Source: Sorex araneus
Taxonomy: Eukaryota; Chordata; Mammalia; Eulipotyphla; Soricidae
Assembly: GCF_027595985.1 (NCBI RefSeq)
Contig: NC_073303.1
Span: 25,906,565-25,970,564 of the forward strand
Direction: 5' to 3'
DNA: 64,000 nt
Within the stretch, counting starts at the first letter, position 1, and every line of letters starts with the position of its first letter. The position numbers and the translations under genes are program-made. This document shows positions 1-64,000 of this stretch, one piece after another. The notes under the pieces were generated by a model, which worked only from the letters and a program-made list of their open reading frames with translations, searched no databases and was not told the DNA's origin.

Positions 1-66
1 GAATCGAACCCGGGTCGGCCAAGTGCAAGGCAAACACCCTACCCGCTGTGCTATCGATCCAGCCCC
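1..66 (-). mobile_element. SOR-type SINE, cut by the window edge
   Basis: The box B region (GAATCGAACCCGGGTCGGCC reversed) through box A to the CCAGCCCC end are present. The rest lies left of the window. Confidence 0.85.
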
Positions 67-120
67 TGCACTCATTTTTTTAAAGCAGTTTTTTTTTTTT
101 CAAATTTGTTTGTTGTATTT

Positions 121-288
121 TTGCCACTTTAGGGCCACACTCAGCTGCTCAGGGGTTACCCCACGCTCTGCTCTCAGGAATTATTCCTGGCAGGGCTTGG
201 GGGACTATACAGGATGCTGGGGATCGAGCCCAGTTCGGCTGCGTGCGAGGCAAATGCCCTACCCGCTGTACTATCACGCTGGCTCCAG
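121..288 (-). mobile_element. SOR-type SINE, diverged
   Basis: Nearly full length with changed box B (GGATCGAGCCCAGTTCGG reversed) and a GGCTCC end. Confidence 0.8.
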
Positions 289-712
289 CGCATGTTGTTT
301 CTATGACAAATTTTTGTAAACAATAGAGATAAAAATTAAGCATGCCATTAACCGCTGTTATTCCTGGAGCCCGTCATTAAGCTGCTCAGTAAGAACATCA
401 TTTTCAGTTCCCTGTTGGTCTGAGTGTCGGCCGTTCCTGACGGCATTCCTGCAGAGAGCTGGGCACAGTGCCACAGACAGGTTCTCTGCCTGACATGGCC
501 CGTGGCTTCTTCTCTGACCTGCCTTTCTCGCTCATTCTCTCCGGCTCCTTCCCTTCCTCAGTCATGCCAGGCACACTCCTACCCCAGGGCCTTTGCATAC
601 CTTATCCCAGCCTGGGATACCCTTGTCCCAGCTCATGGCCTGGTTCACATACTCTCCTCCTTGTTTGCATTAGAAACATCAGGGATTTTTCAGGTTTTTC
701 ACACTTGGTTTT

Positions 713-842
713 CATTCTTTGTTTGGGGGCCACATTTGCAAGTACTTAAGGGCTTGGGTGCTATCTGGGGCACCGGGGATTGAACTTGGACTGGTGTCAT
801 GCACCAGGGCCCTACCAATGGTACTATTGCTCCAGCTACCTC
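713..842 (-). mobile_element. SOR-type SINE, old
   Basis: GGGGCCACATTTG at the start and GGTACTATTGCTCCAGC at the end remain. The middle is shortened. It abuts the minisatellite-bearing SINE. Confidence 0.6.
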
Positions 843-1492
843 CTTGGTCTGTTTCACCCCCTGCTGTGCTCAGGGCTCACTCCTGGCTCTGTGCTCGGGA
901 CTCACTACTGGCTCTGTACTCAGGGCTCACTCCTGGCTCCATGCTCAGTGCTCACTCCTGGCTCTGTGCTCAGGGCTCACTCCTGGCTCTGTGCTCGGGG
1001 CTCACTCCTGGCTCTGTGCTCGGGACTCACTCCTGGCTCCATGCTCAGTGCTCACTCCTGGCTCTGTGCTCAGGGCTCACTCCTGGCTCTGCGCTCAGGG
1101 GCTCACTCTTGGCTCCATGCTCAGTGCTCAGTCCTGGCCCTGTGCTCAAGGATCACTCCTAGCTCTGAGCTCAGGGTTCACCCCTGGCTCTGTACTCAGG
1201 GGCTCACTCTTGGTTCTGTACTCAGGAAATCACCCTTGGCTCTGTACTCAGGGCTCCCTCCTGGCTCCATGCTCAGTGCTCACTCCTGGCTCTGTGCTTC
1301 AGGGTTCACCCTTGGCTCTGTACTCAGGGGCTCACTCTTGGCTCTGTGCTCAAGAGTCACCCTTGGCTCTGTGCTCAGGGATGACTCGTGGGGCTCCGGG
1401 GAACAGATGTCGTGCTGGCATCAAACCCAGGGCCAGCCATGCACAAGGCAGGAGGGGCCTACCCACTGTACCATCTTCCCTGCCCCGCTGCT
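843..1492 (-). repeat. SINE with an internal expanded minisatellite (unit about 25 bp, about 20 copies)
   Basis: The outer ends (TGCTGTGCTCAGGGCTCAC at about 850 and CATCAAACCCAGG...ACTGTACCATC at about 1418-1475) are the two halves of one antisense SINE. The segment between them, normally one GGCTCACTCCTGGCTCTGTG unit, is repeated about 20 times (about 858-1382) with variants such as CCATGCTCAGT and TACTCAGGGG. Stop-free frames across it are a by-product of the repeat. Confidence 0.85.
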
Positions 1493-2410
1493 GTTTCACT
1501 CCACCTGGCTCAGATGGACGCATCCTAATTCCCTACCTCACTATTGCCCGGGGACCAGAAGGGAAAACAGAAAAGTGCCAAACCTGATGGAGTGTCTCTA
1601 AACAGGGGGCTAGTGGGGTCAGAGTGATGGTACAGCTGGCGTGACCCGCAAACGAAACCCTGAAAATAACAAGGGGGCTAAGTGGCTAAGTGTCTAGACC
1701 CCCTTCCTAGCCTTTCACCCAAGGTGGAGCCCGGGAACCAACGGGGTCAGAGTTGTGAGGAACTGAAGGTTCAGAGCTCAGCGGGGGACGACAGGCTTCC
1801 TGTGCTGGAGGGAGGTGCGGGCAGGGTGTGACTGACGACTAAGGGTTGTGAGCTGAGGGGGACGGGCTGGGGAGGAAGCAGCAGCAGGGCGGGGCTCACC
1901 TGCTGATGGCTATCAGTCCTGAGCCCTGGGGAGCCCCAGGGCTCCAGGATGGGGGTGTCAGGCCCAGGTCTGGCCCTGGAACCCCGCTCTGGACCTCTGA
2001 TCACCTGAGCGCCATGTTCTGGGCCGCCCCGGCCCTGACTCAGAGTTTCCAGGGCTGGCATCCAGGTGCAGTGCTCACCGTCAGAGACGCCGGCGCCGCC
2101 ACAGCCCTGACCTCTGGTGGGCGGGCAGCAGTGACCTTTGAGAGCCTGCCTTGCTCCCGGGTTCCACTGGAGGCGTGGAGTCCTCTGAGAGCCAAGTGTG
2201 AGGAGAGGGGCTGGCGCCAGGCCCCTTGTAAGTTCTACAGCTCCCACAGATCAGGCGTAACTGCAGATGGGGGTGAGGGGGAGCTGCGGGGTGCAGGAAA
2301 GCACCCAAGCACTGACCTATGGTTGCAGAAAAGAAAAAAAAAAAGGGAATGATCTCTCTCTCCCAGATGCATCTTGGAACCAAGGAACTCTGAAAAACAA
2401 AAATTACAGA

Positions 2411-2822
2411 CTGGGGGGCCGGAGAGAGAGAAAACAGAGGGAGCCTGCTTTGCACGTGGCTGACTGGGTTCAATATCGTGTCCCGAGCCCCACCAGGAGT
2501 GATCCCTGAGCACAGAGCTGGGAGCAAGCCCTGGGCATCTTTGGGTGTGGCCCTAACACATATACAAAGATATAGACTTTGAGGGGAGGGGTTTGGGGGT
2601 TGAGCCTACCTGGGGGACGCCCCTGGAAAGTGCTTAGGAATCATTCCTGGGGCTGGAGCAATAGCACAGTGGGTAGGGCGTTTGCCTTGCACGTGGCCGA
2701 CCCGGGTTCGATTCCCAGCATCCCATATGGTCCCCGGGGCACCTCCAGGAGTGATTCCTGAGTGCAGAGCCAGGAGTAACCCCTGTGCATTGCCAGGTAT
2801 GACCCCCCCCCCCAAAAAAGAA
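2411..2822 (+). mobile_element. Two SOR-type SINEs in tandem
   Basis: An old copy (2411-2560, GGGGGCCGGAGAGAGAG start) and a well-kept copy (2650-2822, GGGGCTGGAGCAATAGCAC, box B GGTTCGATTCC, then a C-run and AAAAAAG). Confidence 0.85.
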
Positions 2823-2924
2823 ATCATTCCTGGAGGTTCTTGGGGGGGACCATGTGGTATTGGGGTGACAAGTCCCACCCATCTCCCTGGCCCTAAAACC
2901 AAGATCTTTAAAGAGTTACCGATG

Positions 2925-3080
2925 GGGCCGGAGCAAGAGCACAGCACGAATTCAATCACGCCAGAGTCCAATCTTCAGCAGCCCATATGGTCCCCTGCAC
3001 CCTGCCAGGAATGATGCCCAAGCCCCGAGCCAGGAGTAAGTCCTTAACACAGCAGGGTGTGGCCCAAAAACCGAACAAAG
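2925..3080 (+). mobile_element. SOR-type SINE with internal loss
   Basis: Starts GGGGCCGGAGCAAGAGCAC. The box A to B interval is shortened and altered. It ends GGGTGTGGCCCAAAAACCG. Confidence 0.75.
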
Positions 3081-3984
3081 GAGTTACTGAATGTCCTTCT
3101 CTGTGTACTAACGCCCAGCCACTCTAATGAGTGAGGAACGGACGGGGTGAGAACCTCTGGATGCATGTCCCGCTGAGAACAAGCAGGCACGGAGGGCCTG
3201 GATGTCAAGGTCGGGTTTCCTGCCGGCCCCCGCGTGCACTTGGCTGACATCTGCTCCTCTGGGCGGGCTGGGACAGCTGAGGGGTGCTGGGAGAAGGGCA
3301 GGGTCTCACCAGCTCACCCAGCCAGGCCCCTGCTTGTCCCCCTGTGCCATTCAGATCCCAGAAGTCAGTGGGCAGGGAAGGGGTGTCGCGAAGCTGATGC
3401 CCCCCACCCCGCCCCTGAATCCTAGACTCAGTTGCTCTTCACTGCCCCTCCACAGGAGAAGGCAAAGATGCTCAAGGCGCAAGAGGCCCCTCCTGGTCCC
3501 AGGATGGCCCTGGGTGGTCCCCAAAGTTCAGAGGACTTGGGAGAACAGAGCCGAGTGGGGAAGACCCCCCATCCTGCAAGCTTCCATCCTGCAAGCAGCG
3601 GGACTGCTGGCTCCTGAGAGCCTCATCTTGCCAGCCTGGGGAGACCCGGGGCTCTGCCCCTGCAGACCCCCAGTTCCTGCAAAAGACCCCGCTTTACAAA
3701 TGCCCCCGGGGCTGGCCGCCAGGGAGCTAGGAGGCCCCATTCTTGGCTTTCCAGAAGCTGCTCACTCGGAGGCGAGGTGACCCCGGAAACCCATCCTCCG
3801 CTACTCTTGCGTTTGCTCTTTTTGAATTCTGGGTCACACCTGGCAGTGCCGGGGCGGGGGAGGGGGGACTCCAGGCGTCAATCACACTTCAGCTCGGCGG
3901 CCGCATGTCAAGCAAGCGCTCCGGCCCGTCGCGCTGCCTTTCTGGCCTTTACAGCTTCTTTTACTTTAAAACCTCTTTCAGAGA

Positions 3985-4365
3985 AAGCTTGGCGTGCTAG
4001 TAAGCAGGGAGGGCGTCTGCCTTGCACACGGCCAACCAGGTTTAATTCCCGGCACCCTGTAGGGCCCCCCAAGCCCTGCCAGGAGCCATCTCTGAATGCA
4101 GAGCCATGACCAAGCCCTGAGCCCAAACCCCAAAATAAACAAATAATAAGAAGTTCTTTAGAGAAAGAAGCGGTGGGGACCCCACAAAATCCTAGAGTTA
4201 GGCCAGAGAGATAGCACAGGACTAGGGGGCTCGCCTTGCACATGGCGAGCCTCAGTTTACCCCCCAGCACTGCACAGGGTTCCCTCAGCACTGCTAGCCG
4301 GGACCCCTGGGCACAAGTCAGGAGGAAGCCCTGAGCACCTCTGGGTGTGACCAATCTACCACCTA
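3985..4365 (+). mobile_element. Two old SOR-type SINEs
   Basis: 3985-4150 (GAGGGCGTCTGCCTTGCAC, box B changed to GGTTTAATTCC, AAATAAAC tail) and 4201-4365 (GGCCAGAGAGATAGCAC, box B decayed, GGGTGTGACC end). Confidence 0.75.
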
Positions 4366-4519
4366 TCCCCCACCCCTCCACCCACACCCCCCCCACACAC
4401 ACACACTCAATCAAATAAAATTTCTTAGGATCTGAAAAAATTCTGGGTTCATTTTGGAAAGAAATACCACTCTGTCACAAGCCCCCAAATAAATCTTTTA
4501 TTCTGTTTTGCTTTTTTTA

Positions 4520-4693
4520 TGTTTTTTTTCTTTTTGGGTCACACCTGGCAATGCACAGGGGTTACTCCTGGCTCTGCACTCAGGAATCACCCCTGGCGGT
4601 GCTCAGGGGACCATATGGGATGCTGGGAATCGAACCCAGGTTGGCTGCGTGCAAGGCAAACGCCCTACCCGCTGTGCTACTGCTCCAGCCCCC
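4520..4693 (-). mobile_element. SOR-type SINE
   Basis: Full length: TTTTTGGGTCACACCTGGC to GTGCTACTGCTCCAGCCCC, with box B GAATCGAACCC intact. Confidence 0.9.
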
Positions 4694-4800
4694 TGATTTG
4701 CCTTTTTTGGGAGGCGGGTGGCTATGATTCTTATACCAACCTATATTTCACTATTCCCAACACACCCAGAGAAAGACCAGTGTGTTTCCTACAAGAATTT

Positions 4801-4980
4801 AAAACGGAGAGATAGTACAGTGGCTAAGGCACTTGCCTTGCACGTGGTCGACCCAGATTCCATCCCCAGCACCCCATATGGTGCCCCGAGTCCACCAGGA
4901 GTGATCCCTGAGCACAGAGCCAGAAGTCAGCCCTGAGCACTTTTCGGGTATGGCTCCAAAACCACGACAACAAAAATAAT
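4801..4980 (+). mobile_element. SOR-type SINE
   Basis: Box A region AGATAGTACAGTGGCTAAGG and box B AGATTCCATCC are altered. An AAAACCACGACAACAAAAAT tail is present. Confidence 0.8.
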
Positions 4981-6899
4981 TCAAAACAAGGCAAACTCCT
5001 CCGGTTTCCCCCAGGCTTCTCAATCCGACTGCCTGGGCCTCACGGAGAAGCTTGCGGTGGCGGGGGGGCGGGGGGTCTCCTGTCTTTGTGCCTGTCCTGG
5101 GCTGAGCCCCCCGGGGAGAGAAGTGAGGACCCAGGCAGAGCCTCCTGCCGCTCCCGGTGCAGGACCCGAGGGGAGAGTTCTCGTGAGCACGGGCTGACCC
5201 CAGCGACTCCTCCCTCTCTCCCTCAGCCTTCGCAGCGGGGGCCAGGGGACCCGCCTGTCGCATCTGCTCTCCCCTCCCCTTCTGACCACTTCTGCCTTGC
5301 TCCTGAGCCGGGTCTCGGCCCCACCCCCCGCAGCGTCACGACTTCCTCCCGTTCTAAAGTTCCACCTCGATGGCCTTGGGGAGAAAGAACGGTCTCCCCC
5401 GGGCCTTCCTTCGTGGGCGCAGGGCTCTCCCCGTATCTGCCCCCACCGTCCCCCAGGCCCAGACCCCCCGCTGCCTGCTCTGGATGGGGTGAGGGGGCAG
5501 GGCAGCGGCAGACAGCCCCAGTCTACACGTTCCCACTGTCTGGGGGCCAGGCTGGGAGGTGGTGCTGGTGGGGGGCAGGGAAGGGGCTGCTGCCGGCTGT
5601 GCTTGGGGCCGGACCCCAGGCTCCTGCGTGCAGGGCTTGTGCGCAGCCCAGCAAGTTCTCTTTCGGGGCCTTCGCCACAGCATCTTCCCTACAGATATGA
5701 GACCTGTGGCGGGCCGGGGCGGGGAGGGGGCAGTGGGCGTGAGTTAGGAAACCCACTAACGTCAGGCTGATGCATCAGCAAAAGGGGAAGCACCCGAGGG
5801 CTCTACCGGCAGAGGTGAGGGGCAGCAGGAGCCCGTGGAGGTCACGGAGACCACAGGCAGTGGGGAGAAGCGCGGGGGTGTCATGGCGTCACCGAGGGGG
5901 ACGGCTGGGAGAGTTCCAGAAGTCTGGGTGGGGAGCGGGCGGTCCAGGCACGCACCAAGCCCTTCGGGGGGCCTTTCCCCAATGCCCTACGAGACCCCCA
6001 GCTGGACCACACGGACGGCGATGCCAAGGTCTACGCAGCAGCATGGCAGGAGGTTCCTGCAGGGAGCAGGGTCGGGCCCCGGGGAAGTCCAGGCTCCCTC
6101 CCGGGGTGCTCACCCAGCGGGTGAGGGGGTGGGGGCCTGTTCGGGACAGGCACGCTCGCAGGGGGTGCCTGTCCTGACCTATTCGGCTTTCAGGTGTCCA
6201 AACTCCTCCTCCTCGAGGTTTCCTGGAGATGGCACCCTCTTTCCGGCCGGGGCCCGGCGGATGTCGAGGGTCACCCCAGGAGTCTAGGGCCTAGCTTCAC
6301 CCCAGGCACAGAGTCTGCTAGTGTGACATTTGGGTGTTTTCCAGCCCCCTGCCTGCGGGGACCCCCTGCTGACACCTCCTACAGTGACCAACAGACACAC
6401 AGACTCTCAGACTCTTCCTGAGATCCTACGAGCCATCTTTGGGGGTTTGACCCCCAATGTTCGAGCCTCCGGGGAGTCGACCCCTGAGACGGCGCCTTCC
6501 CTCGCTGCTTGCTTGCTCCCAGCCCACCGGGGAGGGTGGAGAAGGCAGCCCTCACGGGGCTGGGTCCCGGGCGGCTGAAACTCCTCACTCGTGGGCCAAG
6601 GAAGGAACTTCCGGGCCGTGCTGGAGGGGCCTTATTTCTGGGCTCGGATCCTACCCCTCACCTGGGGTGTGAGTTTCGAGGACCAGGGTGCGCGGGGAGC
6701 TGGGGCAGCAGGTCCACGGGGCCTTAGCCCCAGCCCTCTGGCAGCCGTGCCCCCCGGAAGAGGCAGGTGCCGGGGGACCCCGGGGACCAGCCTGGCTTTG
6801 GGGCTGGAGAAGCCTGAAGCGGGTCGCGGCTGCGGGGTGGAGGGGAGTGAATGACAAGCACCGACTAACTGTCTCCCCAGGGAGGAGGATGCGAGTCCG

Positions 6900-7600
6900 G
6901 ACTTGACCCGAGAGTTTTCTGCTCATCACCCAGTCTGGAGCCGGCCTGGCCCTCAGGACCCACCCCACCCGCCACCCTCCCGACACAGCACCCCCGGGGC
7001 CGGGGCTCTCGGCGTACTCCTTCCCCAGGGTGGGCGGACGATGGGCAGCAGCCGCCGCCGCCGTCCCCGGGGCCGCGGTGCCCGGCGTTCAGCAGCGCGC
7101 GGGCCCCCTCCGGGTGGCGCGCGGGGCTGGCGCGGCTCCCGCGCGCCCGACGGCAGCCCGCGGGCCCCCCGCGCCGCGCGCCCCTCACCTTGAGCTGGGA
7201 CTTGGACACCTTGCCGCTCTTCTCCACGTCCAGCGCGGTGAAGGCGTACCAGATGGACTTGAGCAGCTCCTTGCGCAGGGCCATGGCTGAGCACCCGCCC
7301 GCCCGGCCGGCCGGGGGCGGCTCCGACGCCCAGATCCGGTTTCAGGAAATGCAAACGGCTGCCGAGACCGCAGGGGCCCGGCGGAGCGCGAGCTCCACCT
7401 GCCTGCGCGCCCGGCCCGCCCGGCCCGGCTCGGCTCGGCCCGGCCCGGCCCAGCGCCCTCGGCCCCGCGCCGCGGGTTCCGCGACGGCCGCCCCGCCGGA
7501 CCGCCGGTCCCGACCCGGCCCGGCCCCGTCAGCCCCGCGCCGCGGGCCCCGTGACGGCCGGCACCGGGCTGGGCGCCGGGACTCCTGTCCCCATCACCAG
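6900..7600 (-). promoter_or_regulatory. DEF6: DEF6 CpG-island promoter
   Basis: Very GC-rich, CpG-dense sequence surrounds DEF6 coding exon 1, including a CCCGGCC/GGCTCGG-rich stretch at about 7400-7550. No TATA box is evident. The exact transcription start cannot be fixed from sequence alone. No SINE interrupts the island or the region from 4981 to 8373. Confidence 0.7.
7189..7284 (-). CDS. DEF6: DEF6 coding exon 1 (partial gene)
   Basis: The exon encodes 32 residues beginning [19 protein letters not shown] and ending KSQLK, which I recognise as the N-terminus of DEF6 (SLAT/IBP), a guanine nucleotide exchange factor for Rac/Cdc42 in T and B cells. The family has an N-terminal EF-hand-like region, then a PH domain and a DH-like domain. 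Only the start of the EF-hand-like region is here. The ATG has G at -3 and G at +4. The exon ends in phase 0 at AAG followed by a GTGAGG donor. It lies in a CpG island. I found no exon 2 in the 7.2 kb downstream on the minus strand, so the rest of the gene lies beyond the left edge. Neighbouring ZNF76 is upstream in the same orientation. Confidence 0.95.
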
Positions 7601-8358
7601 CCCTCGTACCCCCTCGTGCAATTCCCTAGCTGGGAAGGCACCGAGAAGGGGCCCCTCCGCGAGTGTCAGGAATGTTCGAGAACGGCTGGGCAGGCGAGGC
7701 GGCGCGGAGAAAGCGTTCCTTTGAGGACCTTCTGGCCGGCCTGCGGTGGCGGTGGCAAACAAAGGCCACAATGCAGGACCGGGGGAGGGACCAGGCTGCC
7801 CAGGCCGCCTCTCCGGGTCAGGCCACTTGGCTGCCGCCCATCCTCCGGGCTTTGGCTCTCAACACGCCCAGGGCACTGCCCGCTCAGGGCTACACTGAGG
7901 GAAGCACGGGCTGGGCGCCTGGGGACCCCCCACCTTCAGGGGGGCTGGCGGCAGGTGGTGGTACCCGGCACCTCCATCTCCGGCTTCAATTAATTCCCTG
8001 CGGGCCACACAGGCCCAGTCCAGGGCCGAGTAAAAGAAATGGGCTCAGGCCATGGGGGACTCCCTGGCCTGGGTGGACGCGCTGCTGGGGTTCGAGGGGA
8101 GGGTCCCGCTCCCGGGAGGAGGGTAAGGGGGACAGCTGGTGGTGGCGCAGAGGGAAGAAGCTCGTGTGGCTGCTTATTCTCCAGCAGGCCATGCCCAGAC
8201 CTCCCTTCTTTCAGCTTCCTCTGTTTCCCCTTCCTTCCAGTGGGGGCTTTGAGCCTATCACCTCCTTCCGTGGGATAGCACCCAGGCCGGGGGCGGGGGC
8301 ATTCCATGACATGGTCCAGCCCTTGAGATGGGCACCCCTAGGGCTGGGTCCTGGAGTC

Positions 8359-8547
8359 AAGATGTTCGCACCAGGGGCACAGCGGGTAGGGCGTTTGCCT
8401 TGCATGCGGCCGGCCCGGGTTTGATTCTCAGCATCCCATATGGTCCCCCGAGCACCGCCAGGAGTAATTCCTGAGTGCTGAGCCAGGAATAATCCCTGTG
8501 CACCGCTGGGTGTGACCGGAAAAAAAAAAAAAAAGATGTTCGCACCA
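8359..8547 (+). mobile_element. SOR-type SINE with a 15 bp target-site duplication
   Basis: The 5' end is truncated (begins GGGGCACAGCGGGTAGGG). Box B is GGTTTGATTCT and the tail is A15. AAGATGTTCGCACCA flanks it at 8359-8373 and 8533-8547, identical on both sides, marking a recent L1-driven insertion. Confidence 0.9.
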
Positions 8548-8669
8548 AAGACTCTCCGTCACCTCGACGCAGCCCCTCTCCCCCCACCTCCACCCGATGT
8601 GGGGGTCTGCCAGTGTGGCTGTGTGCGGCGTAAGGGTGGGGGCATGCGGACCACGCAGGTCAAAGGAAG

Positions 8670-8790
8670 GTGGGGACCAATATGTCTGCACACAGGAGGC
8701 CCAGGTTCAATCCTGGCATCACACCGTCCCCTGAATACCACAGGGAGTGACCCCCCGAGCACTGCACGCCCCCCCAGACAAAACCAGATA
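8670..8790 (+). mobile_element. Decayed SOR-type SINE
   Basis: CCCAGGTTCAATCCTGGCAT and the CCCTGAATACC...GAGTGACC segment remain. Confidence 0.5.
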
Positions 8791-9029
8791 CCTATCAGCA
8801 GTGCATTTAGAGGCCTGAGGCCCAGCGGCGCCTGGGAGCAGTGCCCGCCGCCCGGACACTCCCCACCCGCTGGCCCTGTGTGCCCATTCTGGAGCCAACG
8901 CGCAGCTCTGTGGCAGGAAGCCACTGGCAGGTCCTCAGGGCTCAGCTCAGCCCCCGCCTTCCACCAGATGATGCCCCGGCCAGGTGCCACGTGCACGGGG
9001 CACCCAGGGGGCCCGAGGCACAGAGGATC

Positions 9030-9724
9030 CAGGCGGAAACTTGAAACTTTTTATTAAATACTCATTCACCCGTTTGCCATCACCGTCCAGAGCAGGAAAA
9101 AAATTATCAAAACGGAATTAAAAAAAAAATGTAAACCCAAATCCCCAGTATGTACAAGGCCGCTCTCTGCCTCTCTGCCACAGAGAGGCGGTGGGGGGGG
9201 GGGATGCTGAGGAGGTGGGGAGCGGGGGGGCTGGGCACTTTCTCTGCAGCCGCAGACCCCTGAGGGATGCTGATTGCAACGGGGGAGGCCAGGCGTCGCT
9301 GCTGGCCTCCGGCAAGTGCGTATTGCTGAGAGGGGAGCTGGCTGCCCTCTCCCCGACGGGCAGTGACCAGCGCGAGTGGACGGCCAGTCCCTATGGAGCC
9401 CCGCTGCCACCTGAGCAGGGGAGGGGATGGTGGGCACAAGGGTGCTCCTGAGTGGGAGGGGCGTCGGCGCCTGCTGACTCCTGGGGGGCGGGGTCTGGGT
9501 GCAGGCTGGCATCCAGTCTGTTCTCCTGAGCGTCTGAGGATTGAGCACCCCTGGTTCCAGCTGTCAGCCCTCCGCCAGGGCAGGGCTGCCGTCCCCTGCT
9601 CTCCTGCTGCCCTCGGCCCTGGAGACGCGTGTGGCCACTTTCCAGAAGCTGGCCACGGGCTGGGCACCCTGTCTCCGACGCGGTGTGGTGCAGTGCGGTG
9701 CGATGAGGGACCCAGCGCTCGGGC
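9030..9724 (-). other. ZNF76: ZNF76 3' UTR
   Basis: Unique sequence runs from the stop codon to a poly(A) signal at 9050-9055. No SINE lies inside. A T-rich/A-rich stretch occurs at about 9090-9130. The end near 9030 is set by the signal plus about 20 nt. Confidence 0.75.
9050..9055 (-). terminator. ZNF76: ZNF76 poly(A) signal AATAAA
   Basis: The minus strand reads GTATTTAATAAAAAG about 670 nt after the ZNF76 stop codon. No other AATAAA occurs in between. Confidence 0.75.
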
Positions 9725-9829
9725 TCAGCAGCCACTCTCGGACGCGGCAGCCTCCACAGTGATGGCCCCGTGCCGCATGGCAGCCGTGGCCGCGCTGATG
9801 GCTTCCTCTAGGGTCTGCGGCTCCTCCAG
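9725..9829 (-). CDS. ZNF76: ZNF76 exon 14 (C-terminus and stop)
   Basis: 105 nt including the TGA at 9725-9727. It encodes LEEPQTLEEAISAATAAMRH and GAITVEAAASESGC, matching the known C-terminus. Acceptor CCCGCAG. Confidence 0.95.
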   Translation of the reverse strand: MEEPQTLEEAISAATAAMRHGAITVEAAASESGC

Positions 9830-10252
9830 CTGCGGGAGGTGGGGGGGAGGGTGGACGACAACACAGCGGCTGCAGTGCACGCTCCCCGCCTTGCCCCGTC
9901 CACCCCAAGCCACACATTCATCGCGGGGGCCCCCAAGCAGTCCCTGATAAACACGCTGCCCAGGGTACTATCAGGTAAGGCACGGCTGGGAACCGAAAGG
10001 GTCCGGGCTCAGAGTGACCCCCATCACCACCCGCATCACAGGAGGACCCCGGCCTCCCGGCTCTGCAGAGGAAGATGTGGAGACGCAGAGAAACAGCAGA
10101 GAGGCCAATCCAGATGTCAGTGACAGGGGGCGGGGGGGGGGGAGGCTGCGGGGGCCAGGTGGGCAGTGTGGAGGCGGGCGGGGGTGGAGGGGGGTTCGTG
10201 CCTCCAGGCCGCCACATGCCCCACAGAGGAACCCCCACTCCCTCCCACCCAC
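9830..10252 (-). other. ZNF76 intron 13
   Basis: 423 bp of unique sequence without a SINE. A G-run (10127-10141) and a nearby GGGTGGAGG-rich stretch give a C-rich tract in the transcript. Confidence 0.8.
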
Positions 10253-10366
10253 CTGCACAGCGATGTGAGTCCCGTTGGCCGTGGCCAGCAGCGCCACCTG
10301 CTGATGGTGAAGGGACGTGACACCTGTGTCCTCAGCCACCACGGCCCCAGAGGTAATGATGGTGAC
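10253..10366 (-). CDS. ZNF76: ZNF76 exon 13
   Basis: 114 nt, 38 codons, phase 0 to 0. It encodes VTIITSGAVVAEDTGVTSLH and HQQVALLATANGTHIAVQ, part of the C-terminal region. Acceptor GTTCCAG, donor GTGGGT. Confidence 0.95.
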
Positions 10367-10866
10367 CTGGAACAGAGAAGAAATGATTCCACCCCACCCA
10401 GGGTCTCTCCGCGGGAGCAGGCTGGCGAGGTGAGGGCTGGACGGCGGTTGAGAAACTGTCCCTCCACGCCAGCCAAGGGATTCCCAAGCCGCGAGCTTGG
10501 TCGGGGAAGACCCTTTCCTTGGTGGGATCTTGCCACTTTTGAGGCTTGACCCCTGGGAAGGCTGCACCTGAACGCCACCCCCAACAGAAGAACAAGAAGA
10601 AGCCCCAGGGGCTGGAGCGATAGCACAGCAGGTAGGGTGTTTGCCTTGCACGCGGCCGACCCGGGTTCGATTCCCAGCATGCCTTGCACTCGGCCGACCC
10701 GGGTTCGATTCCCAGCATCCCATATGGTCCCCTGAGCACCGCCAGGGGTAATTCCTGAGTGCATGAGCCAGGAGTAACCCCTGTGCATTGCCGGGTGTGA
10801 CCCCAAAAGCAAAACCAAACCAAACCAAAACAAAACAAGAAGCCCTAAGCAAATGCCCGGTCATCT
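10367..10866 (-). other. ZNF76 intron 12
   Basis: 500 bp if exon 12 ends where expected. It is largely occupied by a SINE (10608-10830), whose tail ends about 35 nt from the defective exon 12 end. Confidence 0.65.
10608..10830 (+). mobile_element. SOR-type SINE with duplicated box B
   Basis: A 38 bp segment from GCCTTGCACGCGGCCGACCC to the CAGCAT after box B occurs twice in tandem (10643-10680, 10681-10718). It carries the GAGTGCATGAGCCAGGAG variant. An AAGAAGCCC repeat flanks it (about 10597 and 10837). It sits in ZNF76 intron 12. Confidence 0.9.
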
Positions 10867-10983
10867 GGGCTGTGTCTGGGTGCCACTGGCGCTGACCGTG
10901 GAGGCAGTGTGTGTGCCGGTGGCTGGGATGGTGAGGGTGGTGGCACTGCCCAGGGCCTGCTGGCCTTCTGGGGACGGGCTGAC
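10867..10983 (-). pseudogene. ZNF76: ZNF76 exon 12, shortened and without a canonical donor
   Basis: After the acceptor CCGCAGGCAG the minus strand reads VSPSPEGQQALGSATTLTIP, then ATGTHTASTVSASGTQTQP: 39 codons in phase 0. My recollection of human ZNF76 has 55 codons here. The missing residues form two in-frame blocks, 9 residues after GSA and 7 after LTIP. After the last expected codon (CAG CCC) the genome reads AGATGA, with no GT, and reading on meets TGA at once. A weak in-frame alternative donor (ACG followed by GTCAGC at 10896) would keep 29 codons. As neighbouring exons are both phase 0 here, skipping it preserves the frame. Human has a 515-residue isoform, which as I recall equals loss of this exon. 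The exon may be decaying, or the sequence may hold an error. Confidence 0.7.
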
Positions 10984-11711
10984 CTGCCTGCGGGAAGGAA
11001 AGCGAGGGGGCACCCCCCAGGCACACAGAGCAGCTCTGTCCCCACGTGCCCGCTGGAAGGACACCACACATCACCAGGATGAGGGGGTCGAGGGCACAGT
11101 GCTCAGGAGGCCCCAGATTGCAGTGAGTGGCCTCTGTCCACCCTGCCCTCTCCTGCGCTGTCCCCTGTGATTCAGGCTCTCCAACCAACCCTCTGGTCAG
11201 CACCAGAGAACAAGTGAAGTGAGGACAGGACAAGGGCCGGGGGCAGAAACGCAGCTGTCCACACCACCCGGGCTCTGGCCCCGATGCCGACTGGCCAGCC
11301 GTGGGGCACGGAGGATGGGGGGACCCAGGGAAACGGCGGCCGTGTCCTCGCAGCCGCCCTGAGCCCCCCTCCCCCCTGCCTGCTGGGAACAGGCCTCCCT
11401 GGGATCACTGGCATCTCAGCCTCAGCCCTGAAGTCCACCAGCTGAGGAGAAAACCTGCGCTGGGGCCCGGGGATGCACAGCAGGGAGGGCACTAGCCTTG
11501 CATGCGGCCAACCCAGGTTCAATCCCCGGCATCCCACATGGTCCCCTAAATACGGGCCAGATGTGGCGTAAAAACAAAAAAATAAAAATGAAACAGAAAA
11601 TAGAGAAACTGCACGTGTGGGGGCGTGGAGGGGCGGTCAGGACACTATCAGACCCCTGGGAGTCCTGGGAGGTGAGTGAGGGGCCCCCTCCGGCCGCCCC
11701 CTCCCGCGTAC
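10984..11711 (-). other. ZNF76 intron 11
   Basis: 728 bp of unique sequence containing one truncated SINE (11463-11580). Confidence 0.8.
11463..11580 (+). mobile_element. SOR-type SINE, 3' truncated
   Basis: Head and box B (GGTTCAATCCCCGG) are present. The body stops after GGTCCCCTAAATAC and the A-rich tail follows. Confidence 0.75.
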
Positions 11712-11878
11712 CTGCTGGGCACCGTCCTGAGTGATGAGAGCCACCTGCGGGGCGCCGTCCCCCTCGGTCACCATGGCCACCTGGGCTGGGGCCTCGTCGC
11801 CCTCCTCCTTCACCTCCGAGAGGTAGGCGATGCGGGGCTGCTTGGGCGGCGGGGGGCCCTCCTCCGCGGCAGAGGCGG
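11712..11878 (-). CDS. ZNF76: ZNF76 exon 11
   Basis: 167 nt ending in phase 0. It encodes [20 protein letters not shown], then [20 protein letters not shown] through ITQDGAQQ. The run of four prolines is one longer than I recall for human. Acceptor CCCGCAG, donor GTACGC. Confidence 0.93.
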
Positions 11879-11973
11879 CTGCGGGGGCGGCGGGGGAGTC
11901 GCGGCTGACGCCTGCCCAGCTGGGCGGCCGGGGTCCTCCCTGCGCCCGCCCGGCCGAGCCCGGCCCCGCCCAC

Positions 11974-12207
11974 CTTCCAGCTGCTGCTGCTCGTACAGCG
12001 CCTGCTCGCTCTCCTCCGTGGCCTCCAGCTCGCCGTGGGCGCTGCGCTTGTGCATGGCCAGCGTGGACGTCTGCCGGTAGGTCTTGCCGCAGGTGCTGCA
12101 CGTGTAGGGCTTGCAGTGCGTGTGCACCACGTGGTGCTTGTACAGGCTCGAGTACTCGGTGAAGCGCTTCCCGCAGCCCGGCACCGTGCACACGTAGGGC
12201 TTCTCCC
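11974..12207 (-). CDS. ZNF76: ZNF76 exon 10 (fingers 6 and 7)
   Basis: 234 nt, phase 1 to 1. It encodes finger 6 ([20 protein letters not shown]) and finger 7 ([20 protein letters not shown]). Finger 7 has the short two-residue Cys spacing. A Glu/Gln-rich segment ([13 protein letters not shown]) follows. The ORF continues past the donor, but the GTGGGC donor after LE gives the correct phase for exon 11. Confidence 0.95.
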
Positions 12208-13229
<1,022 letters not shown>

Positions 13230-13387
13230 TCAGGGGCTGGAGTGCGGAGCGAGAGGGAAGCTGGGGAAACCCGTGGCCAGGCACCCCTGGACGCCACTCA
13301 CTTGGCGGCAGAGTCCCCACCCCCGCCCCACGTGCTGCAGGGAGGCGGCCTGGCTTGCCGGGGCCTCGGTTCCCCGGTGGCAGTTAC

Positions 13388-13463
13388 CTGTGGCGAAGGC
13401 CTTTCCGCAGCTGGGGAAGTCACACCTGTATGGCCGGTCGCCGGTGTGGGCACGCTCGTGTAC
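13388..13463 (-). CDS. ZNF76: ZNF76 exon 7 (end of finger 1, most of finger 2)
   Basis: 76 nt, phase 0 to 1. It encodes [20 protein letters not shown] and KAFAT. It completes finger 1, carries a TGDRPY linker and starts finger 2. Acceptor CCCCCAG, donor GTAACT. Confidence 0.95.
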
Positions 13464-13571
13464 CTGGGGGACAGGCAGCCACTGCACGGTCAGTGGTAGG
13501 ATGGGCGCCAGCCTCCCCGCACCCACGGCGGCGGGGCCCAGGCAGCAGGGCGGGGCAGGTGCCCGGCTCAC

Positions 13572-13688
13572 CTTCAGGTGATGCGCCGTGGTGTAGAGGC
13601 GCCCGCAGCCCTTGTAGCCGCAGCGAAACGCCCGGTCCCCGACCTGCTGCGCCTTGCCGTTAGGGGGCGCCTCGCTGTCCTGCAGAAC
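13572..13688 (-). CDS. ZNF76: ZNF76 exon 6 (start of zinc finger 1)
   Basis: 117 nt, 39 codons, phase 0 to 0. It encodes [20 protein letters not shown], then [19 protein letters not shown], which supplies the two cysteines and first histidine of finger 1. Acceptor CCCCCAG, donor GTGAGC. Confidence 0.95.
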
Positions 13689-15499
13689 CTGGGGGAGAAG
13701 GGCACAGACCCGATAACAAGCTTGCCCTGCCCGGGTGGGGGGCGGGGCGGTGTGGGGAGGGGGGAGAGGAGAGGGGGGGAGACACACACAGGGCAAGCTG
13801 AGAAGTCAGAGCAGTTGATGCACGGCAGGGGGTGGGGTGGGGATGGGGGAAACAGACACTGCAGGAGGGTCAGGGCTGGCTCTGAGGACAGTGGGAGGCA
13901 GTGGCTGCTCACAGGAGCTGTGACCCAGAGCAGAAAGGCCATGTCCAGGGTGTGCGTGTGGGGGGGTGGGGAGTGCTGCCCCCCACCCCAGCTAGGCTGA
14001 GAGCCCTCCAGGAGGCCACAATCCCAGAGGCTGCCCCCATGGGAGGAGCCCGACCCCCAGGGGCCTGAGCTTGGGAAGATGGCGGGGAGAGGGTCTGCTC
14101 TGGGAGGTGTCACCCAGGGTCACCGAGGGGCAGGGCCGCGGGCGCCCAACTCAGCTCTGGCCCGGCTACCTGGACGGTCCTCCCCACGCCAGCCCCCGGG
14201 AAGGGACAGAGTCTCACTGGGTCTGTCCCCGGGGCTCTCCTGATCTTTGTTCCCGGGACACTCTGGCCTTTCTGAAACAGACCTCTGGAAGTCTGTCTGG
14301 TGGCAGGGAACCAAAGAGTCAGGTCCTGGCCAGGGAGGTGGCTGAAAGGCCGGGGGTGCCTGGTCACTGCCGGCCGTGTGCCTCCTCCCCGCACCCCCAT
14401 AGAGGAAGGCGAGAATCTGGCTATCTGGTCTGCCCCCAGGGCTCCAGCCAGGGGTCAAGGAACCGCACAGTTCCCTGGCACGGGAGCAGCTGGTGGGTGA
14501 GGGGGTCACAGATCTGCTCAGCGGGTTCACCCCTCAAATGTTCAGATTCCGCCCCCATGCTCCCAAGGGACCGAGGGAATCCTGACACATCAGAGCCAAC
14601 AGGGCTCTTGTGCCGGGGTCCCACCTTCTGGCTTAGCGGAGGGCAGGGGGGCGGCCCCAGTCAGACTGGGGGGGAAGCCAAGACACACCCCAGTGTCCTT
14701 GCATCACTCTGAGCCTCAAATCCAGGGCCTAGTCTTTTGGGGTAGTGTGGACAGGCGTGAGAGGGGCACAGTCTAAAGCAGCCTGCCATCATGCCGGGGA
14801 GGTGGGGGTGCAGCAGCAACACAGCGGGGAGGGCGTTTGCCTTGCATGTGGCCGACCCTGGTTTGATCCCTGGCACCTCATATGGTCCCCTGAGCACTCC
14901 AGGAGTGATCCTTGAGGGCAGAGTCAGAAGGAAACCTTGAGCACTGCCGGGTATGACTCAAAAAAGAAAACCAAGAAAAGCCACGGCCCAGTCTGGGGCA
15001 AGTCAGTGCTCCGGGGAGGCCCTTGGGTGCAGCCCGAGGTTCCAGCAGGAGGGAGGGACGCAGACCAAAGGCTCTCAGATCCTGCCGCCGTCCCCTGCAG
15101 GCAGGGCTCAGGCAGGGCTCCAGCAGAGGCTCGGCGGGACGCCCAGATCTCAGCAACAGGCTCGGCTGTCCCGCAGTCCCCGCCCGGCCGTCCCTGGCCA
15201 CTGAGGTGACTTTCCCGGATGACTGAGTGCGGCGCACAGCAGAAATAGACCCGGGACCGCCCGGCCCCGGAGCCCCGAGACGCTGGTCGGGGTCATCGGC
15301 ATCTCAGATGTCTCAGAAAAGCACAGGGCAGCGTTTCTGCAGCCCAGGGAGCCGGGCCACAGCTGTCCCTGTCCCTTACAGCAGCCGGCCCTCCGCAGAC
15401 GTGGCACCAACAAGACGGGGCACACACAGCTCTCAGCGGGTGGGAGAGGCCGGGCCGCGGGCTTGCAGGAGGCCCAGCGCGTCAGCCCTGTGCGCTCAC
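13689..15499 (-). other. ZNF76 intron 5
   Basis: 1.8 kb of mostly unique, G-rich sequence with one SINE (14803-14970). I see no additional exon. Confidence 0.8.
14803..14970 (+). mobile_element. SOR-type SINE
   Basis: GGAGGGCGTTTGCCTTGCAT, box B GGTTTGATCCC, GCCGGGTATGACTC and the tail AAAAAAGAAAACC. Confidence 0.85.
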
Positions 15500-15699
15500 C
15501 TTGCTGGCATACTGCTCCAGGGCCACCACAGTGTCCGCACCAAAGCCCTCCTCGTCCTCCGCGGCCAGGTCCTCCAGGCCCACCTCTGTCTGCACGGCCA
15601 GGATGGTGCCATCGGCCGGCACGGCCACGGGGTGGTGGATGTAGGCCGTGGAGCCGTCCTCCAGCTGGACAGCTTCCAGGGTGCTGGGGTCGAAGCCCT
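15500..15699 (-). CDS. ZNF76: ZNF76 exon 5 (third QLEDG repeat, acidic region)
   Basis: 200 nt ending in phase 0. It encodes EGFDPSTLEAVQLEDGSTAY onward through VGLEDLAAEDEEGF to ALEQYASK. This is the third QLEDG motif followed by an acidic stretch typical of the transactivation region. Acceptor ACCCCAG, donor GTGAGC. Confidence 0.95.
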
Positions 15700-15877
15700 C
15701 TGGGGTACACGGGGTCAAGTCTGGATGCTGCCTCCGGGCAGGCCGACAATCTGTCCCAGGGGAGCCCCCAAGCTGCTGCCCCCCCAGACCCCCAATCTCC
15801 CCAGGCGGCATCTTTGGGGGATCAGGGCCGGATGCCCATGGACAAGCTCTTCAATGGCCTCATCGATCCAACTGTGA

Positions 15878-16030
15878 GAGGCCGGAGCCATAGTACAGCG
15901 GGAGGGCACAGTTTGCCTGGCACGTGGCTGACCCAGGTTCGATCCCTGGAACCCCAATCCCTGGAACCCCATAGGGTCCCCTGAGCACCGTGAGGAGTGA
16001 TCCATGAGCACGGTCAGCACAGAGCCACCC
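15878..16030 (+). mobile_element. SOR-type SINE with short internal duplication
   Basis: Box B is intact (GGTTCGATCCC). A CCCTGGAACCCCAAT segment is doubled at about 15944-15971. The 3' end is truncated. Confidence 0.75.
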
Positions 16031-16075
16031 ACCCTGGCCTCTGACCTCGCTCACCCATTCTGCCCACTTTCTTTC

Positions 16076-16245
16076 CTTTTTTTTTTTTGCTTTTTGGGTC
16101 ACACCCAGCGATGCTCAAGGGTTCCTCCTGGCTCAGGAATTACTCCTGGCAGTGCTCAGGGGACCGTATGGGATGCTGGGAATTGAACTCGGGTTGGCCA
16201 CATGCAAGGCAAATGCCCTACCCGCTGTGCTATCGCTCCAGCCCA
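16076..16245 (-). mobile_element. SOR-type SINE
   Basis: T-run, GCTTTTTGGGTCACACCCAG, box B GAATTGAACTC, ending CGCTCCAGCCC. The internal GCTCTGCACTCAGG is shortened. Confidence 0.88.
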
Positions 16246-16372
16246 TCTGCCCAATTTCTGGCCCAGGCAAGGTGGGCAAGGCCGCGAATCTGGGAGAGTT
16301 CCCCCGTGTGCTACTGCTCCCCGAGGTGCATCAGCCTGTCTCCCCCGCCCCCGCTGTGGTGGCGGGGCCCAC

Positions 16373-16450
16373 CTTTGGGGGTGCGGTGTATGTAGGCCAT
16401 GCTGCCGTCTTCCAGCTGGACAGGCTGCCCATCTTCGAAGGAAAGAGCTT
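16373..16450 (-). CDS. ZNF76: ZNF76 exon 4 (second QLEDG repeat)
   Basis: 78 nt, phase 1 to 1. It encodes EALSFEDGQPVQLEDGSMAY and IHRTPK. It resembles exons 3 and 5 in sequence, which suggests an ancient exon-scale duplication within this gene family. Acceptor TTGCAG, donor GTGGGC. Confidence 0.95.
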
Positions 16451-16573
16451 CTGCAACGAGAGCGACGCCCGCCTTTCTCTCGGGCCTGTGCCGGGGCCGG
16501 GGTCCTGAGGAGCGGCCGCCTGGCCTCCCCTCCGCCGCCGCCACGTGGCTGGGGTGTCCCGGCCCACCCTCAC

Positions 16574-16654
16574 CTTTCTGCACAGTCACTTGGTGGATGT
16601 ACGCGGTGGTCCCGTCCTCCAGCTGGATCACTTGTCCTTCGAGCAGTTTGTCTC
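16574..16654 (-). CDS. ZNF76: ZNF76 exon 3 (first QLEDG repeat)
   Basis: 81 nt, phase 1 in and phase 1 out. It encodes GDKLLEGQVIQLEDGTTAYI and HQVTVQK, the first of three similar acidic motifs in the N-terminal activation region. Acceptor ACACAG, donor GTGAGG. Confidence 0.95.
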
Positions 16655-16958
16655 CTGTGTAGGTGGAAACGGAGAGACAGGGCAGGGGCTTGGGGTGCTG
16701 GAGGCAAAGTCTGTGTGTCTGAACGCAGGGGGCCTCTCCTCCTCACCTCCCCCCTGCCTCAGATCCTGCACGAGACGCCCTAAGCCTCCCAGATTCCCTT
16801 CCAACCACCACCAGGAAGTGCACCCACCCCCACTCCCCTGCCCCCCACTCCAGCTCAGCCGGGACTCCCCGCTGAACCCGGGAGCAGACACCAAACTAGC
16901 CGGCGAACCACAAGAGCTGAGGCCTGCTGAGCCCCCGGTGGGTCAGAAATGGCCTCAA

Positions 16959-17170
16959 CTGGGGCTGGAGTGATAGCTCAGCAGGTAGGGTGTTTGCCTT
17001 GCACGCGGCTGACCTGGGTTCAATTCCCAGCATCCTATATGGTTCCCTGAGCACTGCCAGGAGTAATTCATGAGTGGGAAGGAAGGAAGGAAGGAAGGAA
17101 GGAAGGAAGGAAGGAAGGAAGGAAGGAAGGAAGGAAGGAAGGAAGGAAGGAAGGAAGGAAGGAAGGAAGG
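16959..17170 (+). mobile_element. SOR-type SINE whose tail region is a (GGAA)n array
   Basis: The SINE (16959-17076) runs to GTAATTCATGAGTG and is then replaced by about 23 GGAA units (17077-17169). Confidence 0.85.
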
Positions 17171-17350
17171 GCCACAACTAGACAGACACGTTTCCCCTCA
17201 AGTCTCACTGCCATGGCAACATGCACAGGTTAGAAACTCAGGACTCTGCAGCCAGTGGGGTCCCTGGGCTTCAGTCCCAGCCTTGGGGTCTGCGCTGGCA
17301 TGGCTCACCCTCCCTTACGGAACCTCTCTGGGCCCTGGTTTCCTTTCTGA

Positions 17351-17351
17351 G

Positions 17352-17392
<41 letters not shown>

Positions 17393-17488
17393 GAGAGGGA
17401 GGGAGGGAGGGAGGGAGGGAGGGAGGGAGGGAGGGAGGAAGGAAGGAAGGAAGGAAGGAAGGAAGGAAGGAAGGAAGGAAGGAAGGAA
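17351..17488. repeat. Composite purine microsatellite
   Basis: Successive blocks of GAAA, GA, GGGA and GGAA units. All purine on the plus strand. Confidence 0.95.
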
Positions 17489-17496
17489 GATCTTTT

Positions 17497-17972
17497 GGGG
17501 CTGGACAGACACTACAGTGGGCAAGGCTGCCTTACACACAGTCAACATGGGTTTGACCCCCAGCACCGCATACTTTTTTTGTTTGACCCCCAAGCACCAC
17601 CAGGGATGAAACCCTGAGCACAAGTCCTGAGTCCCGCTGGGTGTGGCTCCCAAAGCAAACTTATCTTCTCGGGTGGAGAGGTAGCTCAGAGAGCTGACAG
17701 GAGGCGGGGTTCAGCCCCTGGCACGCCAGGGTCCCCTGAGCACGACTAGGGGAGAGTTTCAGAGAGGGTCCAGGACCCTGGACAACTCTGGGTGTGCCCC
17801 AAACAGATGATTTTCATTTTATCTTCCCCCATCGCCTTACTTTATGAGTCTCTTTATTTTCTACATAAAGCTATTTACTTTAAATTATCTTCCTGAGGCT
17901 AGACAGTACAGAGGTGAGGCGTTTGCTCACGCTGGGTCACTCCCCAGCACTGCCAGGAGTCACTCCTATTCT
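17497..17972 (+). mobile_element. Three old SOR-type SINEs in a row
   Basis: 17497-17655 (box B GGTTTGACCCC; a second GTTTGACCCCCA occurs after TTTTTTTG), 17671-17803 (box B GGTTCAGCCCC) and 17893-17972 (5' part only, short). Confidence 0.65.
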
Positions 17973-18107
17973 TTAGTCTAAGAATAAGGATATAAAATGT
18001 AGCAAGAAGTCTTGGCTTGAGGCTGACACAAAACACTAGAGATCAGATGCAGGGGCTACGAGACCACACGGTGTGGCGTCTGCTGGGAGGGAAAGAAGTG
18101 AGACAAA

Positions 18108-18480
18108 CCTGCAGGCAGAGCAAGAGCACAGTGGGGAGGGGCTGGAGCAATAGCACAGCGGGTAGGGCGTTTGCCTTGCACGAAGCCGACCTGGGTTCGA
18201 TTCCCAGCATCCCGTATGGTCCCCTGAGCACTGCCAGGGGTAATTCCTGAGTGCAGAGCCAGGAGTAACCCTGTGCATCGCCGGGTATGACCCAAAAAAG
18301 AAAGAAAGAAAGAAAAGCACAGTGGGGAGGGCTTTGCCTTGCATGTAGCTGGTCCGGGATCGATCCCCAGCATCCCATATGGTGCCCCATGCACTGCCAG
18401 GGGTAATTCCTGAGAGCAGAGCCAGGAGTAACCGTTGAGCACCACCAGGTATGGCCCCAAAAAGGAGGAAAAAATAAACA
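18108..18480 (+). mobile_element. SOR-type SINE interrupted by a second SOR-type SINE
   Basis: The outer element (18108-18139 and 18316-18480) is split within its GTGGGGAGGGC head. The inner element (18137-18315) is full length with GGTTCGATTCC and an AAAGAAAGAAAG tail. AGCACAGTGGGGAGG (about 18125-18139 and 18316-18330) is the target-site duplication. Confidence 0.9.
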
Positions 18481-18608
18481 ACCTGAACAACAACAAAAAA
18501 ACCTTGGATAAGCCTTGCTTTAATACAACTAATGCACTAATTAGGAATAGTTATATACACAGATATAAAGAAAAAACAATCACTTCATTAGTCCCCTGAA
18601 ATGTACAA

Positions 18609-18822
18609 CCGCAATTACTTCTTCTTTTTTTTTTTTTTTTTTTGCTTTTTGGGTCACACCCGGTGATGCACAGGGGTTACTCCTGGCTCTGCACTCAGGA
18701 ATTACTCCCTGGCAGTGCTCAGGGGACTATATATGGGATGCTGGGAATCAAATCTGGGTCAGTGGCGTGCAAGGCAAACGCCCTACCCGCTGTGCTATTT
18801 CTCCAGCCCCGCAATTACTTCT
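18609..18822 (-). mobile_element. SOR-type SINE with a 14 bp target-site duplication
   Basis: CCGCAATTACTTCT flanks it on both sides (18609-18622, 18809-18822). It has a long T-run and is full length. Confidence 0.92.
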
Positions 18823-19105
18823 AGAGTGGAACGAAGAGAGGCTGTTACCAGTATCCAGGGGTCATGCCTGAGCACTGTCCCTGAGCACTGCTGGTACTGT
18901 CCTCCCCCTCCTCCCAAAATAACAAGCAAACAAAAATTTTTCTATCTTTTTCATTTGTGTTAGGGTTAAATGGTTAGAACTAGCAAACAGAAAACCTTTG
19001 GAACAGTGCCTGATATTGGTCAGCCCTGAGTAGACCTTAGTATAATATGTATAATACGCCCAAACTGCAGTGAGGGAGGGATTGGAACTCTCAAATTTGG
19101 GGGTC

Positions 19106-19266
19106 TTTTTGGGCCACACCTAACAGTGCTCAGGGTTTAATCCTGGCTCTGCTCCCAGGAATCACTCCTGATGGCACTTGGGGGCCATATGGAGTGCCAG
19201 GGAGGGGACCCTGGTCAGCCGCAGGCAAGGCGAGTGCCCTCCCAGCTGTGTTATGGGTCTAGCCCC
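19106..19266 (-). mobile_element. SOR-type SINE, old
   Basis: GGGCCACACCTAACAGTGCT to GTTATGGGTCTAGCCCC. Box B is degraded (GGGACCCTGG). Confidence 0.75.
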
Positions 19267-19516
19267 CATTTTAGTATTTTTTAGTATTTTTATTTTTCAG
19301 CATTTAACCCCATGTTTATGTGGGTCCATCTCAAGCAGTGTTTGGGACATACTTAAACTGCAGAATTAATTGCTGCTTATTTATAATTAGGATTGAGCAT
19401 GTGCCCTGTGTTTTTACTTCTGGTAATGCTGGTGGGAACTTCAGTACAGTCCATAACACTCAGGGGACTCTCTGGAACTAGAGGTGGATCTTGTACATGT
19501 AGGTATCAGTAGACAG

Positions 19517-19711
19517 GCTGGTTTTGATTTTCTTTTTTGTTTGGATCACACCCGGTGATGCTCAGGGGTTACTCCTGGCTCTGCACTCAGGAATCACCCC
19601 TGGCGGTGCTCGGGGGACCATATGGGATGCTGGGAATCGAACCCAGGTCGGCCGCGTGCAAGGCAAACGCTCAACCCGCTGTGCTATCACTCCAGCCCCT
19701 GGTTTTGATTT
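19517..19711 (-). mobile_element. SOR-type SINE with target-site duplication
   Basis: CTGGTTTTGATTTT occurs on both sides. The element is full length with box B GAATCGAACCC. Confidence 0.9.
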
Positions 19712-19744
19712 TTGTTTTTTTTGTTTTGTTTTGTTTTGTTTTTG

Positions 19745-19903
19745 GGTTTTTTTTGACCACACCCAGCTGTGCTCAGGGGTTACTCCTGGTGGCTCTGCAC
19801 TCATGAGTCACTCCTGTGTGGCCACATGGGAAGCCAGGGATTGCACCCAGGTCAGGTGTGTGCAAGGCAAGTGCCCTACCCACTGTATTATTGCTCCGGC
19901 CCT
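19745..19903 (-). mobile_element. SOR-type SINE
   Basis: GACCACACCCAGCTGTGCTC to GTATTATTGCTCCGGCCC, with box B GATTGCACCCAGG. It inserted right beside the previous copy. Confidence 0.8.
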
Positions 19904-19941
19904 TTAAGTGACAAAACTTGCTTAAATTAAAATGGTTCTTT

Positions 19942-20073
19942 TAGGCCACAGCTGGCAGTGGTGTGTGTGTGAGGGGAGAGGGGGGAATTGGTGCTGCCAG
20001 AGATCAAACCCAGGTCTCATGCATGGTGCATGTAAGGCGCACACACGTTCCCCCTGAGCCACATCCCTGGCCT
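19942..20073 (-). mobile_element. tRNA-Ala-like SINE remnant
   Basis: On the minus strand it reads GGCCAGGGATGTGGCTCAGG, then GAGACCTGGGTTTGATCTC. The head resembles tRNA-Ala rather than the SOR head. Confidence 0.55.
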
Positions 20074-20137
20074 GCTGCGGCTCAAACCTGAATCACGATG
20101 AACTGCTTCTTGAGAGCAACGAGCGCTATGACCCTGG

Positions 20138-20443
20138 GCAGGGAGGGAGGGAGGAAGGGAGGGAGGGAGGAAGAAGGGAGGAAGGGAGGAAGAAGGGAGG
20201 AAGTGAGGGAGGGAGGAAGGGAGGAAGAAGGGAGGAAGGGAAGAAGAAGGGAGGAGGTGAGGGAGGGAGGAAGGGAGGAAGAAGGGAGGAAGTGAGGGAG
20301 GGAGGAAGGGAGGAAGAAGGGAAGAAGGGAAGAAGAAGGGAGGAGGTGAGGGAGGGAGGAAGGGAAGAAGGGAGGAAGTGAGGGAGGGAGGAAGGGAGGA
20401 AGAAGGGAGGAAGGGAGGAAGAAGGGAGGAAGGGAGGAAGGAC
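20138..20443. repeat. Purine-rich minisatellite (GGGAGGAAG/AGAAGGG units)
   Basis: 300 bp with no pyrimidine except single T positions in AAGTGAGG or AGGTGAGG, which mark a higher-order period of about 60 bp. It lies about 200 nt into ZNF76 intron 2. Confidence 0.9.
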
Positions 20444-20646
20444 TGAGCCCTAGCCAGTGACACCTTCATTCTTTCTGGAAGTACTGACCACCAACTACAC
20501 GAAGCCCGTGAGAGGCTCCGGCTCCTGCTGCTAAGCCGGACTATCCACGCCGGGCCCGGGTGAGGTCCAAGCCCGTGCTCCCTCGTCCCCGGGCGCCCGT
20601 GGGTGGGGGCTGCGGTGAGCGGGCCTGGGCTGGCACACGGACTCAC

Positions 20647-20815
20647 CTTTGACAGCCTGCTGGACGTAGGCCGTCGTCCCGTCGCTGAGGGTCACCGTCT
20701 GCAGGCCCAGGCTGTCCATGGCCCGCCGTCGCCTGCGCACTCGGACATGAAGCTGGCTTCTGGCCAGCACCGGGAGCCACGGCCGAGGACAGGGGTGGCC
20801 TTCGGGGTCACAGAT
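20647..20815 (-). CDS. ZNF76: ZNF76 exon 2 (5' UTR end and start codon)
   Basis: The acceptor CTGTCTCCTCAG precedes 96 nt of 5' UTR (20720-20815). The ATG is at 20717-20719 with G at -3 and +4. Coding part 20647-20719 gives MDSLGLQTVTLSDGTTAYV followed by QQAVK. The donor is GTGAGT, phase 1. The UTR/acceptor boundary is my prediction; the coding part is certain. Confidence 0.92.
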
Positions 20816-21086
20816 CTGAGGAGACAGATGAGGTCACATTAGGTGCTTGCAGCTTCGTCTAGCTGCCGGGACACCTGGGGCAGAGTGACGGCAGGCGGTG
20901 GGGCGGGAAGAGACGGGCAGGGCCTCGGGTCTGGGCCCAACACCGAAAAAACTAGGGGAAAAAAAAAGGACAAATTCTCCAAAGTCAAGAACCTGTTGTT
21001 TTTGACCAAAAGGGTTCAAGAGACATGCTTTTGGGGGTGGGGTGTCTCCCAAGCAGAGATCATGGCCCAGGGGCCTCCCCTGACCG

Positions 21087-21266
21087 TTTCTTTTTCTTTC
21101 TTTTTTGCTTTTTGGGTCACACCTGGCGATGCACAGGGGTTACTCCCGGCTCTGCACTCAGGAATTACTCCTGGCGGTTCTCAGGGATATGGGATGCTGG
21201 GAATCGAACCCAGGTCAGCCGCGTGCAAGACAAACGCCCTACCCGCTGTGCTATCGCTCCGGCCCC
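21087..21266 (-). mobile_element. SOR-type SINE
   Basis: T-rich start, GGGTCACACCTGGCGATGCA, shortened CTCAGGGATATGGG, CGCTCCGGCCCC end. CCTGACC-TTTCT flanks it on both sides. Confidence 0.88.
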
Positions 21267-22539
21267 TCTCCTGACCATTTCTGATGGGGCTTGAGCTGCA
21301 CAGTGCGGGGGGCCACCACCAGGGCCACGGCGGTGGTGCTCAGGGGACCGTGCTGGCCCCAACCCATAGTCTCTACCTCCACGTTGGCCCCAGCTGGCTA
21401 CCTCCTCAGGCTCCTGAGCACGTGCATTTAGCACCCTAACAGGCTGGAGAGCTCCGTGGGCTCGAACACACACTCTAGAAGCTGACCAGCGCCCAACACC
21501 ACACAAATGGCCCCGTCAAGCACATGGCAGCTAAGAGGCTCGCTTGGCATGGCTCCTGGCTCACTGCGGGCCCCCCCCCAGCCCTCGTGTGCAGGCGACT
21601 CACAGGTCCCTCAGGTGTGAGCAGAGACTTGCTGGAGCCTCCCTGCTGACCGCTGACCGCGGCGGCCACTGCAGCCCTGGCTGTGCTCACGCAGGTGCCC
21701 AGGGAGAAGCCGGCTGTGGGTTGGCCTGGTTCCCTCTCCAGGTCAGGGCTTGCCCCCGGCAGGGCTCGTGGGCACCCTGAGCTGGAAACGGGCAGCGGGC
21801 ACTCCGGCAGCCCCGAGGGCTGAGGGCCTCTGGGCCCTGAGCCGGGCCCTGGAGTGCCTGTCACTGCAGCTGTGGAGCGGGCCACGCCAGAGGGATCTGC
21901 ATGCAGCGAATCATTTGCAGTTCAACAGAGCCACCATTTATCCTTCTTACATCATCAGCCGAGGGAAGGGAGGGGGTACGGCTGCAGGCAGGCAGAGGGA
22001 GCTCAGGCCGCTGGCCTCGGGGGCCGCTCAGGACTGACTATGCGGCCCAGGGTCCTAGCTGGAAGTGACTGAACCCTGAGGAAGGGAGGCGGTGAGATGT
22101 CCCCAGCAGTGCCTGCGGGCCCAGGGGCCACTCCCGGCGATACTTGGGCCGGGTGTGTGGGTCTGTGGCGTGTGTCACGTGGGGATGTGTCACTATTCAG
22201 GCCTGGTGGTGCCGGAGGCCACGAGGGACGTGCCCAGCAGAGCTGCGGGGGTGTCTGTGGGCCGGGGATGCAAGTCAGGGCCGTGTGCGTGCAAGGCATG
22301 AGCTCCAGTCCTTTCAGTGGCAACCCCCCTCTCGCCCCTGAAACACTCTTTGGTGTGTGAGTTGTGCATTTTTTTCTTCTTGGAAGAAGAGGGCGCTTCA
22401 TGCTGGAAAAGGACCCCTGGGGGAGGGGCAATGGGGACAGCTGACCCTGAATATCATCTCCCAGAGGCTCTATGGGCCTCAGGGATGTTCCCTTCCCGGC
22501 CCTCTTGGTCTGCTCCACGAGCCTCAACTTGTTATTGCG

Positions 22540-22632
22540 GGGATTCGGGTGCCAGTGCTCGGGGGCCTCACGGTGCGGGGGGATCGAACCCAGGCCCTCA
22601 CATGCGCACAGACGGTGCTCCACCACCTGAGC
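22540..22632 (-). mobile_element. tRNA-Ala-like SINE remnant
   Basis: The minus strand reads GGCTCAGGTGGTGGAGCACC, then GTGAGGGCCTGGGTTCGATC. Confidence 0.55.
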
Positions 22633-22719
22633 CTCTTTGATTATCTCAAGGAGGGAGAGAAATTATTTTGGTGACCTGCTTTTGGGAGGCAGCACGTGTT
22701 CGAAACAAGGGGACACACG

Positions 22720-22744
22720 TACACACACACACACACACACACAA
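22720..22744. repeat. (CA)n microsatellite
   Basis: About 12 CA units. Confidence 0.95.
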
Positions 22745-22807
22745 CTTAGGTACGAAGACAAAACTAGGATCATAAAACCTCCAACTGAGAGAGGTGGGCC
22801 CTGGTTT

Positions 22808-23146
22808 TCTGGTTTGTTTTGGGGGCCACACCCAGTGGTGCTCAGGGGTTACTCCTGGCTCTGCACTCAGGAATCATTCCTGGACCAAATGGGATGCTGG
22901 AATCGAACCCGGGTTGACTGCGTGCGAGGCAAGTGCTGTGCCCGCTGTATTACCACTCTGGTTGCCTTTTTTTTTTTTCTTTTTTGCTTTGTAGGTCGCA
23001 CCTGGCGACACTCAGGGGTTATTCCTTGGCTCTGTACTCAAGAATCACTCCTGGCGGTGCTCCTGAGATACGGGACGCTGGAATCGAACCAGAGTCGGCT
23101 GTGTCCAAGGCAAAGGCCCTACCCGCCGAACTGTTGCTCTAGCCCC
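22808..23146 (-). mobile_element. Two SOR-type SINEs in tandem
   Basis: 22808-22964 (GGGGGCCACACCCAGTGGTG; deletion after ATTCCTGG) and 22965-23146 (T-run, GGTCGCACCTGGCGACACTC, ending TGTTGCTCTAGCCCC). Confidence 0.82.
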
Positions 23147-23611
23147 TGGCCTGCATCTTCACCAGTCATTTGTTTCACTTCTTTCCAGGTCCTTTGTTTC
23201 ACCTTGATGGTGGCTCTGCGAAGCAGGAATGCGACCCGGAGGTGGCTGGGGCTGGAGTGCCGGGCCGTGTCCCTGCAGCTAGCCGAGCACCGGGCCCCCG
23301 GCTCCCAGGGTCTGCGACACCCCCCCCCCCTTCCGTCGCTCCACCAGGACACGCTGTCTGCACCCGAAATGCTGAGATGCTGGTGGCTTAACACGCCCAT
23401 CCCACCCACTGCAGCTTAAACTCGCGCCTTCTTGGCCTGATGACAGTGGGAAGAGGGAAAAGCCAGCAGCAGCCGCCCCCAGAACACGCTCCTCACTCAA
23501 AGAAAGCCCACCCGTATTCTGTTACAGGTCCTCATGTCAAGCTAATGCCCCAACCCGTTCGATTCTCTTCCTTCGGCCTCATAATGCAGCCCTTCTGGCG
23601 GGCGGGGGGGG

Positions 23612-23780
23612 CGGGGGTTGTGGTCCGGGCCACACCCGGAGGTTCTCAGGTGTTATTCCTGGCTTGGAACTCGGGAAGTCCTTCCGCTATGCTTGGGGGA
23701 GGGAGCCGTGGAAACAGGGAGGGAGTCACTGCAGGAAAGCCTTGTACTCAGCCCTCTGAGTTATTTTCCCAACCCCAGAT
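23612..23780 (-). mobile_element. Decayed SOR-type SINE
   Basis: GGGCCACACCCGGAGGTTCT and a matching middle are recognisable. The box B region is lost. Confidence 0.5.
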
Positions 23781-23807
23781 TCTTCTCTCTTTCTTTTCTA
23801 AGAAATT

Positions 23808-23890
23808 CATCTTGCCCTCAGTGGCAGAGCGCCTGCCTGTCTTGCATGGGTGAGGAGGCACTGGGTTTGATTCCCGACACCACCCAGAGA
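23808..23890 (+). mobile_element. tRNA-Ala-like SINE
   Basis: CTCAGTGGCAGAGCGCCTGC (box A) and CTGGGTTTGATTCCCGAC (box B) match a tRNA-Ala-type head better than the SOR head. Confidence 0.65.
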
Positions 23891-24187
23891 AAGAACACAT
23901 AATCCGTTCTTGCTCTCTTCCTTTCCCACTGTCTGACGCTGCCGGAAGAAGCATGTACTTCAGGGCCCCACGCATGCACACAGGGTGGGGACCGACAGCT
24001 CTTCCTGTCCCTGTCCGGGTGGGAAATGCTGGAGGTCCCTGAATCCTCCTGTGCCGAGCAAAGGCTGAACAGGTGCCCGTGACGGCCCCAGGTGCTGGCT
24101 CTGAGCTGCGGCCCACACCTCCGCCACCATCACCACAGATTCTCAGAATGAATCACTATCTCTTCTGAAAGTGGCGGGGGGTGGGGG

Positions 24188-24372
24188 GGCTGGAGCGATA
24201 GCACAGCGGGTAGGGCATTTGCCTTGCACACAGTCAGCCCGGGTTCTATTCCCAGCATCCCATATAGTCCCCCGAGCACCGCCAGGAGTAATTCCTGAGT
24301 GCATGAGCCAGGAGTAACCCCTGTGCATCACTGGGTGTGACGCAAAAAGCAATAAATAAATAAATAAAATGG
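24188..24372 (+). mobile_element. SOR-type SINE, CATGAG variant
   Basis: Full length, starts GGGGCTGGAGCGATAGCAC, has GAGTGCATGAGCCAGGAG and an (AATA)n tail. Confidence 0.92.
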
Positions 24373-24479
24373 GGGGTGGGGGGGGACAGGGTAGTGGCTG
24401 GCCCTCTGTGGAGGTACAGTGACCTGTTTCCCCAAAGACCCACTGGAGGCAGATACAGAGACAGACTGAGCCGGGGCAA

Positions 24480-24655
24480 AGCACGGGAGCCATAGGCCAG
24501 CGGGGGAAGGGCTTGCCTGCCTGAGGCCCACCCGGGTTCCATCCCTGAAACTCCACAGGGTCCCTCCAATACCACCAGGGGTGACCCCTGAGAGCAGAGC
24601 CAGGAGTAAACCCTGAGTACCATCTCCCCACCTCAAAATAACCAAAGAAACAGGG
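24480..24655 (+). mobile_element. SOR-type SINE
   Basis: Altered head (GGAGCCATAGGCCAGCGGG), box B GGTTCCATCCC, CACCAGGGGTGACCCCTGAG body. Confidence 0.75.
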
Positions 24656-24827
24656 CAAAAGATAGGGTCAAAAGGAGCGGCTCCCAGGACTAGCAACATT
24701 GTTGCCTCGGGCAGGTAAATACCTTCACAGATACAGAGTAGATCAATGAGGATCTTAAAGCGCAAGCAAAGATAAGATTAGGGACAGAACTTGCAGGAAG
24801 GCTTTTGTCTCCCTCCCTCCTTCCTTG

Positions 24828-24920
24828 TTTTTGGGGCAGTCAGCAGTGATCAAGGGACTGTGTGCTACTGGGCACTGACCCCGGGACTCCCACATGCAAA
24901 GTCGGCCCTTAGCCCCGCCA
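24828..24920 (-). mobile_element. SINE remnant
   Basis: TTTTTGGGGCAGTCAGCAGT to CCCTTAGCCCCGCC, short and decayed. Confidence 0.4.
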
Positions 24921-25221
24921 AGTGCACTCCAGGCTTAGGAAGGTCTCTGGATGTTTAGGGTTTTGTATAAAACGAGACAGGATTAAACTGCCCTCTCAGC
25001 AGCCTACAAACAGGGAAAGTCAGCATGCTACGGGGCAGTCGTGGCCTGCGTTTCTCCACTTTGCCACGGAAACTGCTGATTCGGACCCATGTCCAAGCAG
25101 GCTCCCCTCGACGACAGGGACTGGGTCTGTCTTCTGCCAACCAGAACCCAGCACTGGGGCTATTTGGAACAACACTTTCTCTGCCAGCCCTGGGGGTAAC
25201 TCCTGGTGGGTAGCAGGAGTT

Positions 25222-25295
25222 TATATATATACACACACACACACATATAATATATAGACATATATAATATATACATACATATTATATATATAAAT
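25222..25295. repeat. (TA)n/(CA)n microsatellite
   Basis: Alternating TATATA, CACACA and ATATAATATA blocks, very AT-rich. Confidence 0.9.
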
Positions 25296-25360
25296 GCAAG
25301 GGGGTAAATGTGGAGGAGAAATTTGCTGGGGAAAAAGTTAAAGACTATTCATCTTCGACT

Positions 25361-25461
25361 GGGCTGGAGTGATAGCACAGCGGTAGGGCGTTCGCCTTTC
25401 ATGTAGCCGACCCTTGTTCGATTCTTCCGCCCCTCTCGGAGAGCCCGGCAAGCTACCGAAC

Positions 25462-25507
<46 letters not shown>

Positions 25508-25522
25508 ACACACACACACACG
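25361..25522 (+). mobile_element. SINE of a second family (SOR head, different body) plus (CA)n
   Basis: The head GGGCTGGAGTGATAGCACAG through GTTCGATTC is SOR-like. The body then reads CCGCCCCTCTCGGAGAGCCC and GGCAAGCTACCGA, which is the reverse complement of the elements at 45611-45855 and 52845-53045. It is truncated and continues into (CA)n (25461-25522). Confidence 0.75.
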
Positions 25523-25700
25523 ACTTAATTTTCACTCAGAATATTCCTCAGTGGGAAACAGAAAATTCTCATGGAGGACAGAAAGGCAGCAGGCTGGGAG
25601 TAATGAAGACCAAAGGAGGCAAGTAGCAAACAAATGAGAACCAGATTTGGAAGAACTGGAATAATATGACTCAGTATTTGTTGTTATAGGAAAAAGGCCT

Positions 25701-25872
25701 CGGGGCCAGAGCCACAGTGCGGCGGGGAGGGCGCTTGCCTTCAAGTGGCTCTGACCCAGGTTTGATCTCTGGCACCCTCTATGGTCCCCAGAGCACCACC
25801 AGGAATGATTCCTGAGTGCAGAGCCAGGAGTAAGCCCTGAGCATCACTGGATTCCCCGCCCCCCCAACCCCG

Positions 25873-25923
<51 letters not shown>
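25701..25923 (+). mobile_element. SOR-type SINE with (CA)n tail
   Basis: GGGGCCAGAGCCACAGTGC head, box B GGTTTGATCTC. The body ends at GCATCACTGGATTCCC and about 25 CA units follow (25871-25923). Confidence 0.82.
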
Positions 25924-25927
<4 letters not shown>

Positions 25928-26004
25928 TGCCCCCCACACAAGACTTCTGGAAAGATATTTTTTAAAAAAATACATATAGCTGACCTGTACACTTACAAAT
26001 GGTT

Positions 26005-26188
26005 AAGAGATACCAGAGCTACAGTACAATGGGGAGGGCATTTCCTTGCACTTGGGTTTGATGTCCAGCATCCCATATGGTCCCCTACACCCACCAGGGG
26101 TGATCCTTGAGTGCAGAGTCAGGAGTAGGTCCTGAGCACCACCAGTATGGCCCAAAACCGAACTAAGCCAAAAAAAAAAGTTTAAGAT
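26005..26188 (+). mobile_element. SOR-type SINE
   Basis: Box A to box B shortened (TTGCACTTGGGTTTGATG), body intact, AAAAAAAAAAG tail. Confidence 0.78.
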
Positions 26189-26424
26189 GGCAATTTTATT
26201 TTACCACACAACCCCCCCCCAAAAAAAAAAAAAGAAACTAGGGGGAAGGCCACAAACGTCAACCAATAATGGCAAATTCTTGTTGGACAGATAAATCTAC
26301 AATATAAATTTATACAAGAAAAAAATACTGATAATAAACACTACATAACAAAATGTTTTGTGCTCATTAGTAACTGTAGAACAATAAATAATCACGGTAA
26401 TTAAAAAAAATCACCCAAATTCAA

Positions 26425-26942
26425 ATTCAAACACTTGGGAGGACTGTTGGATCACACGGTAAGAATGTTTGCTACTGAGACTGGCACACTTTCAAAAGAA
26501 CAAGAACAACCAGTGCTGGCGCAGATGCGGGGAGAAAGGGCCTCTCAGTCACTGCGGGTGGGAATGCCAAGCGGTCCAGTCTTTTGGAAAACAATATGGA
26601 CATTCCTCAAAGAAACTAGAAATTGGGCTTCCATGACTTAGCAATATATATGGCTCTTGGGAATATACCCTAGTGGCACAAAAACACAACGCAGAAATGC
26701 CACCTGTATTCCTGTATTCATCATGGTAGCACCACGCACGCATGACGGCCAGAACCTGAAACAATCCAGTCCCTGAGAACAGACAAGTGGATAAAGAGAC
26801 TATGGCACAGCTACACAACGGAATACTATGCAGGCACTAGGAAAAATGAAGTCATGGAACTTTCTTATACATGGATGAACATGCAGAGTGAAATGAGTCA
26901 GACAGAATAATTGCACTTATTTGCAGAATATATATATGTGTG

Positions 26943-26989
<47 letters not shown>

Positions 26990-27210
26990 CCAAAAAAACA
27001 TAGTATGAGCTAAAGAGAAAATGAAGTGAAATTCATCAGTTATACAGTTGGGGGTGGGGGCGGCGGGGGCGGGGGGTATACTGGGGTTTTTGGTGGTGGA
27101 ATATGGGCACTGGTGAAGGGATGGGTGTTTGAATATTGTATAACTGAGACATAAACCTGAGAACTTTGTAACTTTCCACATGGTGATTCAATAAAAATTA
27201 AAAAAAAAAA
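26425..27210 (+). mobile_element. L1 3' end with poly(A)
   Basis: The ORF2 end/3' region is recognisable by GGAATACTATGCAGG and GACAAGTGGATAAAGAGAC. It ends GGTGATTCAATAAAAATTAA and A18. A (TG)n(GA)n tract (26931-26988) lies inside. The reading frame is broken many times. Confidence 0.85.
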
Positions 27211-27214
27211 AAAA

Positions 27215-27835
27215 AAAAACATAGTATGAGAGTAATACCCAAAGACAGCAGAAAATACAGACAGGATGCTGGGTCCATGGTAGGAAGCTTGCTACAAAGG
27301 GGGAGGGGACAGGCAGTTAGGACAGAGAAGGACCACTATGACAAGGACAGTTAGGAATGACCACTCTGGGGCCGGAGTGGCAGTACAGCAGGGAGAGCAT
27401 TTGTCTTGCATGCAGACGATCCAGGTTCAATCCCCCGCGTCCCATATGGTCCCTGGAATCTGCAGGGAGTGATTCCTGAATGCAGAGCCAGGTGCAGTCC
27501 CTGAGCATCACCGTGTGGTCCAAAAGTGAAAAAAGGAAAGAGAAAGAAATGATCACCCTGGACAGAGACTGAGTGCTGAAAGGAGGCAGAGTGATATGGA
27601 TAACCCTTCAGTAACAGTATTGGAACCACAGTGCCGAAAGAGAAGAAAACTGAGTTCCTCTAGAGGCAAGCTGGGTGGGGAGGGGAGCGGAGGGAAAACC
27701 GGAACTTAGTGGTAGGAAATGTGCACTGGTGAGGGGATGGGTATTGAAACATTGTATGACTGAAATTCAATCACAAACAACTTCCGAACTGTAAACTGTA
27801 TCTCAAGGTGAGTCAATAACAAAAGAAAGAAGGAA
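27215..27835 (+). mobile_element. L1 3' fragment with a SINE inside
   Basis: Flanks 27215-27366 and 27546-27835 show the L1 3' UTR signature (GGGATGGGTATTGAAACATTG, GTCAATAAC). A plus-strand SOR-type SINE (27367-27545, box B GGTTCAATCCC) interrupts it, with a GAAATGATCACCCT-like repeat at both ends. Confidence 0.75.
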
Positions 27836-27867
27836 ATTCACTGCTTTCTAGGTGAGAGCCTAGTGTG

Positions 27868-27945
27868 AGAGCCTAGTAACCCCTGAACATTGCTGGATGT
27901 GACTCAAAAAGCCAAAAGAAAAAAGAAAAAAAGAAAGAAATTTTC
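27868..27945 (+). mobile_element. SOR-type SINE, 3' end only
   Basis: CCCCTGAACATTGCTGGATG, GTGACTCAAAAAGCC, A-rich tail. Confidence 0.65.
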
Positions 27946-28055
27946 TGCTCTGTGGTATGCATTCTAAGTCTGCTAATGAATATTTAGCAGACGTCAGAGG
28001 CTGTCTTATGAAAATAAACATTTTAATGTTTGTGTAAGAAAAAAAAAGAATGTTT

Positions 28056-28256
28056 GTCGGGGCTTTGGGGAGACACCAATTGTCTGGGGCTACTCCTGAT
28101 TCTGTGCTCAAGAGTGACCCCGGCAGTGCCAGGGATGAAGCCAGGGCCTCTTCTCTCCCTTCTTTTTCCCCTTTGGCCACACCTGGCAGTGTCTGGGCAG
28201 GTCAGCAGCATCCAAGGCAAGGGCCCTACATGCTGTGCTCTCTCTCTCTGGCCCTT
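28056..28256 (-). mobile_element. SINE remnants
   Basis: Two decayed antisense pieces: TACTCCTGATTCTGTGCTCA at about 28091 and GGCCACACCTGGCAGTG...TGCTCTCTCTCTCTGGCCC at 28172-28256. Confidence 0.5.
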
Positions 28257-28565
28257 TTCCTGTTAATTTTTCCTGTGTATTTAAAATTATTCTAAGAAAC
28301 ACGACTTTGTTCATTTTAAAATGAACATGAGAAAGAACCCAAGCACCACCCTGGGGGGTGGGGGGGCAGGCGCACGCGCACATCACCACAAGGCGAGGGT
28401 TACTCTCGGCTCTCCTGAGCACCCTTCGAGCGCTGCACCCTGGCTGGGAAAGGTACAGGGGCCGAGATCTAAGAACCTGACTTCATAATTCATCCCACAA
28501 AAAAAGCAAGCACAGGAGACCTACCTGCCCGCGGATGTTTGTTTAATGCTTTAGACAAGCACCGT

Positions 28566-29140
28566 GAGCAACAGCACAGCGGGGAGGGTGCTTGCCTTGG
28601 GCGCTGCCAGCCTGGGTCTGACCCTCGGCACCATCTCATACTGTCCCCTGAGCCCACTGGGAGTGATCCCTGAGTGCAGAGCAAGCCCCTAAGGTTCACC
28701 GAGTGTGGCCCTAAAGCAACAAAGAACCATGAGTGCAGGACGAGCAGAGCAGAGTTAAAATATACGTGGGGAAAAAAAAGATGGAGTGAGAGCTACAGCA
28801 CAGCAGGCGAGGTGCTCGCAGCTGGTCACCAGCCCAGATGAGATCCTGGCACCCCATTTGGTCCCCTGGGCCCTGCCAGGCCAGGAGTGACTCCCTGAGG
28901 ACCGCTGGGTGTAACCCCAAAAGCAACAACAAAAAAAACGACACTGGTTAAGAAAAATAAGGGGGTGGGGGCCAGACAAACAGTACAACGATAAGGCACT
29001 TGCACGTGACCGACCTGGGTTCAAGACCCAGCACCCCAAGTGGTCCCCTGAGTATTGCCAGAAGTGACCCCTAAGCGGAGAGTTAGGAGTAAGTCCCGAG
29101 TACTGCGGGCTGTGTCCCCAAAAACAAACAACAACCAAAA
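28566..29140 (+). mobile_element. Three SOR-type SINEs in the same orientation
   Basis: 28566-28728 (GCACAGCGGGGAGGGTGCTT), 28783-28940 (CTACAGCACAGCAGGCGAGG; TTGCC lost) and 28966-29140 (box B GGTTCAAGACC; AAAAACAAACAAC tail). Confidence 0.75.
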
Positions 29141-29354
29141 AGGTTTTTTTTGGTGAGCCCTGGGCCACTTTGGATGATTTTTAGCCACCCGGGGAAGGAC
29201 AGGTGGAGAGTAGGGCCCGCCTGGGACCTCCAGGCCTACAGCCATGATGCGGGGGAAGGGGACGCGTGTTACTGGGGAGCCACGGAGGTCAGCTGCATGT
29301 AAGGCCCATACCCTAGCTCCCGCAGATGTCCCCAGACCTTCAACTAAGGTGTAC

Positions 29355-29485
29355 GGGCTGGAGAGAGCCCAGGGAGCTGCCATGTGCGGGCGCCCCATGT
29401 TTAATCCCTGGCACCACATGTCCATCAAGCATCGCCAGGAGTGACCCCCAAGCACCTAGCAAGATAGGACCCCAAAATCAAAGTT
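29355..29485 (+). mobile_element. SOR-type SINE, old
   Basis: GGCTGGAGAGAGCCCAGGG, TTTAATCCCTGGCACCACAT, CGCCAGGAGTGACCCC. Confidence 0.65.
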
Positions 29486-29499
29486 TTCAGCCTTCTGAA

Positions 29500-29640
29500 T
29501 CTATGAATTAGGTTAAATAAATAATTAATTAATAAAATAAATATTATCAAATAAACAATGTTTATTTAAATCAATAATATTATTTATATTTATTTAAATA
29601 TATTTAAATTAGGTCAAATAAATAAATAATAAATAAAAAT
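29500..29640. repeat. AT-rich low-complexity stretch
   Basis: AATAAAT/TTAAAT units, almost no G or C over 140 bp. Confidence 0.85.
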
Positions 29641-29649
29641 TTAAAAGAG

Positions 29650-29815
29650 GGGCCAGAGCAGGTAGGGCACTTGCCTTGTAGGCAGCTGACCTGGGTGAGA
29701 TCCCCGGCACCCCACATGGTGCCCTGAGCACTGCCAGGAGTAATTCCTGAGCATAGAGCCAGGGGAAAGCCCTGGGCACCACCGGGTGTGGCTCAAAAAA
29801 GTCAAAATTAAGTAA
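29650..29815 (+). mobile_element. SOR-type SINE
   Basis: Box A shortened (GGGGCCAGAGCAGGTAGGG), box B GGGTGAGATCCCC, body and AAAAAAGTC tail. Confidence 0.78.
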
Positions 29816-30071
29816 ATAAAATAATAAAGCCAGCCTGTAGGCTTGCCTCGCACCCTCTGTCAGCTGCAGGAACATGAGGATTCTCCGGGTGGCTGGTGAC
29901 AGGAGACGGAGCAGTGACAGGTCTCCAGTGAAATCCTATCTCCAAGCTGAGCTTCCCGATTCAGTGCCAGTGCCGAGTCACAAGGAAGCTGCTCAGGCCG
30001 AGCACGAGATGACAGCAGACCCAGAGAGCCCAGGGACACCGTGGTCCGGGCTATGGACCCTGGGGGCTACG

Positions 30072-30129
30072 CGGTGTTTCCTTTTCCTTTCTCCTGCACA
30101 CGGTGTTTCCTTTTCCTTTCTCCTGCACG
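30072..30129. repeat. 29 bp tandem duplication
   Basis: CGGTGTTTCCTTTTCCTTTC plus TCCTGCACA occurs twice in a row, differing only in the last base. Confidence 0.9.
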
Positions 30130-30139
30130 GTTTCTTTGG

Positions 30140-30321
30140 GTTTGTTTTTGTTTTTTGCTCTTTGGGTCACACCCAACGATGCTCAGGGATTCCTCCTGGC
30201 TCTGCACTCAGGAATCACTCCTGGCGGTGCTCAGGGGACCATATGGGATGCTGGGAACTGAACCCAGGTCGCACGCGTGCAAGGCAAATGCCCTACCTGC
30301 TGCGCTATCGCTCCAGCCCCT
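30140..30321 (-). mobile_element. SOR-type SINE
   Basis: GCTCTTTGGGTCACACCCAA to CGCTATCGCTCCAGCCCC. CTCCTGCAC-GTTTC flanks it on both sides. Confidence 0.88.
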
Positions 30322-30522
30322 CTCCTGCACCGTTTCCGTGGCCTCTGGCCAGGGCATTGGTGGAGCAGATGAGCCTCTCAGAGAGAGCAGGAGCTCACGT
30401 ACCCAGGGCCACACCCTCCACAGCTCTGCCTCAGGTCAGTCCTACAGTCTCAAGCAGCCCCAGTTCCTTGGTTCTCAGCTCACTGTACATGCACTGTGAC
30501 ACAGGCACTTCCAACAAACAGG

Positions 30523-30690
30523 AGATAAGTTGGGCCCGAGCTGGGAAGGCGCTGGCCTTGCAGGCGGCACTCAGGTTCAATCCCCAGCACCCATATGGTC
30601 CCCCGAACCCTGCCAGGAGTGATCCCTGAGCACGGAGCCAGGATTAAGCCCTGAGCACTGCCAGCATGCCCCCAAACAAAATAAACCAAA
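30523..30690 (+). mobile_element. SOR-type SINE, diverged head
   Basis: Box B GGTTCAATCCCCAGCACCC, CCTGCCAGGAGTGATCCCTG body. Confidence 0.75.
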
Positions 30691-31334
30691 CCCAGCAAGA
30701 CAGTGAAGCAGGAAACAGCAGGATGAATTTAAACAAGGGCTCTCCGGGCTTCTCAGAGCTGAATCACCCGTCTGGGTGGGCCAGGGTTTTCCCGTGAGGC
30801 GCTCTGCCTACTTCCAGCGGGGAGGGGGGGAGGGGCTTTGAGTGTCACATCCAACCTTTCTGACTCTGAGCTGTCCATGAGGAAGCGGCACAAGACCCCC
30901 ACTCCTGCCAGCACCACAAAGGCGGCCAATGAAGCCGACCACACTCGCCTTCTGGCCACTGGGCCAGGAGGTGCCAGAGGCAGGGGGAGGCGCTACGGCC
31001 TCGCAAACTGACGTGCACTTGGGGGTGTCTCTTGGCTTGTTTTCCAACTCACTCACCGAGACAGAATAGACTTCTCTCTTCTATTACGCGAAAGAACTGC
31101 CTCCACCCTGCTAGGTGCATGGGCAGCCCGCACGGATTCTGTGCGTGACCTGCCGATCGAGAGGGCCTCTCCCCCGTACTCCTGCGTGGCTGGCCACTCT
31201 CCTGACAATTTAGCATCCGCAACCAAATGGCAGACCACAGCGGACTGCTTGGACTGCTTGTCAGCACCAACGAGTTAGCGGATCGATGTTTTCCTTGAAC
31301 TCAGCTTCCGGGGGAGAACACATGCCTTTGTCCT

Positions 31335-31710
31335 GCTCTTTTTGTTTTCTTTTTGGGTCACGCCTGGTGATGCACAGGGGTTACTTCTGGCTCTGCACTC
31401 AGGAATTACTCTTGGCGGTGCTCAGGGGACCATATGGGATACTGGGAATCGAACCCTTGTCGGCCACGTGCAAGGCAAACGCCCTACCCACTGTTCTATC
31501 GCTCCAGCCCCCTGTCCTGTTCTTGATTAGAATTTTTTGGCTTTTTCAGATCACACCCGGCGTTGCTCAGGGGTTTGTTACCCTTGGCTCTGCACTCAGT
31601 AATTACTCCTGGCAGTGCTCGGGGAACCATATGGGATGCCGGGGGTTGAACCTGGGTTGGCAGCGTGCAAGGCAAGTGCCCTCCCTGCTGTACTATATTG
31701 CTCCAGTCCA
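31335..31710 (-). mobile_element. Two SOR-type SINEs in tandem
   Basis: 31335-31511 (TTTTTGGGTCACGCCTGGTG, box B GAATCGAACCC) and 31532-31710 (CAGATCACACCCGGCGTTGC, GGGTTGAACCTGGG). Confidence 0.88.
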
Positions 31711-32351
31711 ATTAGAACGGAAGTGCCTGGAGAGCAGGCATTTTGGCCTAATCAGCACCTCCCAAAGAATGGACACGTAGAGACCGAGTAACACTATTAG
31801 GGCACGGAGCTAACAGACTCAAGCCTGAATCCCAAATCAGTCCTGCTGATTGTGAATCCGATCTCAGGGGAATTCCTGAGCCTGGCTTTGAAAACCTCCC
31901 CGGGCTAGAGAACCAGGAGCAGCTTGGAGTCCGGGTGAAGCGAGGTGGGGTAGGAACGGGGTGGCCCCACGCAGCCCCGAGACCCCTTTTCCTTCCTTCC
32001 TTGGGACGCTGTCTCATCTCGTCTCTCACACCGTGTTCCCGGCTTCCCCTCGGAGCCGGGCCAAGAACAAGCTTTCCCTGGCTACGGTCACAGCCGCCCC
32101 TCGGGTTCTGCGGGCTCCCCGGGTCCTGAGCAGAGCGGGGACTGCAGACAGCACGGCTGCAGTGTGCCGTGCGGGCACAGAGCAGTTGCGCCACCAGCGG
32201 AGGCGGGCACAGCGCCCGGCACAGGGCAGGCAGTGACTCGAGCAGAAGAAGGGATCCTGTCACCAACACCGCGACGCACCGGGGGGCAAAGCATTTTGGG
32301 AAATGCGCTGAGACATCCAGATATCTGGGGGGTGGGGGGGTTGTTCGTTCG

Positions 32352-32546
32352 TTATGTTTTGTTTTGGTGGATCTGTTTGTGCCACACCCCAAAATGTTCA
32401 GGGCTTACTCCTGGCTCTGCACTCAGGAACTATTCCCGGCAGTGCTGGGGGAGGGGGGGGTGGAGGACCATATGGGGTGCCGGGATCAAACCGGGGTGGC
32501 CTCCGTGCAGGCGCCCTACCCGCTGTCCTATCGCTTTGGGCCCCAG
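32352..32546 (-). mobile_element. SOR-type SINE
   Basis: GCCACACCCCAAAATGTTCA, a G-rich insertion after GTGCTGGGG, box B GGGATCAAACCGGGG. Confidence 0.78.
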
Positions 32547-32638
32547 ATACCTGAGAAGCATCTCATCACTTCCGCAGCGGAGGGCTGAGAAGACCCCCCC
32601 ACCGCCCCCCGCCCTTCTAGTCTAACGTGGGGTCAGAC

Positions 32639-32785
32639 AGGGCTGGAGCGATGGGGTTCTGGGCGGGCTTTCACTTCAGGCGACCCCGGGCACTGCCTGG
32701 CTCCCCAGAGAGCACAGAGCTGGGGGAAGCCCCCCACATGATGCCGGTGTGGCCCCTAGACCAAGAACAAATCAATAAAATGGCG
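32639..32785 (+). mobile_element. Decayed SOR-type SINE
   Basis: AGGGCTGGAGCGATGGGG head and ACCCCGGGCACTGCC...GAGCACAGAGCTGGG body. Confidence 0.55.
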
Positions 32786-33317
32786 TCGCCCCGCAGATGA
32801 AAATCCAGAGGCCAGATGCATCAGGGTCCCGAAGGGAAGCCGGACTCCCCGCCGTGCAACTTCCGCTCACGCACCCAGGGGCACCCGCCCGCGCGCTCGG
32901 CAAGGCCCTGTCCATGGGCCTCTCAGACCTGGCGGGCTCCCAAGTCAACTCCTCAGCTTCCTCTTACAAGCCCCCCTCCTCTAGGAAGCCCTCCTTCCCT
33001 GACATGGGAACCCTCCCCGCCTATAAGCCCCCCAAGGGATCCACCCTCACTTTCTCTGTATCCTTGCAGGCCACGCTCGTCCATTAACCAAACTGCTGGC
33101 TCAGCCCTCAAAGCCCATCCGGAATCCGAGCACTTCTTACTCTCCCCGGCTTGCCCCGCGCCACGGGCTAACGCTCACCAACGCCTCTAGCCTGGGCACG
33201 GCCAGCTTTCTTCTCCCTGCAGTTTCTTCTCCCAGGAGCTGCCAGACCCCCTCCACTGGCCTGCCTGGAGCCCCCCCCACAGCCCCCGACTCACCCCCAC
33301 GGTCAAGTCCTTCAGAC

Positions 33318-33475
33318 TCACCCATGGCCAACACCGGGTCTATCCCGGGCATCCCATGCGGTCCCTGGCCCCTCCCGGGAGTGATCTCTGAGTGCAGACC
33401 CAGGAGTCAGCCTAGAGTGGGGGACATGGGGTGTGACACCACCCCTCAAAAGGGGGGGAAAAAAAAAACACAAAA
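33318..33475 (+). mobile_element. SOR-type SINE, 5' truncated
   Basis: Begins ACTCACCCATGGCCAACACC; GGCATCCCATGCGGTCCC and GGGAGTGATCTCTGAGTGC follow. Confidence 0.65.
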
Positions 33476-33754
33476 AACCAAGAGACCCAGCACGATCTGT
33501 CACCTGTCCACCCACACTGCCACACTTCCTGTTTCTCTCCCCCCTCCCCCGCGTTTCTCAAATGCACCAGACACATTCCTGCCTCAGGGCCCTGCCGCTG
33601 CTTGCTCCTTGCTCTCTGTAGCCTCAGACATTTCCCCCAGATCCATGCCCCTGCTCAGTGCTCAACTACCTTCAGGCTCTGGCTCAAATGTTAACCTTTT
33701 CTGTCAGAATGTCCTTGAGAGCTCAGAATAGGAAGAGGAGTAACAAACCGTTAG

Positions 33755-33860
33755 CAGTAGTATCAGGTACAGCAGGGACTCCGGGCAGTGGTGGGTATCC
33801 ATCCCTGGCCTCCGGCATGCAAGGCAGGCACTTAATCACGGAGCCACATCCCGGGGGCCC
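33755..33860 (-). mobile_element. tRNA-Ala-like SINE remnant
   Basis: The minus strand reads CCCGGGATGTGGCTCCGTGA and GCCTGCCTTGCATGCCGGAG. Confidence 0.5.
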
Positions 33861-33861
33861 G

Positions 33862-34145
33862 GGGGTGCTGAGGGGACCTGTGGAGGGTGCTGGGGGTTGA
33901 GCCTGGGTAGGCCACGTGCAAGGCAAGAGCGCTACCCACTCTACTATCTCTCTGGCCCCGAGACTGCTTGAAGCTTTTTTCTCTTTTTGGGTCACACCCA
34001 GCGATGCTCGGGGGTTACTCCTGGCTCTGCGCTCAGGAATTACTCCTGGTGATACTTGGGGGACCATATGGGATGCCAGGGATTGAACCCGGGTCAGCCG
34101 CGTGCGAGGTAAATGCCCTCCCCGCTGTGCTATCGCTCTGGGCCC
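33862..34145 (-). mobile_element. Two SOR-type SINEs
   Basis: 33862-33960 (truncated: GGGTGCTGAGGGGACC to TCTCTCTGGCCCC) and 33975-34145 (full: CTTTTTGGGTCACACCCAGC, box B GATTGAACCCGGG). Confidence 0.82.
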
Positions 34146-34289
34146 TGACTGCTTGAGTTTTTAAAAAGTCAAATACTGTGATTCCCAGAACTCTTCTCTG
34201 ATTCATCTTCTCAGTATACATTTTACTTATGGCTTAATTCCTTTTTCTCCCACATCCACACCCCACTAGGTGAGTCTGTTAAGTCCTAG

Positions 34290-34473
34290 GCTTTGTTTTA
34301 TTTTTTGCATTTTGGGTCACACCCAGCGATGCTCAGGGGTGACTCTTGGCTCTGCACTCAGGAATTACTCCTGGCGGTGCTCAGGGACCATATGGGATGC
34401 CGGGGATCAAACCTGGGTTGGCCTCGTGCAAGGCAAACACCCTACCTGCTGTACTATCATCGCTCTGGCCCCA
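34290..34473 (-). mobile_element. SOR-type SINE
   Basis: CATTTTGGGTCACACCCAGC, box B GGATCAAACCTGGG, TATCATCGCTCTGGCCCC. Confidence 0.87.
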
Positions 34474-34787
34474 CTGGACCTTTGTTTTATTCACTGCTCT
34501 ATCCCCAGGTACTAGAAGGGCAGAAGGGGAAGACCCTCGAGAATATTCTTCTATGTCTCTCTCATTCCCCCTCCTTCCTCCTCCCACACTACTGAAGACC
34601 AGTTAAGTCCTTTACCACCAGACACCAGTCCTGGGCTGGGAAGCCAGAGGACTGAAGCAACGAGCTTGTGGCCAGGAAATGCCCAATCCCCTGCCACCCA
34701 AGGACTGCAAGTCGCTAATTTTTGTACTGAGCACCCAGTACCTCCCAGAAGAGGTCAGAGATAGGGTGAGACTAAATACATCGCTCA

Positions 34788-34944
34788 GGAAGCGGAGAGA
34801 TAGTTCAATGAGCTGCAAACGTGGTTTGTGGGCGGTCCAGGCTCAATCCCTGGCACCGCGTGGTTCCTCAAGCACCACTGGGAGAGACCCCCAAGCACAA
34901 AGCTGGGGAGGGTCCCTGGAGTACTGACAGGAGTAGCCTCCAAA

Positions 34945-34979
<35 letters not shown>
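34788..34979 (+). mobile_element. Old SOR-type SINE with (CA)n tail
   Basis: GGAAGCGGAGAGATAGTTCA head, box B GGCTCAATCCC, then about 16 CA units (34946-34979). Confidence 0.7.
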
Positions 34980-34980
<1 letters not shown>

Positions 34981-35054
34981 TAAATATACTATGTAACCCA
35001 GATAAATAGTATTATTTAGTATTTGCTTTGAGGTGTTTTCGAAGAAAAAGTCCC

Positions 35055-35231
35055 CCCCCTTTTTTTTGCATTTTGGGTCACACCTGGTGATACACAGGGG
35101 TTACTCCTGGCTCTGCACTCAGGAATTATTCCTGGCGGTGCTCATGGGACCATATGGAGTGCTAGGATTCGGACCTGGGTTGGTTGCGTGCAAGACAAAT
35201 GTCCTACCTGCTGTGCTATCGCTCCAGCCCA
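35055..35231 (-). mobile_element. SOR-type SINE
   Basis: CATTTTGGGTCACACCTGGT, box B GATTCGGACCTGGG, CTATCGCTCCAGCCC. Confidence 0.87.
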
Positions 35232-35392
35232 AAAAAAGTACCCCTTTTACTAAGAATTTCAAAAATGCAAAAGTAGAAAGAAAACAGGAAACTATGCAAC
35301 TTCAATGATTACCAACATTTGCCTGTTTGGATTCAGCTCTCCTTGGATCATCTCTGAAGTTCTAGTAAATATTATTATTATTATTATTACTA

Positions 35393-35537
35393 TTTTGCTT
35401 TTTGGGTCACACCCAGCAATGAACAAGGGTTAACTCCTGGCTCTGCACTCAGGAATTACTCCTGGCGGTGCATGGGGGGACCATGTGGGATGCTGGCAAT
35501 TGAACCCGGGTCGGCCGTGTGCTATTGCTCCAGCCCT
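35393..35537 (-). mobile_element. SOR-type SINE with internal deletion
   Basis: Box B GCAATTGAACCCGGG leads straight to GTGTGCTATTGCTCCAGCCC; the interval to box A is lost. Confidence 0.82.
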
Positions 35538-35939
35538 CAGTTCTAGTAAATATTTAATCTAGCTGTTTTCTTGCGACCTGGCCCGTATGTATGTGACAGG
35601 TCCTGGCCTTGTTACCGCTGTATCCCGGCAGCCGTGCCAACCAACCTCTCTGCTCCTGCCAGAAACATGACAGAGACGGACACATTCATTCCGCCACCCG
35701 CACAAGGGCCTCCAGGAAGGTCCAGATTCAGGGCTGTTGAGCTCAAAGTCTGTCCCCGTTCTAGGAATAGAGGGAACTGGGCGAGAGATGCGTCGTGACT
35801 ACAAAAAGAAGCAACACGCCATCGGCTTCACGGCTCTGTCCCGCACCCAATAATCGGGATTTCTGAACGCGTTCACTCGAGGCTGGCCAGTTCAGCGATG
35901 ACCTACTACAGCCGAGGAGCACGGTTCAGGGGACAGCAG

Positions 35940-36288
35940 ACCGGAAAGCAAGCCCAACGGGCTGAGTACAGATGCCGCGAGGGGGAGGCCTGGGCTTGAT
36001 GCTGGCACTGCACGCCCCCAAGACCGCTCGGCACAGCCCCCAGCCAGAGCTGGGTGCCGCCCTCAAACACGGCAGGATGTAGTCCAAAAGCAAGATCAAC
36101 AACAACTCTTTTTGAGGGGGGCACGAGGTGGACTATACCCGTCACTGCTCGGGGCTTATTCTGGCTCTGTGCTCAGGGTTGCTTCTGGTGGGGTTCGGGG
36201 GACCAAATGCAGTGACAGGAACAGGCCCTGGGCCAGCTGAGCGCCGGGCAAGCGCCTGACCTGCTATGCTACCACTCCGCTGCACCCC
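35940..36288. mobile_element. Two old SINE remnants in opposite orientation
   Basis: 35940-36100 plus (GGCTTGATGCTGGCACTGC) and 36105-36288 minus (CACTGCTCGGGGCTTATTCT to CTACCACTCCGC). Confidence 0.5.
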
Positions 36289-36569
36289 CCATCATTTAAA
36301 AAATATGAAGACAACAGATTAACAGAGGGTTAAGAAACTCCAGCCCCTCTCCAAGGACACTGCCAAGGCGGTGGGTGCGAAAGCACAGAAATGATCAGGA
36401 AACAGTGAGTTCTGTGCTTTGAGAGAGATGCAACACTCAGGAGGCAAAAGCTCCTTTCTGAAAAGCCCGACTGCAGGACTCCAAGCCCGGCCTTTGGCCC
36501 TCTACCATAGTTCCTGCTATCAGGCCACTGACATCCATTAGAGTTCAGGGAAGGGGGCAGTCCACGGAA

Positions 36570-36753
36570 TATTTTTTTTTTTTTTTTGCTTTTTGGGTCA
36601 CACCCGGTGATGCACAGGGGCTACTCCTGGCTCATGTACTCAGGAATTAACTCCTGGTGGTGCTCGGGGGACCTTATGGGATGTTGGGAATTGAACCTGG
36701 GTCGGCCGCGTGCAAGGCAAACGCCCTACCCGCTGTGCTATCGCTCCAGCCCC
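36570..36753 (-). mobile_element. SOR-type SINE, CATGAG variant
   Basis: T-run, GCTTTTTGGGTCACACCCGG, CCTGGCTCATGTACTCAGG, box B GAATTGAACCTGGG. Confidence 0.88.
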
Positions 36754-37305
36754 GGGATGTGGTGCTTTAATGGTACATTTTGCCATTCCCCATCCAGTCT
36801 TCCGGTGGGAGGGGACGGAGAAGTCCTCCCAGAGCTGGGGAAACAAAGGGGCCCATTCAAAGCTGGCAGAGGCTGGCATTCAAAGCGTTCTACCCTGAGG
36901 GAAGAGACAGCCAGGCTTCAGAAGCAGGCGGGATCCTGGGAGCCCCTCAAGGAGACCCAGCAGCCGATGGCGAAGGCGCCCCAAGGCCTCTCTCCTTTCT
37001 GCGCCCCAAAGAACTGACTGGTACCCTGATTAGTATGGCGAGCCGCCAGGGGAGAGTGGCACTTCAGCGGACAAGCCGAAGAGGCCAGGGGAGTCTGCTC
37101 AGACAATCCTGAGTGAAGGAGTGAGGGCTGGTCACTCGTGTGCGCCTGAGTCACACCAGCGGCCAGGAAAGGCTATGTCCAGAGCGGGGACAGGAGGAGA
37201 GCTACAGCGGCAGCAGCTTATCAGGAGGGAGGCTGGAAGGAGAAGAAGCTGTGAGAAGGGACAGGAGCACAGACAGGGAAGGCCCAGACTTACAAGGACA
37301 TCACT

Positions 37306-37503
37306 GGGGCTGGAGCAACAGTACAGGAAGGGCGTTTGCCTTGCACGTGGCTGACCCAGGTTCGATTCCCTGCATCCCATATGGTCCCCTGAGCACCGCC
37401 AGGAGGAATTCATGAGTGCATGAGCCAGGAGTAGTCCTGAGCATCGCCGGGTGTGACCCAAAGAGCAAAAACAAACAAACAAAAACCAAAACAACAACAA
37501 CAA
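37306..37503 (+). mobile_element. SOR-type SINE, CATGAG variant
   Basis: GGGGCTGGAGCAACAGTAC, box B GGTTCGATTCCC, GAGTGCATGAGCCAGGAG, AACAAACAAAC tail. Confidence 0.88.
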
Positions 37504-37639
37504 CAGGGACATCAGTGATGGAAACGAGGAAGATGCCATGAGAATCTGGGAATGGCGAGATGGGTCCAACCGGACACCGAGCAGCATAGGAAGAGGCTGG
37601 GTCTTAGGGTGGGACAATCGCTAAGAAGGACAGAGAGAG

Positions 37640-37795
37640 GGTCCAATAGGTAGGTCAAGCCGGTTTGAATCCCGGCACTGCATATATTTATTTCCCTGTC
37701 CCCCAGCATCGCAAGGAGTGATCCCTGAGCACAGAGCCTGGAGTAAGTCCTGAGCACGGCTGGTGTGTCTCCAAAATAAAAAAAAAAAACCAACC
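37640..37795 (+). mobile_element. SOR-type SINE, 5' truncated
   Basis: Box B GGTTTGAATCCCGGC, GGAGTGATCCCTGAGCACAG, A12 tail. Confidence 0.7.
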
Positions 37796-38124
37796 CAAAA
37801 GGCAGGTCAGTGTGAGCACGGAGGGGGCTGGGTAACAGACTCCAGCAGAGGAAGGGCTGATAGGTGAAGGTTTCAGGTAACAGGCGGTGGCCAAGAACAG
37901 CAGGGACAGAGAGAACACGGCAGGAGCTGAAAATAGAAGGAGATCATGTGGTAAGCCGCCCCTGGGCTGGAGGGGCTGACCTGGGTGTGAGGACCTGGGG
38001 AGGTCCCAGGGAGACGGGAGGTACCTCAGGGGGGAGTGTGAGCAAGAATCCAGGGCTCCGGAGGGTGAGACAGAGGCTGGGGACGTGGGCAACGGAGGAA
38101 GGAAGGTATTTCAGAGCAGGGGGC

Positions 38125-38970
38125 CCAGGCAACTACTTTGGCCTTTTGAAAGACAACATGGACACTCCTCAAAAAGCCAGGAATTGAGCTTCCCTTACAA
38201 TCAGCAATTCCACTCCCGGAAATACTCCCCAACGAAGCAGAAAGCAGTAAAGACATCTGCACCCCTCTGTTCACCGCAGCGCTGTTCACAAAAGCCAAAA
38301 TCTGGGAACAACCCAAAGGCCCACGAACGGGTAGCTGACTACCAAAGAAACTATGGTGCACCCACACGATGGGATATTACTCAACTTCAAGAAAAGATAA
38401 AGTCATGCAATGTGCTGCAATGCGAACGGGTCTGGAGAGTATCAGGCTGAGTGAGATCAGCCAGGAGGAGACCCAGAAATTTCTCTCTCACGTGTAGGAT
38501 ATAAAGAAACTTTATATTAGAAACAAAGAGCAGAACTGGTCATCAGCAGGAAACTTGGCACAGGGGCGGGGGTGAGGGGACAGAGAACACTTGGCAATGG
38601 GGGAGGGGAAAAGTGCCTGCCACTGAGGCAGGCTGGGGGGCGGGAGGGAAAGTGGGGATGTTGGTGAAGGGTGATGGTCATGGGTGAAGGGACTGGTTTT
38701 TTTGTTTGTTTGTTTTTTTACTTTTTGGGTCACACCCAGCAATGCACAGGAGTTACTCCTGGCTCTGCACTCAGGAATTACTCCTGGCGGTGCTTGGGCA
38801 CCATATGGGATGCCGGGGATCGAACCTGGGCCGGCCGCATACAAGGCAAATGCCCTCCCTGCTGTGCTATTGCTCTGGCCCAGGTGAAGGGACTGGTGTT
38901 GGAACAATATAAGCCTGAAACTCAACCACAAATATCTTTGTAACTCTGTAATTCATGGGGATTCCAGAAA
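38125..38970 (+). mobile_element. L1 3' end interrupted by a SINE
   Basis: Matches the L1 ORF2 end (AAAGACAACATGGACACTCC, ACTATGGTGCACCCACACGA) and 3' UTR (GAAACTCAACCACAAATATC). A minus-strand SOR-type SINE (38697-38883) splits it, with GTGAAGGGACTGGT duplicated at the junctions. Confidence 0.85.
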
Positions 38971-39385
38971 AATAAATGAATAAATGAAGAGGCGGGGTTC
39001 CAGACCCAAACACCAGGGACAGGTTAAGCCACGGGACGAGAAAGGACACAGAAAACTTGGGGGATCAGACAGTGAGGGAGGGAGGGAGGGAATGTCGGCC
39101 TCAGAATTCAATTAACAACAGACACAAAAACCGGGAACGAAAGGCTGAGGAGGATGTGGAAAACTTGGTAAGTTTCATTCAGGGCAAGACAGAAAACAGA
39201 ATAAGCAGGTTTTGAAAACCGGGTTCAAATCACAGCTGTTTGCTACCTGAGTTTCATTTTCTCCACTTACGACCAAACTGGACAAACGAAAAGGGGGGGA
39301 AAAAAGGACGGTAAGGGGAAGTACACTGAAATAATTCTCTCTTGGGATGGTTGAGAGAGACGCTTTATCTGTCCACTCAGAGCTC

Positions 39386-39405
39386 GCCAGACAGAGGGCG
39401 CCGGG
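39386..39405 (+). promoter_or_regulatory. CTCF-like motif
   Basis: GCCAGACAGAGGGCGCCGGG resembles the CTCF core (CCASYAGRGGGCGC). Motif evidence only. Confidence 0.3.
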
Positions 39406-39844
39406 CAGTAGGCGGCAATCACTCGGGAAGGAGAGACAGGAGGAGGCTGGCAGAGGGGAGAAGGTGGGCTGCTAGGAGGCCAGGGGTAGAAAGATCCCAC
39501 AAGGTGTGCGTCCCTGCGGAGTCTCGAGCACTGGGACAGGAGCAGAACCAGTCGGAGCCTCTCGGCTTCTGTGGAAGCTTAGGGCTCCCCACAGGCTGGG
39601 CATGGCACCATTATCTCCCTCTCCCTGAGGAGAAGGGTGCAGACAGGCTAAACGGGGTGCCCGAGGGCGAGAGCCGAGGGTCACGGCCCTTCCTGGAGGA
39701 ATGCAGGCCTCAGCACATTTGCACATTCCGGGGCTCAGAAACATTGAGAAACTAACTGGGGAGGCCTGATGAGGGGACACAGGTATGGACCACTAAGTGC
39801 AGGGGGTAGCAGGCCAGGGGAATCAAGGGTAAAGGGCAGTGGAG

Positions 39845-40028
39845 TGGGGCTGGAGCGATAGCACAGCGGGTGGCGGGTAGGGCGTTTGCCTTGCACAAGG
39901 CTGACCTGGGTTCGATTCCCAGCATCCCATATGGTCCCCTGAGCACCGCCAGGAGTAATTCCTGAGAGCAGAGCCAGGAGTAACCCCTGAGCATTGCCAG
40001 GTGTGACCCAAAATAAAAAAAAAAAAAG
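39845..40028 (+). mobile_element. SOR-type SINE with GGGTGGC insertion
   Basis: Full length; GCGGGTGGCGGGTAGGGCG shows a 7 bp doubling in box A's downstream flank. A11 tail. Confidence 0.9.
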
Positions 40029-40735
40029 GCCAGTGAAGCCAGTGGACCCTGGGCTCGGGGGCAGGGCTGCAAAAGAGCACTGGGCATGGACCTTCATAGC
40101 CGGAAAGAGGTGAGAGGCCCCCTACCCCACTGTATCACAATACAGGTGACAAACTGACTTCTCCCGGGTCCGCCACCACAGCAGGGACAGACCTGGGGCC
40201 TGAATCTGGAACCACCCAGTCAAACCGCCGACCGGGTTCCTAATTCACATTCATGTCTCCAGCCTCCAGGGCACCTGCGTGGCGGCACTGGGGCGCTGGG
40301 AAGTCATGTGCTGATTGACACTTGGGGGTTGGTGGCGGGGGAAGGGGCTGGAGGTGGAGAGGAACGTCAGCGGGGTGGTTTCGGGGTGAAAGGCGCAGAT
40401 GTGAGGGGGGTCACGAGGCTGCGGGCCAGAGAGCTTAGCAAACACTGGAGGTTTTGTCAACTGACCACTGAGTGGCAAACAACTGCGGAGAGGCTGGCCC
40501 CGGGGAAGCCACCAGGTCCGTGGGCGGCACAGGGCGGATTTGGGGAGGAGGTGGCCGGTGGGGTCACCACCCAGGAGGACTGCGGGTCACGTGGCTCACT
40601 GGCTTCGGGTTTGAGGAAGTCACTGGGTTTGTGGGTCCCGGGGCAGCGCCGGGAGGGGGTAGGAGGACATGCCCGGCGGGGCTGAGCCCGGGAATGAGAA
40701 AACGCGGGTTCCCCGGCGCGGTCTTAAGGGTTAGC

Positions 40736-40770
40736 GGGTGGGGGGTGGGGGTGGGGGTGGGGGGGTGGAT
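40736..40770 (+). other. G-rich tract (G-quadruplex motif)
   Basis: Repeated GTGGGGGTGGGGGTG on the plus strand, template side of ZNF76 exon 1 if transcription crosses it. It lies inside the CpG island. Confidence 0.6.
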
Positions 40771-41208
40771 CGCGGCGGTGGGGCCGGCGCCGTCTCGGGG
40801 TGGGGTTTGGGGGATCGCGGCGGGGGAGGCGCGTGGAGGGGCCGGGTGGGGGAGGGGCAGGCCGCCGGGCTCGGGACCCTCCTTCCGCCGCCCCCCGCCG
40901 CCGCCCCCCACCCGCCGCCCCGCCGCGCCCGCCGCCCGCCCGGCCCGCCGCCCCCCGCCGCCGCTTGCCTCGCGCGGTCTCCAGGTTCCCGGGCCGCCGC
41001 ACTTTTCCTCCGCTCCCGGCGCGCCTCGCCCGGGCCCCGGAACCTGGCTGGGCGCGTCCGGGCCCCGCGCCGCCCCCGCCCCCGCGCCGGCCGCGAATCC
41101 CGGTTCCGGGGCCCGCCGAGCCCGGGAGGCCGGCGCCGGCCTCTAACGCTGCCCGCGGCCGCCCGGCCGGGTGACGCACCGCCAGGCCCGGCGCCCGGGA
41201 GGGCGTCA

Positions 41209-41216
41209 TGACGTCA
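41209..41216. promoter_or_regulatory. CRE (CREB/ATF site) TGACGTCA
   Basis: A perfect palindromic TGACGTCA sits inside the ZNF76 CpG island, flanked by GCGTCA and CACGCG. Full CREs in CpG islands usually lie close to the transcription start and bind CREB/ATF factors. Confidence 0.65.
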
Positions 41217-41481
41217 CGCGCCCCGGTCGGGGCCGGGTCGTCGCCATGGCGACGGGGGCCGCCACCTGCTCCGCCCCCAGCGCCCCGGGGTCCCGCGCGC
41301 CCCCCGCCAAGCGCCTTAAGTTGCGCTCAGCTCCACCCCCCTCCACCCGCAGGCGATGGGGGTCCTGGAGAAGCCACCGCGGGTCCATTCCGGCTGGGGA
41401 TCAAGCTGAGGGCCCATCACCCCTCCACCCCCCACCCCAGCTCGGTCTCTAAACCCGCCAAGCCCGGGAGGGACTGCTAGG

Positions 41482-41637
41482 TGGTGGTTTGGGGGGGCAC
41501 ACCCGGCAGTGCTCAGGGGTCACTCCTGGTGGGCTCCATGGGGAGGGGGGACCATATGGGATGTTGGGGATCGAACCTGGGACGCCACGTGCAAGGCAAG
41601 CAAGCGCCCTAGGCGCTGTATTGTCGCTCCAGCCCCA
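41482..41637 (-). mobile_element. SOR-type SINE next to the ZNF76 promoter
   Basis: GGGGGCACACCCGGCAGTGC, box B GGATCGAACCTGGG, TTGTCGCTCCAGCCCC. Confidence 0.85.
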
Positions 41638-41934
41638 CAACTGGGTTCCGATATTTAATAGTTACAGCGTGATTTACGGCGTCTGCATTGCAGCAATGCG
41701 AGCACAGAGCTGTAGAGGGTCAAAGGAGGAACCTCGGACGGACTGCAGACAGGCTAGCTGACGTTTAGGGATGCAGACCAGAGAGCTTCTTTGCAGCTGT
41801 TCATTTGCAGGGAGTGAGGAATTGGGGGGATTTTAAGGGAACATGGAAAGGAAGTTAAGGGGTCCAAGGACGCAGCGCGGGGTCAAAGGACACCGCTTTG
41901 CCAGGAGGCTGACCCTACTTCCATGCCAGATGGG

Positions 41935-42095
41935 TGTGTTGCTGCCTCACCCTGCACTGCCTGGGAACTGTTTCTGGCTCTGCGCTCAGGGATCATTCCT
42001 GAGGGTGTTCACAGACCACTTGTGAACCTGGGGATTAAACTGGTCTTGGCAAGTGCTTTACCCTTTGGACTATGTTCGTGCACCCCACCTCTGAA
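41935..42095 (-). mobile_element. Decayed SOR-type SINE
   Basis: TTCTGGCTCTGCGCTCAGGG, GGGGATTAAACTGGTCTTGG. Confidence 0.5.
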
Positions 42096-42237
42096 TTTAA
42101 CTTCTAAAAAAATTGTTCTTTTGGGGGTCAGTACTCAGGTATCTGGTCAGATCAGTCCGTACAGGGCAGCTCATTACCTGCTTTACATCTCTCCACCGCT
42201 GCCTCCGTTTCCCAGTTTACATTTTCAAACAGGGCTC

Positions 42238-42395
42238 GCGTGAAAGAACAGCAGGTCCAGCGCTTGTCTTGCATGCAACTGACCAGCGTTCTATCCTCAG
42301 CATCCCATCTGGCCCCCCCGGAGTAATCCCTGAGCACAAAGCCAGGCATAAACAGGACTGGTATGGCACAAAAACCAAAATAAACAAATAGTAAG
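42238..42395 (+). mobile_element. SOR-type SINE
   Basis: CAGCGCTTGTCTTGCATGC, box B CGTTCTATCCTCAGCATCCC, AAAACCAAAATAAAC tail. Confidence 0.7.
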
Positions 42396-42537
42396 ATAAA
42401 TTTAAAAGTATTTCAATAAACAAGAAACATTTACAAAGTATTAGATTGAGTTTGCTCTGTCAAGCCTGTGTTCTCTCTTGAACACTACTTAGCCCTCTCT
42501 AGGTTTTTCCATCCTGGAGAAGCTCGTGTTCTCTCTC

Positions 42538-42538
42538 T

Positions 42539-42581
<43 letters not shown>

Positions 42582-42822
42582 CCTCTCTCCCTCCCTCCCT
42601 CGCTCTCTCTTTCATCTTTTCTCTCTTTCTCTCTTTCATCTTTTCTCTCTGTCTCTCTTTCATCTTTGAGCCACACCCGGCAATGCTCAGGCAATGCTGC
42701 ACACTGTGCAGTCAGGAATTACTCCTGGTGGTTCCGGGAACCCTGTAGAATGCTAAGATCAAACCTGGGTTGGATGCATGCAAGGCACATGCCCTACCCA
42801 CTGTACTATCTCTCCAGCCCCT
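42538..42822 (-). mobile_element. SOR-type SINE with a CT-rich tail tract
   Basis: CT/CTTT repeat (42538-42664) leads into GAGCCACACCCGGCAATGCT; ends TATCTCTCCAGCCCC at 42822. Confidence 0.82.
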
Positions 42823-43389
42823 TGTTTCTTGTTTTCTCTTGAACACACACTCCTCTTTTACTCTCCCCTCAAGTCTTTCTAAGTAAACTTTATCCAGTGA
42901 AAATTATCTTGCTTTACACATGCGTGGTGCACACACACACACACACAAAGTATTAGGTTGGGCTTAGAATATCAAAACTGAAAGCTTGAGATATCTAAAC
43001 GGGTTATAGATATATTTAGATACTAGATACTAGAGAATCTAAACAGAAAATTTAGATTAGTGACATTCTTTAGACCCTCCCCCGTCTGAAGAGCTTACCT
43101 CTTTCCATGTTCGATAATCCTTCTTTCCTTCCAGATGCCAAGATCTTGAACTCTGCCATGCCAGAGTTGCAAGAGGTTTTCAGTTTAGGGGAGCAGCCAG
43201 TGACCATGACTGATGGCCCACTCTTTTTAAATTTGGTTTGGTGGAGGGGGGGGAGCCACCTAGAGGTGTTCGAGGGCTGCTCCAGGCAGTGCTGGGGGAC
43301 CTTCTGCCACCTGGGATCTGAAAGGGCTCCCCACACACGAAACCAGTTTTCCCGCCTCTCCCTGCCTTAATGGCCCATTTTGGGGTTTT

Positions 43390-43558
43390 TTCTGTTTGTT
43401 TGTTTGGGGGCCACACCAGACAATGCCCAGGAGTTATTCCTTCTCTGCACTCAGGAATTACTCCTGGTGGTGCTTGGGGGAATATATGAGGTGCCAGGGA
43501 TCAAACCCGGGCTGGCTGTGTGCAAGGCAAATGCCCTGCCCTCTGTACTCTGGCCCCT
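43390..43558 (-). mobile_element. SOR-type SINE
   Basis: GGGGGCCACACCAGACAATG, box B GGATCAAACCCGGG, TACTCTGGCCCC. Confidence 0.82.
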
Positions 43559-43920
43559 GATAAGATATTTTTCGTTAGACACAGAGAAAAAGTATTTTGT
43601 CCTGTTAGCATAAGCTGATTAGAAAAAGAGCAGAGGTAGAACTCACCACACAGTCCTGCTTTGTCTCTGCCCTCCAAGGTTTCCTGCCACTTTTTTATTC
43701 TATAATTAAAAATTTATATTTGTCTTTTGTTACATTCTCAGCAGATCCTAATCTGATTGATGAATCACTTCTTCCATTACACATTTAACAAAAAAAAAAA
43801 AAAGGGAAACGTGTCTAAAGCTAAATGATAGTATTATGGTGAGGAATGTCAGGTCCTCTGGAGATCAGCTGAAGAATATACTTTGGAAAGGAGGATTGAA
43901 GATGATTTCTAAAAGCTTCT

Positions 43921-44135
43921 GTTTTTTTTTTTGTTTGTTTGTTTGTTTGTTTTTTTGGCTTTTTGGGTCACACCTGGCCATGCACAGGGGTTACTCCTGG
44001 CTCTGCACTCAGGAATTACTCCTGGCGGTGCTCAGGGGACCCTATGGGATGCTGGGATTTGAACCTGGGTCGGCCACGTACAAGGCAAACGCCCTACCTG
44101 CTGTGCTATCGCTCCAGCCCCAGCTTCTGTTTTTT
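43921..44135 (-). mobile_element. SOR-type SINE with target-site duplication
   Basis: AGCTTCTGTTTTTT occurs on both sides. Full length, box B TTTGAACCTGGG. Confidence 0.9.
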
Positions 44136-44207
44136 CTGACCTTCAAGCCTCCTTACCCTAACAAACCATATAGATAATGGTGTTCTTCTGACCTTTCTGT
44201 TGGGGGG

Positions 44208-44563
44208 AGGTAGTTTGGACCACTCCCAGTGGTACTCAGAGGCTATTCCTGGCTCTGTACTCAGGGGTCTCTCCTGATGATGGCTGGGGGATCAAATGTG
44301 ATGCCACAGGGCTGGAGCGATAGCAAAGTGGGTAAGACGTTTGCCTTGCACCTGGCCAAGCCGGGTTTGAGTCCCAGTATCCCATAGGGTCCCCTGAGCA
44401 CCGCCAGGAGTAATTCCTGAGTGCAGAGCCAGGAGTAGCCCCTGTGCATTGCCAGGTGTGACCCAAAAAGAAAAAAGAAAATACAAATGTGATGCCACAG
44501 TTTGATCCAAGGTTGATTGTTTGCCAGACAAGTGACTTACCCGGCTCTTGTACTATTCAGTCC
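44208..44563 (-). mobile_element. Old SINE interrupted by a plus-strand SOR-type SINE
   Basis: The outer minus element (44208-44309 and 44485-44563) is cut after GGGGGATCAAATGTGATGCC. The inner plus element (44310-44484) starts GGCTGGAGCGATAGCAAAG. AAATGTGATGCCACAG (44294-44309, 44485-44500) is an exact 16 bp target-site duplication. Confidence 0.92.
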
Positions 44564-44567
44564 TTAT

Positions 44568-44757
44568 TTATTTGGGGGTTGGTGGGTTTAGGGCACACCT
44601 GGTGATGCTCAGGGATTACTTTGGCTCTGAACTTGGGAATTACCCCTGGTGGTGGTGGTGGTGCTTAGGGGACCATATGGGATGCCGGGGATCGAACCTG
44701 AGTTGGCTACGCACAGGCAAAGCACTTTTTTCACTGTATTATTTCTCTGGCTCCTCT
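44568..44757 (-). mobile_element. SOR-type SINE
   Basis: GGGCACACCTGGTGATGCTC, a (GTG)n insertion, box B GGATCGAACCTGAG. Confidence 0.82.
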
Positions 44758-44786
44758 TTTCTATTTTTAAAAAGAGCTATATATTC

Positions 44787-44935
44787 CTTGGGGCTACAGC
44801 AGGTAGGTCACAGTTCTTGGGGCTACAGAAGGTAGGCCATTTGCCTTTTCATGTGGCTGAACTGGGTTTAATTCCTGGCCGGGAGTAACCCCTGAACATT
44901 GCCAGGTGTGGCACAAAACCAAAAACAGATCTGTG
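44787..44935 (+). mobile_element. SOR-type SINE with head duplication
   Basis: CTTGGGGCTACAGCAGGTAG and CTTGGGGCTACAGAAGGTAG are 29 bp apart. Box B GGTTTAATTCC. A large internal deletion precedes GGGAGTAACCCC. Confidence 0.75.
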
Positions 44936-45061
44936 TATTCTTTCGTTCAGTTTTATGTGGATACCAAAATTTCCCATCATAAATTTAAGTTACAAAGGAT
45001 ATAATTTCTGACTTACCATAAATTTTGTGGGATTTTTTTATGCGTGTGTGTGTGTGGGGGG

Positions 45062-45356
45062 GGGCGGAGGGGGAGGGTTTGCTACATCCAGTGGTGCTCA
45101 GGGACTACTCCTGGTTCTGTGCTTAGGGATTACTCTTGGCAGGGCTGGGGAGAACATACAAATTGCAGGGGACTGAACCCAGGTGCTACTTGCAAAGCAA
45201 GTTACCTGGTGTACTTCTCCTCAGCCCTGTTCATCTCTGGGGCTACTCCTGGACTGTTGCTTAAGGGTCACTTCCAGCAGTGCTTAGAGAACCTTGTGGT
45301 GCCGGAAATGGAACCCAGGCCTCCTTAACACAAAGCATGCACACACGCCAGCCCTT
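45062..45356 (-). mobile_element. Two old SINEs in tandem
   Basis: 45062-45228 (CATCCAGTGGTGCTCAGGGA, GGGACTGAACCCAGG) and 45229-45356 (CTACTCCTGGACTGTTGC, GGAAATGGAACCCAGG). Confidence 0.68.
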
Positions 45357-45389
45357 CACACTGTCTCCCCAGCTCCAGGATAATTTTAG

Positions 45390-45612
45390 ACATTTTAAAC
45401 TAAAACCATTAAAATGAACCCAATGGGAGAGTAAAAGGGAACTTGCCTGCCACAGAGGCAGGAGGGGGGATGGGAAGGGTGGTGGGAGGGATACTGGGAA
45501 CATCGGTGGTGGAGAATGGGCACTGGTGGAGGGATGGGTACTCAATCATTGTATGACTGAAAGGTAATCATGAAAGTTTGTAAATCTGTAACTGTATCTC
45601 ATGGTGATTCAA
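45390..45612 (+). mobile_element. L1 3' end
   Basis: GGTGGTGGAGAATGGGCACT, GGGATGGGTACTCAATCATT, ending CTCATGGTGATTCAATG without a poly(A), directly abutting the next element. Confidence 0.8.
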
Positions 45613-45855
45613 TGTAGCACTGTCATCTCCTTGTTCATTGGTTTGCTCCAGCGGGCACCAGTAAGTCATGTGTCCATTGTGAGACTTGTTACTGTTTTTG
45701 GCATATCCAATACCATGGGTAGCTTGCTAGGCTCTGCCATGCAGGCGGGATACTCTCGGTAGCTTGCCGGGCTTTCCAAGAGGGACGGAGGAATTGAACC
45801 TGGGTCAGCTGAGAGTCTCACTCCCTACCTCCCCCTTGCTCCTTGCAAGCGGCTT
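45611..45855 (-). mobile_element. Second SINE family, long copy
   Basis: Minus-strand head with box B (revcomp of GAATTGAACCTGGG), then a body with CCGGCAAGCTACCGAGAG, GCCAAAAACAGTAACAAG and CAATGAACAAGGAGATGAC. The body differs from the SOR body. Confidence 0.75.
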
Positions 45856-46087
45856 AGCTACCTGGGGCTGAGAGAACTACTAGCCAACAATCAGCCCTCG
45901 CCCCGCTCGGCCACATCTGTGGCTCACCCGGGGCGGCACCTCTCCACACAGGAAGCAGCCCACAGAACTCTCAAAGCCTCCGTCAGCAAAGTGGGGGCCC
46001 CTGCCACTGTGCTCCCCGGCTGACCCACGACCAGTCAGACTGGTCCCTGCCGGTCCCGAGCACATGCTCCACCAGAGCCCCTGCCTC

Positions 46088-46266
46088 CTTTTATTTTGTT
46101 TTCGTTCTGGGGTGACACCTGGCAGTGCTCAGTGGTTACTCCTGGCTCTGAACTCAGGAATTTCTCCTGGCGGGGCTTGCAGGAGCCTATAGGATGTAGG
46201 GGATTGAACCTGGGCCGCCCGCATGAAAGGCAAACCCCTCCCCTCTGTACTACTGTCCTGCTCCCG
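46088..46266 (-). mobile_element. SOR-type SINE
   Basis: GGGGTGACACCTGGCAGTGC, box B GGATTGAACCTGGG; the 3' boundary is diverged. Confidence 0.78.
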
Positions 46267-46583
46267 CTGCCCTCACCCACCTCCTTTCAAGCCCGCCCTG
46301 CGCAAATAACCCAGCTACCCACAGAAAACCCTAGAATGCAGTTGTTCAGTGGCCACTTGACATTGGTGGCTTCTGGTGCTAGCCAGGCCTACTTGAACTC
46401 AAGTAAGTTGCCACCAGGCACAAATAACTTTGATCCTCTTGTCACCCCCAAGTCACTCCACCTTGGTGCTATAGCCGGTGTCCAGCAAATTCTCAGTCAT
46501 TGCCCCAACATGACTAAACGCAAGGACCACTGGGGCCAGCCACTGCAACTATGGATATTTCTCAGTGGCCACCCGGGCCTGCG

Positions 46584-46622
<39 letters not shown>

Positions 46623-46730
46623 ACACACACGCGCATGCGCGCGCGCACACACATGCACACACACATGCACACACACATACACACACAGGCACACATACAT
46701 GTACATGCACATATGCACACACTCACCCTC
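46584..46730. repeat. (CA)n and CATGCA-rich microsatellite
   Basis: CA units, a GCGCATGCGCGCGCGC core (46631-46646) and CATGCACACA repeats. Alternating purine-pyrimidine throughout, so Z-DNA prone. Confidence 0.9.
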
Positions 46731-46997
46731 CCCTTTGCTACCTGCAACCCCCAGCACCTGCCCAGGTCCTTGTGGCGCACCGGACATCACGGGTTGATGG
46801 AGGGTTTCATCCTGCAGAGTTGTGCCAAGATAACAGCCTGGGAAAACTAATACCAGAGAGCTCTGCAGCTTCCTGAAGTGACTCCAAGCAACAGCCCTAG
46901 TGGAGCTCACCCCAAAGAGCTGAATAGATGAGAATGTCCACACGTTAAAGTTGCAGTGAAAGTTTAAGGAATTCCACTTAGAAGAATACAGTTGCTG

Positions 46998-47206
46998 GGG
47001 GCCGGAGCGATAGCACAGCGGGTAGGGCATTTGCCTTGCACGCAGCCGATCTGGGTTCGATCCCCAGCATCCCATATGGTCCCCTGAGCACCGCCAGGAG
47101 TGATTCCTGAGTGCAGAGCCAGGAGGAACCCCTGTGCATCGCCGGGTGTGACCCAAAAAGAAAAAAAATTAAAAATAAATAAATAAATAAATAAATAGAT
47201 AGATAA
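46998..47206 (+). mobile_element. SOR-type SINE with (AAAT)n tail
   Basis: GGGGCCGGAGCGATAGCAC, box B GGTTCGATCCCC, GCCGGGTGTGACCCAAAAAG, (AAAT)n then GATA units. Confidence 0.92.
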
Positions 47207-47241
47207 AAGAATACAGTTTCTGGGCTAAGAAATACAATGAG

Positions 47242-47420
47242 GGGCTGGAGAGAGAGAGCGGTGGTTTGGTTGCTTGCTTTGCACATGGCCAACTGAGTTT
47301 GGCCGCTGCCACCCTGTATGGTCTCTCCAGTCCCGCCAGGAGTGATCCTTGAGCACAGAGCCCGGGGTAAACCCTGAGCACTGCCAGGTATGGTCACCAC
47401 CACCCAGCAAAAAAAACTAA
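47242..47420 (+). mobile_element. SOR-type SINE
   Basis: GGGGCTGGAGAGAGAGAGC, box B decayed to AGTTTGGCCGC, body and A8 tail. Confidence 0.75.
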
Positions 47421-47424
47421 TAAT

Positions 47425-47500
47425 GGAGGGACTCAACAGCAGAATAGAAAAAACTGAAAATTGAATTAGTGAACGCAGAGATAAAGTAGGAGGAACCGTC
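47425..47500 (+). mobile_element. L1 ORF1-region fragment
   Basis: GGACTCAACAGCAGAATAGA and GAATTAGTGAACGCAGAG resemble the coiled-coil part of L1 ORF1. Confidence 0.55.
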
Positions 47501-47734
47501 CGGAAAGACCTGCAGAGAGCGCCCAGTGTTGCTGGGAGTGCTGCCCCTGCCCGGTGGCTGATCCCCGGGGCTGTGAGTGATTTCTGTCCACACCTCAGCC
47601 AGGTGTGTGACTCACCTCAGGCCACGGACATGTGTGAACACCACAATCAAGACTGTGTGTGACCCCAGGGGTCGCCAGAGCAGCACCAGCAGAGGAAAGA
47701 GACGCAGAGGAAAAAGAGTGAAAAACTATGAAGA

Positions 47735-48183
47735 TGGTAGTGGGGAGAGAGAGAGACAGAGAGAGAAAGAGAGGGAGGGAGGTGGGGGAGAGAGAGAAGG
47801 GAGAAAAGGCTGGGGAGAGAGAGAGGAGGGAGAGAGAGAAGAAGAGGTAGGGAGAGAGAGGAGAGAGAGTAGAGAAAGGAGAGAGGAGAGAGATGTGGGG
47901 AGAGAGAGAAAGGAGAGAGAGAAAGGATAGAGGGATGGGGAGAGAGGAGAGAGAGAAGGAGAGAGAGAAAGGAGAGACGGATGGGGAGAGAGAGAAGAGA
48001 GGAGAGAGAGAGGAAAGAGACAGGAGAGAGGAGAGAGAGAGGACAGTGGGGGAGAGAGAGAGAGGGGAGAGAGAGAGGACAGGGGGGAGAGAAAGAGGAA
48101 AGAGACGGGAGAGAGAGGAAAGAGAGGACGGAGGAGAGAGAGGGAGGAAAGAGACAAGAGAGAGAGGAGAGAGAGAGGACAGG

Positions 48184-48214
<31 letters not shown>

Positions 48215-48215
48215 T
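47735..48215. repeat. 480 bp purine-only (GA-rich) tract
   Basis: GAGAGAGA/GGAGAGAG units with rare T or C. All six-frame ORFs across it are Ser/Leu- or Arg/Glu-repeat artefacts. Confidence 0.95.
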
Positions 48216-48330
48216 CCAGAGGGCTGGGACCTCTGCCCCGCATGCCCAGGCTCCATCCCCGGCACACGGTCTCCTGTGCTCCCCCAGGACTGAGCCCTCA
48301 AGCACCACCCGAAGCCACACACGATGAAGG
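48212..48330 (+). mobile_element. SOR-type SINE remnant
   Basis: GCTCCATCCCCGGCACACGG, CCCCAGGACTGAGCCCTCAA. Confidence 0.5.
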
Positions 48331-48655
48331 TCACAGAAGACCGACTTGGGGCAGCCTGCGGAGGAGCAACATTCGCACTGCGGGGCTCCAAACGGCAAAG
48401 GGGCAGATTCATATTTATTTTTTCCTCTTAGGCACCCTGGTTTAAAATACTGTTACTGACAGGTTTTCATACACCGCACACAACACGACAGCAAACCTTC
48501 CCCGAAGTATCCCCTTCCCTTCACCATTGTCTCGGGGTTCCCGCATCCAAATCTCCCATCCCGAACCCTCCCCTGGGGTAAGCTCTACTGAAGACCAGTT
48601 CTCAGTTACTGTTGCCTTTGGGCATCTGTTATACTTCTACTTAGTTCTTTTCTTT

Positions 48656-48667
48656 CTTTCTTCCATT

Positions 48668-48740
<73 letters not shown>

Positions 48741-48896
48741 ACCACACCTGGCGGTGCTCAGGGCTTACTCCTGGTTCTGCACTCAGGAATCACTCCTGGC
48801 AGTGCATGGGGGACCATATGGGATGCCGGGGATTGAATTTAGGTCAGCCACATGCAAGGCAAGGGCCCTCCCTTTGGTACTATCACTCCGGCCTCC
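48656..48896 (-). mobile_element. SOR-type SINE with (CT)n tract
   Basis: (CT)n 48670-48738 precedes GACCACACCTGGCGGTGCTC; ends TATCACTCCGGCC. Confidence 0.85.
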
Positions 48897-48959
48897 TACT
48901 TCTGTTTGGTTTCTTTATATCCCACATATAAGAGAGACCATTCTGTGTTGTCCAAAAGG

Positions 48960-49125
48960 CATTTTTATTTTGAAGATTTGTATTTGAAGAAATAATAGTT
49001 GAGAACTTCCCCAAGCTGAGAAAGGAGTTAGGTGCTCAGACCCAAGGAACTCAAAGCATTCTAAACAAAATGAACCCAAACAGATGTACATCAAAATACA
49101 CTGAACTTAGTTAAAATAGATGTTT
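48960..49125 (+). mobile_element. L1 ORF1 fragment
   Basis: GAGAACTTCCCCAAGCTGAG and AAATGAACCCAAACAGATG match the C-terminal third of L1 ORF1. The frame is not maintained. Confidence 0.6.
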
Positions 49126-49379
49126 GATGCTATTTTGCTTGATGTAACGTTTGGCTCAAATGAGAATCGGACTATATTGATTTTATTTTGAGACTGGGAT
49201 CATGTTGTCCTAATTTTTCTTTTCCTTAATAATTTTGGATTGTATCCCAGATGTTTTATAAATCCTACTTGGAGCCTGGATTCTATTTTATTCTCCTGAA
49301 ACATGTTACATTTTATTTCTTTATATTCAGACCTTAGTGGGGTTCACACAGTGGAGTCTGCTGGTTAAAATTTTTGGTA

Positions 49380-49595
49380 AATTCTTTTATACTTTGGGTT
49401 TTTTTTTTTTTTGGTTTTTGGGTCACACCTGGCAATGCACAGGGGTTACTCCTGGCTCTGCACTCAGGAATCACCCCTGGCGGTGCTCAGGGGACCATAT
49501 GGGATAGCTGGGATTCTAACCCGGGTTGGCCGAGTGCAAGGCAAACGCCCTACCCGCTATGCTATCACTCCAGCCCCCAATTCTTTTATACTTTG
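49380..49595 (-). mobile_element. SOR-type SINE with a 17 bp target-site duplication
   Basis: AATTCTTTTATACTTTG is identical at 49380-49396 and 49579-49595. The inner copy is full length. Confidence 0.93.
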
Positions 49596-49889
49596 ATTCT
49601 GACCCTGTGACTGTATAAATCAAGATTCAGTAAGATGTAAGCATAGTTTTTGCACAAAATTTGTTATAACCTACCATCCTTACTTCTTTCTATTTTTTGT
49701 GAAGCAAGATGGTTCTTATTGAGTGAAACATGCTTAAAAAGATGTGAGAGGAGAGAAAGAGAAGAAATGTGTATTTAAGAGAGAACACGGGCTTCTCCAG
49801 GGTGGAGAAAAAAAACAGTCAACAAAGATACATAGTGACAAGCAAGATATATGGGATATATAGGGACAACACATATAAGCCTTTGAATT

Positions 49890-50065
49890 ACTGAGGTCCA
49901 GGAGTGATAACATATAGCAGATTGGGCACTTGCCAACCTGGGTTTGATCCTCAGCATCCCATATGGTCAGCATCCCGTATGGTCCCTGAGCACTGCCAGG
50001 AGTGATCCCTGAGCACAGAGCCAGGAGTAACTCCTGAGCATCATCAGATTCTTCCCCACCCGCCT
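49890..50065 (+). mobile_element. SOR-type SINE with short duplication
   Basis: CAGCATCCCATATGGT is followed by CAGCATCCCGTATGGT (49954-49983). Box B GGTTTGATCCTC. Confidence 0.78.
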
Positions 50066-50109
50066 CCAAGTAGTTCTGCTTATCTTAGATTCTTTTTGAT
50101 AATGTGTGT

Positions 50110-50222
50110 GTGTGTTGTTGTGGGCACCATACCCAGGAGTGCTATGGGAGCCATGCAGTGCTGAATATCTAACCCAGGGCCTCACACGTGTAAGGAATAT
50201 GTGCTACCACTTTCCCCTATCC
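50110..50222 (-). mobile_element. tRNA-Ala-like SINE remnant
   Basis: The minus strand reads AAGTGGTAGCACATATTCC and GTGAGGCCCTGGGTTAGAT. Confidence 0.5.
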
Positions 50223-50633
50223 CAGTGTTCTCTTCTGCCGTTTGAAGGCCAGGAAGATGTCAGGGTTCCGGCAGTTTCCGTCTCTCTAGTGCTGATGTGT
50301 TCTTTCTCCTCGGGCCACAAACTGCAAACTGGAGAGTGCACCCCAAACCACTCTCCCTTCTAAGCCTTGATCCTTTCAAAATCTGCTGACTTTTCTGCAC
50401 ATGGCCAGTAGCTTTTTTGTTTTCAGCTGCTGGTTTACTTTCTGCAGTTCTGAGTTATTCTGCAAAAGTGCTAATACAGCCTGCGCTTGTTTCGTTGTAG
50501 AATTGGCGCTCTCAGATCAAACACACAATCTGGCCCCTCACAATCTGGCTCCGGTCTCCTCCCAGCTGACACGTGCCATTCTTCTACCTGCTCATAAATC
50601 ATCAGCCACACCTAAATAGTGCTGCTTGCTTGC

Positions 50634-50842
50634 TTATTTATTTATTTATTTATCTATTTATTTATTTATTTATTTTTGGCTTTTTGGGTCACACCTGGTG
50701 ATGCACAGGGGTTATTCCTGGCTTTTCACTCAGGAATTACTTCTGTTGGTGCTCAGGGGACCATATGGGATGCTGGAAATCGAACCCGGGTTGACCGAGT
50801 GCAAGGCAAATGCTACCCGCTGTGCTATTGCGCCAGCCCTAT
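50634..50842 (-). mobile_element. SOR-type SINE with (TTTA)n tail
   Basis: (TTTA)n 50634-50677, GGCTTTTTGGGTCACACCTG, box B AAATCGAACCCGGG, ATTGCGCCAGCCC. Confidence 0.9.
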
Positions 50843-50894
50843 AAACAGTACTTCTTTAGGGTCTTTAGGGATTTTTTTTCTCCGTGTAATAATT

Positions 50895-51226
50895 GTCGGG
50901 TGCTCAGGGACTTCTGGCTTCTCCTGACAAGAGGTCACTCCTGGCCATGCTTGGGGGGACCATATGTGGTTCCAGGGATCACATTTGGGGCAGCTGCATG
51001 CAGTGCAATTGCTTTAGCCCCTGTCAATCTGGCCCCGCTGTCGCATATTTCTTTCTTTGTTTTTTGGGACATACCCAGTGGTGTTCGGGGCTTACTCCTG
51101 GTTCTGTGCTCAGTGCTCACTCCTGGCAGGCTCAAAGGATTGTATGGTGTGCCGGAAATCAAACCCCGAGTTGACTGTGAACAGCACCTTACCCACTGTA
51201 CCACTGTACTATCACTCTGACCCCCT
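50895..51226 (-). mobile_element. Two old SINEs
   Basis: 50895-51030 (CATGCTTGGGGGGACCATAT, GCTTTAGCCCC) and 51055-51226 (GGGACATACCCAGTGGTGTT, TATCACTCTGACCCC). Confidence 0.68.
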
Positions 51227-51269
51227 ATTCCTCATATAGTTGACCCGAACTCTTCACTTATCTGGTTGT

Positions 51270-51330
51270 TCATCTCCTCTCCTTTCCTTTCCTTCCTTCC
51301 TCTCTTCTTTCTTCCTTCCTTTCTTCCTTC

Positions 51331-51363
<33 letters not shown>

Positions 51364-51412
51364 TTCCTTCCTTCCTTCCTTCCTTCCTTCCTTCCTTCCT
51401 TCCTTCCTTCCT

Positions 51413-51499
<87 letters not shown>

Positions 51500-51652
51500 A
51501 TCTTTCTTATACCCAGCGACACTCAGAGGTTACTCCTGGCTCTGCACTCAGGAAATACTCCTGCAGGTGCTTGGGGGACCATATGGGATTGAACCCAGAT
51601 CAGCCGCGTGCAAGGTAACCCCCCTACCCACTGTACTATGGCTCCGGCCCCC
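51270..51652 (-). mobile_element. SOR-type SINE with long (TTCC)n/(TTTC)n tract
   Basis: The pyrimidine tract 51270-51508 leads into ATACCCAGCGACACTCAGAG and ends ATGGCTCCGGCCCC at 51652. It looks like expansion of the SINE tail. Confidence 0.87.
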
Positions 51653-51684
51653 TATGGTTGTTCATTTTCATCAGATTATTATTT

Positions 51685-51855
51685 TAGGGTCAGAGAGATA
51701 GCATAGCGGGGAAGGCGCTTGCCTCGCGTGTGGTTGACCTGGGCTCTACATCCAGCACCATATGCAGTACCCTAAACCCCGCCAGGAGTGACCCTTGAGC
51801 CCAGAGCCAGGAGTAAGCCCTAGGTGCGATCGAAGAAACAAAACAAAACAAGGAG
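51685..51855 (+). mobile_element. SOR-type SINE
   Basis: GGGTCAGAGAGATAGCATAG, box B decayed (GGGCTCTACATCC), AAACAAAACAAAAC tail. Confidence 0.75.
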
Positions 51856-51889
51856 ATGAATTGGAAACTATCAAACTTGAAGAAGGATT

Positions 51890-52040
51890 CTTCCCTCTGT
51901 GGTGCTCAGGGCTTACTCCTAGCTCTGCTCAGGGATCACTCCTGGCATGCTCAGGGGATCGTATGGGATACCGGGATTGAACCTGGGTCAGCCGCTTGCA
52001 CACCGAGCACCCTACCCACTGGACTATTGCTCTGACAGAT
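51890..52040 (-). mobile_element. SOR-type SINE, old
   Basis: TGTGGTGCTCAGGGCTTACT, GGGATTGAACCTGGG, TATTGCTCTGAC. Confidence 0.7.
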
Positions 52041-52044
52041 CATT

Positions 52045-52375
52045 CTTTATTTGGTTTTGGGTCATACCTGGTGATGCCCAGGGGTTACTCCTGGCAGTGC
52101 TTGGGATGCAGGGATCAAACCTGGATCAGTCTCATGCAGGGAAGTTTTGTTTGTTTGTTTGTTTTGGGGTCATACCCGGTGATGCTCAGGGGTTCCTCCT
52201 GGCTCTGCACTCAGGAATGACTCCTGGCGCTGCTCGGGGGACCATATGGATGCTGGGAATTGAACCCGGTCTGCTGCGTGGAGGGCAAATGCCCTACCCG
52301 CTGTGCTATCGCTCCAGCCCCAATCAGCCTCATGTAGGGCAAGGACCCTAGCTGCTGTACTATTTCTCCATCTGA
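52045..52375 (-). mobile_element. SINE interrupted by another SINE, same orientation
   Basis: The outer element (52045-52144, 52320-52375) is broken after GGATCAGTCTCATGCAGGG and resumes at AATCAGCCTCATGTAGGG, an imperfect duplication. The inner copy (52145-52320) has a GTTT-rich tail and CGCTCCAGCCCC. Confidence 0.82.
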
Positions 52376-52394
52376 TCATTTTATTTGTGGGTGA

Positions 52395-52555
52395 GAGGCC
52401 CCCACTCAAAAGTGCTCAGGCAGGAGTTACTCCTGGCTCTGCACATAGGACTCACTCATGGTGGGCTCAGGGGACATTATAGGATGCCAGGGATTGAATC
52501 TGGGTTGGCTGCATGCAAGGTAAGTGCCCTTCCTGCGGTACTATCTTTCCTGCAC
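52395..52555 (-). mobile_element. SOR-type SINE, old
   Basis: GGAGTTACTCCTGGCTCTGC, GGGATTGAATCTGGGTTGGC. Confidence 0.72.
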
Positions 52556-52844
52556 TCAGGAGGTTTTTCTTTTTCTTTTTTATGTGTTTTAAAGAAAACA
52601 CGTAAGGTCCATTGCTTCTCTTTACACTTAGAACTTTGTAGCTTTGAAGAGGCTTCTTACCCTTTCGCAGGTTGGGGTAAGATATATAATGTCAGAGTAT
52701 TCGTGCTGTGAAAAGTTGGCAAATCCAAAATGCTATTAGATCTGGAATTGTCTTCCATGTAGCTCTATTTTCCTCGGACTATACATTCTGAGAGAATGTC
52801 GTGTACCCTGCACAGTGACTGAACTACCCAGGAGTGTTTGGTAT

Positions 52845-53045
52845 CATTGTATCACTCTCGTCCTGTTGCTCATCGATTTGCTCGAGCGGGCGCCAATAAT
52901 GTCTCATTTCCCCCTGTCGCATTCAGGGTCAGGGGAATGAGACCCATTATTGTTACTGTTTTTGGCATATCGAATACGCCATGAGTATCTTTCCAGGCTC
53001 TGCCGTGCGAGATTCTACGTGCTCTCTTCCGGGAGCTTTGTTTTA
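52845..53045 (-). mobile_element. Second SINE family, body copy
   Basis: Shares CATCGATTTGCTCGAGCGGG, TTGTTACTGTTTTTGGCATA and CCAGGCTCTGCCGTGCG with 45611-45855. The tRNA-like head is missing. It contains an inverted repeat (52894-52952). Confidence 0.72.
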
Positions 53046-53711
53046 TAGTCTCTGGATCTTAACCGTTGATGAGATTACATGGTGCCAGGGGCAGTTTGTG
53101 GGTGTGGCTGCCAAACTACTGGAAAATGGGGGACCTGGGTGGAGGAGGCCCAGTCCCCATCTGAGCAGGCTTGGAGATCTCAGCCACGGGTCCCACATAC
53201 CTGGGTTCCTCTGTCAGTTCCTTCATGGATGAGGTTTGTCCGAGAGTGTAGAGAGTGGCCTTGAGCATGGCTGTGGCTGGATTCTGGAGGTTTACAGCTA
53301 CTGGGGCTCTGCTTGGGGGGGGAGGGAAACTCAACCCACCCTCCTCCTAAGTGCCCCGGTGAAGACAGCCTGGTGCGGGGGCAGGAGTGTTTGGTAGAAG
53401 TGTTTGATAGTAGTGGCTGCACATTGAAATACGCAGCCTGGCCCACTTTTTGTTTACAAGAGATATAGAACACAAATATCCAAAACCACTTACAGGTAAT
53501 CATAACAGAAAATCATTCTTGATACTGCCTTTAAAAATAACAGAGGTAAGACTTATTACATTCTAAAATTATTAGGAATAGGATTAAGAAATGGAGATTT
53601 TGAGTAAATTTGGCTGAAAGTCAAAAATCTCCTCAAAGCTTTCTCCAACTTCTAGGCTAAGCCATTGAGACAGGAAGTAAGACCAGGTTGAGGAATTTCA
53701 TTTAGTATTTT

Positions 53712-53745
53712 AATAATAATAATATAATAATAATAATAATAAAAA
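53712..53745. repeat. (AAT)n microsatellite
   Basis: AATAATAAT units with one ATATAAT interruption. Confidence 0.9.
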
Positions 53746-53834
53746 GACAATACAAAACCCAAACATTTCTTTTTACAAGTTCAGATACATTTTTCCCCAA
53801 GTGCAAAATACTCTATGAACTGCATCGTTTACTG

Positions 53835-53840
53835 TTTATT
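53835..53840 (-). terminator. Candidate SCUBE3 poly(A) signal AATAAA
   Basis: The minus strand reads CAATCAACAATAAACAG, followed by a T-rich stretch. This is the first AATAAA I could find after the SCUBE3 stop codon, about 4 kb away. Confidence 0.35.
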
Positions 53841-55134
53841 GTTGATTGTGTAGGAGATGCTTACTATATTGGCAGCAGTGGAAGGCAGATATAAATACAA
53901 TACTTTGAGATTTCTTCTGTATTCAAAAGAAAAAAAAAAAAAGGAAAGCCTCCACGTGGTTCTGATTAGTCTCTGAAACGTCAGTTCAATTCACACAGAA
54001 TCAAGTTTTCTGTTTGTCCAAACTGCTACAATCTGTGTTGTCTAGATAAGTCAATAGAGATTGAGGATTCGATTCCCTCTCATCAGAGTTTCTTAAAAGG
54101 CTTCGAGTCCATGGAAGGCCCGAGGACAGGGCATATGACCTTGAGACAGGTCAGCTTTAAAGATCTCCTTGTTGGCTTTCATTTTTCTCCTATGAGAGTA
54201 AGCAGGAAGCCAAGTAGGTCCTCATTCGTTTCTGCTTACGGTCCGTGAAATTCTTCTCCCCAGTTCGAGCCTGTTGAAATCAAGGTGAGAAGCAGCAAAT
54301 ACCAGAGTTTGAATGCGTGAGACCACTTTCAGGCAGACCGAGATGACTCCCTCATGAATACACTCCAGAGTCACCAGGAGGATGGAAAACACATTTCTGA
54401 TAGGGGGAAAATAAATTCCCTAGTACCAAAGATCGGGACTAGATCATTAATCTTTCAGAAAAAGAAAAAAAAATTCCTGTTGCCTGACTCTCCACCGTCT
54501 CAAATCACCGAATGCTGGGACGATGGGAGCAGCCTGGGAATCAGCATTGGCCTGGGGGATGTGTAGGCGAGGGGCGGGGAAGCTCAAGTTCAGGACGTGG
54601 CTAGTTTCCTCGGACTCTGAGAGTCTCAGGTGTAGGGGTCGGGCCTGGCTCAAGAACAGAGCGGGAGAGGCAGAGGGAAGAAGGGCTGCCACGTTGTGGA
54701 GGAGGTAAGTGCCTTTCTGATAGGCCTCGGTTGGACCCCGAGCACTGGCGGACCCCCCTGAGCATGGGACTCAGATGCTCCCACACTCAGACCATGGCTG
54801 GTTTTAGACTAAGACAAATGAGGCGTCACGGGCCCCGCAAGCATCGCATCCCGCAGAGGTCTCTGGGCGGTTCCTCCAGAGAGCCCACTCGCATCGTCTC
54901 CCACACCCCCGCACCGGGAAGAACCCCTTCCTCTGTCTCACTGCCAACGGCCTAGAGAGTCCCTGAGTGTCGACCCCTCCTTCAGGCCGCTGGATCCCTG
55001 ATTGGGTGCCCAGGGCCAGCGTCCCCCCGAGGTGGTGCAGTAGCAGCAGTGCCTGGTTCCTACTCCCAACTCAGATGCAGTTCAACTTGGTGGACACTGG
55101 GCAGGTCTTTGCCTGCTTATCCAGATTCGCCCTG

Positions 55135-55202
55135 GACCAGGGATGTGGCTCAGTGTTGAGCCTGCCACATGCCGTGAGGCCCTGGGTTCAATTCCTGGCG
55201 CA

Positions 55203-55271
<69 letters not shown>
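55135..55271 (+). mobile_element. tRNA-Ala-like SINE with (CA)n tail
   Basis: GGGATGTGGCTCAGTGTTGA (box A region), GAGGCCCTGGGTTCAATTCC (box B), then about 34 CA units (55201-55271). Confidence 0.72.
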
Positions 55272-55272
<1 letters not shown>

Positions 55273-55601
55273 TCCCGACATCAGAAGCCTAGTGGTCTAT
55301 ACTTTCTGTATTGTGAAGATAATTCGCAGGTCCCAGAAACCATGGCCTAATCATGGTAGGAAATGTGGCTACGTGTCTATGTGGGGTACAGGGGTGCAGG
55401 TGGGGCCCCACCCCCATCCGTCTGGCATTAACTGGGCAGTATTCTACCTAGCGTCCCAAGAGAGACAGGAAACGGGCCAGAGTGAAGCATCAGTCACTCA
55501 CCCTCACCTCTGCTAGGGACTGAGGATGGACAGAATTGGTCAGATTTTTCAGAGGAGGTGAGGACAAACACAAATTAGGATTAAATGACGATTTGCTCTG
55601 A

Positions 55602-55602
<1 letters not shown>

Positions 55603-55677
<75 letters not shown>
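55603..55677. repeat. (GA)n microsatellite
   Basis: About 36 uninterrupted GA units. Confidence 0.97.
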
Positions 55678-57516
55678 TTGTATGTTTTCTTTGACCATAT
55701 AAGCAAAGGCAGTCAGATGCCCACCACCAAGGGTCGTGTGGTGGCCGGTGGGTTTCGTGGGAGCTGGCCAGTGGCCACCTGTGACAGTGGCCACCTGTCT
55801 GGGCCGTGCGTGCTGGCTGGTGGGAAGGATGTCAGGCTCTTTAGAGCCGAGTCAGCTGGGGGGGGGGGGTGGCAGGAGAGGAGGCCGGTGAGCTGGGGCA
55901 GAAAGAGACCCTAGGAATCCACGGGGAGCCTCTGGCTTACTAGGACTACAGCTTTGGAGAAAACTAGGGGGAAACGGAAAATACAACTTGTGGGCATCTG
56001 TCGAACAGAGGATGGAGCGGCTGCGGGGCCCGAGCATGGGCCGGAGTCTTCCTCCCTTTGGGGAAGCGAGGCTGGATGTCAGGGCCTTGAGCTCGGGCTG
56101 CCAGTGCTCTACTCTTGGCTCCCTCGGCCTTGTCGCTGGCCTTGGGGCCCTAAGTCCGCCCGTCACCGTCGTTTTGATCTTCCTCCGTCTGCCCCGCTGG
56201 AGAAAACAGGACGAGGGCAGGGAGAGATGGGGGGCTCTCCCCGTTTAAGGCGAAGAATCACTGACCAATTCCACTGGCCTCTGCAACGATGAGGTCCATG
56301 CTGCAGCCACGGGGAGGCCGAGGGCCGGCAGGGCCGGGCAGGGCTGCTCCACGGAGTCCCCAGGACCAATGTCCCACACATCGGAGGGGGGGCGGGGGGC
56401 CTCTGCGCTGTAGCAGCCCGGGGCCACCCCCGGGGTGGGCTCTCTGGGTCCGGAGGGCCACTGCTGGTGGGGGTGGGGGTGGGCGCCGGCGTCAGAGCAG
56501 GAGACCCACTCGAGCCCACCCTCCTCTCGTGGGCGGCTCTCCACAGACCGCTCTGAGAGAGGGAAAGGAAACAGAAGCCAGGCCGAGACCGGAAGCCAAG
56601 ACCCCTCCCTCTAGACAACACAGACAGACTCGACATTGATTGCACTTCTTCGCTGTGGACGGTGGGCAGCGGTCCACAGTCCGGGCCGAGGTAGGTGGCT
56701 CCGGGCTGGCCGCAGCGTGGGGTCCTCTTTGGTGGAGCCCACGGGCCATCTGGGGCGGCTCTGGGGCGGGGGCCCAGCCGCGTGTCCACTGAGCAGCCCC
56801 GTTTCCTGAAGGACAGACAGCACTCGGCCAGGGCAGGAGTGTCCCCCCCGCCCAGGGCGCACTCGGTGGGTGGAGGGGCTCGCCGGGCCAGGGCCAGGCA
56901 AGAGAAGGGATCCGGGTGCGAGGCGCGCTTCCGGCTGCTGTGTAGCGCGGCCTTCTTTCCGAGGACACATCTCGGTCTTTCTTCCTTTCTCTCCCCTCTT
57001 GCCGCGATGCTTGAAGGCCTGGTTTCTGTCCGACAGAGCTCCCGACTCGGGCGTCCCCGCTGTGGCTTTCCCAGAGCCTGGCCAGCTGCTCCTCCTCAGC
57101 CCTCTAGTCCAGGGCTGTGGGCCACGGTCAGCCCCCCTCGCCCCAGCAGACCTGGGGGCGGGAGAGCAGCTGGACAGGAGAGACGAAGCTGGCCGAAGGG
57201 GGCAGTCCAGGGCGTCCCTGTGGGCTGGCCAGGAGCCTGGGGTCAGAGGTCGCTCGGGCCCTGCAGGGGGCACTCACCCCCCAGGGTCACCCCAGTGCAC
57301 CGTCAGGCCCCGACTCAACAAGGCATGGCCCTTGGATGTCCCTCGTCCTCTCCTTGCTCCCCACTGGACTCCCTGCCTCTGTGGGCTTCTAGCACCTTCC
57401 AGGCCGACGGGGCCTGGGATGGGAGCTGGCCAAGGGGCAGTATGGTGCAGAGGGGCCGGGGACAGAGCCAGCGCTGATGGCTTTTCTAGGGAAACGGGTC
57501 ATGAAACAAAAGGATG

Positions 57517-57757
57517 GGGGTGGAGAGAGACAGACAGACAGACAGATAGAGAGACACAGAGAGAGAGACAGAGACACAGAGAGACAAAAGAGAGACAGAC
57601 AGATAGGAGACAGAGAGGAGACAGAAAGAGAGAAAGGAAGAGAAAGAGAGAAAGGGAGAGAGAGAGAGAGGAGAGAGGAGAGAGAGAGAAGAGAGAGAGA
57701 GAGGGGAGAGAGAGAGAGAGAGAAAGAGAGGGGGGAGAGAGAGAGAGAGCAGGAAAG
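57517..57757. repeat. GA/GACA-rich tract in the probable SCUBE3 3' UTR
   Basis: 240 bp of GAGA, GACAGACAGA and GGAGAGAG units on the plus strand. In the SCUBE3 transcript it is CU-rich and starts about 130 nt after the stop codon. Confidence 0.93.
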
Positions 57758-57885
57758 GGGGCTGAGAAGCTGGGGACCGGGTCTGCGAGTGACGGACAAG
57801 CGGCCTCCTTGTCTGAGGGGGTGGCTGCTGGCTCTGAGGGCAGAGGCGTGCGGGGCCTTCGGAACCCGGGTCTCAGGCCGGGCCA

Positions 57886-58059
<174 letters not shown>

Positions 58060-58254
58060 TCAGCCAACAGCCGGGGCAGGAGAGAGGGACCTGGGGACGG
58101 TGGGCAGGCTCCAAGGTGAGCCCCTCCGCATCTAAAGCAGAGTCCAGCCCTGGGCCCTGCCCCCTCAGCCTCAGCACCTCATGGTGCCACCAGCACCAGC
58201 TTGAGCGAGCACTGGGGCTCTGCTCGGACTCGTGGGCCAGTGCTCTTTTATGGC

Positions 58255-58440
58255 AGGAGCAGATTTTTTTTTTTTTGCTTTTTGGGCCACACCCGGTGAT
58301 TCCTGAGCATTGCACTCAGGAATCACTCCTGGCGGTGTTTGGGGGACCATACGGGATGCTGGGGATCGAACCCGGGTTGGCTGTGTGCAAGGCAAACACT
58401 CTACCTGCTGTGCTATCATTCTGGCCCCTGGAGCAGATTT
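58255..58440 (-). mobile_element. SOR-type SINE with target-site duplication
   Basis: GGAGCAGATTTTT on both sides. GCTTTTTGGGCCACACCCGG, box B GGATCGAACCCGGG. Confidence 0.88.
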
Positions 58441-58534
58441 TTAAAATAAAGAGGTGGGACCTCTAGTCTCTTTTCCCTACTTTAATCAGGATGGAGGTAC
58501 TACTTCATATTTTCAGTTCCAGAGCCCATTTGAA

Positions 58535-58740
58535 ATAAGGGCTCAGATTTTTTTTTTCTTTTTGGATCACACCTGGCGATGCACAGGGGTTATTCCTGAC
58601 TTTGCACTCAGGAATTACTCCTGGCGGTGCGCAGGGGACCATATGGGATGCTGGGAATCGAACCCGGGTCAGCCGTGTTCAAGGCAAATGCCCTCCCTGC
58701 TGTGCTATTGCTCCAGCCCCAAGGGCTCAGATTTTTAAAG
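58535..58740 (-). mobile_element. SOR-type SINE with target-site duplication
   Basis: AAGGGCTCAGATTTTT on both sides. Full length, box B GAATCGAACCCGGG. Confidence 0.92.
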
Positions 58741-58765
58741 CAAGGTAGGGAGAGTACGAGAAAAG

Positions 58766-59105
58766 GCCGAAAGGACTGAGTGTTTGCTGTGCATGCAGGA
58801 GGACTGGGGCTGATCCCTGGCACCATCTGGTCCTCTGAGCACCAAGCCAGGAGCAGCCTCCAGCACCTCCTAATGTGGTCACAAAACCAACACACACAAC
58901 CCAATGTTGAAAGGTCACTGGTGTACCTCTTTTTGGAGAGGGGATTGGGGCCACATTCAGCTGTGCTCAGAGCTTACTCCAGGCTCTGTGCGCAGAGATC
59001 ACTCCTGGAAGTTTCCAAAGGGACCATACAAAGTGTCAGGGATAGAACTGGGGTTGGCCACGTGCAAGGGAAGTGACTTAACTCTGGTACTATCTTTCTG
59101 ACCCC
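58766..59105. mobile_element. Two old SINEs in opposite orientation
   Basis: 58766-58890 plus (GGGGCTGATCCCTGGCACC) and 58935-59105 minus (GGGGCCACATTCAGCTGTGC, TATCTTTCTGACCCC). Confidence 0.65.
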
Positions 59106-59211
59106 TGAAAGTAAATTCTTTGTAGTTTGTAGATTCTAGATTTTTGTAATCATGTTTCATTTTTATATCAATATATTAGTTGTTAAATAAAGCTGCTAAT
59201 TTTGGTTACTT

Positions 59212-59379
59212 TTCTTTTTTTGGTCACATCCAACTATGCACAAGGGGTTACTCCTGGCTCTGCACTCAGGAATTACTCCTGGTGGTACCTGGAGGACCAT
59301 ATGGGATGCTGGGAATCGAACCCAGGTCAGCCGCGTGCAAGGCAAACGCCCTGCCCGCTGTGCTACTGCTCCAGCCCCA
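59212..59379 (-). mobile_element. SOR-type SINE
   Basis: TTTTTTTGGTCACATCCAAC, box B GAATCGAACCC, TACTGCTCCAGCCCC. Confidence 0.9.
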
Positions 59380-59631
59380 TCTTGGCTACTGTTAACTGAT
59401 AACATTAAGCATACTGACTTTTGGTCTTAGCAATCAGTTATAAAGATTATTCTCTTCCTCCTTTCCTCCTGGTGCATGATGGAAGCCAGAACACGGTTAG
59501 TTTCTTTCTTCTTTTGGCTTTTTGGTCAAGTACAGAGGTTCTCGGGGACAGCACGGTGAACCCCGAGCTTCTGCACGGCCATGCTGTGCCCCACTCCTGC
59601 ACCATTTCCCAAGCTCAAGACATGTTTCTGG

Positions 59632-59935
59632 AGCCAGAGCAATAGTACATCAGGCCGGGCGCTTGCCCTGTACAATGCCGGCTGGGGTTCGATCCCCGGC
59701 ATCCCCTGTGGTTCCTTGGGCACCAGCAGGAGTGATTCCTGAGTGCTGAGTCAGCCCTGAGCACCACGGGATGTGGCCCCCAAACAAAACCGAAAGACAA
59801 GTTTCTTCTTTGGGGTGAGGGTTGGGCCACACCCAGCCTCACTCAGGGGTTACTCCCAGCTCTGTGCTCGGGAATGACTCCTCCCCTGAAGGTAATGGAG
59901 GGTTATGTGGTGCCAGGGAGAGACTTTCTTTCCCA
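59632..59935. mobile_element. Two SINEs in opposite orientation
   Basis: 59632-59790 plus (GAGCCAGAGCAATAGTACAT, box B GGTTCGATCCCC) and 59815-59935 minus (GGGCCACACCCAGCCTCACT, truncated). Confidence 0.75.
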
Positions 59936-60034
59936 CCCAGGACTCCCTCAGTTGCTTCTTTGTTTTTGTTTTTTGTTTTTGGGCTCTTCCCTGCTTTAAT
60001 GAGGATAGAGGTGCCACTTTATATGTTTATAAAA

Positions 60035-60190
60035 AGCCCTGGCAGTGCTCAGGGCTTATTCCTGGCTTGGGGATCTGTGTTCAAGGGTCACTTCTGGCAG
60101 GGTTCAGGGGGGCATATGCTGGGGACTGGACCTGGGCTGGCCACATGCCAAGTCAGCTCCCTCTTTGCTGCACTGCCGCTCGGGTCTGGG
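60035..60190 (-). mobile_element. SOR-type SINE, old
   Basis: CCCTGGCAGTGCTCAGGGCT, GGGGACTGGACCTGGGC, CTGCCGCTCGGG. Confidence 0.65.
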
Positions 60191-60617
60191 GCTCGGTTCT
60201 TACTAAGGCCTCCTAAAGCTCAGGGCCAAGTGTCTGCTGTCTACCATTCCTTCCAGAGAGCTCCGTGGGGCACCGGCCGGCCTGGGAGGGGAGCGAGGGA
60301 AGGGACTCTTACGCCCGTGTCTTCTGACACTTCCTCCTCTCTGGGCAGAAGAGTGAGGGGGGTGTTTCTGGGAGCTGGTGAGGGGCAGGCAGGGGAACCT
60401 CTGCAGTCAGACGGGCCTGGGCACAAATCCCAGCTTTGCCACAGGGAAAGTCCTGTCCTCCGTGCCTCAGTTTCCCCATCTGTCAAGTGGCAGCCACCAG
60501 GCCCCGACCTCAGACAGGGCCGTGAGCCTGAGATGAGAATGCCCCCGTGTGCCCGGGTGCACGGCCAGCACTGCGCCCTTCATGCCACCGTGCCCGCTCT
60601 GGCTCCCGTTCACTCAC

Positions 60618-61504
<887 letters not shown>

Positions 61505-61827
61505 TCACCCCAGGGAGCCCCCCACACACACCAGGCGCATACACCCACCCCGACCCGCCAGCACACACATCACCCCCGCCTCGGCCCTCAATTCCCCTGA
61601 CATCCATGTATTCACAGCGGGTGAGAGATGTGACACCAGTGGCCAGGCGGCCAAGGGCTCCGCAGGACAGGGATGCGTGTGACGCACTGGAGCTGCCGGC
61701 CCACGGCTGCTGGTGCCCCCCGCGCCCCTTACCCCGGCCCACACAGCAGCATTCCTGGCTGGCTGCGTTCCTTCCTGGGTTTCTCTCTCCCAGGACGCAT
61801 GCACCCACTCACTCTCACACACACACT

Positions 61828-62011
61828 CACATGCACTTTTTTTTTCTTTTTTGGGTCACACCCAGCAATGCACAGGGGTCACTCCTGGCTCATGCACTCA
61901 GGAATCACCCCTGGCGATGCTCAGGGGACCATATGGGATGCTGGGATTTGAACCCGGGTTGGCCGCTTGCAAAGCAAACACCCTACCCGCTGTGCTATCG
62001 CTCCAGCCCCT

Positions 62012-62028
<17 letters not shown>
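61828..62028 (-). mobile_element. SOR-type SINE, CATGAG variant, with target-site duplication
   Basis: CTCACATGCACT lies on both sides. CCTGGCTCATGCACTCAGG is the diagnostic variant. Box B TTTGAACCCGGG. Confidence 0.92.
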
Positions 62029-63999
<1,971 letters not shown>

Positions 64000-64000
64000 G

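What the first reader, a model, noticed from the sequence alone, without database searches (positions are those of the whole stretch)
10837..10983. ZNF76 exon 12 has no GT donor and has lost 16 codons
The sequence shows an intact acceptor and 39 in-frame codons homologous to a 55-codon human exon (from memory). Where the donor should be, the minus strand reads CAGCCCAGATGACC, with no GT, and an in-frame TGA follows at once. The exons on both sides join in phase 0, so skipping is harmless to the frame. A young SINE has inserted in the intron, its tail ending about 35 nt from this point. Human ZNF76 has a shorter 515-residue isoform whose 55-residue difference equals this exon. I infer that the shrew may make only the skipped form (516 residues), or a 29-codon version from the weak donor ACG|GTCAGC.
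Basis: partly seen in the sequence, partly recalled or inferred. Interest (0 to 1): 0.75.

Follow-up and report, generated by a model that had tools for sequence, protein, structure and literature searches.

The report
Shrew ZNF76 lost an optional exon
In this shrew the gene ZNF76 still carries the decayed remains of one optional protein-coding block, but the signal needed to splice it into the message is gone, so the animal most likely makes mainly or only the short version of a protein that other mammals make in two versions; this is a tidy but ordinary kind of evolutionary loss.

Summary
ZNF76 is on the minus strand with 13 coding exons placed. Exon 12 keeps 39 of 55 codons, ends CCC|AGATGACC with no GT, and meets an in-frame TGA one codon on. 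None of 360 single-base edits restores a good in-phase donor. In the same genome the paralogue ZNF143 keeps the matching exon with a normal donor; Suncus and moles keep all 55 codons. New: P0006, a 516-residue protein from a 2,278-nt contig of unnamed source, joins exon 11 to exon 13 exactly as predicted and groups with this shrew rather than Suncus. Best reading: lineage-specific loss of a cassette exon, the short isoform now being the main or only product. Corrections: a competing acceptor AG lies 4 nt upstream; the SINE left target-site duplications and did not remove the donor; the 29-codon option matches an alternative junction annotated in Old World monkeys and guinea pig. No RNA of this species was searched, and skipping alone is common in mammals. 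A known kind of event; modest interest.

The parts
11712..11878 (-). ZNF76 exon 11, ends CAG|GTACGC in phase 0
   Evidence: model; donor score 8.06
10984..10987 (-). GCAG between two competing acceptor AGs of exon 12; use of the upstream AG adds 4 nt and shifts the frame
10978..10986 (-). CAG|GTCAGC at the acceptor junction, a possible recursive 5' splice site (score 7.07)
   Evidence: recalled matrix
10867..10983 (-). Remnant of ZNF76 exon 12, 39 of 55 codons
10891..10899 (-). Internal in-phase donor ACG|GTCAGC (29-codon form); same junction position as the 45-codon form annotated in Old World monkeys and guinea pig
10858..10866 (-). Place of the missing donor: AGATGACCG directly after codon 39
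10861..10863 (-). In-frame TGA met on read-through
10608..10836 (+). Abundant shrew SINE (tRNA-like by eye) with an internal 38-bp tandem duplication; 4 of 131 comparable positions off the family consensus
10597..10607 (+). Target-site duplication, 5' copy AAGAAGCCCCA
10837..10847 (+). Target-site duplication, 3' copy AAGAAGCCCTA
10253..10366 (-). ZNF76 exon 13, acceptor TTCCAG|GTCACC, phase 0
   Evidence: only this place matched in the genome search
9725..9829 (-). ZNF76 exon 14 with the stop codon
   Evidence: only this place matched in the genome search

Best explanation
Exon 12 of ZNF76, a frame-neutral optional exon in other mammals, has died on the lineage leading to this shrew after its split from Suncus. 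Shown: no GT donor, 16 codons lost in two in-frame gaps, excess amino-acid change, an open frame without the exon, and a skipped 516-residue protein from a contig of a shrew relative. Inferred: exon 11 is spliced straight to exon 13 in most or all transcripts here, giving the short isoform; leaky use of the internal donor ACG|GTCAGC may give a minor 29-codon form; read-through transcripts meet the TGA and are probably degraded. Because both gaps are multiples of three, the exon was perhaps still translated when they arose and the donor went later (inferred; 1 in 9 by chance).
For:: no GT at the exon end, against GT at the 11 other internal donors placed; 0 of 360 single-base edits around the exon end give an in-phase, stop-free donor scoring 6 or more there. 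ZNF143 in the same genome keeps a 54-codon homologous exon, GTCAAC...CAG|GTAACT, phase 0 at both ends, so the expected donor position is sound; 55-codon exon in Suncus P0021, Galemys P0007, Condylura P0074 and others; this shrew differs from consensus at 9 of 39 shared columns against 0-4 in 40 distinct sequences, five of the nine at columns invariant in all 40; changes seen here but not in Suncus, 8 of 39 columns in exon 12 against 8 of 124 in the rest of the C-terminal part (Fisher p 0.025), or 12 of 288 with the N-terminal part added (p 0.0009). P0006, 516 aa, 494 of 516 identical to the skipped model, no exon 12, from a contig of 2,278 nt while the gene here spans about 11 kb, so it is cDNA-like. 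P0006 groups with this model (90/86), shrews together (100/99).
Against: No RNA of this species was searched. P0006 alone does not prove exon loss: 23 of 151 database proteins skip exon 12 (17 mammalian, P0006 included), and P0155, an unnamed-source contig without the shrew signatures, also skips. The donor and species of P0006 are unseen, and an intronless retrocopy as its source is not strictly excluded. An in-phase internal donor remains. The tail after exon 12 also changes fast here (12 of 72 columns against 0-10; P0006 9), and exon 12 against tail, compared with the 40 pooled others, is not significant (p 0.069). The p values are not corrected for the three comparisons.
Confidence: 0.85

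Rival explanations
1. A shortened exon 12 of 29 codons is still included through the internal donor ACG|GTCAGC at 10897, giving a 545-residue protein in a fair share of transcripts.
For: The site is in phase 0 and is the only in-phase, stop-free GT donor found in the stretch scanned. The same junction position is annotated in 5 of 151 database proteins, THTVTM or THTVAM joined to exon 13: P0009, P0010, P0012, P0127 (Old World monkeys) and P0060 (guinea pig).
Against: Score 4.7 against 8.06-12.15 for the gene's donors (recalled matrix). The competing upstream AG would make a 91-nt exon, out of frame. The codons it would include show excess replacement, among them L3P and L8Q. P0006 lacks it.
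Confidence: 0.12
2. Exon 12 persists as a read-through or poison form: transcripts keep exon 12 and run into intron 12, stopping at the TGA, giving a truncated protein or being degraded.
For: TGA one codon past the old end. Exon 12 still has acceptor signals.
Against: No AATAAA or ATTAAA between exon 11 and exon 13 on this strand to make a terminal exon.
Confidence: 0.05
3. Assembly or base-calling error, or an individual variant: the species has a normal donor.
For: Only one assembly and no reads could be inspected.
Against: 0 of 360 single-base edits restore a donor. No homopolymer longer than three lies within the last 20 bases of the exon. Two gaps and excess replacements accompany the loss. 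Only one place in the genome search matched the exon itself.
Confidence: 0.03
4. The SINE insertion destroyed the donor.
For: It lies 19 bases (to its duplication) from the exon remnant and is a low-divergence copy (4 of 131).
Against: Target-site duplications flank it, so the insertion removed no bases at the donor. It may have weakened an already failing exon.
Confidence: 0.03

Closest known systems
Lineage-specific loss of a cassette exon (human-mouse-dog comparison, PMC2231371; abstract and passages seen)
   Same: A frame-preserving optional exon conserved in outgroups is lost in one lineage while the gene stays intact
   Different: Here the decaying body of the exon is still visible and a relative's skipped product can be seen
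[quoted passage not shown]
   Same: The predicted shrew product is the skipped isoform; 16 other mammalian database proteins skip the same exon
   Different: In other mammals the 55-codon form is annotated as well
ZNF143, paralogue, same genome
   Same: Homologous exon in the same phase
   Different: Exon intact, 54 codons, donor CAG|GTAACT
Annotated recursive-splice exons (PMC6224609; summary and passages seen)
   Same: Exon 11 + exon 12 would rebuild CAG|GTCAGC at the junction
   Different: No lariat or RNA evidence; ZNF76 has 0 occurrences in that paper's main text

Membership tests
Lineage-specific cassette-exon loss | Exon present in outgroups and close relatives | tested here: met
   Suncus P0021, Galemys P0007, Condylura P0074 keep 55 codons
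Lineage-specific cassette-exon loss | A required splice site is gone in the focal genome | tested here: met
Lineage-specific cassette-exon loss | Removal keeps the frame | tested here: met
   516-residue open model
Lineage-specific cassette-exon loss | Relaxed constraint on the remnant | tested here: met
   p 0.025 and 0.0009 by two choices of background; a third comparison p 0.069; uncorrected. A DNA-level test of synonymous change was not possible without orthologous DNA
Lineage-specific cassette-exon loss | Transcripts of the species lack the exon | not testable with these tools
   Only a relative's product, P0006, was found
Unitary pseudogene | Disabled reading frame of the whole gene | tested here: not met
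   The 12 other coding exons placed form one open frame; their 11 donors are GT
Non-canonical intron (GC-AG or U12 AT-AC) | GC or ATATCC-type donor at the exon end | tested here: not met
   AGATGACC after the exon; nothing resembling the U12 consensus (consensus recalled)
Recursive-splice exon | Rebuilt 5' splice site at the upstream junction, scoring like real donors | tested here: inconclusive
   CAG|GTCAGC scores 7.07, below the lowest of the gene's 11 donors, 8.06 (recalled matrix, not the score used in PMC6224609)
Recursive-splice exon | Two-step removal shown by lariats or partly spliced RNA | not testable with these tools
   no RNA data
SINE-caused donor loss | Insertion disrupts or deletes the donor | tested here: not met
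   target-site duplications present on both sides, donor side untouched

The most novel reading that the evidence does not exclude
Exon 12 of ZNF76 began with a built-in way out: joined to exon 11 it rebuilds CAG|GTCAGC, a recursive 5' splice site. In other mammals this would compete with the exon's own donor and produce the short isoform; in the shrew lineage the true donor was lost, and the remnant survives as a ratchet point from which exon 12 is removed in two steps, locking the gene in the short form shared with P0006's species.
Probability: 0.06. Interest if true: 0.5.

Novelty: new member of a known kind. Interest (0 to 1): 0.25.

Why it matters
If true, one lineage of shrews is a natural experiment in which a pair of isoforms of a transcription factor, annotated across mammals, has been fixed to the short form. 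It would show that the 55-residue segment is dispensable in at least one lineage. It is a small example of how optional exons decay; it opens no new mechanism by itself.

Tried and rejected
Retrocopy test: exon 11 end + exon 13 + exon 14 searched in the own genome matched only the gene's own exons 13 and 14 (2 matches), so no processed copy tells what the mRNA looked like. An exon-12-bearing shrew protein other than Suncus P0021 was sought with a 555-residue and a 188-residue query; none is recognisable among the rows listed, but the database is clustered at 90% identity, one search scored only the 7,973 candidates sharing most words and listed 120 of 3,608, and members hidden behind representatives cannot be seen. 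Literature: 89 papers hold ZNF76, 40 listed; a search for Sorex araneus with ZNF76 gave 0 papers; a search for five ZNF76 isoform, splice and exon terms gave one paper, whose 'ZNF76L' hits are ZNF76-low, not an isoform. The SF3B1-sensitive ZNF76 acceptor (PMC4743009, passages) has human coordinates that I could not place on an exon, so it was not used; the ZNF76 passages of PMC7749173 do not bear on the exon. Solved structures: the 60 rows shown match the zinc-finger part only. U12, GC-AG, assembly error and SINE damage were considered and set aside for the reasons given above.

The pattern parse failed on some rows and mis-sized others (P0018, whose exon is whole, and the 42-residue rows, which end at codon 45). 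re-sorted all 151 with loose patterns: 23 skip (21 by pattern; P0145 and P0147), 5 end at the internal junction, 123 hold exon 12. One search used only the 56 rows with a 55-codon exon 12 and a 72-residue tail, 40 of them distinct; the other rows were dropped. Several rows are isoforms or close relatives, so they are not independent. The 12 'lgn'-tagged rows were hand-picked as spanning the region; P0003 among them has other sources too.

Full report
What is there. The protein model groups with Suncus etruscus in a shrew clade with support 100/99, so 'shrew' is a result and 'Sorex' is an inference. ZNF76 runs on the minus strand from its start codon at 20719 to its stop at 9725. Thirteen coding exons were placed. 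The 11 internal donors other than exon 12's are GT and the acceptors of exons 3 to 14 end in AG; without exon 12 the frame is open for 516 residues.

The exon. Between exon 11 (ends 11712) and exon 13 (starts 10366) lies a stretch at 10983-10867 that reads VSPSPEGQQALGSATTLTIPATGTHTASTVSASGTQTQP. Database proteins show the full exon to be 55 codons, for example in Suncus, Galemys and Condylura. Aligned to the consensus of 40 distinct mammalian sequences, this shrew lacks 9 and 7 codons and differs at 9 of the 39 remaining columns; the 40 others differ at 0 to 4. Five of the nine sites are invariant in all 40.

The donor. The exon end reads ACACAGCCC|AGATGACCGG. Of 360 single-base changes, insertions and deletions around the old end, none makes an in-phase, stop-free donor there scoring 6 or more. 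An in-frame TGA stands one codon on. The paralogue ZNF143 in the same genome keeps the matching exon: 54 codons, phase 0 at both ends, acceptor TTGCAG|GTCAAC, donor CAG|GTAACT. The donor is therefore missing where homology says it should be.

The acceptor. It may be usable, but it reads CCCGCAGGCAG|GTC: an AG four bases upstream sits behind a richer pyrimidine tract (18 against 15 of 20). By the general preference for the first AG (established knowledge, not tested here), inclusion would often add four bases and break the frame.

What other mammals do. Of the 151 proteins listed by the first two searches, 123 hold exon 12, 23 skip it (17 mammalian, P0006 included) and 5 use a junction inside it, after THTVTM or THTVAM. 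That internal junction is at the position of the shrew's ACG|GTCAGC. The internal site scores 4.7 here.

Product in a relative. P0006 is a 516-residue protein from a source tagged 'lgn' (which I take to be assemblies of public reads; recalled), on a contig of 2,278 nt. It is identical to the skipped model at 494 of 516 residues and joins ...GAQQ to VTIITSG with no exon 12. It groups with this shrew against Suncus, 90/86. A contig of that size fits a spliced mRNA: here the gene spans about 11 kb, and the coding sequence plus the distance from the stop to an AATAAA at 9055 comes to about 2.2 kb. Its species is unknown, and skipping alone does not show that its donor is gone: of 12 hand-picked 'lgn'-tagged proteins spanning the region, P0006 and P0155 skip and 10 hold the exon, and P0155 lacks the shrew signatures.

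Constraint. Changes seen in this shrew but not in Suncus number 8 of 39 columns in exon 12, 8 of 124 in the rest of the C-terminal part, 4 of 164 in the N-terminal part and 0 of 204 in the zinc fingers; Suncus-only changes over the same 39 columns number 1. Fisher p is 0.025 against the C-terminal part and 0.0009 with the N-terminal part added. A cruder comparison with the tail alone gave p 0.069; this shrew's tail is itself fast, 12 of 72 against 0-10. The exon has relaxed in this lineage, with modest statistical weight.

The SINE. The repeat is a low-divergence member of an abundant family: 4 of 131 positions off a consensus of 49 similar aligned pieces; 43 pieces long enough to score range from 1.5 to 13.0% (they were picked for likeness to this copy). 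It lies on the + strand at 10608-10836 between duplications of the target, 10597-10607 and 10837-10847. It therefore landed in intron 12, 19 bases beyond the exon remnant, without deleting the donor.

Mechanism. The most likely course is: the exon was already optional; two in-frame deletions and replacements built up; the donor was lost by a change that cannot be named without orthologous DNA; exon 11 now splices to exon 13. Shown: anatomy, decay, open short frame, and the relative's product. Inferred: the order of events, and that the short form is the main or only form here.

A bolder reading. Exon 12 starts with GTCAGC behind a CAG. Joined to exon 11 this rebuilds CAG|GTCAGC, score 7.07, somewhat below the gene's own weakest donor (8.06). 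Recursive-splice exons of this build are known, and incomplete repression of them contributes to physiological alternative splicing (PMC6224609, summary and passages). This could explain why the exon is optional in mammals and how the remnant is removed here. There is no RNA evidence, and the amino acids at the exon start (VS) could conserve the motif by themselves.

Verdict. A real, well-supported, lineage-specific loss of an optional exon. Loss of alternative exons in single mammalian lineages is described (PMC2231371, abstract and passages), so this is a new member of a known kind. A search for Sorex araneus together with ZNF76 in the held library found no paper.

Noticed in passing
window 10642-10718: The SINE next to exon 12 carries a 38-bp tandem duplication of part of its tRNA-like region (2 copies, 97% matches).
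   Followed up: partly
window 864-1391: A 25-bp tandem array of about 21 copies whose unit resembles, by eye, part of the local SINE family.
   Followed up: no
window 7283 downwards, minus strand: A reading frame starting [32 protein letters not shown], which I recognise from memory as the start of DEF6, lies about 1.8 kb beyond the ZNF76 poly(A) signal at 9055 on the same strand.
   Followed up: no
window 20748, minus strand: An upstream ATG 29 bases before the ZNF76 start codon, out of frame, opens an 18-codon reading frame that overlaps the start.
   Followed up: no
P0009, P0010, P0012, P0127, P0060 (database proteins): Old World monkeys and guinea pig have an annotated ZNF76 form that ends exon 12 ten codons early, at an internal junction shared in position with the shrew's remaining GT.
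   Followed up: partly
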